Shown piece by piece: positions 1-64,000 of a stretch of 64,000 nt of DNA. The DNA comes from Nocardioides marmorisolisilvae (GTDB lineage: Bacteria > Actinomycetota > Actinomycetes > Propionibacteriales > Nocardioidaceae): NCBI RefSeq assembly GCF_031656915.1, contig NZ_CP134227.1, forward strand, positions 310,001-374,000, written 5' to 3'. The notes below the pieces were generated by a model. That model ran no database searches. It was not told the DNA's origin and was given only the letters and a program-made list of their open reading frames with translations. A program made the translations under genes and the position numbers. Numbering within the stretch: the stretch's first letter is position 1; every line of letters begins with the position of its first letter.

Positions 1-426
1 AACGGTGCCTACGTGATGCTGGTGCTGGGCATCTTCGGCTGGCCCTACATCGCCCGCGTCGTCCGCGGCCAGGTGCTCTCGATCCGCGAACGCGAGTTCG
101 TCGATGCCGCCCGGCTGCTCGGTGCGTCCCGTCGCCGCCTCTACTTCAAGGAGATCCTGCCCAACCTGTGGGCGCCGGTGCTGGTGCTGTTCACCCTGAT
201 CATGCCGGCCTACATCTCCGCGGAGGCTGCGCTGAGCTTCCTCAGCGTCGGCATCCACCCGCCGACGCCGACGCTGGGCAACGTGCTGACGTCCTCGATC
301 AACTACAGCCAGTCCGACTTCTTCTTCTTCTTCTTCCCAGCACTGCTGATCGCGATCATCGTGGTCAGCTTCAACCTGCTCGGTGACGGCATCCGGGACG
401 CTCTCGACCCCAAGGGCGACCGATGA
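1..426 (+). CDS. Peptide ABC transporter permease, OppC/DppC type (5' end outside window)
   Basis: C-terminal part of an inner-membrane permease of an oligopeptide/dipeptide importer. The reading frame is open from base 1, so the true start lies upstream. The visible part carries the cytoplasmic EAA loop (EFVDAARLLGASRRRLYFKE) that contacts the ATPases, then hydrophobic segments and the family-typical C-terminus GDGIRDALDP. It precedes the binding-protein gene, while the second permease, OppB-like, follows it, so the two permeases flank the lipoprotein gene; OppB-OppC adjacency is more usual. The binding family is clear, but the substrate cannot be read from the permease. Confidence 0.93.
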   Translation, partial: NGAYVMLVLGIFGWPYIARVVRGQVLSIREREFVDAARLLGASRRRLYFKEILPNLWAPVLVLFTLIMPAYISAEAALSFLSVGIHPPTPTLGNVLTSSINYSQSDFFFFFFPALLIAIIVVSFNLLGDGIRDALDPKGDR

Positions 427-518
427 GCATGACCATGGGGGATCCCACAGGCTTCGGCAGCAGCGCGCTGCCGATTGTGCCGCCGATCTCGGCGCGACAC
501 AGAGAAGAGGAGAGGTAA
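423..518 (+). CDS. Candidate 31-residue coupled small ORF
   Basis: ATG at 423 overlaps the permease stop (ATGA) and its TAA overlaps the ATG of the binding-protein gene (TAATG). The predicted peptide begins MSMTMGDPTGFG and ends ARHREEER; I recognise no family. It may be a real small protein, a relay cistron that passes ribosomes from the permease to the lipoprotein gene, or chance. Third codon positions are mostly G/C, as in the neighbours, but aca, att, aga and gaa are also used. The AG-rich end doubles as the Shine-Dalgarno region of the next gene. Confidence 0.35.
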   Translation: MSMTMGDPTGFGSSALPIVPPISARHREEER

Positions 519-2263
519 TGGCCAGCTATCGAAAGAAGACGCTAGCGGTTGCTGCTGCTGCGGCGATGTCGATCTCGCTTGCCGCGTGCGGAAGCAACGG
601 CTCCAGCGGCACGACGAACAACGCCAGCGCGACGCGCGGTGGCACGCTGTACTACTACATCTACAAGCCGTTCGACCACAATGACCCGCAGCGGACCTAC
701 CTCGGTGTCGAGCTGTCGAACATGACCCGCCTGACGAACCGTCAGCTGGTCGCGTTCCCCATCTCGACGGACCCGGCCGTGTCGAACAAGCCGGTCGCCG
801 ACCTGGCGACGGACACCGGAACGTCCTCCGACCACGCCAAGACCTGGAAGTTCACGGTCAAGAACGGCGTGAAGTGGCAGGACGGCAAGCCGATCACCTG
901 TGAGGACTTCAAGTACGGCGCCTCCCGCGTGTTCGCGACCGACGTGATCACCGGTGGGCCGAACTACCTGCTCTCCTACCTCGACATCCCGACCGACCCG
1001 AAGACGGGACTGCCGGCGTACAAGGGCCCCTACACCACGAAGAACAACGACGTGGCGGCCTTCAACAAGGCGATCACCTGCGATGGTCAGACGATCACCT
1101 ACCACTTCAAGAAGCCGTGGCCCGACTTCCCGCTCGCGGTGGCGGCCCTGCACATGATGGACCCCTACCGCAAGGACAAGGACCAGGGCGACAAGTCGAA
1201 CTACCAGATCTTCTCCAACGGGCCCTACGAGCTCCAGGGCGGCCCCGACTCGTGGTCGAAGGAGAAGGGTGGCACGTTCGTACGCAACCCCAACTACGAC
1301 GCAAGCACGGACTCGACCAACATCCGCAAGGCGCTGCCGGACAAGATCGTGATGGACATCGGTCAGACCACCGAGACCATCTACGACCGCCTGATCAAGG
1401 ACTCCGGCCAGGACCAGGACGCCGTGACGCTGCAGAGCGTGCCACCGTCCTACTACAGCCAGATCACCGGGCCCGTCGCGGCCCGCTCGGTGAACGTGAT
1501 GTCGCCGTTCGTGGACTACCTGGTCCCGAACTTCGACAACATGAAGAACCCGAAGGTTCGTCGGGCACTGGCGCTGGCGACTGACGTCCAGGCGTGGATC
1601 AACGCCGGTGGTGGCTCGAAGGCGTACGCGCCGGCGAAGTCGATCGTGAACCCGGCAGTCGTGGGCTACAAGGCGAACCCGTCGTTCGCGAACATCCCCG
1701 AGGCCGGTGACCCGGCGGCGGCGAAGAAGCTGCTGCAGCAGGCCGGCGTGAAGATGCCGTACCCGATCACCTTCACCTACCCGAGCTCCGACACCATGGA
1801 CAAGCAGGCCGCGGCGCTCAAGCAGGGCTGGGACAAGGCCGGGTTCAAGACCACGCTCGACGGTCTGGGCGACGTCTACTACTCGGTGATCCAGCAGCCG
1901 AAGAAGAAGAGCGACGTGATCTGGGGCGGTTGGGGATCTGACTGGCCGTCAGCCATCACGGTGACCCCGCCGCTGTTCGACTACCGCCCGAACGTCTCGT
2001 CGGCCTCGGTGGGTCAGGACTACGGCGACTACAAGAGTGCCGCCTTCAACAAGCTGGTCGACCAGGCACAGGGTGCCGCCAGCCTCGACCAGCAGACCCA
2101 GGCGCTTCAGCAGGCTGACGCGGTCCTCGGACAGGACACCGCGTACATCCCGCTGGAGATCCAGAAGTTCTACTTCGTGCACGGGTCGAAGGTGACCGGG
2201 TTCGAGACCACTCCCGCCTCGGCGATGTACCCGGACCTCGGTCCGATCGGTGTGCAGCACTGA
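518..2263 (+). CDS. Peptide ABC transporter substrate-binding lipoprotein (SBP family 5)
   Basis: Extracytoplasmic solute receptor of 581 residues that would deliver peptides or related ligands to the flanking permeases. The start ATG at 518 is chosen because an AG-rich ribosome site (agaagaggagagg) precedes it and it gives a proper lipoprotein signal: charged MASYRKK, a hydrophobic stretch and the lipobox LAAC with Cys about residue 23. The mature part follows the SBP_bac_5 pattern, including W-K-F-T-V-K-N-G-V-K-W, and a C-terminal domain with VRRALALATD. Length is normal for the family. The operon is permease, lipoprotein, permease, ATPase, ATPase. The ligand is unknown. Confidence 0.95.
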   Translation: MASYRKKTLAVAAAAAMSISLAACGSNGSSGTTNNASATRGGTLYYYIYKPFDHNDPQRTYLGVELSNMTRLTNRQLVAFPISTDPAVSNKPVADLATDTGTSSDHAKTWKFTVKNGVKWQDGKPITCEDFKYGASRVFATDVITGGPNYLLSYLDIPTDPKTGLPAYKGPYTTKNNDVAAFNKAITCDGQTITYHFKKPWPDFPLAVAALHMMDPYRKDKDQGDKSNYQIFSNGPYELQGGPDSWSKEKGGTFVRNPNYDASTDSTNIRKALPDKIVMDIGQTTETIYDRLIKDSGQDQDAVTLQSVPPSYYSQITGPVAARSVNVMSPFVDYLVPNFDNMKNPKVRRALALATDVQAWINAGGGSKAYAPAKSIVNPAVVGYKANPSFANIPEAGDPAAAKKLLQQAGVKMPYPITFTYPSSDTMDKQAAALKQGWDKAGFKTTLDGLGDVYYSVIQQPKKKSDVIWGGWGSDWPSAITVTPPLFDYRPNVSSASVGQDYGDYKSAAFNKLVDQAQGAASLDQQTQALQQADAVLGQDTAYIPLEIQKFYFVHGSKVTGFETTPASAMYPDLGPIGVQH

Positions 2264-2289
2264 GCAGGAGTAGCTGAAACAACCACGTG

Positions 2290-2360
2290 GCCGGGGTGGT
2301 CGTGACTCTCACGACCACCCCGGCACCGGGGTGGGGACGCGGCATGCGGCCCCGCCCCGG
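2290..2360 (+). other. Two tandem intercistronic hairpins between binding-protein and permease genes
   Basis: The first hairpin is a perfect 16-bp inverted repeat (2290-2305 with 2309-2324, 3-nt loop). The second pairs 2326-2336 with 2350-2360 (11 bp, one G-U). Neither has a T tract. In transporter operons such structures often protect the lipoprotein mRNA or cause partial termination, so that binding protein exceeds permease; that role here is inferred from position. Confidence 0.7.
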
Positions 2361-2453
2361 ACACGCGTGACGGAGGTGGTGGGCGTGAACCGGCCACGAC
2401 CTCCTGCCCATGCCCAGCCAGTGGCCGGACCGGCCTACGAGGTGGTTTGAGAA

Positions 2454-3470
2454 ATGATCGCGTACGTCGTGCGACGAGTCTTCGTCGGCGTGGTGATGCT
2501 CATCGTGATGAGCTTCATCACCTACCTGCTCTTCTTCGCCTCGCCGATCGACCCCGCCCGCTTCGCCTGCGGCAAGAACTGCTCGCCTCAGCTGATCGAG
2601 CAGGTGCGCAAGGCGCTCGGCTACGACAAGCCGCCCGTCGTGCAGTGGAAGGAGTTCGCGGTCGGTGTGGTCCAGGGCCGCGACTATCCCGAGGACAAGG
2701 CACTCCAGAAGGAGGCGCCCCAGCTGGTCTCGCACTGCGGGGCACCCTGCATGGGCTACTCGGTGGTCAACACTGAGAACGTCACCACCGAGCTGAAACG
2801 GGCGTTCCCCATCTCCGCGTCCCTGGCAGTGGCCGCCTTCATCATGTGGATCATCGGTGGTGTTGCGCTCGGGGTGATAGCGGCCCTGAGGAAGGGCTCC
2901 ATCATCGATCGCGGCCTGGTCGGCACGTCATTGATCTTCTATGCCTTCCCGACCTTCTGGATCGGGCTGTTCTTCCTCAAGTTCATCTCGATCAAATGGG
3001 GGCTGTTCCCGATCCCCAGCTACACCCCGATAGCCGAGGGCGGTGTGGGCAGCTGGGCGCTGAACCTCTTCCTGCCCGGTCTGACCCTCGCGCTGTTCTA
3101 CATGGCCGGCTATGTCCGAATGACGCGTGGCTTCGTGCTGGAGTCGATGAGCGAGGACTACCTGCGCACGGCACGCGCGAAGGGCCTGGCGCCCCGGCGG
3201 GTGCTCGTCAAGCACACGATGCGCGCGGCCCTCACCCCCTTGGTGACGATGGCCGGCCTGGACTTCGCCGGCCTGCTGGGCGGCGCGATCATCACCGAGA
3301 CCGTGTTCAACTACAACGGTCTCGGTAAACTGGCGGTCGATGCCAACCAGGCCTACGACCTGCCGACGCTGGTCGGTCTGGTGATCCTGTTGGGCTCGTT
3401 CGTGATCGTGGCCAACATCATCGTCGACGTCCTCTATGCGTTCATCGATCCGCGAGTGCGGCTCGGCTGA
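2454..3470 (+). CDS. Peptide ABC transporter permease, OppB/DppB type
   Basis: Polytopic inner-membrane permease of 338 residues. It starts with the family-typical MIAYVVRRV and first membrane helix, has a long external loop (about residues 30-110), then five further helices, and the EAA loop EDYLRTARAKGLAPRRVL that docks on the ATPases. The external loop holds two cysteine pairs (CGKNC and CGAPC), which could form disulfides outside the membrane. It follows the double hairpin after the lipoprotein gene and lies 14 bp before the first ATPase gene. Function as an importer subunit is secure; the substrate is not. Confidence 0.95.
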   Translation: MIAYVVRRVFVGVVMLIVMSFITYLLFFASPIDPARFACGKNCSPQLIEQVRKALGYDKPPVVQWKEFAVGVVQGRDYPEDKALQKEAPQLVSHCGAPCMGYSVVNTENVTTELKRAFPISASLAVAAFIMWIIGGVALGVIAALRKGSIIDRGLVGTSLIFYAFPTFWIGLFFLKFISIKWGLFPIPSYTPIAEGGVGSWALNLFLPGLTLALFYMAGYVRMTRGFVLESMSEDYLRTARAKGLAPRRVLVKHTMRAALTPLVTMAGLDFAGLLGGAIITETVFNYNGLGKLAVDANQAYDLPTLVGLVILLGSFVIVANIIVDVLYAFIDPRVRLG

Positions 3471-3484
3471 GCAGGAGATACCCC

Positions 3485-4537
3485 ATGAGCAGCTTCCTCA
3501 GCGTGCGCGACCTGGTCGTGCACTTCCCCACGGTCGACGGTGTCGTCAAGGCGACCGAGGGCATGTCCTACGACCTCGAGCGCGGCAAGACCCTCGGCAT
3601 CGTCGGCGAGTCCGGCTCGGGCAAATCGGTGTCGAGCTCGGCGATCCTCGGTCTGCACCGCGGCACCAGCGCCCAGGTCAGCGGCGAGATCTTCCTCGAC
3701 GGCACCGACCTCCTCAAGCTGAGTAACGAGCAGATGCGCAAGCGGCGCGGCCGCGACGTGGCGATGATCTTCCAGGACCCGCTCTCGGCGATGCACCCGT
3801 ACTACACCGTCGGCAACCAGATCGCCGAGGCGTACCTGGTGCACAACGACGTCAGCAAGAAGGCGGCCCGCAAGCGGGCGGTCGAGATGCTCGATCGGGT
3901 CGGCATCCCGCAGCCGGACCGCAGGGTCGATGACTACCCCCACCAGTTCTCCGGCGGCATGCGCCAGCGCGCGATGATCGCGATGGGGCTGATCAACAAC
4001 CCTGGCCTGCTGATCGCCGACGAGCCGACCACCGCGCTCGACGTGACCGTGCAGGCGCAGATCCTGGACCTGCTCCAGGACCTGCAGCGGGAGTTCAACT
4101 CGGCGATCATCATCATCACCCACGACCTCGGCGTGGTGGCGGAGATGGCCGACGAGGTCTTGGTGATGTACGCCGGCCGGGTGGTCGAGTACGGACCCAC
4201 CAAGGAGATCCTGGTGCGCCCGGAGATGCCTTACACGTGGGGGCTGCTGTCGAGCGTGCCCGACGTGCAGGGCGACACCGATGCGAAGCTGATCCCGATC
4301 CGGGGAAACCCGCCCAGCCTGCTCCGCCCGCCGTCGGGCTGTCCATTCCACCCGCGCTGCGATTACCAGGAGCACGTGCCGGACCCGCGGCGCTGCGTGG
4401 AGGAGCTTCCCGAGCTCACCGCGGCCTTCACTGGAGGCACCCACCTGAAGCGGTGCCACATCCCCAACTCCGGCGACGTCTTCACCTCCGAGGTGCTGCC
4501 GGAGATCGCCCCCGACTTCGTGGAGGGTGGAGCATGA
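3485..4537 (+). CDS. Peptide ABC transporter ATP-binding protein, OppD/DppD type
   Basis: Cytoplasmic ATPase of 350 residues powering the importer. Visible motifs are Walker A GESGSGKS (about residues 39-46), the Q-loop [11 protein letters not shown], the signature FSGGMRQR, Walker B LLIADEP and the H-loop THD. The C-terminal oligopeptide-transporter extension holds GCPFHPRC and later cysteines. In OppD/DppD proteins this cysteine-rich tail can bind a 4Fe-4S cluster. The gene pairs with the OppF-type ATPase downstream, whose ATG overlaps this stop codon (ATGA). Confidence 0.96.
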
Positions 4538-5727
4538 GCGAGCCCAGTGCGACCCTGGCCAAGGGCGCGGACCCTGTGCCGGGTGCGAGCGCCGACTCGG
4601 TGCTGACGGTCGAGAACCTGCGGATGTACTTCCCGGTGAAGAGCAGCGGGGTGTTCCGGCGCACGGTCGGACACGTCCAGGCCGTCGACGGAATCTCGTT
4701 CGAGGTGCCGTCCGGCGGCTCGCTCGGACTGGTCGGCGAGTCCGGCTGTGGCAAGTCGACCACCGGCCGGCTGATCACCCGGCTCTACAGGCCGACCTCG
4801 GGGAGCATCCACTTCGAGGGCAAGGACATCGCGAAGTACAACGCGCGGCAGATGATGCCGCTGCGGCGCGAGATCCAGATGATCTTCCAGGACCCGGCGA
4901 CGTCGCTGAACCCGCGGCACTCCGTGGGCGCGATCGTGGGTGCGCCGCTGCTGATCCACAAGGTCGTGCCGAGGAACAAGGTGCTCGACCGGGTCCAGGA
5001 GCTCCTGGAGGTGGTGGGGCTCAACCCCGAGCACTACAACCGCTATCCGCACGAGTTCTCCGGCGGTCAGCGCCAGCGCATCGGCATCGCCCGGGCTCTG
5101 ACACTGCAGCCGAAGCTGCTGGTCGCAGATGAGCCGGTCTCGGCGCTGGACGTGTCGATCCAGGCGCAGGTGATCAACTTGCTCCAGGACCTGCAGCGCG
5201 AGTTCAACATCGCGTTCCTGTTCATCGCCCACGACCTCGCGGTGGTGCGGCACTTCTGTCCCGAGGTCGCCGTGATGTACCTCGGCAAGATCGTCGAGGT
5301 TGCCGATCGCGACACGCTCTACAACAGGCCGTACCACCCGTACACGCAGGCGCTCCTGTCCGCTGTGCCCGACGTCAAGCAGGCGGCGATCGGCGGCCGT
5401 CGCGAGCGCATCCGGCTCACCGGTGACGTGCCCAGTCCGATCAACCCGCCCTCGGGTTGCCGGTTCCGCACCCGGTGCTCGCTCGCGCAGGACATCTGCG
5501 CCCGGGTCGAGCCGCCGCTGATGCAGATCGGCCCGCGTCACAAGGTCGCTTGCCACTTCGCCGGCGAGCTGGGCAGGCACCCGTCGACCCCGGTGACCAC
5601 GGGCATCCTGGGCATCGACGCCCAGGGCGCCCCGGTCGCCGGCGCGACGCCAGCCGAGAACGTCGACCACCCCGGCTTCGACTCGACGTGGTTCGACGTC
5701 ACGACCCAGAAGCGAGTCAACGGCTGA
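4534..5727 (+). CDS. Peptide ABC transporter ATP-binding protein, OppF/DppF type
   Basis: Second ATPase of the importer, 397 residues, starting at ATG 4534 in a four-base overlap with the first. An upstream in-frame start would invade that gene and is rejected. Motifs: Walker A GESGCGKS, Q-loop IFQDPATSLNPRHS, signature FSGGQRQR, Walker B LLVADEP, H-loop AHD, and the C-terminal Cys motif GCRFRTRC. The last 60 or so residues extend beyond the usual OppF end and look disordered. It closes the operon; the repeat array at 5734 begins directly after the stop. Confidence 0.96.
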   Translation: MSEPSATLAKGADPVPGASADSVLTVENLRMYFPVKSSGVFRRTVGHVQAVDGISFEVPSGGSLGLVGESGCGKSTTGRLITRLYRPTSGSIHFEGKDIAKYNARQMMPLRREIQMIFQDPATSLNPRHSVGAIVGAPLLIHKVVPRNKVLDRVQELLEVVGLNPEHYNRYPHEFSGGQRQRIGIARALTLQPKLLVADEPVSALDVSIQAQVINLLQDLQREFNIAFLFIAHDLAVVRHFCPEVAVMYLGKIVEVADRDTLYNRPYHPYTQALLSAVPDVKQAAIGGRRERIRLTGDVPSPINPPSGCRFRTRCSLAQDICARVEPPLMQIGPRHKVACHFAGELGRHPSTPVTTGILGIDAQGAPVAGATPAENVDHPGFDSTWFDVTTQKRVNG

Positions 5728-5733
5728 CCCGCA

Positions 5734-5790
5734 CGGTCCCCGAACCCGCCGGTCCCTGAGCCTGTCGGTCCCTGAGCTTGTCGAAGGGCC
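5734..5790 (+). repeat. Left repeat array flanking the GIY-YIG gene
   Basis: Three 16-bp units in tandem: 5734-5749 (degenerate), 5750-5765 and 5766-5781 (CGGTCCCTGAGCTTGT), then CGAAGGGCC. The last unit plus this tail, 5766-5790, is repeated perfectly and inverted at 6144-6168. The motif belongs to a CTTCGACAAGCTCAGG-type dispersed repeat that I recall as common in actinobacterial genomes; copy number here was not measured. Confidence 0.85.
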
Positions 5791-5796
5791 GCCGGT

Positions 5797-6081
5797 TCAG
5801 CGATCCGCATCCCGGTGGGACAGTCGGGGTAGGTCGGCGTGCCGGCGCTCGATCAGGGCCAGCTTCTTCGCGCGCGACCAGCCATGAACCTGTCGCTCGA
5901 ATCGCGCTGCATCGCTGATGCGGTCGAATTCTTGGAACCAGACGAGATGTACGGGTCGCCGCTTTCGGGTGTAGTTCGCGCCGACTCCGACGTTGTGCTC
6001 CATCACGCGCCGATCCAGGTCATGCGTGCTCCCGACGTAGTACGACCCGTCGGCGCACACAACGATGTAGGTGCAGGCCAT
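5797..6081 (-). CDS. GIY-YIG superfamily nuclease, small single-domain (YhbQ/URI type)
   Basis: A 94-residue protein consisting of little more than a GIY-YIG domain. The start [21 protein letters not shown] is chosen over one 25 codons upstream because family members begin there; the upstream extension is low-complexity and lies within the repeat. Motif residues seen are Y5-I-V, Y15-V-G, R24/R25, H29-N and a later E in ARFERQ followed by the conserved GWSRAKK. The family cuts DNA; cellular roles of the small members are poorly known. The only minus-strand gene in the first 29 kb, it is enclosed by inverted repeats, which suggests it travels with them. Confidence 0.9.
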
Positions 6082-6143
6082 CGGGCGATCATGGCTGGGA
6101 CAGATGGCGTGCGCACTGTGCCGGCCGGTGCCTGTGGACTTTG

Positions 6144-6185
6144 GGCCCTTCGACAAGCTCAGGGACCGGTGGACTCAGGGGACCG
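6144..6185 (+). repeat. Right repeat array flanking the GIY-YIG gene, inverted to the left one
   Basis: 6144-6168 is the exact reverse complement of 5766-5790 (25 bp). It is followed at 6169-6185 by a diverged further unit (GTGGACTCAGGGGACCG), so the right side, like the left, is a short array. The array ends about 30 bp before the rarA promoter. Confidence 0.85.
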
Positions 6186-6212
6186 CAGGCGGGGTCAGGG
6201 GGCGGGGGCGCC

Positions 6213-6218
6213 TACGCT
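6213..6218 (+). promoter_or_regulatory. -10 element of a leaderless rarA transcript
   Basis: TACGCT ends six bases before the GTG start at 6225 and no Shine-Dalgarno sequence is present, which fits transcription starting at the start codon, as is common in Actinobacteria. Confidence 0.5.
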
Positions 6219-6224
6219 GAGCCG

Positions 6225-7598
6225 GTGGACGAGGGACTGTTCGAGACGCCGGGCGCGCCGGCGCCGGCGAGGGGCGGGACCCTGGCCGGGAACACCCACG
6301 CGTCGGCACCGCTCGCGGTGCGGATGCGGCCGCGGACGCTCGACGAGCTGGTCGGTCAGCGTCACCTGCTCTCACCCGGCTCGCCGCTGCGCCGGCTGAT
6401 CGAGGGCGACCAGCCGATGTCCCTGCTCCTGTGGGGACCGCCCGGGACTGGCAAGACCACGATCGCCTCGATCGTGTCGGGCCAGACCAATCGGGTGTTC
6501 GTGGAGGTCTCCGCGGTCGCTGCGGGGGTCAAGGAGGTCCGGGCCGCGATCGACGCCGCGCGGGCCCGGCTCGCGGGCAGCGGCCAGGAGACCGTTCTCT
6601 TCGTCGACGAGGTTCACCGCTTCACCAAGGCCCAGCAGGACGCTCTGCTCCCGGGTGTCGAGAACCGTTGGGTCACGCTGGTCGCGGCGACCACCGAGAA
6701 TCCGTTCTTCTCGGTGATCTCGCCGCTGTTGTCCCGGTCGCTGCTGCTCACCCTGGAGCCGCTCACCGACGACGACGTGCGAGGCGTGATCGAATCGGCG
6801 CTGACCGACGAGCGCGGGCTGGCCGGCACGGCCGAGATCGACGACGATGCGCTCGATCACCTTGTTCGTCTGGCCGGGGGTGACGCGCGTCGTGCATTGA
6901 CCTACCTCGAGGCTGCGGCAGGTGCTGGGCTGAGCCGCGCGTCCGGCCCGGGGGCCGGGCCGGTGCGGGTCGACCTGGCCACCACGGAGACCGCCGTGGA
7001 CCGAGCCGCGGTGCGCTACGACCGGCAGGGCGATCAGCACTACGACGTGATCAGCGCGTTCATCAAGTCGGTGCGCGGCTCCGACGCCGACGCGGCGCTG
7101 CACTACCTCGCCCGGATGATCGAGGCGGGCGAGGACCCCCGGTTCATCGCGCGACGGTTGGTGATCCTCGCGAGCGAGGACATCGGACTGGCCGACCCGA
7201 ACGCCCTGCCGACGGCGGTCGCGGCCGCACAGGCAGTCCAGCTCATCGGCATGCCCGAGGCCCGGCTCAACCTGGCGCAGGCCACGATCGCGCTGGCGGT
7301 GGCGCCGAAGTCGAACGCGGTGATCACGGCGATCGACGCCGCCGCTGCGGATGTCCGGTCCGGCAGGATCGGTCCGGTGCCCAGCCATCTGCGGGATGCG
7401 CACTACCAGGGGTCGAAGAGCCTGGGCCACGGCCAGGGCTACCGCTACGCCCACGATGAGCCCTACGGCATCGCGCAGCAGCAGTACGCCCCCGACGTGG
7501 TCCAGGACGCGACGTACTACCGGCCGACGAACCTCGGCGCCGAGGCGGCGATCCGGGAGCGTTGGGAGCGCATTCGCCGGATGATCCGCGGCAGGTAG
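6225..7598 (+). CDS. rarA: Replication-associated recombination protein A (MgsA/WRNIP1 AAA+ ATPase)
   Basis: AAA+ ATPase of 457 residues related to clamp-loader subunits, acting at stalled replication forks. Walker A is GPPGTGKT and Walker [10 protein letters not shown], followed by sensor 1 (AATTEN) and the arginine-finger region SPLLSRS; the C-terminal half carries the MgsA tetramerisation domain with the conserved [10 protein letters not shown] and [10 protein letters not shown]. The GTG at 6225 gives the usual N-terminus VDEGLFE; an upstream ATG would add a repeat-derived segment. It lies in its common actinobacterial place, upstream of alaS. Confidence 0.95.
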
Positions 7599-7601
7599 GG
7601 T
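7596..7601 (+). promoter_or_regulatory. -10 element, leaderless start of the 7610 gene
   Basis: TAGGGT overlaps the rarA stop (TAG) and ends eight bases before ATG 7610; no ribosome site is seen between. Confidence 0.45.
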
Positions 7602-7609
7602 CGGGCCCC

Positions 7610-8098
7610 ATGGGAACGACCACGCTGATCGCTCTGGTGGTGGCGGCCCTCGCGCTGCTGGCCGTGGCCGTGCTGGCAGTGCTGCTGTCCACCGAGCGGC
7701 GACGCACGACACGCGTGCTCGACGCGAGCCGCATGGAGCAGGATGAGCTGCGCAGCCGCGTCGACCAGCTCGCACGCTCGGTGGCGTCGCCGACGACGGA
7801 GTTCGTGATCACCGACGCCGGACCGCTCGGTGACGCAGCCGTGGACCGTGCGCGCGGTCTCGTCCCGGGCGAACCCGACCCGACCGTGATGAACCGCGTG
7901 GTGCTCAGCGCGACGGTCGGCGAGCCGCTGGTCCGGGCTGTGGCTTTCAGCCACGGCCTGCGCCGAGCTCTCTCTCCTGCTTCCCGCAATCGGATCCGGT
8001 TCGAGATCCGTCGTGAGGTCCGTCGAGCGCGCAAGCAGCGCCGGCAGGAGATGAGGGAGGCCTGGCGCCGGATGCGCGCCGAGGAGTCGGCCGCATGA
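7610..8098 (+). CDS. Hypothetical membrane-anchored protein
   Basis: 162 residues, no family recognised. One N-terminal membrane helix (about residues 5-27, rich in Ala/Leu/Val) is followed by a Glu/Arg-rich segment likely to form a short coiled coil (about 30-60), a middle region ending VGEPLVRAVAFSHGLRRALSP, and a very basic C-terminal helix. Topology would place the basic domain in the cytoplasm. Similar small membrane proteins are commonly found between rarA and alaS in related genomes. The C-terminal part could bind nucleic acid or acidic lipid, but nothing proves it. Confidence 0.8.
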   Translation: MGTTTLIALVVAALALLAVAVLAVLLSTERRRTTRVLDASRMEQDELRSRVDQLARSVASPTTEFVITDAGPLGDAAVDRARGLVPGEPDPTVMNRVVLSATVGEPLVRAVAFSHGLRRALSPASRNRIRFEIRREVRRARKQRRQEMREAWRRMRAEESAA

Positions 8099-8148
8099 GC
8101 CGCCTGGGACGTGGCTGCTGTCGTGCCTGCCCCGAGGACCGCGGATGA
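8095..8148 (+). CDS. Candidate 17-residue coupled small ORF
   Basis: ATG 8095 overlaps the stop of the upstream gene (ATGA) and its own TGA overlaps the ATG of the next gene at 8145 (ATGA), filling the 46-base gap exactly. The peptide is [17 protein letters not shown], with three cysteines. Too short to judge by composition; it may be a reinitiation relay rather than a functional peptide. Confidence 0.25.
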   Translation: MSRLGRGCCRACPEDRG

Positions 8149-8426
8149 GGCGCGGATTCTGGTTCGTCGCCGGGGCCGGCGCGGGGGTCTACCTGACCGT
8201 GCGGGCACGGCGCGCCGCGCAGAGCCTCACCCCGGAGGGTCTGCGGGACCGTCTTGCCGGGCTCAGCCTGGGCGCCCAGCTCTTCGGCGAGGAGGTCCGT
8301 GCCGGGATGGCGGAGAAGGAAACCGAGTTGCGCGAGCGCCTCGGCCTGACGCTTGATGGGCCCGAGCACGCTGGCCGGCACCGAGCGCTGCAGACCAGCA
8401 CCACCACCGAGAGGGAACTGACCTGA
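8145..8426 (+). CDS. Small hypothetical protein, DUF6167-like
   Basis: 93 residues. It begins [23 protein letters not shown], a short hydrophobic segment flanked by arginines that could be a single membrane anchor, followed by a Leu/Arg helix and a helical region with [19 protein letters not shown]. Proteins of this look sit directly upstream of alaS in Nocardioides, Streptomyces and relatives and are grouped, as I recall, in DUF6167. The stop overlaps the alaS start (TGATG), so the two are translationally coupled. Role unknown. Confidence 0.75.
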
Positions 8427-11143
8427 TGGACACCGCCGAGGTACGCCGCCGCTTCATCGCGCACTTCGAGGACGGTGCCGGGTGGGGTGCGCACACCGCG
8501 GTCCCGTCCGCCTCGCTGATCCTGGACGACCCGAACCTGCTCTTCGTCAATGCCGGCATGGTGCAGTTCAAGCCCTACTTCCTGGGCCAGGAGTCTCCGC
8601 CGTACCCGCGCGCGACCAGCATCCAGAAGTGCGTGCGGACCCCCGACATCGAGGACGTCGGCAAGACCACCCGGCACGGCACGTTCTTCGAGATGTGCGG
8701 CAACTTCTCCTTCGGCGACTACTTCAAGGAGGGCGCGATCTCGCTCGCCTGGGACCTGGTCACCAAGTCGGTCGCGGACGGCGGCTGGGGTCTTGAGGAG
8801 AGTCGGCTGTGGCCCTCAATCCTGGACGGCGACGACGAGGCCCTCACGCTGTGGAAGAAGGTCACCGGGCTGCCCGATGAGCGGATCGTCCGGCTCGGCA
8901 AGAAGGAGAACTACTGGTCCATGGGGGTGCCAGGTCCCGGGGGTCCGTGCTCGGAGATCCTCTACGACCGCGGGCCGGCGTTCGGGCCGGAGGCGGACTT
9001 CACCCGGATGGGCACGGACATGCCCACCGAGCTGGAGGACCGCTACCTGGAGATCTGGAACCTCGTCTTCATGCAGGACGAGCTGAGCGCGGTGCGGTCC
9101 AAGGAGGACTTCGACATCGCCGGCGCGCTGCCCAGGAAGAACATCGACACCGGCATGGGTCTCGAGCGGGTTGCGTTCCTGTTGCAGGGCAAGGACAACA
9201 TGTACGAGATCGACGTCATGTACCCCGTGATCGAGCGTGCCGAGCAGCTCTCCGGCCGTCGGTACGGCGCGCACACCGAATCAGGACACCGCGACGACGT
9301 GCTGTTCCGCATCGTCGCCGACCACGTGCGCTCGTCGATGATGCTGATCAACGACGGTGTCACCCCGGGCAACGAGTCGCGTGGCTACGTGCTGCGTCGG
9401 CTGCTGCGGCGTGCGGTGCGCTCAATGCGGCTCCTCGGCTATGAGGACCGCGCGCTTCCGGAGCTGATGCCGATCAGCCGGGACAAGATGGGGGAGACCT
9501 ACACCGACCTGCTGCAGAACTGGGAGCGCATCTCCGCGGTGGCGTACGCCGAGGAGGACGCCTTCCGGCAGACCCTGAAGGCGGGGACCACGATCTTCGA
9601 CCTCGCCGCGGGCGAGGTGCAGCAGTCCGGCGGCACCGTGCTGGCGGGATCGACCGCGTTCGCCCTCCACGACACCCACGGCTTCCCGATCGACCTGACC
9701 CTGGAGATGGCCGCGGAGAAGGGCCTCCAGGTTGACGAGGAGGGCTTCCGCCGGCTGATGGCCGAGCAGCGCGAGCGGGCGAAGGCGGACGCGAAGGCCA
9801 AGAAGGGCCAGCACCGCTCGGTCGGCGCGTTCAGGGAGATCGCCGACCAGCTCGGCGCCCCGGTCCGCTTCACCGGGTACGACGAGGTCGTCTCCGAGGG
9901 CACGGTCCGCGGCCTGGTCGACCACGAGGGGACGTCCATCCCCGCGGCTGCGGCGGGCGACGACGTCGAGCTGGTCCTGGACCGTACCCCCTTCTATGCC
10001 GAGGGTGGCGGCCAGCTCGCCGACCAGGGCGTCATCGAGCTGGACAACGGTGCCCGGCTCGAGGTGTACGACGTGCAGTCGCCGATCACCGGCCTGGTGG
10101 TGCACAAGGCGAAGGTGCTCACCGGGGAGGTGACGGTCGGTCTGCACGCCCAGCTGCTCGTCGACACCGAGCGCCGGCGCTCGATCAGCCGTTCGCACAC
10201 CGCCACGCACATGGTGCACAAGGCGTTCCGCGAGGCCTTGGGCGATACCGCGACCCAGGCCGGCTCGGAGAACTCGCCAGGGCGGTTCCGCTTCGACTTC
10301 TCCGCGACCGGGGCGGTGCCGGCTTCGGCGATGGTCGACGTCGAGGCCAGGGTCAACGCCCTTGTGCTCGACGACCTGTCCGTGCACGCGGAGCTGATGA
10401 GCCAGGCCGACGCGGTGAAGTCGGGCGCGATGGCGCTCTTCGGGGAGAAGTACGGCGACCAGGTGCGGGTCATCTCCGTGGGCGACTGGGCCCGCGAGCT
10501 CTGCGGCGGCACTCACGCCCAGAGCTCGGGTCAACTCGGCGTGGTCAAGCTGCTCGGCGAGTCCTCGATCGGATCGGGCGTACGCCGGGTGGACGCGCTG
10601 GTCGGGGGCGACGCCTACCGCTTCCTGGCCCGCGAGCACCTGCTGGTGGCCCAGCTCAGCGAGACCCTCAAGGTCCGCCCCGAGCAGCTGCCTGAGCGGG
10701 TCAACGACCTCGTCGACCGCCTGCGCGCTGCTGAGAAGGACATCGAGAAGGTCCGGGTCCAGCAGCTGCTGGCTGCCGGCGGCGAGCTGGCTGCGGCTGC
10801 CGAGGACCTGCGCGGTACGTCGTACGTCGGCCACGTGGCGGACGGTGCCGGAGGGGGCGACGTACGCACGCTCGCGCTGGACATCCGAGGCCGGCTCGGC
10901 ACCGACCGACCCGGCGTCGTCGCGATCGTGGGTGCCAGGGACGGCAAGCCCTCGGTCGTGGTCGCGGTCAACGACGCCGGCCGGGACGCAGGCATCTCTG
11001 CCAACGCCCTGGTCCGTGCCGCTGCCGAGGTGCTTGGCGGCAAGGGCGGAGGCAAGGACGACGTCGCTCAGGGTGGCGGCGCCGACGCCAGCCGCGCGGG
11101 CGAGGCCGTCGCGGCGGTCCGCCGAGCCCTGGAGGCGCGCTGA
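8426..11143 (+). CDS. alaS: Alanine-tRNA ligase
   Basis: Class II synthetase of 905 residues charging tRNA-Ala. The N-terminal catalytic core is shown by [17 protein letters not shown] and [38 protein letters not shown] (motifs 1 and 2 regions), and class II motif 3 by GLERVAF. The editing domain carries the zinc/active-site motifs HTATHMVH and CGGTH. The C-terminal DHHA1/C-Ala domain ends with the glycine-rich [15 protein letters not shown]. Length is typical. Translation is coupled to the upstream gene by TGATG and probably to ruvX at the 3' end. Confidence 0.98.
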
Positions 11144-11172
11144 GCACGCCCGTCGGCGGTGGTGGTGTCCGC

Positions 11173-11646
11173 TTGGGCGTCGACCCCGGCGACGCTCGGA
11201 TCGGCGTCGCCACGAGCGACCCGAGCGCGTTTCTGGCGACGCCGGTCGAGACCGTGCCGCGCGGACCCGGGGACCTCGACCGGCTGGCGGCCCTCGTCGC
11301 CGAGTCGGACGCGGTGCTCGTCTACGTGGGGCTGCCCAGGTCGCTGTCGGGCCGCGAGGGACCCGCTGCGGGTAAGGTGCGGGAGTTCGCCGCGCAGCTG
11401 GCCTCCCGGATCGGGCCGGTGCCGGTCAGGCTGTACGACGAACGGCTGAGCACGGTCTCGGCCGAGGCGATCCTGCGGGGGCAGGGCCGCAAGGGACAGA
11501 AGCGCAGGGCCGTGGTCGACCAGGCTGCGGCCGTGGTGATCCTGCAGGCCGCACTGGACGCCGAGCGCGGCACCGGCCGACTGCCGGGGGAGCCGGTCGA
11601 GGCGAGGACGGACAGGACCGGAGATGACCGAGGTGACCAGCAATGA
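11173..11646 (+). CDS. ruvX: Holliday junction resolvase-like RuvX/YqgF (start uncertain)
   Basis: RNase H-fold protein of the YqgF family, linked to 16S rRNA 5' processing and Holliday junction resolution. Seen: GVDPGDARIGVA with the first catalytic Asp, VYVGLPRSLSG, YDERLSTVSAEAIL and the final acidic motif VVDQAAAVVILQ. No ATG or GTG lies in frame ahead of the domain: TTG 11173 starts inside the first beta strand, whereas CTG 11140, overlapping the alaS stop, would give the fuller [17 protein letters not shown]. The stop overlaps the mltG start (ATGA). Confidence 0.88.
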   Translation: MGVDPGDARIGVATSDPSAFLATPVETVPRGPGDLDRLAALVAESDAVLVYVGLPRSLSGREGPAAGKVREFAAQLASRIGPVPVRLYDERLSTVSAEAILRGQGRKGQKRRAVVDQAAAVVILQAALDAERGTGRLPGEPVEARTDRTGDDRGDQQ

Positions 11647-12791
11647 CTGAGCCGTACGAGCCGGTCACCCGAGGGGAGCAGCCCGAGCCGACGCTGTTCG
11701 ACGAGGATGGGCTGGTCGACCACGAGCACCGCCCCCGCCGCGGCTGCCTTCCCCTGCTCCTGGTCGGTGTGCTGGTGGTGGCGCTGGTCGTCGCCGTCGG
11801 GTGGGTCGGCAAGAACCGGCTCGAGGGCCTGTTCCACGGACCGCCGGACTATCCCGGACCCGGCAGCGGCCATGTCGTCGTGCAGGTGCACACCGGCGAC
11901 ACCGCGACCGCGATCGGCCAGACGCTGAAGGCCGCCGGCGTGGTCAAGAGCATCGACGCATTCACCGCGGCGGCGCGCAACGACCCGAAGTCTGCGAGCA
12001 TCCAGGTCGGCTACTACCGCCTGAAGAAGCAGATGAAGGCCTCTGCCGCCCTCGACGTCCTGATCAATCCGAAGAACCTCGTGCAGAGCGTCGTCGTGGT
12101 GCCGGAGGGCGCGCGGGTCCGTGACGTCATCGGCACGATCGTCGCCCACACGAAGATCAGCCGGCACGCCCTGGTCGCCGCGTTGTCCGACCCGTCCCGC
12201 ATCGGCCTGCCGGCTGAGGCCGGCGGCAACCCCGAGGGTTATCTCTTCCCGGCCAGCTACACGGTCGCCCCCGGTGAGAGCGCGGTGAAGCTGCTGCGTC
12301 AGATGGTCGCCAAGACCGTCCAGGTGCAGCGACAGCTCGGTGTCGACGCGGGCGCACGGCGGCTCGGGCTCACTCCCGAGCAGCTGGTCACCGTGGCGAG
12401 CATCCTCGAGTACGAGGCCAAGCGGGACCAGGACTATCCCAAGGTCGCGCGGGCGATCTACAACCGGCTCAAGAAGGGGATGCCGCTGCAGTCCGACGCG
12501 ACGGTGTCCTACGCCAACGGCATCTCCGGACAGATCTGGACGACGGCGAGCCAGCGTGCGAACGCCTCGCCGTACAACACCTATCAGCACACCGGGCTGC
12601 CACCGGGACCGATCGGCTCGCCCGGGGAGAAGACCCTGAAGGCGGCCATGCATCCCGCCAACGGCCCGTGGCTCTACTGGGTCGTGGTGAACCTGCGCAC
12701 CGGGCAGACGGTCTTCTCCACCACGCTCGCCGAGCACAACGCCGCGGTGCAGCAGTTCCGTGACTACTGCAAGACCTCGAGCGCCTGCTGA
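11643..12791 (+). CDS. mltG: Endolytic transglycosylase MltG (YceG-like)
   Basis: 382 residues. A cytoplasmic N-terminal tail (about 1-32) precedes one membrane helix (about 36-56) and an external YceG domain that cuts nascent glycan strands and so sets their length. A LysM-like subdomain (about 75-150) comes first. The catalytic region reads VASILEYEAKRDQDY, with Glu about residue 256 matching the catalytic Glu of E. coli MltG, then VARAIYNRL and SDATVSYA. It overlaps ruvX by ATGA and is followed 11 bp later by aroE, a standard actinobacterial order. Confidence 0.95.
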   Translation: MTEPYEPVTRGEQPEPTLFDEDGLVDHEHRPRRGCLPLLLVGVLVVALVVAVGWVGKNRLEGLFHGPPDYPGPGSGHVVVQVHTGDTATAIGQTLKAAGVVKSIDAFTAAARNDPKSASIQVGYYRLKKQMKASAALDVLINPKNLVQSVVVVPEGARVRDVIGTIVAHTKISRHALVAALSDPSRIGLPAEAGGNPEGYLFPASYTVAPGESAVKLLRQMVAKTVQVQRQLGVDAGARRLGLTPEQLVTVASILEYEAKRDQDYPKVARAIYNRLKKGMPLQSDATVSYANGISGQIWTTASQRANASPYNTYQHTGLPPGPIGSPGEKTLKAAMHPANGPWLYWVVVNLRTGQTVFSTTLAEHNAAVQQFRDYCKTSSAC

Positions 12792-12802
12792 GGGAGCGGA
12801 CC

Positions 12803-13624
12803 GTGACCCGATGCGCCGTACTGGGCAGCCCGATCGCCCACTCGCTCTCGCCCGCCCTGCACCGGGCGGCGTACGCCGAGCTCGGCCTGGACTGGACCTA
12901 TGACGCCATCGAGGTCGACGAGGCGAGCCTCCCCGACTTCTTGGACGGCCTCGACTCGACCTGGCGGGGGCTGTCGCTGACGATGCCGCTGAAGCGGTCG
13001 GTGGTCCCGCTGCTCGACCGGTACGACCCCATCGTGGACCGGACCGGAGTCGCCAACACCGTGCTAGTGGAAGAGGGGCACCTGGCAGGCAGGAACACCG
13101 ACGTCCCCGGGGCGGTTGCCGCGCTGCGTGAGGGGCTCGGCTCGTCCCCGGTGGGCGACGCGACCGTGCTTGGCGGCGGGGCGACCGCGACGTCGATGAT
13201 CTTCGCCCTGGCCGATCTCGGCTGCCGCGAGGTCAGACTGCTCGTCCGCTCCCGGGCCCGGGCGCAGGACGCCGTCGAGGCCGTCGCCCGGCACCCGCAG
13301 GCGCCCCGGGTCCTCGTCGAGGAGTTCCACGCCGTGCCGGCCACCGACGTGCTGGTCTCCACGATCCCGGCCGGTGCGCAGACCCCCGATCTGGTCGCGG
13401 GCCTCCACGCGGCCGTGGTCTTCGACGTCGTCTACGACCCGTGGCCGACGCCGTTGGCGGCCGCCGCGCTCGCCGACGGGGCACGGCTGGTCTCCGGGCT
13501 GGACCTGCTGGTCCACCAGGCGGTCGACCAGGTCGCGTTGATGACCCGAACGCCCCGCGCCGAGGTCCCGGTCGGTGCGATGCGCGCGGCGGGCGAGGCG
13601 GCCCTGACCGGACGGCGGGCCTGA
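12803..13624 (+). CDS. aroE: Shikimate dehydrogenase
   Basis: 273-residue NADP-dependent enzyme reducing 3-dehydroshikimate to shikimate. Substrate-domain motif GSPIAHSLSPALHRAAY is at the N-terminus, with the catalytic Lys-containing LTMPLKRSVVP at about 60-70 and NTDVPG after it. The nucleotide-binding loop is LGGGATATSM (about 120), and the C-terminal helix region includes GLDLLVHQAVDQ. A GTG start at 12803 follows GGGAGCGG. It opens the aro cluster; the next gene starts two bases after its stop. Confidence 0.95.
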   Translation: MTRCAVLGSPIAHSLSPALHRAAYAELGLDWTYDAIEVDEASLPDFLDGLDSTWRGLSLTMPLKRSVVPLLDRYDPIVDRTGVANTVLVEEGHLAGRNTDVPGAVAALREGLGSSPVGDATVLGGGATATSMIFALADLGCREVRLLVRSRARAQDAVEAVARHPQAPRVLVEEFHAVPATDVLVSTIPAGAQTPDLVAGLHAAVVFDVVYDPWPTPLAAAALADGARLVSGLDLLVHQAVDQVALMTRTPRAEVPVGAMRAAGEAALTGRRA

Positions 13625-13625
13625 G

Positions 13626-14417
13626 GTGGGTCTCGAGCTCGGCCTCGACGCGCTGCGCTCCGCGGTCGTGTTGGGCGCGGCCGGGGTGGCGGCCGGACTG
13701 CTCGGACCGACGTGGATGGCGCGGATACCGGAGCCCGCTGCCGATCCGGCCACGGATCCCGCCGAGAGCATCGACCTCGCGCGGCCGGCTCCGACCGAGC
13801 CGACGGCCTCCGCCGACCGCGAGCCGGAGGTTCCCAAGGAGCTCTACCGCGACATCGCCGTCCTGCCCGGCCTGCGCGTCGGTCTGGCACTGGTGACCGG
13901 AGCGGTCGCGGCGGTCGTCGGCGCCCGGATCGGGTGGGGCGGTGCACTGCTCCCGTGGGCGTTCCTGCTCGCCGTGGCCGTGCCGTTGGCGGTGGTCGAC
14001 TGGCGGACCCGGCTGCTGCCGACGTACGTCATCGCGCCGTCGTACGGCGTCCTGGTGCTCCTCACCCTCGCTGCTGCCGCCGTCGACCGTGATGCGCACG
14101 CGTTGCTCGGTGCGCTGCTCGGCTGGGTCGCGCTCGGCGGGTTCTACGTGCTGATCTGGGTGGTCTACCCCCGCGGCATGGGGTACGGCGACGTACGGCT
14201 GTCCGGGCTGCTGGGGATCGCCCTGGGCTATCTCGGCTGGCCGGAGGTGCTCACCGGGGGGTACGCCGGGCTGCTGCTCGGCAGCCTGCTCGGCTTCGCG
14301 CTGGCGCGGGCGGGTCTCGTCGACCGGCGTCACGTGCCGTTCGGGCCGTTCATGGTGCTCGGCGCGGCGGTCGGTGCGGTCTTCGGGCCGCTGCTGGCGC
14401 ACAGTCTCGGCTACTGA
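13626..14417 (+). CDS. Prepilin peptidase, A24 family
   Basis: 263-residue integral membrane aspartic protease that would cleave type IV pilin or pseudopilin signal peptides. The two catalytic aspartates are visible in VVDWRTRLLP and GMGYGDVRLSG, the GxGD-type motif of PilD-like enzymes. The N-terminal part lacks the four-cysteine methyltransferase domain of proteobacterial PilD and instead has a soluble Pro/Glu-rich segment (about 35-75). Six or more membrane helices follow. No pilin genes lie in this window; the gene sits between aroE and aroC, as it often does in this group. Confidence 0.88.
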   Translation: MGLELGLDALRSAVVLGAAGVAAGLLGPTWMARIPEPAADPATDPAESIDLARPAPTEPTASADREPEVPKELYRDIAVLPGLRVGLALVTGAVAAVVGARIGWGGALLPWAFLLAVAVPLAVVDWRTRLLPTYVIAPSYGVLVLLTLAAAAVDRDAHALLGALLGWVALGGFYVLIWVVYPRGMGYGDVRLSGLLGIALGYLGWPEVLTGGYAGLLLGSLLGFALARAGLVDRRHVPFGPFMVLGAAVGAVFGPLLAHSLGY

Positions 14418-14461
14418 CGCCACATCGTCGGGGGAGGAGCGGCGCGTGAAAGACTGACGCC

Positions 14462-15640
14462 ATGCTGCGCTGGCTCACCGCCGGGGAGTCCCACGGACCC
14501 TCGCTCGTCGCGATCCTGGAGGGTCTGCCCGCCCACGTGCAGGTCACCTCGTCCGACATCGCCGACGCGCTGGCCCGGCGCCGGCTCGGCTACGGCCGCG
14601 GCGCCCGGATGAAGTTCGAGCAGGACCAGGTCCGGCTCACCGGGGGCATCCGGCACGGCGAGACCATGGGTGGCCCGGTCGCGATCGAGATCGGCAACAC
14701 CGAGTGGCCCAAGTGGGACAAGGTGATGTCGGCCGACCCGGTCGACCCCGTGGAGCTGGAGGCGCTTGCCCGCAACGCGGCGCTGACCCGGCCACGGCCC
14801 GGGCATGCGGACCTGGTCGGCATGCAGAAGTACTCCTTCGACGAGGCTCGCCCGATCCTGGAGCGTGCCTCCGCCCGCGAGACGGCGGCTCGGGTGGCGC
14901 TCGGCCGGGTGGCCACGGCGTTCCTCGAGCAGGCGGTCGGCGCGCAGGTCGTCTCCCACGTCGTCGAACTGGGCGGTGTGTCCGCCCCGGCCGGTTCGGT
15001 CCCTGCGCCCACCGACGTGACCCTGATCGACGAGGATCCGGTCCGCTGCCTGGATCCGGACGCCTCGAAGCTGATGGCCGAGCGCATCGACCAGGCTCAT
15101 CGTGACGGCGACACCCTGGGCGGTGTCGTCGAGGTGGTGGTGCACGGGCTGCCACCGGGTCTGGGCTCCCACGTGCACTGGGACCGTCGCCTGGACGCCC
15201 GGCTGGCCGGAGCGTTGATGGGCATCCAGGCGATCAAGGGCGTCGAGGTGGGCGACGGGTTCGGTCTCGCGGCCACGCCCGGGTCCCAGGCCCACGACGA
15301 GATCGTCTCCACCGAGGCAGGGATCCGGCGTGCCAGCGGACGGGCCGGCGGCACCGAGGGCGGGATGAGCACCGGCGAGGTGCTCCGGGTGCGGGCCGCG
15401 ATGAAGCCCATCGCCACCGTGCCCCGGGCACTGCGCACCATCGACGTCGCCACCGGCGAGGCCTCGGTCGCACACCATCAGCGCTCGGACGTCTGTGCCG
15501 TCCCCGCGGCAGGCATCGTCGCCGAGGCGATGGTGGCGCTGGTCCTCGCCGACGCGGTGCTGGAGAAGTTCGGCGGCGACTCGGTCCAGGAGACCCGGCG
15601 CAATGTCGAGAGCTACCTGACCACGCTCAGATTCCGATGA
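14462..15640 (+). CDS. aroC: Chorismate synthase
   Basis: 392-residue FMN-dependent enzyme converting 5-enolpyruvylshikimate 3-phosphate to chorismate. Characteristic signatures are [17 protein letters not shown] (residues 8-24), [11 protein letters not shown], the long RHAD-like stretch ending GHADLVG, the [12 protein letters not shown] region, [22 protein letters not shown] and the C-terminal [15 protein letters not shown]. Full length. It follows the prepilin peptidase after 44 bp and overlaps aroK by ATGA. Confidence 0.97.
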
Positions 15641-16170
15641 GCACGACGTCGCAGACCCGGCCGCGGGTGGTGCTGGTCGGCCCGATGGGCGCGGGCAAGT
15701 CCACCGTCGGCCGGCTGCTCGCCGACGCCTGGGGAATCGACTTCCGCGACACCGACGCCGACGTCGAGGCCGCGGCCGGCCGGTCGGTGTCCGACATCTT
15801 CGTCGAGTCCGGCGAGGCCACCTTCCGGGCGCTGGAGCGCGACGCCGTGGCGGTGGCGCTGACCGAGCACGACGGCGTCCTCGCCCTCGGCGGCGGGGCC
15901 GTTCTCGACCCGGAGACCCGCGCACGCCTCGCCGGGCACCGGGTCGTCTTCTTGCGCGTCGGTCTCTCCGATGCGGCCAGCCGGGTGGGTCTCGGTGTCT
16001 CCCGGCCACTGCTGCTCGGCAACATCCGGGGCCGGATCAAGCAGCTGCTCGACGAGCGCACCCCGGTCTACGAGTCGGTGGCCGCGCACACCGTCGACAC
16101 CAACGGATGCCCCGCCGAGGAGGTCGCCCGGGTGGTGCGCGCATGGGTCGAGGAGGAGATCGATGGCTGA
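15637..16170 (+). CDS. aroK: Shikimate kinase
   Basis: 177-residue cytoplasmic kinase phosphorylating shikimate with ATP. The P-loop is GPMGAGKST (about 13-21), followed by FRDTDADVE with the shikimate-binding aspartate, [13 protein letters not shown] and the Walker B-like [11 protein letters not shown]. The lid arginine region is [15 protein letters not shown]. Length is usual. The start ATG overlaps the aroC stop and the end overlaps the aroB start, so aroC-aroK-aroB are tightly coupled. Confidence 0.96.
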
Positions 16171-17311
16171 CCCGACCGAGCTGACCAGACCGACCCGGAT
16201 CGCGGTGACCGGCGCCGCGCCGTACGACGTGGTGGTCGGTCACGGCCTGCTCGACCAGCTGCCGGAGGTTCTCGGGGACCGGGTCGAGCGGGTCGCGCTC
16301 ATCTTCGACTCGTCGCTGGCCGAGCGGGCCCAGGAGGCGCTCCGGGTGCTCAACCCGCACTACGGCGTGCTCGTGCTCGGCGTCCCGAAGGGGGAGGCGG
16401 CCAAGACATCTGCCGTGGCGGACCAGTGCTGGGAGGCGCTCGGCGACGAGGGGTTCACCAGGTCGGACGCGGTCGTCACCTTCGGCGGCGGCGCGACCAC
16501 CGACCTGGGCGGGTTCGTCGCGGCCACCTGGCTGCGCGGCGTCCGCGTGGTGCACGTGCCCACCAGTGTGCTGGCCATGGTCGACGCGGCGGTCGGCGGC
16601 AAGACCGGCATCGACACCGGTGCCGGGAAGAACCTGGTCGGAGCCTTCCACGAGCCCGCCGGGGTGCTCTGCGACCTGGACCTCCTCGACGGCCTGCCCG
16701 CCGAGGAGCTCGCCTCGGGGCTCGGCGAGGTGGTCAAGTGCGGGTTCATCGCCGACCCGGAGATCCTCCGGCTGGTGGAGGACGCCTCGGGTGACGACCT
16801 CCGTCCGGGTGCGCGAGTGCTGCGTGAGCTCGTCGAGCGGGCGGTCCGGGTGAAGGTCGACGTCGTCGTGGACGACCTCAAGGAGGTCCGCGGCACCACC
16901 GGCGCGGGACACCCGGGCCGCGAGGCGCTCAACTACGGCCACACCCTGGCGCACGCCCTCGAGCGGCTCACCGGCTACCGCGTCCGGCACGGCGAGGCGG
17001 TCGCCGTGGGCGCGGTCTTCGTCGCCGAGCTCGCCCGCGGGGAGGGCCTGCTGGGCGAGGACGTCGTACGCCGGCACCGCGCGGCGTTCGCCCGTGCCGG
17101 ACTGCCCACCTCGGTGCCCGAGCTCGCGGGTGCTGACGACGTCGACCTCGGGTTCGAGACGGTCCGGTCGGCGATGGCCGTCGACAAGAAGGCCCGGGGC
17201 TCGCAGCTGCGGTTCGTGGTGCTCGACGGTCTCGGCTCGCCCCGGATTCTCGCCGGTCCCGACGACACGGCGCTGCAGGCGGCCTACGCGGCGATCGGAG
17301 GCAGCTGGTGA
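16163..17311 (+). CDS. aroB: 3-dehydroquinate synthase
   Basis: 382-residue NAD- and metal-dependent enzyme cyclising DAHP to 3-dehydroquinate. The ATG at 16163 is used; longer frames would run through aroK. Seen motifs: FGGGATTDLGGFVAATWLRG for NAD binding, PTSVLAMVDAAVGGKTGID, GLGEVVKCGFI with metal ligands, and the metal-binding NYGHTLAHALE. The C-terminus LRFVVLDGLGSP is typical. It overlaps aroK by eight bases and aroQ by four. Confidence 0.97.
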   Translation: MADPTELTRPTRIAVTGAAPYDVVVGHGLLDQLPEVLGDRVERVALIFDSSLAERAQEALRVLNPHYGVLVLGVPKGEAAKTSAVADQCWEALGDEGFTRSDAVVTFGGGATTDLGGFVAATWLRGVRVVHVPTSVLAMVDAAVGGKTGIDTGAGKNLVGAFHEPAGVLCDLDLLDGLPAEELASGLGEVVKCGFIADPEILRLVEDASGDDLRPGARVLRELVERAVRVKVDVVVDDLKEVRGTTGAGHPGREALNYGHTLAHALERLTGYRVRHGEAVAVGAVFVAELARGEGLLGEDVVRRHRAAFARAGLPTSVPELAGADDVDLGFETVRSAMAVDKKARGSQLRFVVLDGLGSPRILAGPDDTALQAAYAAIGGSW

Positions 17312-17754
17312 CGCAGGTACGACGGGTCCTGGTGCTCAACGGGCCCAATCTGGGTCGGCTCGGGCGGCGACAGCCGGAGATCTACGGCAGCACCACCCAC
17401 GCCGAGCTGGCGGACCAGTGCGTCGCCTGGGGCCGTGAGCTCGGGCTCGAGGTCGAGGTCCGGCAGACCAACCACGAGGGCGTGCTCCTGGACTGGCTCA
17501 ACGACGCTGCGGACTCGGGCTGCGCTGTCGTGCTCAACGCGGGCGCCTGGACGCACTACTCACTGGCCCTGTACGACGCCTGCGCGCAGCTGACTGGCCC
17601 GCTGGTCGAGGTGCACATCTCCGACCCCAAGCAGCGGCCCGAGGGGTTCCGGCACACCTCCCTCGTCGAGCCGCACGCCGTACGCACCGTCGCTGGGCAG
17701 GGTGTCGACGGCTACCGGCAGGCGCTGGAGACCATCGCCGACCCGGCCAGCTGA
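17308..17754 (+). CDS. aroQ: 3-dehydroquinate dehydratase, type II
   Basis: 148-residue member of the small dodecameric type II family, dehydrating 3-dehydroquinate. The active-site lid LNGPNLGRLGRRQPEIYG carries the catalytic Arg and Tyr; LNAGAWTHYS and EVHISD hold the substrate-binding Asn, the catalytic His and Ser-Asp. A GTG start overlaps the aroB stop. It is the last of the shikimate run; the decayed HNH gene lies downstream where related genomes often carry pepP before efp. Confidence 0.96.
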   Translation: MTQVRRVLVLNGPNLGRLGRRQPEIYGSTTHAELADQCVAWGRELGLEVEVRQTNHEGVLLDWLNDAADSGCAVVLNAGAWTHYSLALYDACAQLTGPLVEVHISDPKQRPEGFRHTSLVEPHAVRTVAGQGVDGYRQALETIADPAS

Positions 17755-17787
17755 GGTCCACGGCGGCCAGAAGCGGCCGCACCCTGG

Positions 17788-17796
17788 TTGTCCACA
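17788..17796 (+). promoter_or_regulatory. DnaA-box-like nonamer upstream of the DUF222/HNH remnant
   Basis: TTGTCCACA matches the high-GC actinobacterial DnaA-box consensus exactly and lies about 50 bp before the pseudogene start. A single isolated box does not make an origin. Confidence 0.4.
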
Positions 17797-17847
17797 GATC
17801 CGAAAAACCCCTTCCCATCAGCGTTGACGGGGCGGAAAAATGGTGTC

Positions 17848-18642
17848 ATGACAGTCGCACAGACGAGCGAATACAACGGCACCGCGCGACGGTCGGATGC
17901 CGTGGTGCTCGATGCTGTCGTAGACGCCCGGCGTCGCTCGATGCGCGCCGCGATCGATGAGCTGTCCGCGGGGATGGCTTGGGCGCATGCGCATCCGGGG
18001 AGCCGGGGCGAGTGTGCGGCGTGGGAGCCGGGGCTGATGCCGGCTGATGAGGATGGTCTGGATCATCTGGGCGGCGAAGGGACGCCGGCGGTGACCGAGT
18101 TCGCGGTGGAGCAGCTGGCGGTCCGGTTGGGGGTCTCGACCGGATCGGCGATGCAGCTGGTTGCTGATGTGCTCGATCTTGCGCATCGGCATCCGAGGTT
18201 GTGGTCACGGGTGCTGTCCGGGCGCTGACCGGGTCGGCGTGGTCGAGAAGATCGGCCCGGCCACCGTGGACCTTCTCGCCGACTGGCTCCGCCAGACGGA
18301 CCTGACGATCAGGCCGGTCCTCGACCTGGGCCGGGCCGATGCCGTCGATCCCCCCGACCCGCCGGCCTGGATGCGGGAGCTCGTCATCCTCCGCGATGGC
18401 CATTGCGTGTTCCCACACTGTGGCCGCGACGCCCGGGCCTGCGACCTGGACCACATCGAGCCCTACGTCCCGATCGACGAGGGCGGGCCCCCCGGCCAGA
18501 CTCGCCCGGACAACCTGGCGCCCCCTCTGTCGACGACACCACCGCTGCAAGACGTTCACCCGATGGCGCTACCACCCGCCTCTCCGACGGCAGCTACCAG
18601 TGGACCGACCCCCAGGGTCACCGCTACCACGTGCCTCTCTGA
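17848..18642 (+). pseudogene. Decayed DUF222/HNH endonuclease (13E12 family) gene
   Basis: Fragments of one DUF222-HNH protein appear in three frames. Residues from 17848 to the TGA at 18228 give the N-terminal part (MTVAQTSEYNG to SRVLSGR). A second frame then supplies VEKIGPATVDLLADWL to DLDHIEPYVP (HNH core). A third carries LCRRHHRCKTFTRWRY (second HNH half) and the first frame again gives LSDGSYQWTDPQGHRYHV and the stop. Two of the shifts are single extra C bases; between the first two fragments roughly 200 residues are missing relative to the usual length, so decay is real and not only sequencing error. Confidence 0.88.
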
Positions 18643-18690
18643 GGCCCGTCCAGACGCCGCCGCCGGCGGTTCCTCATTCCCGCTCGCCGC

Positions 18691-18717
18691 ACCCGATGAG
18701 ACCTGGCCTCATCGGGT
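18691..18717 (+). terminator. Hairpin after the HNH remnant
   Basis: Perfect 10-bp inverted repeat (ACCCGATGAG with CTCATCGGGT, 7-nt loop), no T tract. It may terminate transcription, U-independently, before the SIMPL-domain gene. Confidence 0.4.
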
Positions 18718-18812
18718 CACCGGCACGCCCGGAGACACGGCGCCGCCGTGGTGGGGAACCGGCGCTGTCCTCGGCACGTCCCATGCGTGGGTATCCGACT
18801 GAGGGGTGGACG

Positions 18813-19613
18813 ATGGCGACCGACAAGAAGGCCAAGAAGGCCAAGACGAGCAAGAGGAAGGCGACCGCCAGTGTGGCGAGCGCTGGGCTCGCGCTGGTGG
18901 CCGTCGTAGCGCTGCTGGCGGCCTACGCACTGGGCTCGGCGGGACGCAGCGACGCCACCGCGGACAAGCCGACGACCCCTTCGACGATGGTGCTCACCGG
19001 TCGGGGCACGGCCACCGGGGTGCCCGACCAGCTGGAGTTCACCCTCGGAGTGAGCGCGAAGCGCGACGACGTGGCCTCGGCGATGACCGACTCCAGCCGC
19101 ACGATGAGGAGCACGCTCGCCGCGCTGCGCCGGTACGGCGTCGCCCGCAAGGACGTACAGACCACCGGGCTGTCGATCAACCCGGTCTACGACTACAGCG
19201 GCAACCAGCCGGTGCTCACCGGCTATTCGGTCAACCAGCGGGCCCGGGTGACCGTGCCCGACCTGAAGAAGGCCGGCGCTGCGATGAGCGCCGCGGCCAG
19301 CACCGGCGGGAACGCGGTGCGCATCCACTCGGTCTCCCTCGTGATCGGGAACCGGGACAAGCTGCTCGAGCAGGCGCGCCGGGCCGCAGTGGCCGACGCC
19401 ACCACCAAGGCACGGGAGTACGCCGCGGCGGCCGGGCAACAGCTCGGTGCCGTGGTGTCCCTGACCGAGGTGCACGCACCCGCTCCGAAGCCGCAGACGG
19501 CGAACCTGCGCGCTCTCTACGCGGCGAGTGATCAGAGGAGCGCGATGGTCCCGATCCGGGCCGGTCGCCAGGGGCTGGACGTCCGGGTGCGGATCGTCTG
19601 GTCGCTGGGCTGA
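18813..19613 (+). CDS. SIMPL-domain (DUF541) secreted or membrane-anchored protein
   Basis: 266 residues. The N-terminus is strongly basic (KKAKKAKTSKRK), followed by one membrane segment (about 25-46) and an exported SIMPL domain (about 60-266). The domain begins VLTGRGTATGVPDQLEFTLGV and contains ALRRYGVARKDVQTTGLSINPVYDYSG, GYSVNQRARVTV and AREYAAAAGQQLG, all typical. The biochemical role of SIMPL proteins is not established in Actinobacteria. A GGAAC-N17-CGTC pair at 18755-18780 resembles an ECF sigma promoter, which would suit envelope stress, but is weak evidence. Confidence 0.88.
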   Translation: MATDKKAKKAKTSKRKATASVASAGLALVAVVALLAAYALGSAGRSDATADKPTTPSTMVLTGRGTATGVPDQLEFTLGVSAKRDDVASAMTDSSRTMRSTLAALRRYGVARKDVQTTGLSINPVYDYSGNQPVLTGYSVNQRARVTVPDLKKAGAAMSAAASTGGNAVRIHSVSLVIGNRDKLLEQARRAAVADATTKAREYAAAAGQQLGAVVSLTEVHAPAPKPQTANLRALYAASDQRSAMVPIRAGRQGLDVRVRIVWSLG

Positions 19614-19641
19614 ACCGCGTCGCCCCGATCGGTTGCTGGTG

Positions 19642-19672
19642 GGCGCCCCGGCCGTGGTCGCGGGGCGTCGCC
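19642..19672 (+). terminator. Terminator-like hairpin between the SIMPL gene and efp
   Basis: GGCGCCCCG (19642-19650) pairs with CGGGGCGTCGCC (19661-19672), with a 3-nt bulge. No T run follows. Confidence 0.4.
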
Positions 19673-19681
19673 GGTGATCGG

Positions 19682-19687
19682 TAGACT
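19682..19687 (+). promoter_or_regulatory. -10 element of the efp-nusB promoter
   Basis: TAGACT fits the TANNNT consensus; a transcript from about 19694 would have a 55-nt leader. No clear -35 was found. Confidence 0.4.
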
Positions 19688-19748
19688 GTGCCGCTGCCCA
19701 CTCGGCACGACAGTCACCCACACACCAGAGGCGAGGACACCCGCGCGC

Positions 19749-20312
19749 ATGGCAACGACGAACGACCTGAAGAACGGCATGGTGCTCAACATCGACGGAC
19801 AGCTGTGGTCCGTCGTGGAGTTCCAGCACGTCAAGCCGGGCAAGGGGCCCGCCTTCGTGCGGACCAAGCTGCGCAACGTCGAGTCGGGCAAGAACGTCGA
19901 CCGGACCTTCAACGCCGGCACCAAGGTCGAGACAGCGAACGTGGACAAGCGGACGATGCAGTACCTCTACAACGACGGCACGTCGTACGTCTTCATGGAC
20001 ACCAGCACCTACGACCAGCTCGAGATCGCGCCGGAGATCGTGGGCAACGCAGCGAACTTCATGCTGGAGAACCAGGAGGCCATCGTCGCCACCAACGAGG
20101 GCCGGGTCCTCTTCGTCGAGCTGCCCGCCTCGGTAGAGCTGCAGATCACCTTCACCGAGCCCGGGCTGGCCGGCGACAGCGCCACCGGACGCACCAAGCC
20201 GGCCACCCTGGAGACCGGTCACGAGATCCAGGTCCCGCTGTTCATCAACCAGGGCGAGCGGGTGAAGGTCGACACGCGGGACTCGTCGTACCTCGGTCGC
20301 GTCAAGGGCTGA
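19749..20312 (+). CDS. efp: Elongation factor P
   Basis: 187-residue translation factor that relieves ribosomes stalled on polyproline. All three beta-barrel domains are present: the KOW-like domain I ([20 protein letters not shown]), domain II, and domain III ending [27 protein letters not shown]. The tip residue is Lys32 in [10 protein letters not shown]. Many actinobacterial EF-Ps carry an unmodified Lys here in a stiff Pro-Gly loop; no modification gene is seen nearby. Start ATG follows GAGGCGAGG. nusB starts 11 bp downstream. Confidence 0.98.
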
Positions 20313-20323
20313 TCCCCGCGCCG

Positions 20324-20743
20324 ATGAGTGCACGGACGAAGGCCCGCAAGCGGGCGCTGGACCTGCTCTACGCCGCCCAGCTGCGCGGCCGGCCGGCCCT
20401 CGAGGAGCTGGCCGAGCACCGCGAGCAGCAGGGCACGGAGGGCAACCCCTACACCGCCCAGCTCGTGGCCGGCATCGCGGACCACGCGAACCGGATCGAC
20501 GAGGTGATCTCGACGTATGCGGAGGGCTGGACGCTCGAGCGGATGCCGGCCGTCGACCTCAACCTGCTGCGGCTCGGCTCGTTCGAGATCTTGTACGTCG
20601 AGGACGTGCCCGATGCGGTGGCGATCAGTGAGGCAGTCAAGCTGGCGCGTGACCTGTCCACCGACGATTCGCCCGCCTTCGTCAACGGCGTGCTCGGCAA
20701 CCTCGCGCGGGACAAGGCGGCGCTGCTCACCGAGGACGACTGA
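20324..20743 (+). CDS. nusB: Transcription antitermination factor NusB
   Basis: 139-residue all-helical RNA-binding protein that with NusE (S10) binds boxA of rRNA leaders. It opens ARTKARKRALDLLYAAQLRG and includes the conserved ERMPAVDLNLLRLGSFEILY and DDSPAFVNGVLGNLARD, covering the whole fold. The ATG at 20324 is 11 bases after the efp stop and was preferred to upstream starts that overlap efp. The efp-nusB pair upstream of pyrR is standard for Actinobacteria. Confidence 0.97.
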   Translation: MSARTKARKRALDLLYAAQLRGRPALEELAEHREQQGTEGNPYTAQLVAGIADHANRIDEVISTYAEGWTLERMPAVDLNLLRLGSFEILYVEDVPDAVAISEAVKLARDLSTDDSPAFVNGVLGNLARDKAALLTEDD

Positions 20744-20794
20744 TGCGCCGGGGTGGGACAAGCACGGACTGATCCCATTGAGACATCCCTCACC

Positions 20795-20819
20795 GTTTGG
20801 CGGGCGCTGACCCGGGCAC
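20795..20819 (+). promoter_or_regulatory. Possible SigB/SigF-type promoter for the CsbD-like gene
   Basis: GTTT (20795-20798), a 15-base spacer and GGGCAC (20814-20819) resemble the GTTT-N15-GGGTAT stress-sigma consensus. CsbD genes are SigB-controlled in Bacillus. Match is partial. Confidence 0.3.
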
Positions 20820-20880
20820 TGCCGCAGTGAGGGCGACGGACCTCGCCGCCCGCTGCAGACCCGACGGATGGAGGATCTCC

Positions 20881-21051
20881 ATGGGTGATCAGGACAAGCT
20901 CGAGAACATGGCCGACGAGAAACTCGGCGAGGCCAAGGAAGCCATGGGCAAGGCCAGTGGCGACCAGGACCTCGAGGGCGAGGGCAAGGTGGACCAGACC
21001 AAGGCCGATCTGAAGCAGGCCGGCGAGAAGGTCAAGGACGCCTTCAAGTAA
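20881..21051 (+). CDS. CsbD-family small stress protein
   Basis: 56 residues, hydrophilic, mostly charged helix: MGDQDKLENMADEKLGEAKEAMGKASGDQDL then EGEGKVDQTKADLKQAGEKVKDAFK, the usual CsbD arrangement of K-x-x-G-x-x-K/A repeats. ATG 20881 follows GGAGG at 20872-20876. CsbD proteins are abundant general-stress proteins of unknown biochemical role. It stands alone, 137 bp after nusB, with a possible stress-sigma promoter before it and a strong terminator after it. Confidence 0.9.
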   Translation: MGDQDKLENMADEKLGEAKEAMGKASGDQDLEGEGKVDQTKADLKQAGEKVKDAFK

Positions 21052-21062
21052 GCGCATCCAAC

Positions 21063-21102
21063 AACGGTGGGGGTACGGCGAGGTCGCCGTACCCCCACCG
21101 TT
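21063..21102 (+). terminator. Strong hairpin terminator after the CsbD-like gene
   Basis: 19-bp perfect inverted repeat (21063-21081 with 21084-21102) whose arms carry GGGGGTAC/GTACCCCC, starting 12 bp after the stop codon. The tail has only TTCGTCTGT, not a pure T run. Confidence 0.75.
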
Positions 21103-21154
21103 CGTCTGTACGCCGTCGGGTGCGCGGCCTTGACGAGTGCCGTTGACTGGAGCC

Positions 21155-22513
21155 ATGGCTGCCAACGGTGACGTGACCGACTGTGACGTGGTGGTGCTCG
21201 GGCTGGGGCCCGGCGGCGAGCATGCGGCGACCAAGCTCGCGCAGGCGGGGCTGCAGGTCGTTGCCGTGGACCAGCGCCTGGTGGGAGGCGAGTGTCCGTA
21301 CTTCGGCTGCGTGCCGAGCAAGATGATGATCCGCGCCGCGGACGCCCTCGGGGAGGCGCGACGGGTCCGCGATCTCGCCGGCGCCGCCGAGGTGCGTCCG
21401 GACTTCGCCCCCGTCGCCCGGCGGATCCGGGACGAGGCCACCGACGACTGGGACGACACCGTCGCGGTCGAGCGGCTCGAGGGCGCCGGGGTGAGGTTCG
21501 TGCGTGGGACCGGGAGGCTCGTCGGACCGGGCCGCGTCCGGGTGGGTGACACCGACTACGCCGCTCGCAGGGGCGTGGTGCTGAACACCGGCACCGAGCC
21601 CGCTGTCCCCCCGATCGACGGGCTTGCGGATACGCCGTACTGGACCAACAGGGACGCGGTTCGGGTCACCGACCTTCCGGCCACGCTCGCGGTGATCGGC
21701 GGCGGGGCGATCGGTGCTGAGCTCACCCAGGTCTTCTCCCGCTTCGGCGTGGAGGTCACGCTGCTCGAGGTGGCGGACCGGCTACTGGCGCCTGAGGAGC
21801 CCGAGGCGAGTGCGGCGATCGAGAAGGCGTTCGCGGGCGAGGGCATCCGGGTGGTCACCGGCGCGCAGATCCACCGCGTCAGCCACGACTCCGGCACGTT
21901 CACCGTGGATCTCGGCGACGAGCAGGTGAAGGTCGACAAGCTGCTCATCGCGGCCGGCCGGCGCAACAACCTCGCGGACATCGGCCTGGACACAGTCGGG
22001 CTGGACCCCTCCGCCGAGGTGATCGACACCGACGAGCGGATGCGGGCCGGCGAGAGGCTCTGGGCCGTCGGCGACATCACCGGCAAGGGCGCCTTCACCC
22101 ACGTCTCGATGTACCAGGCGGCCGTCGCCGTACGCGACCTGCTCGGCGAGGACGGTCCGTGGGCCGACTACCGCGCGGTGTCCCGGGTCACCTTCACCGA
22201 CCCCGAGGTCGGCTCCGTCGGGATGACCGAGAAGCAGGCTCAGGACGCCGGACTCGATGTCGCGACCGGCAGCGCCGACCTGGGCGCCCGCGGCTGGATC
22301 GCCGAGGCGGCGGGTCTGGTGAAGCTGGTCGCGGACGCGGGCCGCGGTGTCCTGGTCGGTGCCACCGCCGTCGGACCGTCCGGCGGGGAGATCCTGTCGA
22401 TGCTGGCCACGGCGGTGCACGCGGAGGTGCCCGTCGACACGCTCAAGGGCATGCACTTCGCCTACCCGACGTACCACCGCGCCGTCGAGACCGCGCTCGG
22501 CGATCTGTCCTGA
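21155..22513 (+). CDS. FAD-dependent pyridine nucleotide-disulfide oxidoreductase
   Basis: 452-residue flavoprotein of the dihydrolipoamide dehydrogenase/mercuric reductase class. FAD site: VVVLGLGPGGEHAA (about 10-23). Redox-active disulfide: GGECPYFGCVPSK, a C-x4-C pair. NAD(P) site: AVIGGGAIGAELTQVFSRFG (about 185-204). Second FAD contact: LWAVGDITGKGAFTHVS. The C-terminal dimerisation domain ends with HFAYPTYHRAVETAL; the catalytic HP-x4-E of lipoamide dehydrogenase is altered to YPTYHRAVE, so the true substrate may not be lipoamide. Stand-alone gene between csbD and pyrR. Confidence 0.9.
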   Translation: MAANGDVTDCDVVVLGLGPGGEHAATKLAQAGLQVVAVDQRLVGGECPYFGCVPSKMMIRAADALGEARRVRDLAGAAEVRPDFAPVARRIRDEATDDWDDTVAVERLEGAGVRFVRGTGRLVGPGRVRVGDTDYAARRGVVLNTGTEPAVPPIDGLADTPYWTNRDAVRVTDLPATLAVIGGGAIGAELTQVFSRFGVEVTLLEVADRLLAPEEPEASAAIEKAFAGEGIRVVTGAQIHRVSHDSGTFTVDLGDEQVKVDKLLIAAGRRNNLADIGLDTVGLDPSAEVIDTDERMRAGERLWAVGDITGKGAFTHVSMYQAAVAVRDLLGEDGPWADYRAVSRVTFTDPEVGSVGMTEKQAQDAGLDVATGSADLGARGWIAEAAGLVKLVADAGRGVLVGATAVGPSGGEILSMLATAVHAEVPVDTLKGMHFAYPTYHRAVETALGDLS

Positions 22514-22553
22514 GCCGCGCCGCGGCGGTTGGCCAGCAGGTCACGGTCGCGGG

Positions 22554-22559
22554 TAGAGT
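22554..22559 (+). promoter_or_regulatory. -10 element of the pyrR-pyrB-pyrC promoter
   Basis: TAGAGT, with TTGGCC at 22529-22534 as a weak -35 (19-base spacer). The transcript would start just before the PyrR-binding leader. Confidence 0.45.
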
Positions 22560-22570
22560 GGCCGCGATCG

Positions 22571-22610
22571 ACATCCTTTAACGAGCCGTCCGGTGAGGCG
22601 GAGAAGGAGG
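22571..22610 (+). promoter_or_regulatory. PyrR-binding translational-repression leader of pyrR
   Basis: ACATCCTTTAAC is followed by the hairpin CCGTCCGGTGAGGCGG (22586-22601) and AAGGAGG (22604-22610). The loop matches the PyrR RNA-binding consensus (UCCNGNGAGG). In Mycobacterium smegmatis PyrR bound to such a site blocks ribosome access. The same leader is repeated at 30511. Confidence 0.8.
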
Positions 22611-22623
22611 TCCGGCGAGCAGC

Positions 22624-23190
22624 ATGCCTGCACCTGGAGCGGCCACGGAGGCCGAAGGACGCATCGTCCTGGACGCGCGTGACATCGACCGCGCACTGAC
22701 TCGGATCTCCCACGAGATCCTCGAACGCAACAAGGGCGCAGAGTCGCTGGTCCTGCTCGGCATCCCGACGCGCGGTGCCCACCTCGCCCAGCGGATCGCC
22801 GCCAAGGTCTCCAAGGTCGAGGGCACCGATGTCCCGGTCGGCTCGCTCGACGTGACCATGTACCGCGACGACCTGCGGATGCGGCCCGCCCGTCCACTGC
22901 TGCCGACCGAGATCCCACCCGGCGGTCTGGACGGCCGCACCGTGGTGCTGGTCGATGACGTGCTGTTCTCGGGCCGGACGATCCGCGCCGCCCTGGACGC
23001 GATGAACGACATCGGCCGGCCGGGTTCGGTGCAGCTCGCGGTGCTCATCGACCGCGGTCACCGGCAGCTGCCCATCCGCGCCGACTTCGTCGGGAAGAAC
23101 CTGCCCACGTCGCTGGTCGAGAACGTCTCGGTCCGGCTCGCCGAGTACGACGGCGAGGACTGCGTGCAGATCGGGGAGGGTCAGTCGTGA
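22624..23190 (+). CDS. pyrR: Bifunctional pyr operon regulator / uracil phosphoribosyltransferase PyrR
   Basis: 188-residue protein that binds pyr leader RNA when UMP is high and has weak uracil phosphoribosyltransferase activity. The PRPP loop [20 protein letters not shown] (about 108-127) is intact; [19 protein letters not shown] and the [10 protein letters not shown] loop are typical N-terminal motifs. The RNA-binding arginines of the family are plausible in [14 protein letters not shown]. It is first in its own operon behind a PyrR-type hairpin, so it is likely autoregulated. AAGGAGG is 13 bases from the ATG, rather far. Confidence 0.96.
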
Positions 23191-24164
23191 AGAAGCACCT
23201 GCTCAGCGCGGCCGACCTGACCCGTGACGACGCCGAGCTGATCCTGTCCACCGCGGCCGAGCTGCGGTCCCTTGCGGACCGGCCGATCAAGAAGCTGCCC
23301 GCGCTGCGCGGCCGGACCGTGGTGAACCTCTTCTTCGAGGACTCCACCCGCACCCGCATCTCCTTCGAGGCGGCCGCCAAGCGCCTCTCCGCGGACGTGA
23401 TCAACTTCAGCGCCAAGGGCTCCTCGCTGAGCAAGGGGGAGTCGCTCAAGGACACTGCGCTGACTCTCGAGGCGATGGGTGCCGACGCGGTGGTCGTGCG
23501 GCACTGGGCCTCCGGGGCCCCGCACCTGCTCGCGCACGCGGGCTGGTCGCGGTCAAGCGTGGTCAATGCGGGCGACGGCACCCACGAGCACCCGACCCAG
23601 GCGCTGCTGGATGCGTTCACGATGACCCGCCACCTCACCCCGGAGGGCCGACACAGCCTCGATGGGCGTCGGGTGGCGATCGTCGGAGACGTGCTGCACA
23701 GCCGGGTCGCCCGTTCCAACGCGCTGCTGCTCAACACGCTCGGTGCCGAGGTCACCCTGGTCGCCCCGCCCACCCTGCTGCCGTACGGCGTGGAGACGTG
23801 GCCGGTCGAGACCAGCTACGACCTGGACGCCGTGCTCCCCAAGACCGACGTGGTGATGATGCTCCGGGTGCAGCGCGAACGGATGAACGCGTCGTTCTTC
23901 CCGACCGTGCGCGAGTACAGCCGCCGCTACGGCCTGGACTCGCGCCGGATGGCGACGCTCCAGGACCACGCGATCGTGATGCACCCCGGCCCGATGAACC
24001 GTGGCATGGAGATCACCGCCGACGTGGCCGACTCCGAGCGGTCGGTGATCGTCGAGCAGGTGACCAACGGCGTCGCGGTCCGGATGGCGGTGCTCTACCT
24101 GCTGCTGGGCGGCAACGAGCCCGCCATCGGCGGCGACACGACCACGATCGAGGAGGACAAGTGA
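23187..24164 (+). CDS. pyrB: Aspartate carbamoyltransferase catalytic subunit
   Basis: 325-residue enzyme joining carbamoyl phosphate and aspartate. The carbamoyl-phosphate site [13 protein letters not shown] (about 49-61) is complete, followed by [15 protein letters not shown], the [11 protein letters not shown] region and the C-terminal [16 protein letters not shown] start overlaps the pyrR stop by four bases, and the stop overlaps the pyrC start likewise. No pyrI regulatory subunit is present, as expected for Gram-positives. Confidence 0.97.
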
Positions 24165-25480
24165 GCAGCTACCTGATCCGAGGGGCCCGGATCCTCGGCG
24201 GGGAGCCGAGCGACATCGAGGTCGCGGACGGCGTGATCGCGGCGATCGACCCTTCGACAGGCCGGGCCACGCGGTCAGCGACCGAAGGATGCGATGTCGT
24301 CGACGCTGACGGACTGGTGGCGCTGCCCGGGCTGGTCGACCTGCACACCCACCTGCGTGAGCCGGGACGTGAGGACGCCGAGACCGTGGAGAGCGGGACG
24401 CGTGCGGCGGCGATCGGTGGCTTCACCGCGGTGCACGCGATGGCGAACACCGAGCCGGTCGCGGACACCGCGGGCGTCGTCGAGCAGGTCTGGCGCCTCG
24501 GACGTGAGGCCGGGTACGCCGACGTGTTTCCGGTGGGCGCCGTCACCGTCGGGTTGGCGGGTGAGCGGCTCGCTGAGCTCGGCGCGATGGCCGACTCCGC
24601 GGCCCGCGTCCGGGTGTTCTCCGACGACGGCAAGTGCGTGTCCGACCCGGTGCTGATGCGCCGCGCGCTGGAGTACGTCCGCGCCTTCGACGGGGTGATC
24701 GCCCAGCACGCCCAGGAGCCGCGGCTGACCGAGGACGCCCAGATGAACGAGGGCGAGCTGTCCGGCCGGCTCGGGTTGCGCGGCTGGCCCGCGGTCGCCG
24801 AGGAGGCGATCATCGCGCGTGACTGCCTGTTGGCCGAGCACGTCGGCTCGCGACTGCACATCTGCCATGTCTCGACCGCTGGGTCCGTCGAGATCGTCCG
24901 GTGGGCCAAGGCCAGGGCACAGAGGGCGGGCAGCTGGCAGGTGACCGCTGAGGTGTGCCCGCACCACCTTCTCCTGACCGACGAGCGGGCGACCACCTAC
25001 GACCCGGTCTACAAGGTCAACCCTCCGCTGCGCACGGCCGTCGACGTCGAGGCGCTGCGCGCGGGCCTGGCCGACGGCACCATCGACGTGGTCGCCACCG
25101 ATCATGCGCCGCACCCGCACGAGGACAAGGACTGCGAGTGGCAGGCGGCCGCCTTCGGGATGCTCGGCCTGGAGACCGCTCTGTCCATCGTGCAGGAGGC
25201 GATGGTCGACACCGGCCTTCTGGACTGGGCCGGAGTGGCGGAGCGGATGTCCTACGCACCGGCCCGGATCGGCGCGATCGGCGCTCACGGGCAGCCGCTG
25301 CAGGTCGGCGCTCCCGCGAACATCGTGCTCTACGACCCCGCGATACGCCGGGTGGTCGAGGCCGCCGGGCTGGCCTCGCTGTCGCGCAACACGCCGTACG
25401 CCGGCATGGAGCTGCCTGGTCAGGTGGTCGCCACCTTCCTGCGTGGGAAGCCGACGGTGTTCGAGGGCAAGCTCTGTTGA
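24161..25480 (+). CDS. pyrC: Dihydroorotase, class I
   Basis: 439-residue zinc amidohydrolase closing carbamoyl aspartate to dihydroorotate. Metal ligands: [10 protein letters not shown] (about 63-72), the HAQEPRL and [10 protein letters not shown] histidines, and VATDHAPH with the catalytic Asp. The start is GTG 24161, overlapping pyrB. Residues about 30-43 ([13 protein letters not shown]) are an extra, poorly conserved segment encoded by a diverged copy of the CTTCGACA-type repeat; the catalytic core is untouched. Translation is tightly coupled through pyrR-pyrB-pyrC. Confidence 0.96.
24250..24288 (+). repeat. Diverged dispersed-repeat copy inside pyrC
   Basis: CCCTTCGACAGGC (24250-24262) and TCAGCGACCGAAGG (24275-24288) together match the CTTCGACAGGCTCAG-type repeat, interrupted by 12 bases. 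CCTTCG and CGAAGG form inverted ends. Same family as the arrays at 5734 and 6144. Confidence 0.5.
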
Positions 25481-25558
25481 TGCTCCCGGCGACCGCACTG
25501 CAGTAGCGGCGCCGAAATCCGGTGGAGCACCGTCGGCCCGCGATGGTTGACTCCACCC

Positions 25559-26824
25559 GTGATCTCGCGAGCCCTGGGCCGGCTGCTCCCGGAGACCAAG
25601 CTCGAGCGAGACCTCGCTGTGCAGTGTGTGCTGTCGGCGTTCGCGACCGGCTCCTTCCTGACCGGCACCGCAGTGTTCTTCACCCAGGTGGTCGGGCTCA
25701 GTGGCGCGCAGGTCGGCCTCGGCATGTCGATCGCGGGAGCCGTCACGCTCGCGCTCTCCCTTCCGCTCGGACGCCTCTCCGATCGGGTCGGCGCGAAGCC
25801 GCTCTGGGCGGTGGCTGCCCTGGTCGAGGCGGTGTTCTACTTCGCCTGGCCGCTCGCGCGGGGGATGGTCAGCTTCGTAGCGCTGCTGTCGGTCATCGCT
25901 GTGGTCTCGGTCGCGGGAAACACCGGCCGCAACGTCTACCGGCTGGCGATCTTCCCGCGTGGGGCCGCACGGGTGCGGGCGCTCGCCTACATGCGGGCGG
26001 CCCGCAATGTCGGCTACACCCTCGGTGCACTGGCCAGCGGGATCGCCTTGGCGATCGGCACCCGCGGGGCCATCACCGCCGTACCGATCCTCACCGGGGC
26101 GCTGCTGCTGCTCAACGCCGCCATGGTCGCGGCATTGCCGGGGCTGGACCGTCCGGCGCACGCCGCACATGAGGAGCCGGGCGCGCCGGCAGCCTCCCCA
26201 GCATGGCGCAACCGAGGCTGGGTCGCCCTCGCCGCATGCAATGGTGTGCTGACCTCCAACCAGGTGCTGCTCAACGTCGTGGTCCCGCTGTGGCTGGTCG
26301 AGCGCACCGACGCGCCGCGCGTCCTGCTGGCCTGGCTGTTCGGCACGAACACGGTGATGGCGGTGCTGTTGCAGGTGCGGGCGTCGCGGGGAGCGGAGAC
26401 CGTCGACGGTGCGCTGCGCGCCGTACGCCGGTGTGCGCTGTCCTTCGTGCTGTCCTGCGTGGTCATCAGCATCACCCACGACACCGTCGGGTGGGTCTCG
26501 GTGGCGCTGATCTGGCTCGGGCACGTGACCATCACCGGGGCGGAGCTGTGGCAGTCGGCGTCGGACTGGGGCTTCCAGTCCGAGCTGTCCGACCCTCGCC
26601 GGCTGGGCGACTACCAGGGTGTGTGGAGCCTTGGCTACCAGGCCGGGCCGATCCTCTTCCCCGGCCTGTACACCTGGCTGGCGCTGCACTGGGGCGCGCC
26701 GGGCTGGGCGGTCATCGCAGGCCTGGCCGTCGCGGCGGCCGTCGTGGCGCATCCGGCCGCTCGAGCAGCACAGCGCTACCTCGCCACAGCAGCGCCGGGC
26801 ACCACCGAGCACGCGCTGGCGTGA
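25559..26824 (+). CDS. Major facilitator superfamily transporter
   Basis: 421-residue, about 12-helix membrane transporter. The loop between helices 2 and 3 carries the MFS motif A-like GRLSDRVGAKPLW. A second loop (about 195-210, HAAHEEPGAPA) separates the two six-helix halves. Start GTG 25559 is preferred to TTG 25547 because TTGACT at 25547-25552 would serve as the -10 of a leaderless transcript; both are possible. Substrate unknown; efflux of small molecules is a guess. It is the first of four genes lying between the two pyr operons. Confidence 0.85.
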   Translation: MISRALGRLLPETKLERDLAVQCVLSAFATGSFLTGTAVFFTQVVGLSGAQVGLGMSIAGAVTLALSLPLGRLSDRVGAKPLWAVAALVEAVFYFAWPLARGMVSFVALLSVIAVVSVAGNTGRNVYRLAIFPRGAARVRALAYMRAARNVGYTLGALASGIALAIGTRGAITAVPILTGALLLLNAAMVAALPGLDRPAHAAHEEPGAPAASPAWRNRGWVALAACNGVLTSNQVLLNVVVPLWLVERTDAPRVLLAWLFGTNTVMAVLLQVRASRGAETVDGALRAVRRCALSFVLSCVVISITHDTVGWVSVALIWLGHVTITGAELWQSASDWGFQSELSDPRRLGDYQGVWSLGYQAGPILFPGLYTWLALHWGAPGWAVIAGLAVAAAVVAHPAARAAQRYLATAAPGTTEHALA

Positions 26825-26860
26825 CGTGTCGATGGGCGGATCGGTCATGCTGGGCCTGTG

Positions 26861-28441
26861 ATGGATCCCTCCGAGTGGCTGCTCGGCAAGGCCGGCCGTG
26901 GCAATGCCCAGACCCGGATCGACGACCGACATCCCGGTGACATCGCCTGGTCCACCGGCAACCTGGTCCGGCCGCTGATCCACGGAGCGACGTACTTCGC
27001 GGAGCTTCAGGATGCGGTGTCCGGCGCCGGGCCGGGGGACCTGGTGCTGTTCACCGACTGGCAGGGCGACGCTGACGAGCGGCTGACCGGCGATCCGGGC
27101 AGCGAGGTGGTCGAGGTCTTCGCCGAGGCCGACGAGCGTGGCGTGGACGTGCGCGGGCTGGTGTGGCGCTCGCACCTCGACCAGACCGGGTTCTTCGCCA
27201 CGGAGAACAGGCACCTCGGTGAGCAGCTGCAGCGCCGCGGTGCCGAGGTGCTGCTCGACATGCGGGTCCGCACGGGCGGGTCGCACCACCAGAAGTTCGT
27301 GGTGATCCGGCACCGCGACGACCCCACCCGCGACATCGCCTTCGTGGGTGGGATCGACCTCGCCCACAACCGCCGTGACGACGCCGACCACGCCGGCGAT
27401 CCGCAGCCGCAGCCGCTCTCCGCGCCGTACGGCGACCACCCGCCCTGGCACGACGTCCAGGTGGCGATCCGGGGGCCTGCGGTCCATGACGTCGAGACCG
27501 TCTTCCGCGAGCGCTGGGAGGACCCCACACCGCTGTCTCGCAGCCCGGTCCGCCGGCTCGCCGATCTGCTCCGTCGAGAGGACACCTCGCCGGATCCGCT
27601 GCCCGCACAGTGGCCGGCGCCCCCGGCGGCAGGGACGCACGTCGTCCAGCTGCTGCGCACCTACCCGAACCTGCGACACGGTCGGGACTACCCGTTCGCC
27701 CGTGGGGGAGAGCGCAGTGTCGCTCGTGGCTACGCCAAGGCCATCGGCCGCGCGCGCGAACTGGCGTATGTGGAGGACCAGTACTTCTGGGGGCACGACG
27801 TCGCCGCGCCCTTCCTGGCCGCCCTGCGTGCACGGCCCGAGCTCCGGATCATCGTGGTGATCCCGATGCATCCCGACGTCTCCGGATGGTCGAAGGTGCG
27901 GCCCCAGCAGCTCGGCCGACTGCGCTCGCTGGAGCGACTGGTGCAAGCGGCGCCCGGCCGGGTGGCGGCGTACTGCCTGGAGAACCACGCCGGCACCCCT
28001 GTCTACGTGCATGCGAAGGTCACCGTGATCGACGACCAGTGGTCATCGGTCGGGTCGGACAACCTCAACCGACGGTCCTGGACCCACGACTCCGAGCTGT
28101 CCTGCGTCGTGCTCGACGACGGCTTCGCTCATACGCTGCGGCTGACCCTGGCCGCTGAGCACCTGGACCGGCTCGACGCGGTGCACAGCCAGGGGCTCGA
28201 GGTGGCGATGGCCGACTGCGCCGACCCTGCGGGGATGTACGACGCGTTCGCGGACTCGGCCGCCCGGTTGGAGGCCTGGCACGATTCGGGGTGCGGCGGG
28301 CCGCGTCCGCCGGGTCGGCTGCGTCCGCTGCCGGTGCCTCGGCTCTCGCTCCTCACCCGGGCCTGGGCGCGTTGGCCGCTGGACCTCGTCCACGATCCCG
28401 ACGGCAGGCCCACCGCGCTGCGCCGTCAGGGGGAGTTCTGA
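26861..28441 (+). CDS. Phospholipase D-family protein
   Basis: 526 residues with two HKD half-sites: HHQKFVVI (His143, Lys145) and VHAKVTVIDDQWSSVGSDNLNRRS (His384, Lys386). The second is the full HxKx4D-x6-GSxN signature. The first runs into a basic/acidic segment HRDDPTRD. No signal peptide or membrane segment at the N-terminus, so it is probably cytoplasmic or peripheral. It could be a phosphatidyltransferase of the cardiolipin-synthase type or a phospholipase; the sequence does not decide. ATG 26861 follows an in-frame GTG. Tail residues 470-526 are Pro/Arg rich. Confidence 0.88.
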   Translation: MDPSEWLLGKAGRGNAQTRIDDRHPGDIAWSTGNLVRPLIHGATYFAELQDAVSGAGPGDLVLFTDWQGDADERLTGDPGSEVVEVFAEADERGVDVRGLVWRSHLDQTGFFATENRHLGEQLQRRGAEVLLDMRVRTGGSHHQKFVVIRHRDDPTRDIAFVGGIDLAHNRRDDADHAGDPQPQPLSAPYGDHPPWHDVQVAIRGPAVHDVETVFRERWEDPTPLSRSPVRRLADLLRREDTSPDPLPAQWPAPPAAGTHVVQLLRTYPNLRHGRDYPFARGGERSVARGYAKAIGRARELAYVEDQYFWGHDVAAPFLAALRARPELRIIVVIPMHPDVSGWSKVRPQQLGRLRSLERLVQAAPGRVAAYCLENHAGTPVYVHAKVTVIDDQWSSVGSDNLNRRSWTHDSELSCVVLDDGFAHTLRLTLAAEHLDRLDAVHSQGLEVAMADCADPAGMYDAFADSAARLEAWHDSGCGGPRPPGRLRPLPVPRLSLLTRAWARWPLDLVHDPDGRPTALRRQGEF

Positions 28442-28542
28442 GCCAGCGGCGTTCCCGGGGGGTCCCGGGCGCGCGGTGCTCTCGAGGCTCGGGCCGCTAA
28501 ACCGGTTGGCGACACCCCGACTCGTGTGCTGGGCTCGCAGGC

Positions 28543-29355
28543 ATGATCGTCAACCACGGACGTGCCCGTCTCGCTGCCCGCGAGCACGGCTCCGGGCAGC
28601 CCGACGTACTCCTGGTGCACGCCGGCGTCACCGACCAGCGCTCCTGGAGCCACCTGATCGGCCGGCTGTCCACCCACGCGCGGTGTCTCACCTTCGATGC
28701 GCGCGGCTTCGGCAGAACCGAGTACGAGCCCGAGGAGGGCTGGTCGCCGGTAGACGACGCGCTCGCGGTGCTGGACGGGTTCGGCTCCGCCCGCGCCGTC
28801 GTCGTCGGCGCGTCGATGGGTGGCCGGACCGCCCTGGATCTCACCCTGAGCCGTCCCGACCGGGTCAGCGGCCTGGTCCTGATCGGTGCGGCGATCAGTG
28901 GGGCGCCCGCCCCGACCGACCTCGATGACGCCGCACGGGCACTCGACGAGGCCGGAGACGCGGCCCTGGAGCGAGGTGACCTCGACGAGGTCAACCGCAT
29001 CGAGGCGCACTTGTGGCTCGACGGTCCGTTGCAGGCGGAGGGACGCGTCGAGGGTGAGGCTCGCCGGCTGTTCCTCGAGATGAATGCGGCCGCGCTGGCC
29101 GCCGCGGATCCGGGAGGCCAAGCCGACCCGCCGGCCGCCTGGGACCGGCTCGACGAGGTGGGCGTGCCGACACTGGTGCTGGTCGGCGAACACGACCTGC
29201 GACACGTGCGCGCCAACGCCCGCCGGGTGGCCGAGAGCGTGCGTGCGGCCCGGCTCATCGAGCTCGACGGCGTAGCCCACCTGCCCCACCTCGAGGGCGA
29301 CCAGCAGACGCTCGCCGCGATCGACGAGTTCGTCAGCGCTGCCGCGTCACGGTGA
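28543..29355 (+). CDS. Alpha/beta-hydrolase
   Basis: 270-residue single-domain hydrolase. The nucleophile elbow is GASMGG (Ser about residue 91), the oxyanion-side motif LLVHAGVTDQRSW is at 22-34, the acid is likely in LVGEHDLRHV, and the catalytic His is in DGVAHLPHLE (about 249). DARGFGRTEYEPEEGWSPVDD precedes the nucleophile, as in many peroxidase-like/esterase members. Substrate unknown. It converges with the next gene, the 3' ends overlapping by 23 bp. Confidence 0.88.
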   Translation: MIVNHGRARLAAREHGSGQPDVLLVHAGVTDQRSWSHLIGRLSTHARCLTFDARGFGRTEYEPEEGWSPVDDALAVLDGFGSARAVVVGASMGGRTALDLTLSRPDRVSGLVLIGAAISGAPAPTDLDDAARALDEAGDAALERGDLDEVNRIEAHLWLDGPLQAEGRVEGEARRLFLEMNAAALAAADPGGQADPPAAWDRLDEVGVPTLVLVGEHDLRHVRANARRVAESVRAARLIELDGVAHLPHLEGDQQTLAAIDEFVSAAASR

Positions 29356-30424
29356 GTCCGAGCCAGTCGGCAAGGGCCTCGATCTCGGCGTCCACGTCGC
29401 GGTCCATGGCGCGGGTGAAGGGGACGTCCTGGTGCACCGCGTCGACGAACAGCCGACCGACCCTCCGGTCGGCGGTCGCGTCCAGCTTTCCGACCAGGCG
29501 GTCGCCGTACAGGATCGGCAGCGCGAAGTAGCCCCATCGCCGCGCGGCCTGCGGCTTGTACATCTCGAGCACGTAGTCGAAGTCGAACAGGTCCTCCATG
29601 CGCTTGCGGTCCCGCACGACGGCATCGAACGGCGAGAGCAGCGCCGTACGGCCGGTGAAGGGTCGCTCGAGCTGGGCGGGATCGACCCGCCACTGTCCCT
29701 TGGTGCCCTCGACCATCGCGGGCTCTCCAGCCCCGCCGACATGGATGGGCTCCCCGGGAATCCTCGTGCCCGTGGCGCGGGCGATGCCGAGTGCCCGGAG
29801 ACGACGCTCGTCCCGCTCCGGGCCGGCCTCGTCGGTCGGTACGGCGACGACGCCCTCGGGGTAGACACGCTCGGCGAGGTCGTACTTCTTCTGGTTCCCC
29901 TCGCGGCCGTTCACCGCGACGACACCCTGGCCCAGCAGGAGCTCGAGCATCATCCGCACGTTGCGATCGGCGTTCCAGCCCGATGAGCGCCACGGCAGCT
30001 GCGCTGTCGCATGGACCAGCTTCGACGGCAGCGGGCCGTCGGCCTCGAGGATGTCGAGGACCTCGTCGCGGAAGAGCTCATTGGCCTCGAGCCAGTCCTG
30101 GGCTTCGGCCCACGGGGGCCACGCGGCCATGTCGGCCAGGTGGAGGCGCAGATCGGCCATCGGCCTGATGCCGTTGCCGTCGTCGTAGACGTCGCGGTCG
30201 GCCAGCAGGTCGTCGAGGTCGGACGGCTGGTACGACGAGCCCAGCCGGGACCAGCAGACCAGGTCGTAGCTGGGGGCGATGGCCGCGGTCGGCTCCACCG
30301 GGAGCGCGGTCAGGTGTGTCACCGTCGCCAGCAGGTCGCGGGGCCGATCCGCGAACGCGTCCGCGTCGAGCAGCTGGGCCCGGAGGGCGATCCGCCTGGC
30401 CTGTTCCCGGGAGAGGTGGTGCAC
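29333..30424 (-). CDS. YcaQ-like winged-helix protein lacking the QxD/QxQ catalytic motif
   Basis: 363-residue member of the HTH_42 (YcaQ/AlkZ) family, whose active members are DNA glycosylases that unhook crosslinks. It opens LSREQARRIALRAQLLDA and keeps the family segments SRLG, WGYFALPILYGDRLVGKLD and the helical C-terminus. At the place of the catalytic QID/QxQ (active homologues read LLQID) this protein has ALPVEPTAAI, so the known catalytic glutamine is absent. The GTG at 30424 is preferred since AGGCTA (a reverse TAGCCT) lies seven bases upstream. Function may be DNA binding without excision. Confidence 0.82.
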   Translation of the reverse strand: MHHLSREQARRIALRAQLLDADAFADRPRDLLATVTHLTALPVEPTAAIAPSYDLVCWSRLGSSYQPSDLDDLLADRDVYDDGNGIRPMADLRLHLADMAAWPPWAEAQDWLEANELFRDEVLDILEADGPLPSKLVHATAQLPWRSSGWNADRNVRMMLELLLGQGVVAVNGREGNQKKYDLAERVYPEGVVAVPTDEAGPERDERRLRALGIARATGTRIPGEPIHVGGAGEPAMVEGTKGQWRVDPAQLERPFTGRTALLSPFDAVVRDRKRMEDLFDFDYVLEMYKPQAARRWGYFALPILYGDRLVGKLDATADRRVGRLFVDAVHQDVPFTRAMDRDVDAEIEALADWLGLTVTRQR

Positions 30425-30431
30425 GCCTGCG

Positions 30432-30437
30432 AGGCTA
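30432..30437 (-). promoter_or_regulatory. -10 element for the leaderless YcaQ-like gene
   Basis: Read on the minus strand, TAGCCT ends seven bases before the GTG at 30424. It lies back to back with the carA promoter. Confidence 0.5.
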
Positions 30438-30491
30438 GCCCCGGCCGGCGACATGCCTCGGACGCCCGACAGGGAGGCGTGCGGGCGCTGG

Positions 30492-30497
30492 TAGGGT
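30492..30497 (+). promoter_or_regulatory. -10 element of the carA-carB-pyrD-pyrF promoter
   Basis: TAGGGT, 13 bases upstream of the PyrR-type leader, at the same relative place as TAGAGT before pyrR. Confidence 0.45.
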
Positions 30498-30510
30498 CGG
30501 CACTGCTCGA

Positions 30511-30549
30511 ACATCCTTTAACCACCGTCCTGTGAGGCGGAGAAGGAGG
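30511..30549 (+). promoter_or_regulatory. Second PyrR-binding translational-repression leader, upstream of carA
   Basis: ACATCCTTTAAC, then CCGTCCTGTGAGGCGG (30525-30540) and AAGGAGG (30543-30549), six bases from the carA GTG. Sequence and layout copy the pyrR leader, so both operons should respond to PyrR-UMP. Confidence 0.8.
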
Positions 30550-30555
30550 CCCGAG

Positions 30556-31751
30556 GTGCACAGTCGTGCCACCAGCAGCCCCGCGCAGTCATCAGCTCGT
30601 CCCGCCGCGATCCTGGTCCTCGAGGACGGTCGCACCTTCCAGGGCGACGCGTACGGCGCCGCCGGCGAGACCTTCGGCGAGGCAGTTTTCTCCACCGGGA
30701 TGACCGGCTACCAGGAGACGCTCACCGACCCGTCGTACCACCGCCAGGTGGTCGTGATGACCGCGCCGCACATCGGCAACACCGGCATGAACGACGACGA
30801 CCGGGAGTCCCAGCGGATCTGGGTCAGCGGGTACGTCGTCCGCGACCCCGCACGGGTTCCGTCCAACTGGCGCTCGCAGCACTCGCTGGACGATGCCTTG
30901 CGCGAGCAGGGCGTGGTCGGGATCAGCGGCGTCGACACCCGGGCCCTCACCCGGCACCTCCGCGAGCGCGGGGCGATGCGGGTGGGCATCTCCACCACCG
31001 AGACCGACCCCGAGGCGCTGCTTGGTCGCGTCCGCGACTCAGGCCGCATGGCCGGAGCCAACCTGTCGGCCGAGGTGTCGACCGCAACCTCCTACGTGGC
31101 GCCGGCCAAGGGGCAGCGTCGTTTCACCGTCGCTGCCGTTGACCTCGGCATCAAGGCCAACACCCCGCGGATGATGACCGAGCGGGGCATCGAGGTGCAC
31201 GTGCTGCCGGCGACCTCGACCATCGACGACGTGCTTGCCGTGGAGCCCGACGGGCTGTTCTTCAGCAACGGCCCCGGGGACCCCGCGGCCACCACCCAGC
31301 AGGTCGCGCTGCTACAGGCCGCTCTCGAGCGCGGGCTGCCCTACTTCGGTATCTGCTTCGGCAACCAGCTGTTCGGCCGCGCGCTCGGCCTGGGCACCTA
31401 CAAGCTCAAGTACGGGCACCGCGGCATCAACCAGCCGGTGATGGATCGCACCACCGGCAAGGTCGAGGTCACCGCCCACAATCACGGTTTCGCGGTGCAG
31501 TGGCCCGAGGGCGTCGGACGCGATGAGTCGGTCCCGACGCCGTACGGCGCGGCCACGGTCTCGCACGTGTGCCTCAACGACGACGTGGTCGAGGGCCTGG
31601 AGCTGCGGGCTCCGGCGAGCTCCGGCGGCGAACCAGGCGAGCTGCTCTCGTTCTCCGTGCAGTACCACCCGGAGGCGGCCGCCGGTCCGCACGACGCGGC
31701 GTACCTGTTCGACCGGTTCTGCCAGCTGATGACCGAGCGGAAGGGGTCCTG

Positions 31752-31752
<1 letters not shown>
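30556..31752 (+). CDS. carA: Carbamoyl-phosphate synthase small (glutaminase) subunit
   Basis: 398-residue class I amidotransferase that feeds ammonia to CarB. N-terminal domain: [17 protein letters not shown] and [16 protein letters not shown]. Nucleophile: GICFGNQ (Cys about 267), with the actinobacterial Asn in place of His; catalytic HPE is in YHPEAA. GTG 30556 is chosen from the AAGGAGG six bases upstream; earlier in-frame codons lie inside the PyrR hairpin. The stop overlaps the carB ATG (TGATG). Confidence 0.96.
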
Positions 31753-35055
<3,303 letters not shown>

Positions 35056-35063
<8 letters not shown>

Positions 35064-36210
35064 GGTGGGCATCGACCGGGCCGCGCGAGCCGACCCCTAC
35101 CGCCTGCTGTTCGACCACGTCCTGACCCGCACCGACCCCGAGACCGCTCACCGGCTCGCCTTCGCCGCCATCCGTGCCGCCCGCCCGCTGACCGCCCCCT
35201 GGACGTCGAGGCGGCGCAACCTTGCAGCGAGAACGGGCCGAGGCGGCGCAACTTTGCAGGCCATGGGGCTGTCGTTCCCAGGCAGGCTCGGCCTGGCCGC
35301 GGGCTTCGACAAGAACGGGGTCGGCATCGATGCGCTGGCCGCGCTGGGCTTCGCCTTCGTGGAGATCGGCACCGTCACCGGCGAGCCCCAGCCGGGCAAC
35401 CCTCGGCCGAGGCTCGCCCGGCTGGCCACCGACCGCGCGGTGGTGAACCGGATGGGGTTCAACAACGACGGCGCAGAGGCGGTGGCGCGTCGGTTGTCCG
35501 CACGCTCCGCTCGCACATCCGAGCCGCCTCGGCACGATGTCGCTGCAAAGTTGCGCCGCCTCGACGTACCGCTGGGCATCAACATCGGCAAGACGAAGGT
35601 GGTCCCCGAGGAGGAGGCGGTGGGCGACTACGAGAAGAGCGCGGGTCTGCTGGCGCCGTACGCCGACTACCTGGTGGTGAACGTGTCCTCACCGAACACG
35701 CCGGGACTGCGGGACCTCCAGTCGGTGGAGAGACTCGAGCCGCTGCTCGCCGCGGTACGCCGGCGCGCGGACCAGGTCACCGCCGAACGCGCGACCCGGG
35801 TGCCGCTGCTCGTCAAGATCGCGCCGGACCTCTCCGACGACGACGTGCTCGCGGTAGCGGACCTGGCCGTCGCCCTGGACCTCGACGGGATCGTCGCCAC
35901 CAACACGACGGTCTCCCGGACCGGCCTGGCGTCCACAGCCGCCCAGGTGGAGGCGGCCGGCGGCGGCGGACTCTCCGGTGCGCCGCTGCGGGCACGCGCC
36001 GGTGAGGTGCTGCGCCTGCTGCGTGGCCGGGTCGGCCCGGACCTCACCCTCATCGGGGTCGGCGGCATCAGTACCCCCGACGACGCCCGGCAACGACTCG
36101 ACGACGGGGCCGACCTGCTGCAGGCCTACACCGCCTTCATCTACGGCGGCCCATGGTGGCCGAGCCGGATCAACCAGACGCTGCAGGCGTCAGAAGGGGA
36201 AGCACGGTGA
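35056..36210 (+). CDS. pyrD: Dihydroorotate dehydrogenase, class 2, with two repeat-encoded insertions
   Basis: 384-residue membrane-associated flavoenzyme oxidising dihydroorotate with quinone. Family motifs are intact: [57 protein letters not shown] with the catalytic Ser, [23 protein letters not shown] and GVGGI. Two segments are foreign to the family: about residues 50-68 ([17 protein letters not shown]) and about 156-171 ([16 protein letters not shown]). Both are translated copies, in opposite orientation, of one 32-bp DNA repeat. GTG 35056 overlaps the carB stop. Probably active, since insertions avoid the core. Confidence 0.95.
35203..35260 (+). repeat. Repeat copy A inside pyrD (about 1.8 units of a 32-bp repeat)
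   Basis: Two tandem units, GTCGAGGCGGCGCAAC with CTTGCAGC (35205-35228) and GCCGAGGCGGCGCAAC with TTTGCAGG (35237-35260), 32 bp apart. 35203-35247 is the inverted counterpart of 35523-35567 with 41 of 45 positions matching. Reading frame kept. Confidence 0.9.
35523..35567 (-). repeat. Repeat copy B inside pyrD, inverted relative to copy A
   Basis: On this strand: GCCGCCTCGG then CGCTGCAAAGTTGC and GCCGCCTCGACGT. The repeated GCCGCCTCG ends, 33 bases apart, show the same unit. It adds about 15 residues to PyrD at a loop between the NRMGFNN and INIGKTK motifs. Confidence 0.9.
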
Positions 36211-37043
36211 CCTTCGGGAACAGGCTGCGCGCCGCCATGGACGACCGCGGGCCGCTCTGCGCGGGAATCGACCCGCACCCCTCGCTGCTGGCCGAGTGGG
36301 GCCTTGCGGACTCCGTGGACGGTCTGGAGCGGTTCGCGCTCGCCGCCGCCGAGGCACTCGCTCCGGTGGTCGCCGCGGTGAAGCCGCAGTCAGCCTTCTT
36401 CGAGCGCTTCGGCTCGCGTGGCATCGGTGTGCTCGAGCGGGTGCTCGAGGTGTCCCGCGAGGCGGGCGCCGTCGTCGTCCTCGACGTCAAGCGAGGTGAC
36501 ATCGGCTCCACCGCGCAGGGGTACGCCGACGCGTACCTCGACCCGCGCTCGCCCCTCGCGGCGGACGCGATCACGGCCTCGCCCTACCTCGGATTCGGCA
36601 GCCTGACGCCGATGCTGGACACCGCCCGGACGCACGGGGCCGGGGTCTTCGTGCTCGCCCTGACCTCCAACAAGGAGGGGCCGGAGGTGCAGTGGGCGCG
36701 CGGTGCCGACGGGGCGAGCGTCGCGGGCCATGTCCTGTCCGAGCTGCGCCGGCTCAATGCGGGCCAGCCCGGGCTGGGGTCCTTCGGTGCGGTCGTCGGC
36801 GCCACGATCGGAGGCGATCCGGCCGATCGGGGGGAGGACCTGGCCATCAACGGTCCCTTGTTGGTGCCAGGCTTCGGGGCGCAGGGTGGGACGGTGGACG
36901 ACCTTCGGCGGATCTTCGGCTCGGTGCGGCACCAGGTGCTGGCGTCGAGCTCCCGCGCGATCCTCCGGGCTGGCCCGGACGGCACGGCGCTGGCCGACGC
37001 TGCCCGTCGTACCGCCGAGGAGATGGGCGGCATGCTCGGGTGA
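36207..37043 (+). CDS. pyrF: Orotidine-5'-phosphate decarboxylase
   Basis: 278-residue decarboxylase producing UMP, of the longer actinobacterial subgroup. Motifs: [32 protein letters not shown], the catalytic [20 protein letters not shown] with the Asp-Lys-Asp network, and [11 protein letters not shown] near the phosphate site. GTG 36207 overlaps the pyrD stop (GTGA). Last gene of the second pyr operon. Confidence 0.96.
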
Positions 37044-37045
37044 GG

Positions 37046-37513
37046 ATGCGTACGGCGAGCGCCGCGGGGCTGGTGACCCTGGTGGCACTGACCGCCACCG
37101 GCTGCGGGAACCCGGTGCACCTCTTCACCGGCGACGACCCGGTGGCGACGTACTGCGCCGCCGTCCGGCACGACCGTCGGGCGTTCGCGAACCTGCTCGC
37201 CGTGGGCTCGCCGACCGCGCTGATCCGTGACCTTCCGATGCTGCAGGCCCTCGCGGCCAAGGCGCCCGACGACATCGCCGACGACTGGCAGGTGTTCCTC
37301 ACCGCCGTCGAAGGGCTGCGCGACGCCCTGCGCGGCGCCGGTGTGGCACCCGGCGCCTACGTGGACGGCAAGCCGCCGGCAGGGCTCGATCGGGCCGCGC
37401 GCAGGTCGATCGCGCAGGCCGCGGACGCGCTCTCCTCGCAGGCGACGGTCGATGCGGCAGGGACGGTCGAGCAGGAGGCACGGGACGTCTGCAAGGTCAA
37501 CCTGGGCATGTAG
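37046..37513 (+). CDS. Putative lipoprotein of unknown function
   Basis: 155 residues. MRTASAAGLVTLVALTATGCGN is a clear lipoprotein signal with lipobox TATGC, Cys about residue 20. The mature part is helical, alternating A/L-rich and charged stretches, and has two cysteines (TYCAAV near its start and DVCKVNLGM at its end) that could form one disulfide. GTG 37040, overlapping the pyrF stop, is an alternative start. Such small lipoproteins are frequent between pyrF and the mIHF gene in related genomes. No domain recognised. Confidence 0.78.
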   Translation: MRTASAAGLVTLVALTATGCGNPVHLFTGDDPVATYCAAVRHDRRAFANLLAVGSPTALIRDLPMLQALAAKAPDDIADDWQVFLTAVEGLRDALRGAGVAPGAYVDGKPPAGLDRAARRSIAQAADALSSQATVDAAGTVEQEARDVCKVNLGM

Positions 37514-37585
37514 TGTGAGCCCGCCGGAACCGGCCCGGAGCCGGTACGACGACCGTTGGACACCGCAGTCGAAAGTAGGTCACCA

Positions 37586-37903
37586 GTGGCTCTGCCGCCG
37601 CTCACCCCCGAACAGCGCCAGGCAGCGTTGGCCAAGGCCGCCGCGTCGCGCCGGGAACGGGCCGAGGTGAAGAACCGGCTCAAGCACTCGGGTGCTTCGA
37701 TCGCAGAGGTGCTCGCAGCCGGGCAGAGCAACGAGGTCATCGGCAAGATGCGGGTCAGCGAACTGCTCCAGGCGATGCCCGGACTGGGCAAGGTCCGCGC
37801 GAAGCAGGTGATGGATCGGCTCGGCATCTCCGAGAGCCGTCGGGTGCGCGGGCTCGGGGCCAAGCAGACCGCCGCCCTCGTGGCCGAGTTCAGCCAGAAC
37901 TGA
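37586..37903 (+). CDS. Integration host factor, actinobacterial type (mIHF)
   Basis: 105-residue nucleoid protein, unrelated in fold to proteobacterial IHF, that bends DNA and is essential in mycobacteria. The start VALPPLTPEQRQAALAKAA is family-typical and explains choosing GTG 37586 with GAAAGTAGG upstream. The helix-two-turn-helix core reads VIGKMRVSELLQAMPGLGKVRAKQVMDRLGISESRRVRGLGAKQ, of which the segment PGLGKVRAKQVM contacts DNA. It lies in its standard place before gmk and rpoZ. Confidence 0.96.
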   Translation: MALPPLTPEQRQAALAKAAASRRERAEVKNRLKHSGASIAEVLAAGQSNEVIGKMRVSELLQAMPGLGKVRAKQVMDRLGISESRRVRGLGAKQTAALVAEFSQN

Positions 37904-37909
37904 ACGGCG

Positions 37910-38458
37910 TTGAGCAGACTGACGGTGCTCGCCGGCCCGACGGCGGTCGGCAAGGGCACCGTGGCGGCCTGGTTGCGTGAGCACTACCCCGACGTCTGGA
38001 TCTCGATCTCGGCCACGACACGGCCGGCCCGGCCCGGCGAGGTCGACGGGGTGCACTACCACTTCGTCTCCGAGGCCGCGTTCGACCGGCTGGTCGCCGA
38101 GGACGCCCTGCTGGAGTGGGCCGTGGTGCACGGCCGCGCGCGCTACGGAACGCCGCGGACCCCGGTCGAGGAGGCGCTCGCCGCCGGCCGGCTGGCGCTG
38201 CTCGAGATCGACCTGCAGGGTGCCCGGCAGGTCCGCGAGCGGATGCCGGAGGCGCGGTTCGTCTTCCTCGCGCCCCCCAGCTGGGAGGAGCTGGTGCATC
38301 GACTGGTCGGGCGCGGCACCGAGAATGCGGCCGAGCGCGCCCGCCGCCTGGAGACCGCCCGCGAGGAGCTCGCCGCTGCGGCGGAGTTCGACGCCACCGT
38401 CGTCAACGTCTCGATTCCCGATGCGGCCGCCGAGTTGGTAGAGTTGATGCGTTCCTGA
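37910..38458 (+). CDS. gmk: Guanylate kinase
   Basis: 182-residue enzyme phosphorylating GMP/dGMP. The P-loop reads GPTAVGKGT (about 9-17), followed by the GMP-binding [22 protein letters not shown] and [15 protein letters not shown]. The lid holds [18 protein letters not shown]. The TTG at 37910, six bases after the mIHF stop, is the best start since it precedes the first beta strand directly; no ATG or GTG is available. Confidence 0.95.
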
Positions 38459-38530
38459 GCCGCAGCCCTGTTCGCGCGCGCCCGGAACCCACGGCACCAC
38501 CCAAAACCACCCTGACGTCTGTGAGGCTCG

Positions 38531-38872
38531 ATGAGCGTGTCCGGTACCCACCCCGCTGCCGAGGGGATCATCAACCCCCCGATCGACGAGCTGTTGACCA
38601 AGACCGACTCCAAGTACCGCCTGGTGCTCTACGGGGCCAAGCGTGCACGCCAGATCAACGCCTACTACTCCCAGCTCGGCGAGGGCCTGCTGGAGTACGT
38701 CGGCCCGCTCGTGGACACCCACGTGCAGGAGAAGCCGCTGTCGATCGCGCTGCGGGAGATCAACGAGGACCTGCTCACCTGCGAGGAGGTCGACCCGGAG
38801 GAGCTCGCGGCCGAGGAGGCCGCCAAGAAGGCTGCCGCAGAGGCCGCCCCGCTGCCCGAGTTCACCGAGTGA
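38531..38872 (+). CDS. rpoZ: DNA-directed RNA polymerase omega subunit
   Basis: 113-residue small subunit helping assembly and stability of the beta-prime subunit. The conserved core is [32 protein letters not shown] (residues about 16-47) and the acidic C-terminus with [16 protein letters not shown] is usual for Actinobacteria. ATG 38531 is preceded by TGAGG. gmk lies upstream after 72 bp, coaBC downstream after 73 bp. Confidence 0.97.
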
Positions 38873-38933
38873 GCTGAGCCGCTCCGCGGTGAGGTGACTC
38901 ACCCTGGCAGTGCGTGCCGGCCCGACTTGTGGC

Positions 38934-38939
38934 CACAAT
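38934..38939 (+). promoter_or_regulatory. -10-like element for leaderless coaBC
   Basis: CACAAT ends six bases before the GTG start 38946; no ribosome site is present. Confidence 0.35.
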
Positions 38940-38945
38940 GGGCAC

Positions 38946-40187
38946 GTGAACGACCAGACCCAGCGATCCCGTCCGCACGTCGTCCTCGGCGTGAGTGGCG
39001 GGATTGCGGCGTACAAGGCCTGTGAGCTGCTCCGCCTCTTCAAGGAGGCCGGCCCCGGCGCGTACGACGTGACCGTGGTGCCGACCGCGGCCGCGCTGGA
39101 GTTCGTCGGCGCCCCGACCTGGGCGGCGCTGTCGGGAAGCCCGGTCGCCACCGAGGTCTGGCAGCACGTCCACGACGTGCCGCACGTGCGGATCGGCCAG
39201 ACCGCGGACCTGGTCGTCGTCGCCCCGGCCACCGCCGACCTGCTCGCCAAGGCGGCCCACGGGCTGGCCGGCGACCTGCTCACCAACACGCTGCTGACCG
39301 CGCGCTGTCCGGTCGTCTTCGCCCCGGCGATGCACACCGAGATGTGGGAGCACGCCGCGACGCAGGCGAACGTCGCGACCCTCCGTGGCCGCGGGTGCGT
39401 CGTCATCGAGCCCGCCGAGGGCCGGCTGACCGGCGCCGACACCGGCAAGGGCCGGCTGCCGGACCCCGGCGAGATCTTCGCGCTCGCCGTCGACGTGCTC
39501 GAGCGCGGGACGGCGCACAGCCAGGACCTCGCCGGTCGGCACGTGGTCGTCTCGGCAGGCGGCACCCGCGAGTACCTCGACCCGGTCCGGTTCATCGGCA
39601 ACCGCTCCAGTGGCCTGCAGGGCTATGCCCTCGCCCGCACGGCGGCCGCGCGCGGGGCCGAGGTCACCTTGGTCGCGGCGAACACCGCGCTGCCCGACCC
39701 GGCGGGGGTCAAGGTCGTTCGCGTCGATACCACCGTGCAGATGCAGGAGCAGGTGCTCGCTGCGGCCGCAGCCGCCGATGCGGTGGTGATGGCGGCCGCA
39801 CCCGCAGACTTCCGGCCGACCCACGTCGAGGGCGCGAAGATCAAGAAGGCAGAGGACGGCTCGGTGCGGCCGCTCGAGCTGGTGCAGAACCCCGACATCC
39901 TCGCGGGACTGGCGCAGCACCGTCCGCACGAGGGCCTGGTGGTCGTCGGGTTCGCGGCGGAGACCGGGGACGCCGCCGGGACCGTTCTCGACCATGCCCG
40001 GGTGAAGCTGACCCGCAAGGGCTGCGACCTGCTCGTGGTCAACGACGTCGGCGGCGGCAAGGTCTTCGGGGAGAACGACAACGAGGCCGTCGTGCTCGGT
40101 GCCGACGGCAGCCAGGTCGCCGTGCCGCGAGGCACCAAGGCGGCACTGGCCCAGGTGATCTGGGACCGCGTCGTCGCGCTCCTCTGA
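38946..40187 (+). CDS. coaBC: Bifunctional phosphopantothenoylcysteine decarboxylase / phosphopantothenate-cysteine ligase
   Basis: 413-residue coenzyme A enzyme. CoaC half (about 1-190): VLGVSGGIAAYKACELLRLF, the catalytic His in HDVPHVRIG, the PASANT-like VAPATADLLAK and the substrate clamp FAPAMHTEMWEH. CoaB half (about 195-413): VVSAGGTREYLDPVRFIGNRSSG, AAPADFRP, IKKAEDG with the CTP-site lysines, and GFAAETGD. GTG 38946 gives the correct short N-terminus; the upstream ATG would add an unlikely leader. Confidence 0.96.
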   Translation: MNDQTQRSRPHVVLGVSGGIAAYKACELLRLFKEAGPGAYDVTVVPTAAALEFVGAPTWAALSGSPVATEVWQHVHDVPHVRIGQTADLVVVAPATADLLAKAAHGLAGDLLTNTLLTARCPVVFAPAMHTEMWEHAATQANVATLRGRGCVVIEPAEGRLTGADTGKGRLPDPGEIFALAVDVLERGTAHSQDLAGRHVVVSAGGTREYLDPVRFIGNRSSGLQGYALARTAAARGAEVTLVAANTALPDPAGVKVVRVDTTVQMQEQVLAAAAAADAVVMAAAPADFRPTHVEGAKIKKAEDGSVRPLELVQNPDILAGLAQHRPHEGLVVVGFAAETGDAAGTVLDHARVKLTRKGCDLLVVNDVGGGKVFGENDNEAVVLGADGSQVAVPRGTKAALAQVIWDRVVALL

Positions 40188-40264
40188 GCGGCTCGACGTA
40201 GCCGATCGGGCCGATTCGTCGTTGCATCCGGCGAGACGCGTGTCCACTGTTCAAGACGGCGGGT

Positions 40265-40270
40265 TAGGGT
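40265..40270 (+). promoter_or_regulatory. -10 element of the metK promoter
   Basis: TAGGGT, about 50 bases upstream of the TTG start. The leader between (40277-40319) is too short for a SAM riboswitch. Confidence 0.4.
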
Positions 40271-40319
40271 GGTCCGGACTGTCCGTCCGCCCCGCGGCGA
40301 CCACGATGTAGGAGAGACC

Positions 40320-41516
40320 TTGACCGGACGCCTTTTCACCTCCGAGTCGGTGACCGAGGGTCACCCCGACAAGATCGCCGACGCGATCAGCGACACGGTC
40401 CTCGACGCGCTGCTCGCCGAGGACCCCACGAGCCGGGTGGCCTGCGAGACGCTGCTGACCACCGGTCTCGTCGTGGTCGCGGGGGAGGTCACCACCAAGA
40501 CCTACGCACCCATCGCCCAGCTGGTCCGCGACAAGATCCTGGAGATCGGCTACGACTCGTCGGTCAAGGGCTTCGACGGCAACTCGTGCGGCGTGCAGAT
40601 CGCGCTCGGCACCCAGTCGCCGGACATCGCCCAAGGCGTCGACGACGCCTACGAGGAGCGTGCCGAGAAGTCCACCGATGCCCTCGACAGGCAGGGCGCC
40701 GGTGACCAGGGACTGATGTTCGGCTACGCGTGCGACGACACCGATGTGCTGATGCCGTTGCCGATCACCATCGCCCAGCGGCTCGCCGAGAAGCTGACCG
40801 AGGTGCGCAAGAACGGGCTGTTGGGCTACCTCCGTCCCGACGGCAAGACCCAGGTCACCATCGAGTACGACGACGAGGCGCGACCCGTCCGGGTCGACAC
40901 CATCGTGGTGTCGAGCCAGCACGAGGACGGCATCGACCTCGAGGGCAAGCTGGCCCCGGAGGTCCGCGAGCACGTCGTCGACCCGGTGCTCGCCACCTTC
41001 GACATCCCCTCCGACGGCTACCGCCTGCTGGTGAACCCGACCGGCAAGTTCGTCGTCGGCGGCCCGATGGGCGACGCCGGCCTGACCGGTCGCAAGATCA
41101 TCGTCGACACCTACGGCGGGATGGCCCGCCACGGTGGCGGTGCCTTCTCCGGCAAGGACCCGTCGAAGGTGGACCGCTCCGCGGCGTACGCCATGCGCTG
41201 GGTGGCCAAGAACGTGGTCGCGGCCGGTTTGGCGCGACGCTGCGAGGCGCAGGTCGCCTACGCGATCGGCAAGGCCCAGCCGGTCGGTGTCTACATCGAC
41301 ACCTTCGGCACCGAGACCGTCCCGGTCGACGTGATCCAGAAGGCCGTCCTCGAGGTCTTCGACCTGCGCCCGGCCGCGATCATCCGCGACCTGGACCTGC
41401 TCCGGCCGATCTTCGCGAAGACCTCGGCGTACGGACACTTCGGGCGCGAGCTGCCCGAGTTCACCTGGGAGCGCACCGACCGTGTCGACGCGCTGAAGGC
41501 CGCCGCGGGCGTCTGA
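40320..41516 (+). CDS. metK: S-adenosylmethionine synthase
   Basis: 398-residue tetrameric enzyme making SAM from methionine and ATP. Signatures: [22 protein letters not shown] (start), [16 protein letters not shown], and the P-loop-like [23 protein letters not shown]. Catalytic His is in EGHPDKI. TTG 40320 follows AGGAGAG and gives the standard [11 protein letters not shown]; an earlier frame would include the promoter. Flanking genes coaBC and priA are its usual neighbours. Confidence 0.97.
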
Positions 41517-41596
41517 TCCGACCCGAGCGCCCGGTCCGCCTCGTGCGGGCCGGGCGCTGGTGCGTCCCGCCCCCCTCGATCGTCGGACCGGGCTGG

Positions 41597-41602
41597 TTGA
41601 AT
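41597..41602 (+). promoter_or_regulatory. -10-like element for leaderless priA
   Basis: TTGAAT ends seven bases before GTG 41610; no ribosome site. Confidence 0.35.
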
Positions 41603-41609
41603 CGCGGTC

Positions 41610-43697
41610 GTGCCAACCGAGGTCCCTGCCGACGACGCCGACGGGCAGCCCGCGCTGCTGCCGCGCGAGGCGGCCCGGGCCGAGCTGCGCCGGGCGAAGC
41701 CCCGCGCCGCGACCGCCGCGGACGCGGCGGTAGACCCGGTGGCCCAGGTCCTGGTCGACCTGCCGCTCGCGCACCTGGACCGGCCCTTCGACTACGCGGT
41801 TCCGCAGAAGTACGCCGACACGGCGGTGCCCGGCGCCCGGGTGAAGGTCCGGTTCGCCGGCCAGGACGTCGACGGCTTCGTGGTCGGGCGTACGCCGAGC
41901 AGCGACCACCCCGGACGTCTGCAGCAGCTGCGTCGCGTGGTGAGCGCCGAGCCGGTGCTCACCCCGGAGGTGGCCGAGCTCAGCGCGCTCGTCGCCGCGC
42001 GCCAGGCGGGGACCCGCGCCGACGTGCTCCGGCTGGCCGTGCCGCCCCGCCACGCCGCGACCGAGAGGCAGCCGAGCCCCCCGTCGCCCGCGGTCGAGGC
42101 GACTCCTGACACCGCCGTCTGGGAGCCCTACGCAGGCGGGTCGGCTCTCATCGAGGAGCTGGCAGCGGGCGGATCGCCGCGGGTGGTGTGCAGCGCGCTT
42201 CCCGGCGACCAGGGCGCGGTGCTGCTCGCCGAGGCGGTGGTGGCGACCGCGCGTGCGGGCCGCGGCGTGCTGGTCTGCGTCCCCGACAGGCGCGACGTCG
42301 CGCGCCTCGACAGGGTCCTCACCGGGCGCCTCGGGCCGGGACGGCACGTCGTCCTCACCGCGGACGCCGGCCCGGCAAAGCGCTATCGCTCCTTCCTCGC
42401 CGCGGCCCGAGGGGCGTCCCGGATCGTGATCGGCACCCGCGCGGCGGCGTTCGCCCCCGTGGCGGACCTGGGGCTGGTGGCCATCTGGGACGACGGCGAC
42501 GACCTCCACGACGAGCCGCGTGCGCCGTACCCGCATGCGCGGGACGTGCTGCTGCTGCGGGCGCGACAGACCGGGTGCGCGGCGCTGGTGGGCGGGCACG
42601 CCCGAAGTGTCGAGGCGCAATACCTCGTCCGCACCGGGTGGGCGCGCGAGATTGCCGCACCGCGAGAGGTCGTGCGCAGCCGGGTCACCGTCGCGGTGAC
42701 CGGTGACAGCGCCGGTGACCTGGCTCGGGACCCGCGGGCGCGGTCGGCGCGGCTGCCCCGGGAGGTCTTCGAGGTGATCCGCGCGGCGCTGACCCGCGGC
42801 CCGGTGCTCGTCCAGGCACCGCGCGCCGGCTATGCCACCAGGCTGCTCTGTGACCGCTGTCGGTGCAGCGCGGACTGCGCACGCTGTCGCGGCCCGCTGC
42901 GGATCACCGCGGCCGACCGACCCCCGGAGTGCGCCTGGTGCGGCACACCGGCGCCCGGCTGGGCGTGCTCGGAGTGCGGCGGACGCGGTCTGCGTGCCCC
43001 GGTGCTGGGCGACCGGCGGACCGCCGAGGAGCTCGGTAGGGCGTTCCCGAACGTCCCGGTCCGCACGTCCTCGGGCGACCACGTCCTCGACGAGGTGGCG
43101 AGCACTCCCGCGCTGGTGGTCGCGACACCGGGCGCGGAGCCGGTCGCGGACGGGGGCTACGCGGCCGTGCTGCTCCTGGACACCTGGCTGCCGCTGGGCC
43201 GCCCCGACCTGCGGGCCGCCGAGGAGGCGGTCCGGCGTTGGGCGAACGCCGCTGCGCTGGTGGCCGCGCCCGACCGCGGCCGGGTGCTGGCGGTCGGCGC
43301 GCCCTCCCACCCCGCGCTGCAGGCCCTGGTCCGCTGGGACCCTGCGGGATTCGCGGAGCGGGAGATCGCCGATCGCCAGTCCGCGCACCTGCCGCCGGCC
43401 TCCCGCGCCGCGACGGTCGCCGGGGATCCCGAGGAGGTGGCCGCCGCGCTCGAGGACCTGGCGCTGCCACCCGGGGCCGAGGTGCTGGGACCGGTCGCGG
43501 TCCCAGACCAGCCTCGCGGCCGTCGCGGTGGCCACCCCGAGGACGACGAGGCCGAGCAGGTGTGCCGTTACGTGGTGCGCGTCCCGCGCGCGGCCGGAGC
43601 CGACCTCGCCGCCGCGCTGCGGGTGATGCAGGGGACCCGGTCGGCTCGCAAGCTGGCGCACCTGAGGGTCGAGCTCGACCCCACCTCACTCGGCTGA
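41610..43697 (+). CDS. priA: Primosomal protein N' (PriA-like), helicase motifs lost
   Basis: 695-residue protein for replication restart. The N-terminal 3'-DNA-binding domain starts VLVDLPLAHLDRPFDYAVP. The zinc-binding cysteine cluster is present: LCDRCRCSADCARCRGPL and CAWCGTPAPGWACSECGG. Where active PriA has a Walker A loop this one reads ALPGDQGAVLLAE, and the DEAH box is IWDDGDDLHDEP; the ATPase is therefore probably dead, as annotated widely in Actinobacteria. Probably acts as a loader/scaffold. GTG 41610 lies behind a leaderless-type -10. Confidence 0.93.
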   Translation: MPTEVPADDADGQPALLPREAARAELRRAKPRAATAADAAVDPVAQVLVDLPLAHLDRPFDYAVPQKYADTAVPGARVKVRFAGQDVDGFVVGRTPSSDHPGRLQQLRRVVSAEPVLTPEVAELSALVAARQAGTRADVLRLAVPPRHAATERQPSPPSPAVEATPDTAVWEPYAGGSALIEELAAGGSPRVVCSALPGDQGAVLLAEAVVATARAGRGVLVCVPDRRDVARLDRVLTGRLGPGRHVVLTADAGPAKRYRSFLAAARGASRIVIGTRAAAFAPVADLGLVAIWDDGDDLHDEPRAPYPHARDVLLLRARQTGCAALVGGHARSVEAQYLVRTGWAREIAAPREVVRSRVTVAVTGDSAGDLARDPRARSARLPREVFEVIRAALTRGPVLVQAPRAGYATRLLCDRCRCSADCARCRGPLRITAADRPPECAWCGTPAPGWACSECGGRGLRAPVLGDRRTAEELGRAFPNVPVRTSSGDHVLDEVASTPALVVATPGAEPVADGGYAAVLLLDTWLPLGRPDLRAAEEAVRRWANAAALVAAPDRGRVLAVGAPSHPALQALVRWDPAGFAEREIADRQSAHLPPASRAATVAGDPEEVAAALEDLALPPGAEVLGPVAVPDQPRGRRGGHPEDDEAEQVCRYVVRVPRAAGADLAAALRVMQGTRSARKLAHLRVELDPTSLG

Positions 43698-43733
43698 TCG
43701 CGCCGGCCTCTTTCCTTGTTGACGCCAGTTCAA

Positions 43734-43739
43734 TATAAT
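43734..43739 (+). promoter_or_regulatory. Consensus TATAAT -10 of the monooxygenase gene
   Basis: Perfect TATAAT, six bases before ATG 43746, in an AT-rich patch. TTGACGCCAGTTCAA (43719-43733) just before it has inverted TTGA/TCAA ends and could be an operator. Confidence 0.6.
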
Positions 43740-43745
43740 GGGCAG

Positions 43746-45203
43746 ATGCCGAGAAGTGAGACCGCCACAGACCATGTCGACGTGCTGATCGTCGGAGCGG
43801 GGCTGTCGGGCGTGGGCGCCGCCGTACACCTGCACGAGGGTCTGCCCGAGCTGAGCTACGCGGTGCTCGAACGGCGGTCCGAGATGGGTGGCACCTGGGA
43901 CCTGTTCCGCTACCCGGGCGTGCGCAGCGACTCCGACATGCACACGCTCGGCTACCGCTTCCGGCCGTGGCACGACGACAACGTGCTGGCCGACGGCGCT
44001 TCGATCAAGCGCTACGTCGAGGACACCGCCGCGGAGTACGGCGTCACCGAGCACATCCGCTTCGGTCACCGCGTCGTCTCGGCGGACTGGGACAGCGACG
44101 CCGGCGTGTGGACCGTCGGCTACGAGGTGGACGGCGTCCCGGGCACGCTCACCAGCCGGTTCGTGTGGGCGTGCAGCGGCTACTACAGCTACGACGAGGG
44201 GCACACCCCCGACTTCGCCGGTGTCGAGGACTTCCGCGGTCAGCTGGTGCACCCGCAGTTCTGGCCCGAGGACCTCGACTACGCGGGCAAGAAGGTCGTG
44301 GTCATCGGGTCGGGAGCCACCGCGGTCACCCTGGTCCCGTCGATGGCTGACGAGGTCGAGCGGATCACCATGCTGCAGCGCTCGCCGACGTACATCCTCT
44401 CGATCCCGCGCAAGGACCCCCTCGGCCCGGCGGTGCGCGCGGTCCTCCCGGAGAAGACGGCGGCGGGACTGGCCCGCTGGCGCAACGTGCTGCTCCAGGC
44501 CGGTCTCTTCCAGGCCAGCCAGCGTCGCCCCGACATGATCCGCAAGCTGATCCGCAGCGCCACGGAGCGCCAGCTGCCCGAGGGGTACGACGTGGACACG
44601 CACTTCAAGCCGTCCTACGACCCGTGGGATCAGCGGATGTGCATGGTGCCCAACGGCGACCTGTTCAAGGCGATCCGGGCGGGCAAGGCCGAGATCGCCA
44701 CCGACAGGATCGACCGCTTCACCGAGAAGGGCATCCTGCTGGCCAGCGGCGAGGAGCTCGAGGCCGACATCGTGGTGACCGCGACCGGACTGAAGCTGCA
44801 GCTGTTCGGCGGGGTCGACGTCTCCGTGGACGGCGAGCGCGTCGAGCCCCACGAGCGGATCGTCTACAAGGGCTGCATGCTCGACGGCGTGCCCAACCTC
44901 TGGTTCGTGATCGGCTACACCAACGCGTCGTGGACGCTCAAGGCTGATCTGGTCTCGGAGTACGTCGTGCGGGTGCTGCAGAAGATGGGCCGGCACGGAG
45001 AGTCGGTGGTGCGTCCGGTGCGCGGCGACGACATCGAGACGGTGCCGCTGATGCCGCTGCAGTCCGGGTATGTCCAGCGCGCGGTGGGAGAGCTGCCACA
45101 GGCGGGGAGCCGGGCGCCGTGGCAGATGCCCAACAACTACCTGGTGGACATCGTCCGGCTGCGCCGCGGACGGCTGCGCGACGGCGCGCTGACCTTCAGC
45201 TGA
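43746..45203 (+). CDS. Flavin-containing / Baeyer-Villiger-type monooxygenase
   Basis: 485-residue class B flavoprotein monooxygenase using FAD and NADPH. FAD site: VLIVGAGLSGVGAAVHLHE (about 11-29). The BVMO fingerprint FRGQLVHPQFWP (F-x-G-x3-H-x3-W-P) is complete; the NADPH site follows as KVVVIGSGATAVTLVPSMA. The WDLFRYPGVRSDSDMHTLGY segment is typical of the FMO/BVMO group. Substrate could be a ketone or sulfide; the sequence does not say. It is alone, with a strong consensus promoter, possibly induced by a repressor not in this window. Confidence 0.92.
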   Translation: MPRSETATDHVDVLIVGAGLSGVGAAVHLHEGLPELSYAVLERRSEMGGTWDLFRYPGVRSDSDMHTLGYRFRPWHDDNVLADGASIKRYVEDTAAEYGVTEHIRFGHRVVSADWDSDAGVWTVGYEVDGVPGTLTSRFVWACSGYYSYDEGHTPDFAGVEDFRGQLVHPQFWPEDLDYAGKKVVVIGSGATAVTLVPSMADEVERITMLQRSPTYILSIPRKDPLGPAVRAVLPEKTAAGLARWRNVLLQAGLFQASQRRPDMIRKLIRSATERQLPEGYDVDTHFKPSYDPWDQRMCMVPNGDLFKAIRAGKAEIATDRIDRFTEKGILLASGEELEADIVVTATGLKLQLFGGVDVSVDGERVEPHERIVYKGCMLDGVPNLWFVIGYTNASWTLKADLVSEYVVRVLQKMGRHGESVVRPVRGDDIETVPLMPLQSGYVQRAVGELPQAGSRAPWQMPNNYLVDIVRLRRGRLRDGALTFS

Positions 45204-45279
45204 CGCCCCGGCGGCACGCTCCGGCCGTCCGCGATGCTCGATAGGGTGGCCGGAGTCGTCCACCGCGAGGAGTCCCTGC

Positions 45280-45825
45280 GTGTCCGTCCGTCCGATCCGG
45301 CTTTTCGGTGACCCGGTCCTGCGTGCCGCTGCGGCACCCGTGGTGGACTTCGACAAGGAGCTGCGGACGCTCGTCTCCGACCTCACCGACACCATGCGGG
45401 ACGCACCCGGGTCGGGGCTGGCGGCACCGCAGATCGGGGTCGGGTTGCGGGTCTTCACGTGGTATGTCGACGGCGAGCTCGGCTACTTGGTCAATCCCTC
45501 GCTGGAGCTGTCGGCAGACCTCCAGGACGGGCCCGAGGGCTGCCTGTCCATCCCGGGCATCACCGTGGACTGCCAGCGCGCGCTGCACGTGGTGGCGCAC
45601 GGGCTCGACATGCACGGCGAACCGAAGCTGGTGGAGGGGTCCGCCCTGCTCGCCCGGGCACTGCAGCACGAGACCGACCATCTCGACGGGATCCTCTTCA
45701 TCGACCGGCTCGACCGCGACGCCCGTCGGGAGGCGATGCGGATGATCCGCGAGTCCGAGTGGTTCGGCGAGCCGACCCCCGCGGTCCGGCTCTCGCCCCA
45801 CGCGACCAACGGGTTCGGTCTGTGA
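45280..45825 (+). CDS. def: Peptide deformylase
   Basis: 181-residue metalloenzyme removing the N-formyl group from nascent proteins. The three motifs are present: [21 protein letters not shown] with the metal-binding Cys, and [13 protein letters not shown] with the two His and catalytic Glu. GTG 45280 follows GAGGAG. The next gene, fmt, makes the formyl-Met-tRNA, so this pair handles both ends of the formyl cycle. Length is usual for the actinobacterial type I enzymes. Confidence 0.97.
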
Positions 45826-45838
45826 ACGGGCGGGCCCG

Positions 45839-46774
45839 ATGAGAGTCGTCTTCGCCGGGACCCCCGAGGTCGCCGTACCCGCACTGGAAGCCTTGCAGGC
45901 CAGCAGCCACGAGCTCGTCGGTGTCGTCACCCGGCCCGACGCGCCCGCGGGCCGCGGCCGGCACCTGGTCGCCTCACCGGTCGCGCAGTGGGTCGCCGAG
46001 CATCGGCCCGACGTCGCGCTGCTCAAGCCCGAGCACCCGCGCGACCCCGACTTCCAGCAGGTGCTCCGGGCGCTCGAGCCCGACTGCTGCCCGGTGGTGG
46101 CCTACGGCGCGCTGCTGCCGCAGTCCGCCCTCGACATCCCGCGACACGGCTGGGTCAACCTGCACTTCTCCGTGCTGCCGGCCTGGCGTGGCGCCGCGCC
46201 GGTGCAACACTCGATCTGGGCCGGCGACGAGGTCACCGGGGCCACCACGTTCCAGATCGTCAAGGAGCTCGACGCCGGTCCTGTGTATGGGCTGATGACC
46301 CAGACGATCCGACCGGACGACACCGCCGGGACCCTGCTCGCCAAGCTGGCCGAGGGCGGCGCGGGGCTGTTGGTCTCCACCCTCGACGGCATCGCGGACG
46401 GCTCGCTGGAGGCCCGCGCCCAGCAGTCCGAGGGTGTCAGCTTCGCTCCCAAGGTGCTGGTCGACGACGCGCGGGTCGACTGGCGACTTCCGGCCGCCGG
46501 CATCGAGCGGCAGATCCGGGCCTGTACGCCGAGTCCGGGAGCGTGGACGACCCTCGAGGGCGACCGGATGAAGCTCGGGCCGGTGTGGATCGACGACACC
46601 GCGGACCGGCTCGCGCCGGGCGAGCTGCGGATCGGCAGACGCGCCGTGCACGTCGGCACCGGGACCCATCCGGTCCGTCTCGGCGAGGTCAAGGCCTTCG
46701 GCAAGAAGCAGATGCCGGCCGCCGACTGGGCCCGGGGCGTCACCGTGCCAGCCGGCACGACCCTGGGGAAGTAG
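45839..46774 (+). CDS. fmt: Methionyl-tRNA formyltransferase
   Basis: 311-residue enzyme formylating initiator Met-tRNA with 10-formyl-THF. It starts [19 protein letters not shown] and holds the formyl-transfer motif [25 protein letters not shown] with the catalytic Asn and His, and a C-terminal tRNA-binding OB domain (about 205-311). ATG 45839 is 13 bases after def. Confidence 0.97.
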
Positions 46775-46783
46775 GGGGAAGCG

Positions 46784-47212
46784 ATGGCCGCCGTACCCGC
46801 CCGACCTGAGGACGTCGACGAGATCTGCGCCGCCCTCCCTGAGACCTGGTTCGGCACCTCCTGGGGCGACGTCCCGACCTGGCTCGTGCATCATCGGTTC
46901 CGTGACGGCGAGCGGCAGGGTCGCGGCTTCGTGCTGTACCGCAGGCCCGGCCGGACCGCGATCGACCCCGCCACCGGTGAGCCGTTCACCGACCTGCTCG
47001 TGATCCGCACGGTGGACGAGGCCGACAAGACGGCCCTGGTGGAGGGCGACGGGCCGTTCTTCACCGTCGACCACTTCAACGGCTACAACGCCGTGCTCGT
47101 GCAGCTGTCCAGGCTCGGCGAGGTCAGCCGTGACGAGCTGGTCGAGGTGATCACCGACGCGTGGCGCGCCTGTGCCCCGAAGAGCCTGGTGAAGCGCCAT
47201 CGTGGCGGTTGA
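46784..47212 (+). CDS. MmcQ/YjbR-family protein
   Basis: 142-residue single-domain protein of the YjbR/CyaY-like fold. Family features are RPEDVDEICAALPETWFGTSWG at the start and FFTVDHFNGYNAVLVQLSRLGEVSRDELVEVITDAWRACAPKSLVK at the end. Some members are called DNA-binding, but evidence is thin; the family may bind nucleic acid or be structural. It lies between fmt and rsmB, whose GTG start overlaps its last codons (11 bases), so the three are one transcript. Confidence 0.85.
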   Translation: MAAVPARPEDVDEICAALPETWFGTSWGDVPTWLVHHRFRDGERQGRGFVLYRRPGRTAIDPATGEPFTDLLVIRTVDEADKTALVEGDGPFFTVDHFNGYNAVLVQLSRLGEVSRDELVEVITDAWRACAPKSLVKRHRGG

Positions 47213-48512
47213 CCCCGCGCGCCGGTTGTCCTTCGACGTGCTCCGCGCCGTGGACGGCTCCGATGCCTACGCCAACCTCGAGCTCGCCAGGCTGATCCGC
47301 GAGCGACGCCTCGACGGACGCGACGCGGCGTTCGCCACCGAGCTCACCTCCGGCACGCTGCGGATGCGCGGCGCCTACGACGCGGTGATCGACGCACTGG
47401 TCACCCGGCCGCTCGACCCGCCGGTGCGTGACGCGCTACGGCTCGGCTGCCATCAGCTGCTCTCCATGCGGGTGCCCGCGCACGCGGCAGTGGCGACCAC
47501 GGTCTCACTCGTGCGCACCGCGATCGGCCACCGCCCATCAGGCTTGGTCAACGCGGTGCTGCGCCGGGTCGGTGCCCGCACCTTGCCGGAGTGGATGGAC
47601 CACCTGGACGCCACGCCGGCGGTGCGCGCCTCCCATCCGCAATGGGTCGTGGACCTGCTCGCCGAGGCACTCGGTGACGACCCGACCGCGTTGCTCGAGG
47701 CGGACAACGACGCCCCGCGGGTCACTCTGGTCGCGAGGCCGGGGCTGGCCACGGTCGAGGAGTTGGGCGGTCGGGCGCTTCCGGTCTCGCCGTACGCCGT
47801 GGAGCTGGAGAGCGGCGATCCCAGCGCCATCCCCGCGGTCCGCGAGGGCCGGGCCGGTGTGCAGGACGCCGGATCCCAGCTGGTGGCGCTGGCGCTCGCG
47901 GCTGCGCCCGTGGAGGGTCGTGACCGGCTCTGGCTGGATCTGTGCGCGGGTCCCGGCGGCAAGGCCGCGCTGCTCGGCGCGCTGGCCGCCGGACGAGGGG
48001 CGACGCTGATCGCCAACGAGCGACAGCCGCACCGGGCCGTCCTGGTCGCGTCCGGTGCCCGTGCGCTGCCGCCGGGAGCGCTGAAGGTCGTCGCCGGTGA
48101 CGGCACTGCTCCCGCGTGGCGACCCGGGACCTTCGATCGCGTCCTCGTGGACGCGCCCTGCACCGGTCTGGGCGCGCTGCGCCGACGTCCCGAGGCGAGG
48201 TGGCGCCGCCGGCCCGAGGACCTCGACGCCCTGGTGCCCCTGCAGAATGCCCTGCTGCACGCGGCTCTGGACTCGGTGCGCCCCGGGGGTGTGGTCGGCT
48301 ATGCGACCTGCTCGCCGGTGCCGGCGGAGACGGCCGAGGTGGTCCGAGCCGTTCTGGCCGTCCGAGACGACGTGCGCCTGCTGGAGGCGCCCCCGCTCGT
48401 CGGCTGGGTCGAGGCCGCCTCCAGCCGCACGCTGCCCGGCGCCGTACAGCTGTGGCCGCATCTGCACGGCACCGACGCGATGTTCCTCAGCCTCCTGCGC
48501 CGGGCCGGCTGA
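47202..48512 (+). CDS. rsmB: 16S rRNA m5C967 methyltransferase (RsmB/Fmu)
   Basis: 436 residues. An N-terminal NusB-like RNA-binding domain (about 1-140, [22 protein letters not shown]) is fused to a SAM-dependent m5C methyltransferase. SAM site: [18 protein letters not shown]. Catalytic cysteines: [20 protein letters not shown] (motif IV) and [10 protein letters not shown] (motif VI). GTG 47202 overlaps the YjbR-like gene. Confidence 0.95.
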
Positions 48513-48575
48513 CCTGGCCGGGTTCACGGCTGCATGCGTCGTGGGCCGGGTTCGGCCATGCCGCCGGGACCGTGC

Positions 48576-48581
48576 CAGACT
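48576..48581 (+). promoter_or_regulatory. -10-like element for leaderless rpe
   Basis: CAGACT ends seven bases before GTG 48589; no ribosome site. Confidence 0.35.
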
Positions 48582-48588
48582 TCGACGC

Positions 48589-49251
48589 GTGGCAGTCCAG
48601 ATCACGCCGAGCATCCTCAACGCCGACCTGTCCCGCCTCGCCGACGAGGTCGCCAGGATCCCCAGCGCCGACTGGGTGCACGTCGACGTGATGGACGGGC
48701 ACTTCGTGCCCAACCTGACCCTCGGTGCGCCGATGTTCGAGTCGCTCGCCCGGCACAGCAGCCTTCCCCTCGACGCCCACCTGATGATCGAGGACCCGGA
48801 CCGGTGGGCTCCGGCGTACGTCGAGGCCGGCGCCGGCAGCGTCACGTTCCATGTCGAGGCGGCCGCGGCCCCGGTACGCCTGGCCCGGGAGATCCGCGCC
48901 CAGGGAGCGCGCGCATCGATGGCCCTGAAGCCGGCCACGCCCGTCGATCCCTACGAGGACCTGCTCGGCGAGCTGGACATGCTGCTGCTGATGACGGTCG
49001 AGCCGGGATTCGGCGGTCAGCGGTTCCTCGACCTGTGCCTGCCCAAGATCCGGCGGGCCCGCGAACTGATCGACAAGCACGGGCTCGAGTTGTGGCTCCA
49101 GGTCGATGGAGGCGTCTCCGCGGAGACGATCGAGCGGTGTGCCGAGGCCGGTGCCGACACGTTCGTGGCCGGGTCCGCGGTCTACTCCGCCGAGGACCCC
49201 GACGCCGTGGTCCAGCAGCTGCGCAGCCTCGCCACCGCCGCGGACGGCTGA
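48589..49251 (+). CDS. rpe: Ribulose-phosphate 3-epimerase
   Basis: 220-residue TIM-barrel metalloenzyme of the pentose phosphate pathway. Motifs: [33 protein letters not shown] with metal ligands, [22 protein letters not shown] and [10 protein letters not shown] with the catalytic Asp. The GTG at 48589 gives the right N-terminus, 76 bp after rsmB; earlier in-frame codons overlap rsmB. Ribulose-5-phosphate, its substrate, is also a precursor for RibBA just downstream. Confidence 0.96.
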
Positions 49252-49360
49252 GGCTCCGAGCGGCGCTTCCCTTGCCCGCGCCCAGGGCGCTGATGTGACG
49301 TGCGCAACGTAGGCGCCGGCGGGCGGGTGTGGCAGGCTGGTGCCTGACGAGCAGATGCTC

Positions 49361-49502
49361 GCGTGCTCTGGGGGCGGTGGAACTCCGCACCGGCGGTGAA
49401 AGTCCGCGACCCGGCTGCTGACCTTCATCCGAGGGCTGGTGACCGGTTGACCAGGTGGAACTCCTGGACCGACGGTCAAAGTCCGGATGGAAAGACGCAC
49501 GC
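49361..49502 (+). promoter_or_regulatory. FMN riboswitch (RFN element)
   Basis: All conserved RFN blocks appear in order: GGGGCGGTGGAACTCCGCAC (49370-49389), CGGCGGTGAAAGTCCGCGAC (49391-49410), GACCAGGTGGAACTCC, then GACCGACGGTCAAAGTCCGG and ATGGAAAGA. GCGTGC (49361-49366) pairs with GCACGC (49497-49502) as stem P1. FMN binding should shut off ribD-ribE-ribBA-ribH. Confidence 0.97.
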
Positions 49503-49544
49503 TGCGCTGGTCGCGTCCCCGGAGTGGGCCGCAGCCGGCGCCGT

Positions 49545-49582
49545 CGCCCCGGGGTCCGCGTGCCGCGGAACAGGAAGGGGCG
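49545..49582 (+). promoter_or_regulatory. Likely Shine-Dalgarno-sequestering hairpin of the ribD riboswitch
   Basis: CGCCCC (49545-49550) can pair with GGGGCG (49577-49582), which contains most of the ribosome site AGGAAGGGG of ribD. No terminator with T tract is present, so control is probably translational. Folding was judged by eye. Confidence 0.45.
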
Positions 49583-49584
49583 AG

Positions 49585-50649
49585 ATGGCCGGCAGCGCTG
49601 ACGGCTTCAGTGCCGCCGAGGTGCGCGCGATGAGGCGTGCTCTCGAGCTGGCCGCCACCCCCGGCGTACCTCTGGGACCCAACCCCCGCGTCGGGTGCGT
49701 GCTGCTCGACGCCGACGGTCGCGAGGTTGCGGCGGGCTTCCACCGCGGCGCCGGGACGCCGCACGCCGAGGTCGCAGCGCTCGCCGAGGCGGGCGCCGAC
49801 GCGCGGGGTACGACGGCCGTGGTCACCCTGGAGCCGTGCAACCACACCGGGCGGACCGGCCCCTGCTCGACGGCTCTCATCGAATCCGGCGTCGCCCGCG
49901 TGGTGTACGCGCAGCCCGACCCCAACCCGCTGGCTGCCGGGGGAGCCGAGGCGCTCCGGAGGGCCGGGGTGGCGATCGGCTCCGGACTGCTCGAGGCGGA
50001 GGCCCGGCGGCTCAATCGGGCATGGATCTTCGCCCTCGAGCACCAGCGGCCGTTCGTCACCTGGAAGTTCGCGACCAGCCTCGACGGGCGCAGCGCGGCC
50101 GCCGACGGGACCAGCAGATGGGTCAGCTCGCGACCGGCCCGCATCGACACCCATCGGCTCCGCGGGCAGTGCGACGTGATGCTGGTCGGCGCCAACACCG
50201 TCGCAGTCGACGACCCCGAGCTCACCGTGCGCGATGAGTACGACGTCCCCCTGGCGCGGCAGCCGCTCCGCGCGGTGATGGGGGAGCGGGACCTCCCCGA
50301 CGACCGACGGATCTTCAATGACCGGGCGCCGACCGTCCGGCTGCGCACCCACGATCCACGCGCCGCGCTGGCGCAGCTGTTCGACCTCGACCGCAGGCAC
50401 GTGTTCCTCGAGGGCGGCCCCACCCTGGCCGCGTCGTTCCTGGTGGCAGGGCTGGTCGACGAGGTGGTCACGTATGTGGCCCCGATCCTGCTCGGCGCCG
50501 GACGCAGCGCGGTGGGGGACCTGGGCATCAGCACGATCGCGGACGCGTTGCACCTGACGGTCACGGACGTGACGACGCTGGGGACCGGCGCAGATACCAA
50601 CGTGCGCATCACCATGGAACCGGCGCCCGCGCCGGACGAGGAGGACTGA
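49585..50649 (+). CDS. ribD: Riboflavin biosynthesis deaminase-reductase
   Basis: 354-residue bifunctional enzyme. Deaminase half (about 1-145): zinc ligands PHAEVAAL and TLEPCNHTGRTGPC, as in cytidine deaminases. Reductase half (about 150-354): FVTWKFATSLDGRSAAADGTSRWVSS, MLVGANTVAVDDPELTVR and FLEGGPTLAASFL. ATG 49585 follows AGGAAGGGG. First gene of the rib operon, controlled by the FMN riboswitch. Confidence 0.96.
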   Translation: MAGSADGFSAAEVRAMRRALELAATPGVPLGPNPRVGCVLLDADGREVAAGFHRGAGTPHAEVAALAEAGADARGTTAVVTLEPCNHTGRTGPCSTALIESGVARVVYAQPDPNPLAAGGAEALRRAGVAIGSGLLEAEARRLNRAWIFALEHQRPFVTWKFATSLDGRSAAADGTSRWVSSRPARIDTHRLRGQCDVMLVGANTVAVDDPELTVRDEYDVPLARQPLRAVMGERDLPDDRRIFNDRAPTVRLRTHDPRAALAQLFDLDRRHVFLEGGPTLAASFLVAGLVDEVVTYVAPILLGAGRSAVGDLGISTIADALHLTVTDVTTLGTGADTNVRITMEPAPAPDEED

Positions 50650-50650
50650 C

Positions 50651-51237
50651 ATGTTCACCGGAATCATCGAGGAGCTCGGCACCGTCGACGCGCTCGAGGA
50701 GCAGGCCGACGCGATCCGGCTCACCGTGCGCGGCCCGTTGGTCACGACCGATGCCGGCCTCGGGGACTCGATCGCGGTCAACGGCTGCTGCCTGACGGTG
50801 GCCGAGCGGTCGGGCGAGACCTTCACCGCTGACGTGATGCGCGAGACGCTCGAGAAGACGTCCCTGGGCGGGCTCGAGCCCGGCAGCCGGGTCAATCTCG
50901 AGCGCGCGGTCACCCCCGCCACCCGGCTGGGCGGTCACATCGTGCAGGGCCACGTCGACGGCACCGGCACCGTGCGTCGCCGTACCCCGAGCGAGAACTG
51001 GACGGTCGTCGAGATCACGATGCCGCCCGGGCTGGACCGCTATCTGGTGCCCAAGGGCTCGATCACCGTGGACGGCATCTCGTTGACCGTGGTCGAGACG
51101 GCCGCGGACACCTTCAGCGTCAGCCTGATCCCCGAGACGCTGGCCCGCACCACCCTGGGTCACAAAGAGCCAGGCGACGTCGTCAACCTCGAGGTTGACG
51201 TGATCGCCAAGTACGTCGAGAAGATGGTGAGCAGCTC

Positions 51238-51241
<4 letters not shown>
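50651..51241 (+). CDS. ribE: Riboflavin synthase, alpha subunit
   Basis: 196-residue trimeric enzyme dismutating two lumazines to riboflavin. It has the two internal lumazine-binding repeats: [13 protein letters not shown] with [13 protein letters not shown], and [13 protein letters not shown] with [15 protein letters not shown]. Length is slightly short of 200, normal. Starts one base after the ribD stop and overlaps ribBA by ATGA. Confidence 0.96.
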
Positions 51242-52607
<1,366 letters not shown>

Positions 52608-52611
<4 letters not shown>

Positions 52612-53099
52612 GTGGAGAGGGCGCACCGGGCCAGGCGCCGACGGACTGCCACGACCTGAGGGTGGCGGTCGTGGCGGCCTGCTGGCACGAGAAGGTGATG
52701 GACGGACTGATCGCCGGGGCGCAGGCCGCACTGGCCGAGCACCAGGTAGAGGCGCCGGTCGTCGTGCGGGTCCCGGGCTCGTTCGAGCTCGCGGTGGTCG
52801 CCAACGAGCTGGCCCAGAAGGGGTTCGACGCCGTCGTCGCGCTCGGCGTGGTGATCCGCGGAGGCACCCCGCACTTCGACTACGTCTGCTCGGCGGCGAC
52901 CGACGGCCTGAACCGGGTGGCGCTGGGCACCGGCACCGCGATCGGCTTCGGTCTGCTCACCTGTGACGACGAAGCGCAGGCGCTGGATCGCGCCGGCCTG
53001 GAGAACAGCCGCGAGGACAAGGGCTACGAGGCTACGGCGGCGGCGCTTCTCACCGCACAGACCCTACGCAGGATCAGGCGGCGCGAGCACCTAGGCTAA
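52608..53099 (+). CDS. ribH: 6,7-dimethyl-8-ribityllumazine synthase
   Basis: 163-residue enzyme condensing ribityl-aminouracil and DHBP into lumazine. Motifs: [39 protein letters not shown] with the substrate loop, and [23 protein letters not shown] with the catalytic His. ATG 52608 overlaps the ribBA stop. The stop sits in the -10 element of hisE. Confidence 0.96.
53092..53097 (+). promoter_or_regulatory. -10 element for leaderless hisE-hisG
   Basis: TAGGCT abuts the ribH stop codon and ends seven bases before ATG 53105. It makes his transcription independent of the FMN riboswitch. Confidence 0.5.
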
Positions 53100-53104
53100 G
53101 GGCG

Positions 53105-53368
53105 ATGAAGACGTTCGAGGAGCTGTGGTCGGAGCTGAACCACAAAGCCGCCACTCGCCCCGCGGGCTCGGGCACGGTCGCGGCGCTGGACGCCGGTGTC
53201 CACTCGATCGGCAAGAAGCTCGTCGAGGAGGCCGCCGAGTCGTGGATGGCTGCCGAGCACGAGGGCCATGAGCGGGCGGCCGAGGAGATCAGCCAGCTGC
53301 TGTACCACGCGCAGGTGCTGATGCTCGCCGCCGGAATCTCCCTCGAAGACGTCTACACGCACCTCTAG
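53105..53368 (+). CDS. hisE: Phosphoribosyl-ATP pyrophosphatase
   Basis: 87-residue single-domain HisE, second step of histidine synthesis. MazG-like metal motifs: [22 protein letters not shown] and [22 protein letters not shown], with the Glu/Asp ladder intact. Separate from HisI, as usual in Actinobacteria. Leaderless-type start; hisG follows after nine bases. Confidence 0.95.
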
Positions 53369-53377
53369 GAACTCATC

Positions 53378-54268
53378 GTGACCAGCCCGACCACCGACCC
53401 GTCCGGCGGCGCCCTGCTGCGCATCGCCATCCCCAACAAGGGCTCACTGGCCACCTCGGCCTCCGAGATCCTGCGTGAGGCCGGCTACCGGCAGCGCTCG
53501 GACTCCAAGGAGCTCACCCTGCTCGACAGCGAGAACGGGGTCGAGTTCTTCTACCTGCGACCCCGCGACATCGCGCTGTACGTCGGATCGGGCACCCTCG
53601 ACATCGGGATCACCGGCCGCGACCTGCTGCTCGACTCCGGCGCCAAGGCCGAGGAGGTCCGAAGCCTCGGGTTCGGGCGGTCGCGGTTCCGGTTCGCGGC
53701 CCGTCCCGGCACCCTGACCGGGCTGGCCGACCTGGCCGGCAAGCGCATCGCCACGTCGTACGTCGGCATCGTCCGTAGCTACCTCGAGCGCAACGGGATC
53801 GACACCGCGACCACCGAGGTGATTCGTCTCGACGGTGCCGTGGAGACCAGCATCCAGCTCGGCGTCGCCGACGTGATCGCCGACGTCGTCGAGACCGGCA
53901 GCACGCTCAAGCAGGCCGGGCTCGAGATCGTCGGCGACGTGGTGCTGGAGTCAGAGGCGGTGCTGATCACTCGCGCCGACGCTGCCGCGCCCACCGGCTT
54001 CGAGGTCTTCAAGCGGCGCCTCGACGGGGTGCTGGTGGCCCGGTCCTACGTGATGATGGACTACGACATCCCCGACTCACAGGTCGAGCGGGCCGTGGCG
54101 CTGACTCCCGGCATCGAGAGCCCCACCGTCTCGCCCCTTCATCGGGAGGGCTGGGTCGCGGTCCGGTCGATGGTGCCTCGCGACGGCGCCCAGCGACTGA
54201 TGGACGACCTCTACGAGATCGGGGCGAGGGGCATCCTGCTCACCGACATCCACGCGTGCCGGCTGTGA
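53378..54268 (+). CDS. hisG: ATP phosphoribosyltransferase, long form
   Basis: 296-residue first enzyme of histidine synthesis. Catalytic domains: LRIAIPNKGSLATSASEILREAGY, ARPRDIA-like region LRPRDIALYVGSGTLDIGITGRD, and the PRPP loop DVIADVVETGSTLKQAGLE. The C-terminal ACT-like regulatory domain (about 210-296, PGIESPTVSPLHREGW) marks the long, histidine-inhibited form, which needs no HisZ. GTG 53378. The PH-domain gene overlaps its stop by GTGA. Confidence 0.96.
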   Translation: MTSPTTDPSGGALLRIAIPNKGSLATSASEILREAGYRQRSDSKELTLLDSENGVEFFYLRPRDIALYVGSGTLDIGITGRDLLLDSGAKAEEVRSLGFGRSRFRFAARPGTLTGLADLAGKRIATSYVGIVRSYLERNGIDTATTEVIRLDGAVETSIQLGVADVIADVVETGSTLKQAGLEIVGDVVLESEAVLITRADAAAPTGFEVFKRRLDGVLVARSYVMMDYDIPDSQVERAVALTPGIESPTVSPLHREGWVAVRSMVPRDGAQRLMDDLYEIGARGILLTDIHACRL

Positions 54269-54801
54269 GCGACACACCGGCACCACATCCGGTCGATGCC
54301 CAATCGCTGCCGCACACGTGGCGTCCGTTCGGTGCGCGGATCGCCGGCAGCGTCTTCGGCGGGATGCTGCTCGTCCTGCTCGTGGTGGTGTGGATCGCGT
54401 TCGGCGCGCAGGATCGCGCCCGGTTCGACACCTTCCAGCGGGCGACCCTGGTGTTCCTCGGCCTGCTCGGCTTCGCGACCTGGTTCGCGCTGGTGCGCTC
54501 GCGGGTGTCGGCGCAGGAGCGCGGCCTCACCGTCGTCAACGGCTACCGGCGACGCGACTTCGAGTGGGCCCAGGTCCTCGGGATCCAACTGCGCCGCGGT
54601 GCACCGTGGGCCAATCTCGACCTCTCTGACGGCACCTCGATCTCCGTGCTCGCGATCCAGGGCTCGGACGGGTCGCGCGCCATCGACGCCGTGCGGGCGC
54701 TGCGCGGGCTGATCGCCGAGCACTCCGCCGAGCCGCCCCGCCGCCGGGACGGCCCCACTGATCCGCCTGCGGCTAGCGACCCGGGGACTCCTCCCGACTG
54801 A
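54265..54801 (+). CDS. PH-domain membrane protein (CFP-6/Rv3004-like family)
   Basis: 178 residues. Two membrane helices (about 27-50 and 60-78) precede a bacterial PH domain: VSAQERGLTVVNGYRRRDFEWAQVLGIQLRRGAPWANLDLSDGT, followed by a disordered acidic/Pro tail. Related proteins follow hisG in many Actinobacteria. Role unknown. GTG 54265 overlaps hisG; GTG 54256 is possible but less likely. Its 3' end overlaps the convergent epimerase gene by 29 bp. Confidence 0.85.
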   Translation: MSDTPAPHPVDAQSLPHTWRPFGARIAGSVFGGMLLVLLVVVWIAFGAQDRARFDTFQRATLVFLGLLGFATWFALVRSRVSAQERGLTVVNGYRRRDFEWAQVLGIQLRRGAPWANLDLSDGTSISVLAIQGSDGSRAIDAVRALRGLIAEHSAEPPRRRDGPTDPPAASDPGTPPD

Positions 54802-55663
54802 GCCGGAACGAGCCGTGCCAGGTCTCGCCGGGCGCGAGCACGAGCAGATCGGTGCCGGAGTTGAACGCGTCCGCGGGCGCCGTCATCGGCTCGACCGCGA
54901 GCGCCTGCCGGCGGCCCTCCGAGAGCGTGTCGCCGGTGAAGACCTGGACCCAGCGCCACTGCGGCCCGAGGTCGAGACGTACGACGTACGCGCCCTCGAC
55001 ACGCACCTGCGCCCAGCCGCGCTCGTCGCGGTGCAGATCGGTCCAGGCGTCGTCGAGCTCGACGGCACCGATCCGACGGCCCATGGAGAAGTCGCGCTCG
55101 GCAGGAGTCGGCTCGAGGGTGGTCGGCAGGTGCCGTTCGTCGACGCGCAGGTGTCGGTCCGCCGCCACTGTGAGCACCGCTTCGTCGACGACCACACCGA
55201 CGCGCAGGTAGGGGTGCATCCCGGCGGCGAACGGCGCCGGGGAGTCCGATCGGTTGGTCGCGCCGAGCCGCACGGTGAGGCCGTCGTCGGCCAGCGCATA
55301 GCGGGCGCGCAGATCGAGGGTCCAGGGATACCCGCTCTGCGCCACCAGCCGCATGCCGACCTCGATCGTGTCCTCGGCGGACTCGACCGGTGTCCACGCA
55401 CACCAACGGGCCAGGCCGTGGCTGGCGTTGCCGAACGCGGGCTCGCTGATCGCCAACTGGCGCTCGGTGCCGGCGAACGTGTACCTGCCGTCGCGGATCC
55501 GGTTCGGCCAGGGGAGCAACAGCTGTCCTCGGCCGCCGCTGACCGGCTCGCCCGGGACATCGAGGAGGTCGGAGCCGTCGTACCGCAGCGAGGACAGCCC
55601 GCCACCCGCCTCCAGCACGGTGGCGGTGTACCTGCCGTGGCCGATCGTCCAGCTGCGGCTCAC
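54773..55663 (-). CDS. Aldose 1-epimerase (galactose mutarotase) family protein
   Basis: 296-residue sugar mutarotase-like beta-sandwich enzyme. Characteristic: LLLPWPNRIRDGRYTFAG, ASHGLARWCAWTPV with the catalytic His, GMHPYLRVG with the second His and VAVEPMTAPADAFNSG containing the catalytic Glu. Actinobacterial subgroup often of unknown sugar. GTG 55663 overlaps the upstream kinase stop (GTGA). Third gene downstream in a four-gene minus-strand operon. Confidence 0.9.
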   Translation of the reverse strand: MSRSWTIGHGRYTATVLEAGGGLSSLRYDGSDLLDVPGEPVSGGRGQLLLPWPNRIRDGRYTFAGTERQLAISEPAFGNASHGLARWCAWTPVESAEDTIEVGMRLVAQSGYPWTLDLRARYALADDGLTVRLGATNRSDSPAPFAAGMHPYLRVGVVVDEAVLTVAADRHLRVDERHLPTTLEPTPAERDFSMGRRIGAVELDDAWTDLHRDERGWAQVRVEGAYVVRLDLGPQWRWVQVFTGDTLSEGRRQALAVEPMTAPADAFNSGTDLLVLAPGETWHGSFRLSREESPGR

Positions 55664-56187
55664 GTGGGCACCACCAGGTCGGCCCGAGCCCGGGTCCGCT
55701 CCCGGGCGAAGAGCTCTTGTTCGTCGACCATCCACTTCTCCCATCGTTCGCGAACCTTCTCGCCGTCCCGTGCGATGCCGCGCGCCAGCCGGGTGACGGG
55801 GTCGGACTCGACCCAGACGAGCACCGTGCATAGGGCCGCCCAGGCGCGGGTCCCCGCCCCGACACCCTCGATGACCAGCAGGGGCGCAGGCGCGACGAGA
55901 TGCTCCTCTGCGGGAGCTGCAGTGATCCAGTCCCACCGCTGGTACCGCCCGGGCCGCCCGTGCATGAGGGGCTCGACGACGCCCCGCACTGTCGGATCGA
56001 CGGTGGCCAATCCGTCCCAGCCACGGAAGAGGTCGTCCATGTGCACGGTCGGCGCGTCGATCGCCGCGGCCACGGTGGTCTTGCCGGACCCGGCCGGGCC
56101 GTCGATGCAGACCAGCCGGCCGTCGCCCAGGGTAGGTCCGCGGGAGTCGGCGAGCGCACGAATGCGGGCGGCGGTCGCGGCGATCAC
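55660..56187 (-). CDS. P-loop kinase of the uridine kinase-like family
   Basis: 175 residues. P-loop GPAGSGKTTVAAAI (about 30-43), then HMDDLFRGWDGL, the usual base/lid region of uridine-kinase-like enzymes, VIEGVGAGTRAW (Walker B side) and a C-terminal RERWEKWMVDEQELFARERTRARADLVV. Short compared with true uridine kinases (about 210), and the nucleoside-binding residues are not obvious, so substrate is unclear. GTG 56187 overlaps the upstream gene (GTGA). Confidence 0.85.
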   Translation of the reverse strand: MIAATAARIRALADSRGPTLGDGRLVCIDGPAGSGKTTVAAAIDAPTVHMDDLFRGWDGLATVDPTVRGVVEPLMHGRPGRYQRWDWITAAPAEEHLVAPAPLLVIEGVGAGTRAWAALCTVLVWVESDPVTRLARGIARDGEKVRERWEKWMVDEQELFARERTRARADLVVPT

Positions 56188-57434
56188 CAGGCGTGCCCCA
56201 GCCCACGGTAGGAGGGCACGGACACGACCTCGTCCCCGCGGTCGCCAGGGAGGTGCCCGAGGAGGTGCACCGTGTTGGTGTGCTCGGCGAGCTCGCCGGC
56301 CTTGGCGTGCCGGAACCACACCCAGTCGCCGATCTCGAGGGCGCCGGCACCGGGGCCGGTCAGGGGAGTTTGTACCTCGCCGGCGCCCTCGAGCGCGGTC
56401 AGCTGCAGGCCCGGCGGTGCCCACGGCTGGGGTGAGCGGTCCTTGCCGGTCGGTCCGCTGGCGATGAAGCCTCCGCCGGCGACCGTGACCACGGTGTCGC
56501 CGGGCCGCCTCACCACCGGGACACCGAACCAGGCCGCCGGGCGGGGGCGGAAGCTCTGATAGTGGTCGAACAGCGTGGGGACCAACAATCCGGAGCCGGC
56601 GGCGACCTCGGTGACCACGGGGTCGGCGACCGTGGTCTCGACCGATCCGGACCCGCCGCCGTTCCAGAACCGCAGATCGACGACGTCGGCCAGCGCGCGG
56701 GCGATCCGGGCGCGCCGGTCATCGAGTTGAGTGACGGACGCAGCCTTGAGCCGGCGTACCACCAGCGACTTGGCGCGCTGGCTGGGCACGTCGTCCGGCA
56801 CCCCGGCGACCTGGCCCTCGTAGGTCATCACGCCGTCGACGACGAGCCCGCGGGCGAGGGCGTCGCGCGCGAGCGCCACGACGGCGGCCGGGTCGTGCAG
56901 GGGGGACCGCTTCGGTCCGACATGCAGCGGACCCCGGCGCAGCCCCGCATCGATGTCGATGGCCACCCGGACCTGCGTGCCCGGCGTGCGACAGGCCTCG
57001 ATCAGGTCCAGGTGGGCACGGTCGTCGACCATCAGGGTGATCCGCGAGGCAAGCAGCGGATCACCGCCGAGTCGCTGCAGCGCGCCACGGTCCACGGTCG
57101 GGTAGCCGAGCACGATGTCGTCGGTGACGTCGTTCGCGGCCAGCCACAGCGCCTCACGAAGCGAGTAGGCGAGCACTCCCTCGAACCCTTCGTGGGAGAG
57201 GGCCCGCTCGATCAGGGCCGGGACGCGGACCGACTTGCTGGCCAGCCGGATCGGGGTGCCGGTGGCGCGCCGAGCCAGGTCTTCGGCGTTGGCATCGAAG
57301 GCGTCGAGGTCCACCACCACCATCGGAGTGCTCGGGTCCTCCAGCATCACCACCGCGGCGTCGAGCCGCCGGGCCAGCGCGATCCGAGCATCCCGATCGG
57401 CAGGATCGCCGGCCGGCTTCGGGCTGCGGGTCAC
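56184..57434 (-). CDS. PLP-dependent amino acid aldolase/deaminase (alanine racemase N-domain, D-threonine aldolase type)
   Basis: 416 residues. Fold-type III PLP enzyme: N-terminal barrel with PMVVVDLDAFDANAEDLARRA and the PLP lysine in IRLASKSVRVP (Lys about 67); VDGVMTYEGQVAG and FWNGGGSGSVETT bind phosphate. The C-terminal D-serine-dehydratase-like domain holds metal-binding residues (EIGDWVWFRHAKAGELAEH). Family members cleave D-threonine or deaminate D-serine; the substrate is not certain. GTG 57434 overlaps the membrane gene (GTGA). Confidence 0.88.
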   Translation of the reverse strand: MTRSPKPAGDPADRDARIALARRLDAAVVMLEDPSTPMVVVDLDAFDANAEDLARRATGTPIRLASKSVRVPALIERALSHEGFEGVLAYSLREALWLAANDVTDDIVLGYPTVDRGALQRLGGDPLLASRITLMVDDRAHLDLIEACRTPGTQVRVAIDIDAGLRRGPLHVGPKRSPLHDPAAVVALARDALARGLVVDGVMTYEGQVAGVPDDVPSQRAKSLVVRRLKAASVTQLDDRRARIARALADVVDLRFWNGGGSGSVETTVADPVVTEVAAGSGLLVPTLFDHYQSFRPRPAAWFGVPVVRRPGDTVVTVAGGGFIASGPTGKDRSPQPWAPPGLQLTALEGAGEVQTPLTGPGAGALEIGDWVWFRHAKAGELAEHTNTVHLLGHLPGDRGDEVVSVPSYRGLGHAW

Positions 57435-57874
57435 GAGATGCCGTGCTTCTTCAGGATCGCCGAGATCTCGTCCATGTCGTCGTCCGCCGGGCCCTCAGGC
57501 CGGCGGGCCACGGACCGACGCTCCTTGCCCGGTCTCGTCGCCCGTCGGTCGCCGCGAGCGGGGCGGCCACCCGCGCGCCGCCGAAGTGCGCCGGAGACGC
57601 CGAACAGCACGGCCGAGACCCCGGCGAGACAGATGCCCAGCCAGACGGCGGGGCTGAACACCACCCGCGCCGCCCAGTCGCCCACGTCGCCGATCACCTC
57701 GGTGGCCAGCCGCAGCGTTCCGGTCAGCCAGGCGGCGACGGGCAACAGCGTCCAGGCCACCCCGCGGAGGGCCGCCCGAGGGCCGCGCCGCTGCCACGCG
57801 AGATAGGTGAGCACCGCGCCGAGTGCGCTGAGCGCGCAGGCGAGGGAACCCCAGACCGCGCCGTCGTACGTCAT
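57431..57874 (-). CDS. Hypothetical membrane protein
   Basis: 147 residues. Two or three membrane segments (about 8-27, 40-57 and 75-95) and a basic linker (RRRAGGRPARGDRRATRPGKERR) precede the acidic C-terminal helix DDDMDEISAILKKHGIS, a SHOCT-like ending seen in many actinobacterial membrane proteins. No function known. It is first in the minus-strand operon and leaderless: a reverse TAGGCT lies seven bases before its ATG. Confidence 0.8.
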   Translation of the reverse strand: MTYDGAVWGSLACALSALGAVLTYLAWQRRGPRAALRGVAWTLLPVAAWLTGTLRLATEVIGDVGDWAARVVFSPAVWLGICLAGVSAVLFGVSGALRRRAGGRPARGDRRATRPGKERRSVARRPEGPADDDMDEISAILKKHGIS

Positions 57875-57880
57875 GGCGTC

Positions 57881-57887
57881 TAGCCTA
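57881..57887 (+). promoter_or_regulatory. Bidirectional promoter: overlapping divergent -10 elements
   Basis: TAGCCTA reads as TAGCCT (57881-57886) forward and TAGGCT (57887-57882) in reverse. The forward one serves GTG 57895 (8-base gap), the reverse one ATG 57874 (7-base gap). Both transcripts would be leaderless. Confidence 0.55.
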
Positions 57888-57894
57888 CGGTTCC

Positions 57895-58416
57895 GTGCCC
57901 GCCGAACCCTCCCGCGACCTTCCCGACCCCGGCTTCGCCGGCGACGGGGGCGAGGTCGCGCCGGAGGTGGGCGCCGCCCTGACGGCGTACGGCGCCAGCG
58001 GCGGGCCCGGCCACAGAGCGGCGCTGGCTGTTCTGCAGCACAGCAGGGTGCTGGTCCCGGTGGTCGCGGTGCTCGGCGAGGTCGAGCACGACGAGCACGG
58101 CCGCGCGCACGACAAGACCAGTGACATGGCGACCGTGCTGATGACCGGTCAGGACGGGCGGACCGGGCTGCTGGCCTTCACCGGGACCGGCCCGCTGCGA
58201 GCGTGGAACCCCGAGGCGCGGCCGGTGCCCGTCGGCTTCGCGGACGCCGCCCGGGCCGCCCGCCAGGATGGCGCTGACGTGCTGTTGGTCGACGTTGCCG
58301 GGCCGGTGCTCTTCGTCGTGGAGGGCGAGCAGCTGGCCGCGCTCGCCGACGGGCTCACCCTGGTCGACCTCGGCGACGGCTGGGGTTGGGTGCGGGCCCA
58401 GCGGCCGAACGACTGA
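57895..58416 (+). CDS. SseB-family protein
   Basis: 173 residues. An acidic N-terminal segment (about 1-30) is followed by an SseB fold: AALAVLQHSRVLVPVVAVLGEVEHDEHGRAHDKTSDMATVLMTGQDGRTGLLAFTG and the C-terminal ALADGLTLVDL. Such proteins lie near infC in related genomes. Biochemical function unknown. The leaderless GTG shares the bidirectional promoter with the minus-strand gene. Confidence 0.88.
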   Translation: MPAEPSRDLPDPGFAGDGGEVAPEVGAALTAYGASGGPGHRAALAVLQHSRVLVPVVAVLGEVEHDEHGRAHDKTSDMATVLMTGQDGRTGLLAFTGTGPLRAWNPEARPVPVGFADAARAARQDGADVLLVDVAGPVLFVVEGEQLAALADGLTLVDLGDGWGWVRAQRPND

Positions 58417-58467
58417 GAGCCGACGGGTCGACGGCTCCACGTTTCGACACAGATGGGGTCACTGGCG

Positions 58468-58473
58468 TACTCT
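58468..58473 (+). promoter_or_regulatory. -10 element of the infC-rpmI-rplT promoter
   Basis: TACTCT, with TTCGAC at 58443-58448 (19-base spacer) as a weak -35. Transcription from about 58480 gives a 240-nt leader. Confidence 0.5.
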
Positions 58474-58479
58474 GGGTCC

Positions 58480-58718
58480 TGACCGATCGGACACACGCTG
58501 TCCGATCCGCAAGCGGGGACCAGCAGCATCGGTCTCCCACCCGCATCGGCCGCGAGGCCGTCGGGTCGGGTCCGGCAGGGCCGGTGGCGTGCGCAAGCAC
58601 ACCGTCGGGCCGGTCTGTGGGCTTCCGCTTGTGAGCGGAGGCCCTTTTTTGGTGGACGGCAAGCGTACGCCGGGACGGAGCCGAGGCGGTCGCCCAACCG
58701 TTCCACCCAGGAGGACAC
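58480..58718 (+). ncRNA. Structured 5' leader of the infC operon
   Basis: No gene lies between 58417 and 58718. The leader holds three hairpins: 58485-58493 with 58499-58507 (9 bp, perfect); 58582-58604, a GCAA-tetraloop stem with GTGC/GCAC and, beyond a bulge, CGGT/ACCG; and the terminator at 58619. A short frame starting GTG 58583 and ending in the terminator loop (58634) encodes VACASTPSGRSVGFRL; translation of it is speculation. It looks like an attenuator. Confidence 0.55.
58619..58650 (+). terminator. Intrinsic terminator/attenuator upstream of infC
   Basis: GGGCTTCCGCT (58619-58629) pairs with AGCGGAGGCCC (58634-58644), followed by six T at 58645-58650, 69 bases before the infC start. 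One of the few hairpins in the window with a true T tract. Confidence 0.85.
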
Positions 58719-59414
58719 ATCAGCACTGAGCTGCGCATCAACGACCGGATCCGGGTTCCCGAGGTCCGGCTCGTGGGACCCAACGGAGAGACCGTGGGCA
58801 TCGTCCCCACGGAGCAGGCACTGAAGCTTGCCCAGGAGGCCGATCTCGACCTGGTCGAGATCGCACCGCAGGGACGACCGCCGGTCGCCAAGCTCATGGA
58901 CTACGGGAAGTTCAAGTACGAGAACGCCCAGAAGGCCCGTGAGGCCCGTCGGAACCAGACGAACGTGATCATCAAGGAGATGAAGCTTCGTCCGAAGATC
59001 GACGCCCACGACTACGAGACGAAGAAGGGCCACGTGGTCCGCTTCCTCAAGGCCGGCGACAAGGTCAAGATCACGATCATGTTCCGGGGCCGTGAGCAGC
59101 ACCGTCCCGAGCTCGGGTTCCGGCTGCTCCAGCGGCTCGCCGAGGACGTCGAGGAGCTCGGGTTCGTCGAGTCCTCGCCGAAGCAGGACGGCCGCAACAT
59201 GGTCATGGTCCTGGGGCCGCACAAGAAGAAGGCCGAGGCCAAGGCGGAGATCAAGGCGGCCAAGCAGGAGCGGGCCGCCGAGCGAGCCGCTGCTGAGGCC
59301 GAGGAGCACGCCGAGCGCACCGCTGGGCGCGAGGCCGCCGAGAAGGCCGCGGCCACCACCCCCAAGAAGGAGCGACGGCGCTCCGAGAACCTCGATCCTG
59401 ACATCGACGCCTGA
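58719..59414 (+). CDS. infC: Translation initiation factor IF-3, with ATC start codon
   Basis: 231-residue initiation factor discriminating the start codon and initiator tRNA. AGGAGG (58709-58714) precedes ATC 58719; the frame then reads [26 protein letters not shown], the conserved IF3 N-terminus. A GTG at 58773 would remove these residues, so ATC is the better start; infC uses AUU/AUC in many bacteria because IF3 represses its own non-AUG start. Domains: N-terminal (to about 80), linker, C-terminal ([29 protein letters not shown]), plus an actinobacterial Ala/Glu/Lys tail (about 185-231). Confidence 0.95.
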
Positions 59415-59500
59415 CACCGACAGCTGACTGGCCACGCCCGGTCGTCGAACCCGCGACGCGGACACCTCGCGACCAGCCAACGAGAAACGAGAGAGAACAG

Positions 59501-59695
59501 ATGCCGAAGAACAAGACGCACTCCGGCGCGAGCAAGCGCTTCAAGGTCACCGGCTCGGGCAAGATCCTGCGCGAGAAGGCCGGCAAGCGTCACAACCTGG
59601 AGAAGAAGGCCTCGAAGGTCACCCGGCGGATGACCGGCACGGTCGAGGTGGCCAAGTCGGACGTCAAGACCGCGAAGAAGCTGCTCGGTCTCTGA
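59501..59695 (+). CDS. rpmI: Ribosomal protein L35 (bL35)
   Basis: 64-residue 50S protein. [22 protein letters not shown] and [17 protein letters not shown] are the standard sequence; very basic. Second in the infC operon, 86 bp after infC and 73 bp before rplT. Confidence 0.98.
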
Positions 59696-59768
59696 CCGCG
59701 CGCCCACCGACATCAACGGTGGCCGACCACGTCGGAACCACCAGCAACAGATCTTGAAGGAGTAGGAA

Positions 59769-60152
59769 ATGGCACGCGTCAAGCGGTCAGTCAACGCCCA
59801 GAAGAAGCGCCGGGTCGTCCTCGAGCGCGCCTCCGGCTACCGCGGTCAGCGTTCGCGCCTCTACCGCAAGGCCAAGGAGCAGGTCACCCACTCGCTGGTA
59901 TACAGCTACAACGACCGGCGCAAGAACAAGGGCAACTTCCGCAAGCTGTGGATCCAGCGGATCAACGCTGCCGCCCGCGCCGAGGGGATGACCTACAACC
60001 GGTTCATCCAGGGCCTCAAGGCCGCCGGTGTCGAGGTGGACCGCAAGATCCTCGCCGACCTGGCCGTCAACGACGCGCCCGCGTTCGCCACCCTCGTCGA
60101 GACCGCCAAGGCCGCCCTGCCCGAGGACGTCAACGCCCCGGTGTCGGCCTGA
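59769..60152 (+). CDS. rplT: Ribosomal protein L20 (bL20)
   Basis: 127-residue 50S assembly protein. [15 protein letters not shown], the long basic N-terminal extension, is followed by the globular domain [45 protein letters not shown]. The ribosome site AAGGAG is 59757-59762. In other bacteria L20 represses its own operon by binding the leader RNA; whether it binds the leader here is untested. Confidence 0.98.
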
Positions 60153-60164
60153 GGGTGCGACTTT

Positions 60165-60232
60165 CCCAGGTTCAGAGCTCAACGTCGCTCTTCACACATC
60201 GGAGTCGGTGTGTGAAGAGCGACTCTGCTGGG
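60165..60232 (+). terminator. Large palindrome after rplT
   Basis: The core is a perfect 15-bp inverted repeat, GTCGCTCTTCACACA (60184-60198) with its complement at 60209-60223 and a 10-nt loop. Pairing continues imperfectly outward (CCCAG 60165 with CTGGG 60228). There is no T tract, so it may be a terminator of the U-less type or a dispersed palindrome. Confidence 0.6.
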
Positions 60233-60248
60233 TGAAGCGCAGGTCGTG

Positions 60249-61124
60249 ATGGCCGCCGAGCATCCGCCGACCTCGGGAACGGGGTCCGGCTCGCTGACCA
60301 CCCGCAGCGGGCGGGTGAAGGCGGCCCGCAGGCTCACCCGGCGCGCCGTACGGCAGGGGCACCGACTGTTCCTGGCCGAGGGCGCCAAGGCGCTGGGAGA
60401 GGCGCTCGCGGTGCCGGGCTGCGTCGTCGAGGTGTTCGCCACCGCGGAGGCCAGCGCGTCCTGCGCCCCCCTCCGCGACGCCGTCGTGCAGGCGGGTCTG
60501 CGCTGGCAGTACGCCGACGAACCCGCGGTGGCCTCGCTCTCCGGAACGGTCACCCCGCAGGGTGTGGTGGCGGTCTGCCGGTACGTCGACGTCGCGCTCG
60601 AGACCTTGCTGCACGCCGACGACTCCGGCGACCCCGACCCCGACGGCACCGGACCGCGCACGATCGCGATCTGCGCGGACGTCCGTGACCCCGGGAACGC
60701 CGGGACGATCATCCGGACCGCGGACGCCGCGGGCGCACGCGCCGTCGTGCTCGCCGGTCACAGCGTCGATCCCTACAACGACAAGACCGTGCGCGCGACC
60801 GTCGGGAGCCTGTTCCACCTGCCACTGGTCGTCGAGGCAGAGCCGACCTCCGCCGTACGCGCGCTCCAGGGTGCCGGGTGGACCGTGCTGGCCGCCGACG
60901 GTCACGGCGAGGCCGACCTGTTCGACGCCGGTGACCTGCTCGACGGCAGGGTCGCGTGGCTGTTCGGCAACGAGGCGTGGGGCCTGCCCCCTGAGCTCGC
61001 TGCCCTCGCGGACCACCGGGTCGCGATCCCGATCCTCGGCCGTGCCGAGAGCCTCAACCTGGCCACGGCAGCGGCCGTGTGCCTCTATGCGTCGGCAGCG
61101 GCGGCGAGGGCTGCCGGTCGCTAG
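60249..61124 (+). CDS. TrmH/SpoU-family RNA 2'-O-methyltransferase
   Basis: 291 residues. A substrate-binding N-terminal domain (about 1-115, with RRAVRQGHRLFLAEGAKALGEAL) precedes a SPOUT domain: IAICADVRDPGNAGTIIRTADAAGARAVVLAG (motif 1), WLFGNEAWGLPPELAALAD (motif 2) and AESLNLATAAAVCLYASAAA (motif 3). The target, rRNA or tRNA, cannot be assigned. Between rplT and pheS this gene is standard. GTG 60246 precedes the ATG used. Confidence 0.93.
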   Translation: MAAEHPPTSGTGSGSLTTRSGRVKAARRLTRRAVRQGHRLFLAEGAKALGEALAVPGCVVEVFATAEASASCAPLRDAVVQAGLRWQYADEPAVASLSGTVTPQGVVAVCRYVDVALETLLHADDSGDPDPDGTGPRTIAICADVRDPGNAGTIIRTADAAGARAVVLAGHSVDPYNDKTVRATVGSLFHLPLVVEAEPTSAVRALQGAGWTVLAADGHGEADLFDAGDLLDGRVAWLFGNEAWGLPPELAALADHRVAIPILGRAESLNLATAAAVCLYASAAAARAAGR

Positions 61125-61127
61125 CGT
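61122..61127 (+). promoter_or_regulatory. -10 element for the leaderless histidine kinase gene
   Basis: TAGCGT overlaps the trmH stop (TAG) and ends seven bases before GTG 61135. Confidence 0.45.
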
Positions 61128-61134
61128 GGGGTCC

Positions 61135-62220
61135 GTGATCCCGACCTCGGCCGACGCCTACGATCTGCTGCCCGACGGGGTGGTGCTCGCCGACGCCGAC
61201 GGCGACGTCCTCGTGGTCAACGAGGTGGCGCGGCGGATGCTCGGTCCTGCAGCCAGACCCGGGGTGCCGCTGCGCGAGGCGATGACGCTGCAGGACCGCG
61301 AGGGCAACGCGTGGTTCGCCACGGTGGGCCCCTATCGCGGCCTCTCGACGCGCAGGGCGATCCCCGAGCAGGCGTGGTTCACCGAGGACGGCACCGAGCT
61401 GCTGGTGCACACCCGGATCCGGCGTACCGGCCGGGGCGGACCCGTCGACCACGTGGCCGTCGCGCTGCGATCCGCCCGCGGCCGGGAGAGGCTGGACCGT
61501 GAGCGCTCAGACCTCGTCGCGACCGTCGCTCATGAGCTGCGCTCGCCGCTGACGGGGGTGAAGGGCTTCGTCGGCACCCTGCTGAACAAGTGGGACCGGC
61601 TCAACGACGAGCAGAAGAGGCTCATGCTCACCACCGCCCACTCCGATGCGGAGCGCCTCTCGCGGCTGATCACCGAGCTCCTCGACGTGGCCCGCATCGA
61701 CACCGGCCGGCTCCCGCTCTATCCGCGAGAGTTCGAGATCGGACCCTGTGTGGAACGCATCCTGAGCTCCGTGCGGGCCGGAACCAGCCGGACGGTGCTG
61801 CACACCGACGAAGACCCTCAGGCGACCGTCTTCGCGGATCCGGACAAGTTCATCCAGGTCGTCACCAACCTCGTGGAGAACGCGATCAGGCATGGCGAGG
61901 GAGAGGTCCGGGTGGCCACTCGGCCGCTCACCGAGCCCGTCCGGGGTGTGGAGATCCTCGTCGACGACGAGGGCGACGGGATCCCCGAGGGGATCCGCAC
62001 GCGGGTGTTCACCAAGTTCTGGAAGTCCGGTGTCAGCGGGGGATCCGGCCTCGGCATGTACATCGTCAATGGCCTGACTCGGGTCCACGGCGGCACCGTC
62101 GAGATCCTCGACGGGCCTCGCGGTGGCGCACGGGTACGGGTGCTGTGGCCGACCGCCCCGGCCGACGACGAGGGGCCGGCCGACGAATCCGGTTCGCGGG
62201 CCGGGCGCCCGGCTTCCTAG
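61135..62220 (+). CDS. Orphan PAS-domain sensor histidine kinase, apparently soluble
   Basis: 361 residues with no membrane segment. A PAS-like sensor domain comes first (about 1-110; [27 protein letters not shown]), then HisKA with the phosphoacceptor in [19 protein letters not shown] (His133), and HATPase_c with N box [11 protein letters not shown]1 DDEGDGIP and G2 GSGLGMYI. It thus has all parts for kinase activity. No response regulator is in the window. Signal unknown; a cytosolic cue is likely. Confidence 0.93.
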
Positions 62221-62223
62221 ACT
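62218..62223 (+). promoter_or_regulatory. -10 element of the pheST promoter
   Basis: TAGACT overlaps the kinase stop codon. A transcript from about 62230 leaves a 50-nt leader, too short for a T-box. Confidence 0.45.
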
Positions 62224-62279
62224 GCCCCCTGCAGCCCGCCGGCGAACCGCGTCGGCACGCAAGCGTCGAAAGGCAGTCG

Positions 62280-63383
62280 ATGTCGGGTCCCAACTCCGAG
62301 TACGACCCGGTCCAGGTGACCCCCCTCGAAGCGGTGGAGGTCGACCGGATGCGTGACGACGCCCTGGCTGCGATCGACGCTGCTGCCGACCTGGCTGCCC
62401 TCAAGCAGGTCCGCCAGGCCCACGCCGGTGATCGCTCGCCGCTCGCCCTGGCCAATCGCGAGATCGGCGCGCTTCCGCCCGCCGCGCGCAAGGAGGCCGG
62501 CCTGCGGGTCGGGCAGGCCCGCGGCGCGGTCGGCCAGGCCCTCGCCGCCCGGCAGGAGGTGCTCGAGGCCGCGGCCGAGGAGCAGATGCTGGTCGAGGAG
62601 ACAGTCGACGTGACGCTGCCGTGGGACCGCCAGGCACGAGGCGCCCGGCACCCGATCACCACCTTCTCGGAGCGGATCGCCGACGTCTTCGTCGCGATGG
62701 GGTGGGAGGTAGCGGAGGGCCCGCTGATCGAGGCCGAGTGGCTCAACTTCGACGCGCTCAACCTCGGTCCGGACCACCCCGCCCGGACCATGCAGGACAC
62801 CTTCTGGACCGAGCCGGCCGAGGACCACGTCGTGCTCCGCACGCACACCTCGCCGGTGCAGGCGCGCACGATGCTCACCCGGACCCCGCCGATCTACGTG
62901 GTCTGTCCGGGGCGCGTCTTCCGGACCGACGAGTACGACGCCACCCACAGCCCGGTCTTCCACCAGGTGGAGGGCCTCGTGATCGACGAAGGCATCACGA
63001 TGGCCCACCTGCGAGGGTCCCTGGACCACATGCTTCAGGCTCTCTTCGGTCCGGGGATCACCACGCGGTTCCGGCCGTCGTACTTCCCGTTCACCGAGCC
63101 GTCCGCGGAGATGGACATGGTCTGCTTCGTCTGCCGTGGCGCGGCCCCGGCCGTCGACTCGTGCCGCACCTGCCGTGGCGAGGGCTGGATCGAGCTCGGC
63201 GGCTGCGGCGTGGTGAACCCGCGCGTGCTGACCGCCTGTGGGGTCGACGCCGAGCGCTACACCGGCTTCGCCTTCGGCTTCGGCATCGACCGGATGCTGA
63301 TGTTCCGGCACGGCATCGAGGACCTCCGTGACCTCTTCGAGGGCGACGTCCGCTTCACCACTGCGTTCGGACAGGAGATCTGA
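62280..63383 (+). CDS. pheS: Phenylalanine-tRNA ligase alpha subunit
   Basis: 367-residue class II synthetase subunit. An N-terminal coiled-coil region (about 15-100) precedes the catalytic core: [42 protein letters not shown] (motif 1), [41 protein letters not shown] (motif 2) and [18 protein letters not shown] (motif 3). ATG 62280 follows GAAAGG. TGATG couples it to pheT. Confidence 0.97.
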
Positions 63384-64000
63384 TGCGCGCCCCCGTCTCA
63401 TGGATCCGCGAGTACGTCGACCTTCCGGACGACGTCACCGCCGCGGACCTGGCCGCCCGACTCACCGCACTCGGCCTCAAGCTCGAAGCGCTCGACCGGC
63501 CCGGCCACGACATCACCGGACCGCTGGTGATCGGCCGGGTGCTCAGCCGCGAGCCCGAGCCGCAGAAGAACGGCAAGACCATCAACTGGTGCCAGGTCGA
63601 CGTCGGCGTCGCCAACGGCACCGGCGAGCCCCAGGGCATCGTCTGTGGAGCGCACAACTTCGAGGTCGGCGATCTCGTCGTCGTCGTGCTGCCCGGGGGC
63701 GTGCTGCCAGGGAGCCAAGGGTCGGGCCCGGTGGAGATCTCCGCGCGGAAGACCTACGGGCACCTCTCCGCGGGGATGATCTGCTCCGCGAAGGAGCTGG
63801 GCCTGGGTGATGACCACTCCGGCATCATCGTGCTCCCCGCCGACGCGGGTCAGCCCGGCGACGACGTCTTCGAGCTCCTGCAGCTGCGTGACGAGGTCAT
63901 CGAGTTCGAGATCAACCCCGATCGCGCCTATGCGCTGTCGCTGCGGGGGATCGCCCGCGAGGCCGCCCTGGCGTACGACGTGCCCCTCCGCGACCCGGCC
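63383..64000 (+). CDS. pheT: Phenylalanine-tRNA ligase beta subunit (3' end outside window)
   Basis: First 206 codons of the large subunit of the alpha2-beta2 enzyme. [37 protein letters not shown] is the usual N-terminus. A tRNA-binding EMAP-II-like domain (about 40-160) includes GRVLSREPEPQ and GVANGTGEPQGIVCGAHNFEVGDLVVVVLPGG. The B3/B4 region begins at the end, EINPDRAYALSLRGIAREAAL. The frame is open to the window's last base. Confidence 0.96.
   Translation, partial: MRAPVSWIREYVDLPDDVTAADLAARLTALGLKLEALDRPGHDITGPLVIGRVLSREPEPQKNGKTINWCQVDVGVANGTGEPQGIVCGAHNFEVGDLVVVVLPGGVLPGSQGSGPVEISARKTYGHLSAGMICSAKELGLGDDHSGIIVLPADAGQPGDDVFELLQLRDEVIEFEINPDRAYALSLRGIAREAALAYDVPLRDPA

Follow-up and report, generated by a model that had tools for sequence, protein, structure and literature searches.

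Few non-coding repeats of bacteria are as common as REPs, and a partner enzyme is known for those tagged GTAG, namely the RAYT, a Y1 HUH transposase (PF01797), whose small gene is bordered by inverted hairpin repeats dispersed genome-wide and forming a set matched to that one enzyme, an arrangement known as the REPtron. The tnpA_REP genes are, according to passages of one paper on them (PMC8266576), mostly single-copy and without evidence of mobility. Another superfamily, that of the CGTC REPs, is described in passages of Di Nocera et al. (2013; PMC3733652) as having the head CGTC or TGTC, AT at the start of the stem, a stem of 8-9 bp, often a loop of 4-5 nt, and the tail CCA; as these passages have it, CGTC REPs are apparently without a dedicated transposase, and in CGTC-positive species the tyrosine transposase genes have no CGTC sequences at their borders.

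The locus treated here, located in a 64-kb stretch of DNA (hereafter the window, i.e. the whole stretch analysed), is like the REPtron in that one small nuclease gene is bordered by inverted, genome-wide dispersed hairpin repeats, the repeat set being matched to one enzyme, but here the enzyme is a member of the GIY-YIG superfamily, which is unrelated. The catalytic domain is common to the window gene and the GIY-YIG homing endonucleases (I-TevI, Seg proteins), some of which are free-standing mobile nuclease genes; unlike them, the window gene is intergenic, belongs to no intron or host gene, encodes one short domain and has inverted hairpin repeats at its borders. A search of open-access PubMed Central found no link between GIY-YIG genes and REPs. 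The best reading of the results is that a small mobile unit is present in the window—a REP-like hairpin, a GIY-YIG gene and an inverted REP-like hairpin—and that there exists a wide, so far unlinked class of stand-alone GIY-YIG nucleases of ~95 aa, each partnered with its own hairpin repeat. We consider it probable that this is a REP system independent of RAYTs, in which the GIY-YIG nuclease is the partner of the repeat and its likely mobiliser.

The unit in the window

The features of the locus are listed in Table 1. Both the 94-residue GIY-YIG gene and the perfect inverted 25-bp copies around it, as recognized in the initial annotation, were borne out: on the minus strand, the 94 codons run from 6081 to 5800, followed by the stop at 5799-5797, and the protein matches PF01541 (Pfam profile, E=4.8e-18) and weakly T5orf172, with no other domain. 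The degenerate units placed by the same annotation outside each copy held on the left, where one truncated unit matches the repeat at 17 of 25 positions over 25 bp from 5750, but not on the right, where there is a weak similarity by eye only. The two adjoining frames are open, that of the dipeptide ABC transporter ATPase matching NF008453 above its cut-off and that of the RarA-like AAA ATPase, with a predicted start at 6225, having its best NCBIfam matches below their cut-offs.

Table 1 Coordinates of the features at the GIY-YIG locus (positions in the window)
Feature	Position	Strand	Basis
GIY-YIG nuclease ORF, 94 aa, clade A	5797..6081	-	ORF and PF01541 match
Terminal repeat CGGTCCCTGAGCTTGTCGAAGGGCC, downstream of the GIY-YIG gene	5766..5790	+	
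Terminal repeat, perfect inverted 25-bp copy, upstream of the GIY-YIG gene	6144..6168	-	
Truncated repeat unit CGGTCCCTGAGCCTGTCG adjoining the terminal repeat	5750..5767	+	
Intergenic region holding the inserted unit, dipeptide ABC transporter ATPase gene to RarA-like AAA ATPase gene	5728..6224	.	

Besides the two perfect copies, no 25-mer matching the unit at more than 18 of 25 positions was found in an ungapped scan of the whole window; the matches of at least 16/25 number 32, the two perfect copies included, which is close to the 17-28 given by ten mononucleotide-shuffled windows. A second, diverged copy had been proposed within pyrC and had to be rejected: the dihydroorotase gene is present (about 24200-25480), with CCCTTCGACAGG near 24251 and CGAAGG about 20-30 bp further, and the best ungapped matches to the unit in this region, 17/25 (24260) and 16/25 (24321), are at the shuffle level and indistinguishable from chance. 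The whole 4.23-Mb genome (one contig) contains 12 copies of the 16-mer CTTCGACAAGCTCAGG and one of the reversed pattern. Further copies of the repeat at G000:C1:3338535-3338688, 3373561-3373625 and 3379282-3379330 form short direct arrays in one orientation with a spacing of ~30-55 bp. There are three GIY-YIG domains in this genome, the two besides that of the window gene sitting in reading frames longer than 600 aa, and PF01797 is absent from it. Judged by base composition and the order of its genes, the host is taken to be an actinobacterium.

Concerning the same site in the genus, all 24 genomes have the rarA-like gene, and only in the window genome is a GIY-YIG gene its neighbour, as opposed to 0/22 readable genus-mates (one of the 23 others, L166, is unreadable at the site owing to too little upstream DNA). 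Where a long ABC ATPase match lies nearby (11 genomes), the match-to-match distance is 76 to 320 bp versus 577 bp in the window genome; in the remaining genomes either another gene intervenes or the ABC ATPase match is partial. The 13-bp core of the repeat was found at the site in none of the 23 other genomes; gene-less repeats of the same kind occupy the same spacer in G043, and one such repeat lies directly upstream of the rarA-like gene in G066. A locus conserved without the repeats, named in the initial annotation as a possible refutation, is seen in genus-mates and is what insertion predicts.

Protein clades and their repeats

Of 120 genomes in the window's family, 61 contain relatives of the window gene, which form clade A, with up to five copies per genome. 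For 70 fetched loci (30 + 40), comparing the two 300-bp flanks with each other without a preset motif revealed inverted arms with a score of at least 16 at 55 loci, compared with 0/70 for shuffled flanks and 17/210 for cross-locus pairs; the arms commonly contain GAG...CGA inside a short complementary stem. Weak matches in the family of G120, which we take to be Rhizobiaceae in the GTDB sense, were tried as UPF0213 negative controls (L204-L222, 19 loci) and rejected as such, their flanks and the tree revealing a separate repeat-bearing clade, A', with arms of at least 16 at 15 of the 19 loci. A new UPF0213-type negative set was therefore fetched from a single order, which is Lysobacterales according to the NCBI lineage of its centre species; 40 of 81 genomes gave 42 matches, and 30 of these loci were opened. 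The UPF0213/YhbQ/YazA proteins are similar in size to the window-type ones and have the same invariant residues, but they form a separate clade without flanking repeats, arms of at least 14 being found at 0/30 loci and none above 12.

The same layout of a gene between repeats, with other repeats, was seen in plasmid records of alphaproteobacteria. Eleven of 44 such records were opened and inverted arms of 16 or more were present in five; of the 11, only L062, L064, L065 and L066, none of which has arms, were included in the subsequent counts, where they served as UPF0213-type controls. When species genomes were scanned with four plasmid-type proteins, 583 loci were obtained, the best 80 of which were kept and span proteobacteria, Bacteroidetes, Ignavibacteria, Armatimonadetes and others. 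Of these best 80 loci, 46 have arms scoring at least 16, versus 18/240 cross pairs, and most of these arms are CGTC REPs. With 300-bp flanks, the clade B arms reach at least 16 at 45/79 loci (cross pairs 8/237; from the best 80 of 583) and at 18/28 loci of a further set (cross pairs 15/84), loci with short flanks having been dropped (1/80 and 2/30, respectively). Among the 266 hairpins in clade B flanks, collected with a detector that itself demanded GTC, a 7-bp stem with at most one mismatch and CC, the head is CGTC in 205 and TGTC in 45, AT is present in 244, CCA in 253, a stem of 8-9 bp in 239 and a loop of 4-5 nt in 162. In head, AT at the stem start, stem, loop and CCA tail, these repeats fit the CGTC REP superfamily as passages of PMC3733652 delineate it, and here they are partnered by a clade of GIY-YIG genes. 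The window unit CGGTCCCTGAGCTTGTCGAAGGGCC, having a GAG-CGA core without the GTCAT head or the CCA tail, is outside that superfamily. A clade B-like GIY-YIG gene was also seen near GTCATCC repeats on a Planktothrix agardhii plasmid (L063), between an MmeI-type restriction gene and the DISARM gene drmA.

The protein clade predicts the class of the flanking hairpin over 246 unique loci (7 of 253 having been removed as duplicates), a hairpin being counted within 250 bp. GAG-CGA hairpins flank 68 of the 70 clade A loci on any side and 62 on both (shuffle 15.6 and 0.6), and CGTC hairpins 11 and 1 (shuffle 17.6 and 1.6). At the 19 A' loci, the GAG-CGA class is found at 17 on any side and 8 on both (shuffle 2.0 and 0.2), the CGTC class at none. 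The reverse applies to the 123 clade B loci, with the CGTC class at 105 and 64 (shuffle 13.0 and 0.6) and the GAG-CGA class at 10 and 0 (shuffle 11.4 and 0.2); 18 of these loci have no CGTC hairpin within 250 bp. Neither hairpin exceeds chance at the 34 loci of the UPF0213 type, where CGTC counts are 1 and 0 (shuffle 6.0 and 0.2) and GAG-CGA counts 3 and 0 (shuffle 3.6 and 0). It should be noted that the GAG-CGA detector also matches 31 of 70 clade A control regions 700-950 bp away, since arrays extend there and the chance level in GC-rich DNA is high. GIY-YIG genes elsewhere, for which the initial annotation had allowed that flanking copies might be missing, do have them, a cognate hairpin lying within 250 bp at 85/89 A/A' and 105/123 B loci. 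The pairing holds within single genomes as well: 13 sampled genomes of the family of G120 carry both A' and B genes, as split by a bit score of 65 that was set after viewing the list, and at 13 clade B loci from nine of them (one locus being a duplicate) the CGTC hairpin is present at 12 and the GAG-CGA hairpin at one. The repeats also have a preferred orientation, the upstream/downstream order '+-' accounting for 44/62 clade A, 4/8 A' and 34/64 clade B loci against a chance of 1/4; the distribution is far from uniform, in clade B above all.

In a FastTree phylogeny of 239 proteins (7 of the 246 loci being left out by a length filter), which has few columns and flagged long branches, each of the clades A, A', B and the UPF0213 type occupies one side of a branch, with a support of 91 for A and 95-99 for the others, and the window protein lies outside the UPF0213/YhbQ clade. 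The CGTC versus GAG-CGA character requires three changes on this tree, or 20 if 'no hairpin' is counted as a state.

As to the fold, the hairpins of clades A and A' have the form N4-GAG-loop-CGA-N4'. The pattern GAG-N5-CGA, with 315 instances and only a small excess, was not specific enough to test covariation cleanly, so that the stricter core GAGC..GTCGA was taken; in its 89 instances from 38 A/A' loci, which partly share a locus and are not independent, the outer four pairs are complementary in 74-83% versus shuffle maxima of 52-64%. The stems covary as GGTT/AACC, GGTC/GACC, CCTT/AAGG and CCCT/AGGG; pairs 5-8 beyond the outer stem show no excess pairing above noise in the 89 instances, and sheared G.A pairs may form on the inside, where GA faces GA. 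With nearest-neighbour DNA energies, clade A units fold weakly or not at all (z=-0.08 for the window unit), and the CGTC REPs are strong DNA hairpins in the energy model (z about -4.6).

Repeat number and gene presence

With the relatedness of genomes ignored, the clade A 19-mer pattern counts 1154 copies in the 61 genomes of the window's family with the gene versus 75 in the 59 without it (MWU p=2.5e-6), and at least 10 copies occur in 19 genomes with the gene versus 2 without; the association also appears within the window's genus (p=0.0012), and the reversed 19-mer gives zero in all 120 genomes. Under the same neglect of kinship, the CGTC pattern in the family of G120 counts 981 copies in 56 genomes with clade B versus 256 in 65 without it (p=3e-10), with at least 10 in 29 versus 5 genomes, respectively, and 0 to 2 per genome for the reversed control. 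The possibility raised in the initial annotation, that the repeat might be equally abundant without the gene, thus did not come true.

There are exceptions in both directions. No small GIY-YIG gene, but only long GIY-YIG frames, is present in the REP-rich genomes G138, G231, G135 and G236 (81, 46, 15 and 13 CGTC REPs, respectively) and in G050 and G017, rich in the clade A repeat (19 and 20 copies), and the only small GIY-YIG gene of G175, with 16 CGTC REPs, is of the A' type. On the other hand, G172, G238 and G240 have a clade B gene and no match to the strict CGTC pattern, and 20 of the 61 family genomes with the gene have zero copies of the exact 19-mer pattern, probably because the repeats there are variants. 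Two genomes scored as lacking the gene, G065 and G173, have a short GIY-YIG frame by Pfam search.

That these repeats are ordinary RAYT-mobilised REPs with a secondary GIY-YIG association is suggested by the architecture, which is the REPtron's (passages of PMC3733652 and PMC8266576), but we regard this explanation as barely credible. Within the window's family, Y1 transposases (PF01797) were found in only two of 120 genomes, and these two have neither the GIY-YIG gene nor the 19-mer repeat, so that RAYTs cannot account for the clade A repeats there and were ruled out as their agent. By inspection, the window unit and the clade A cores lack the GTAG tag of RAYT REPs, the clade B repeats having CGTC/TGTC instead; the tyrosine transposase genes of CGTC-positive species, as quoted above from passages of Di Nocera et al., also argue against it.

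Mobility and polymorphism of the unit

Movement as REP-gene-REP is seen in two genomes, where the paralogue pairs L294/L296 and L304/L305 share 84% identity over the 393 and 436 bp that the REP heads delimit, the DNA outside the REP heads being unrelated. At clade B loci, 30 of 73 homology ends, from pairs that are not independent, are no more than 5 bp from a REP head versus 4.9 expected. The units are also polymorphic at their sites. In the fnrL-response regulator spacer of Sphingobium megaplasmids, the unit-bearing version is covered at full length in seven records, three of which were aligned (TomTYG46, TomMM7A and TomTYG73, the last frameshifted). TomTYG64 (L339) and TomTYG74 (L337) have in place of the unit only a palindrome that looks like a fusion of the outer REP arms, exact in the former and with differences in the latter; this palindrome may be the scar of an excision or have arisen by deletion between short direct repeats; two further records have neither unit nor fused palindrome in the spacer, TomTYG65 possessing another short hairpin there. 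Similarly, Shinella H4-D48 lacks a unit present in WSC3-e and HZN7. No target-site duplications were recognised by eye at the paralogous units or at the Sphingobium and Shinella sites. Since gene-bearing units are multicopy and polymorphic, 'domestication', used in the initial annotation, is the wrong term; in this they also differ from the tnpA_REP genes as portrayed in the passages of PMC8266576.

It is unlikely, in our opinion, that the GIY-YIG gene is a hitchhiker, i.e. a homing-type parasite inserting into or next to existing REPs that something else spreads. Many REPs are far from any GIY-YIG gene, some REP-rich genomes are without it, and insertion sequences targeting REPs are on record (PMC1525189); against this, each protein clade pairs with its own repeat class even inside single genomes, both sides carry whole REPs rather than split halves, the unit ends coincide with REP heads, and the repeat copy number associates with the gene. 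Still less probable is a host repair or genome-maintenance protein, the nearby hairpins being regulatory or protective and the units spreading by inter-repeat recombination. Its sporadic presence (61/120 genomes, up to five copies, clade B likewise up to five), the different sites and the UPF0213 relatives without repeats are unlike a housekeeping gene, even though recombination can yield tandem arrays and a duplication of the gene unit such as those in G013 and G141, and the fused-arm palindromes of TomTYG64 and TomTYG74 are also expected from deletion between short direct repeats.

The enzyme and a possible mechanism

The residues Y5, Y15, R25, H29 and E62 are 100% conserved in 67 aligned clade A rows and 99-100% across the four clades; the tyrosines, the arginine and the glutamate correspond to GIY-YIG catalytic positions. 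Of ten pairs, eight have a low dN/dS, of 0.03 to 0.21, L234/L235 has dN=0, and L067/L068 was dropped with 29 aligned codons. W68 is common to clades A, A' and B (100, 100 and 82%, respectively) and lies within a basic C-terminal stretch that the UPF0213 type lacks, which makes W68 and this stretch, from the alignment, a candidate for repeat recognition. The nearest solved structures by sequence are those of UPF0213/YhbQ/YazA proteins (PDB 1zg2, 1ywl).

The idea put forward in the initial annotation, of a small nuclease that spreads the repeat without a RAYT, is supported by copy number, flanking repeats and empty sites; cleavage, transposition and the route of insertion we infer as follows. 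The nuclease would recognise its own hairpin, in single-stranded or cruciform DNA, and would nick or cut at or near the hairpin head; host repair might then insert the unit, either released or copied, or a REP by itself at another place, or amplify it in place, and the dispersed REPs would be non-autonomous passengers of the nuclease. GIY-YIG enzymes are hydrolytic, and strand transfer would therefore need host enzymes.

With somewhat less assurance than for the system itself, we favour a joint reading in which stand-alone GIY-YIG nucleases are a second, independent class of REP-making and REP-maintaining enzymes, three clades mobilising their own hairpins (GAG-CGA twice and CGTC once) as transposon-like units of ~0.4 kb; this would account for the CGTC REPs missing a transposase, possibly including Neisseria dRS3 and Rickettsia RPE. 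With a matched nuclease clade, the question of the CGTC transposase is directly testable with a ~95-residue enzyme and a 30-nt oligonucleotide. If the reading is true, a GIY-YIG nuclease can drive DNA mobility with no intron, intein or partner transposase, and an origin is provided for the TTCGAC..GCTCA-type repeats seen in the window's family and in alphaproteobacteria.

Finally, tandem arrays and tandem duplications are common near GIY-YIG genes, the arrays having periods of about 33 (L034), 115 (L247), 140 (L027) and 230 bp (L307), and some array copies are more than 95% identical, which suggests recent local amplification. At L245 (G013) and L312 (G141) the GIY-YIG gene is tandemly duplicated along with its repeats, and at L040 the GIY-YIG frame continues into the repeat array, the C-terminus gaining a repeated GVSTSSTTED peptide.
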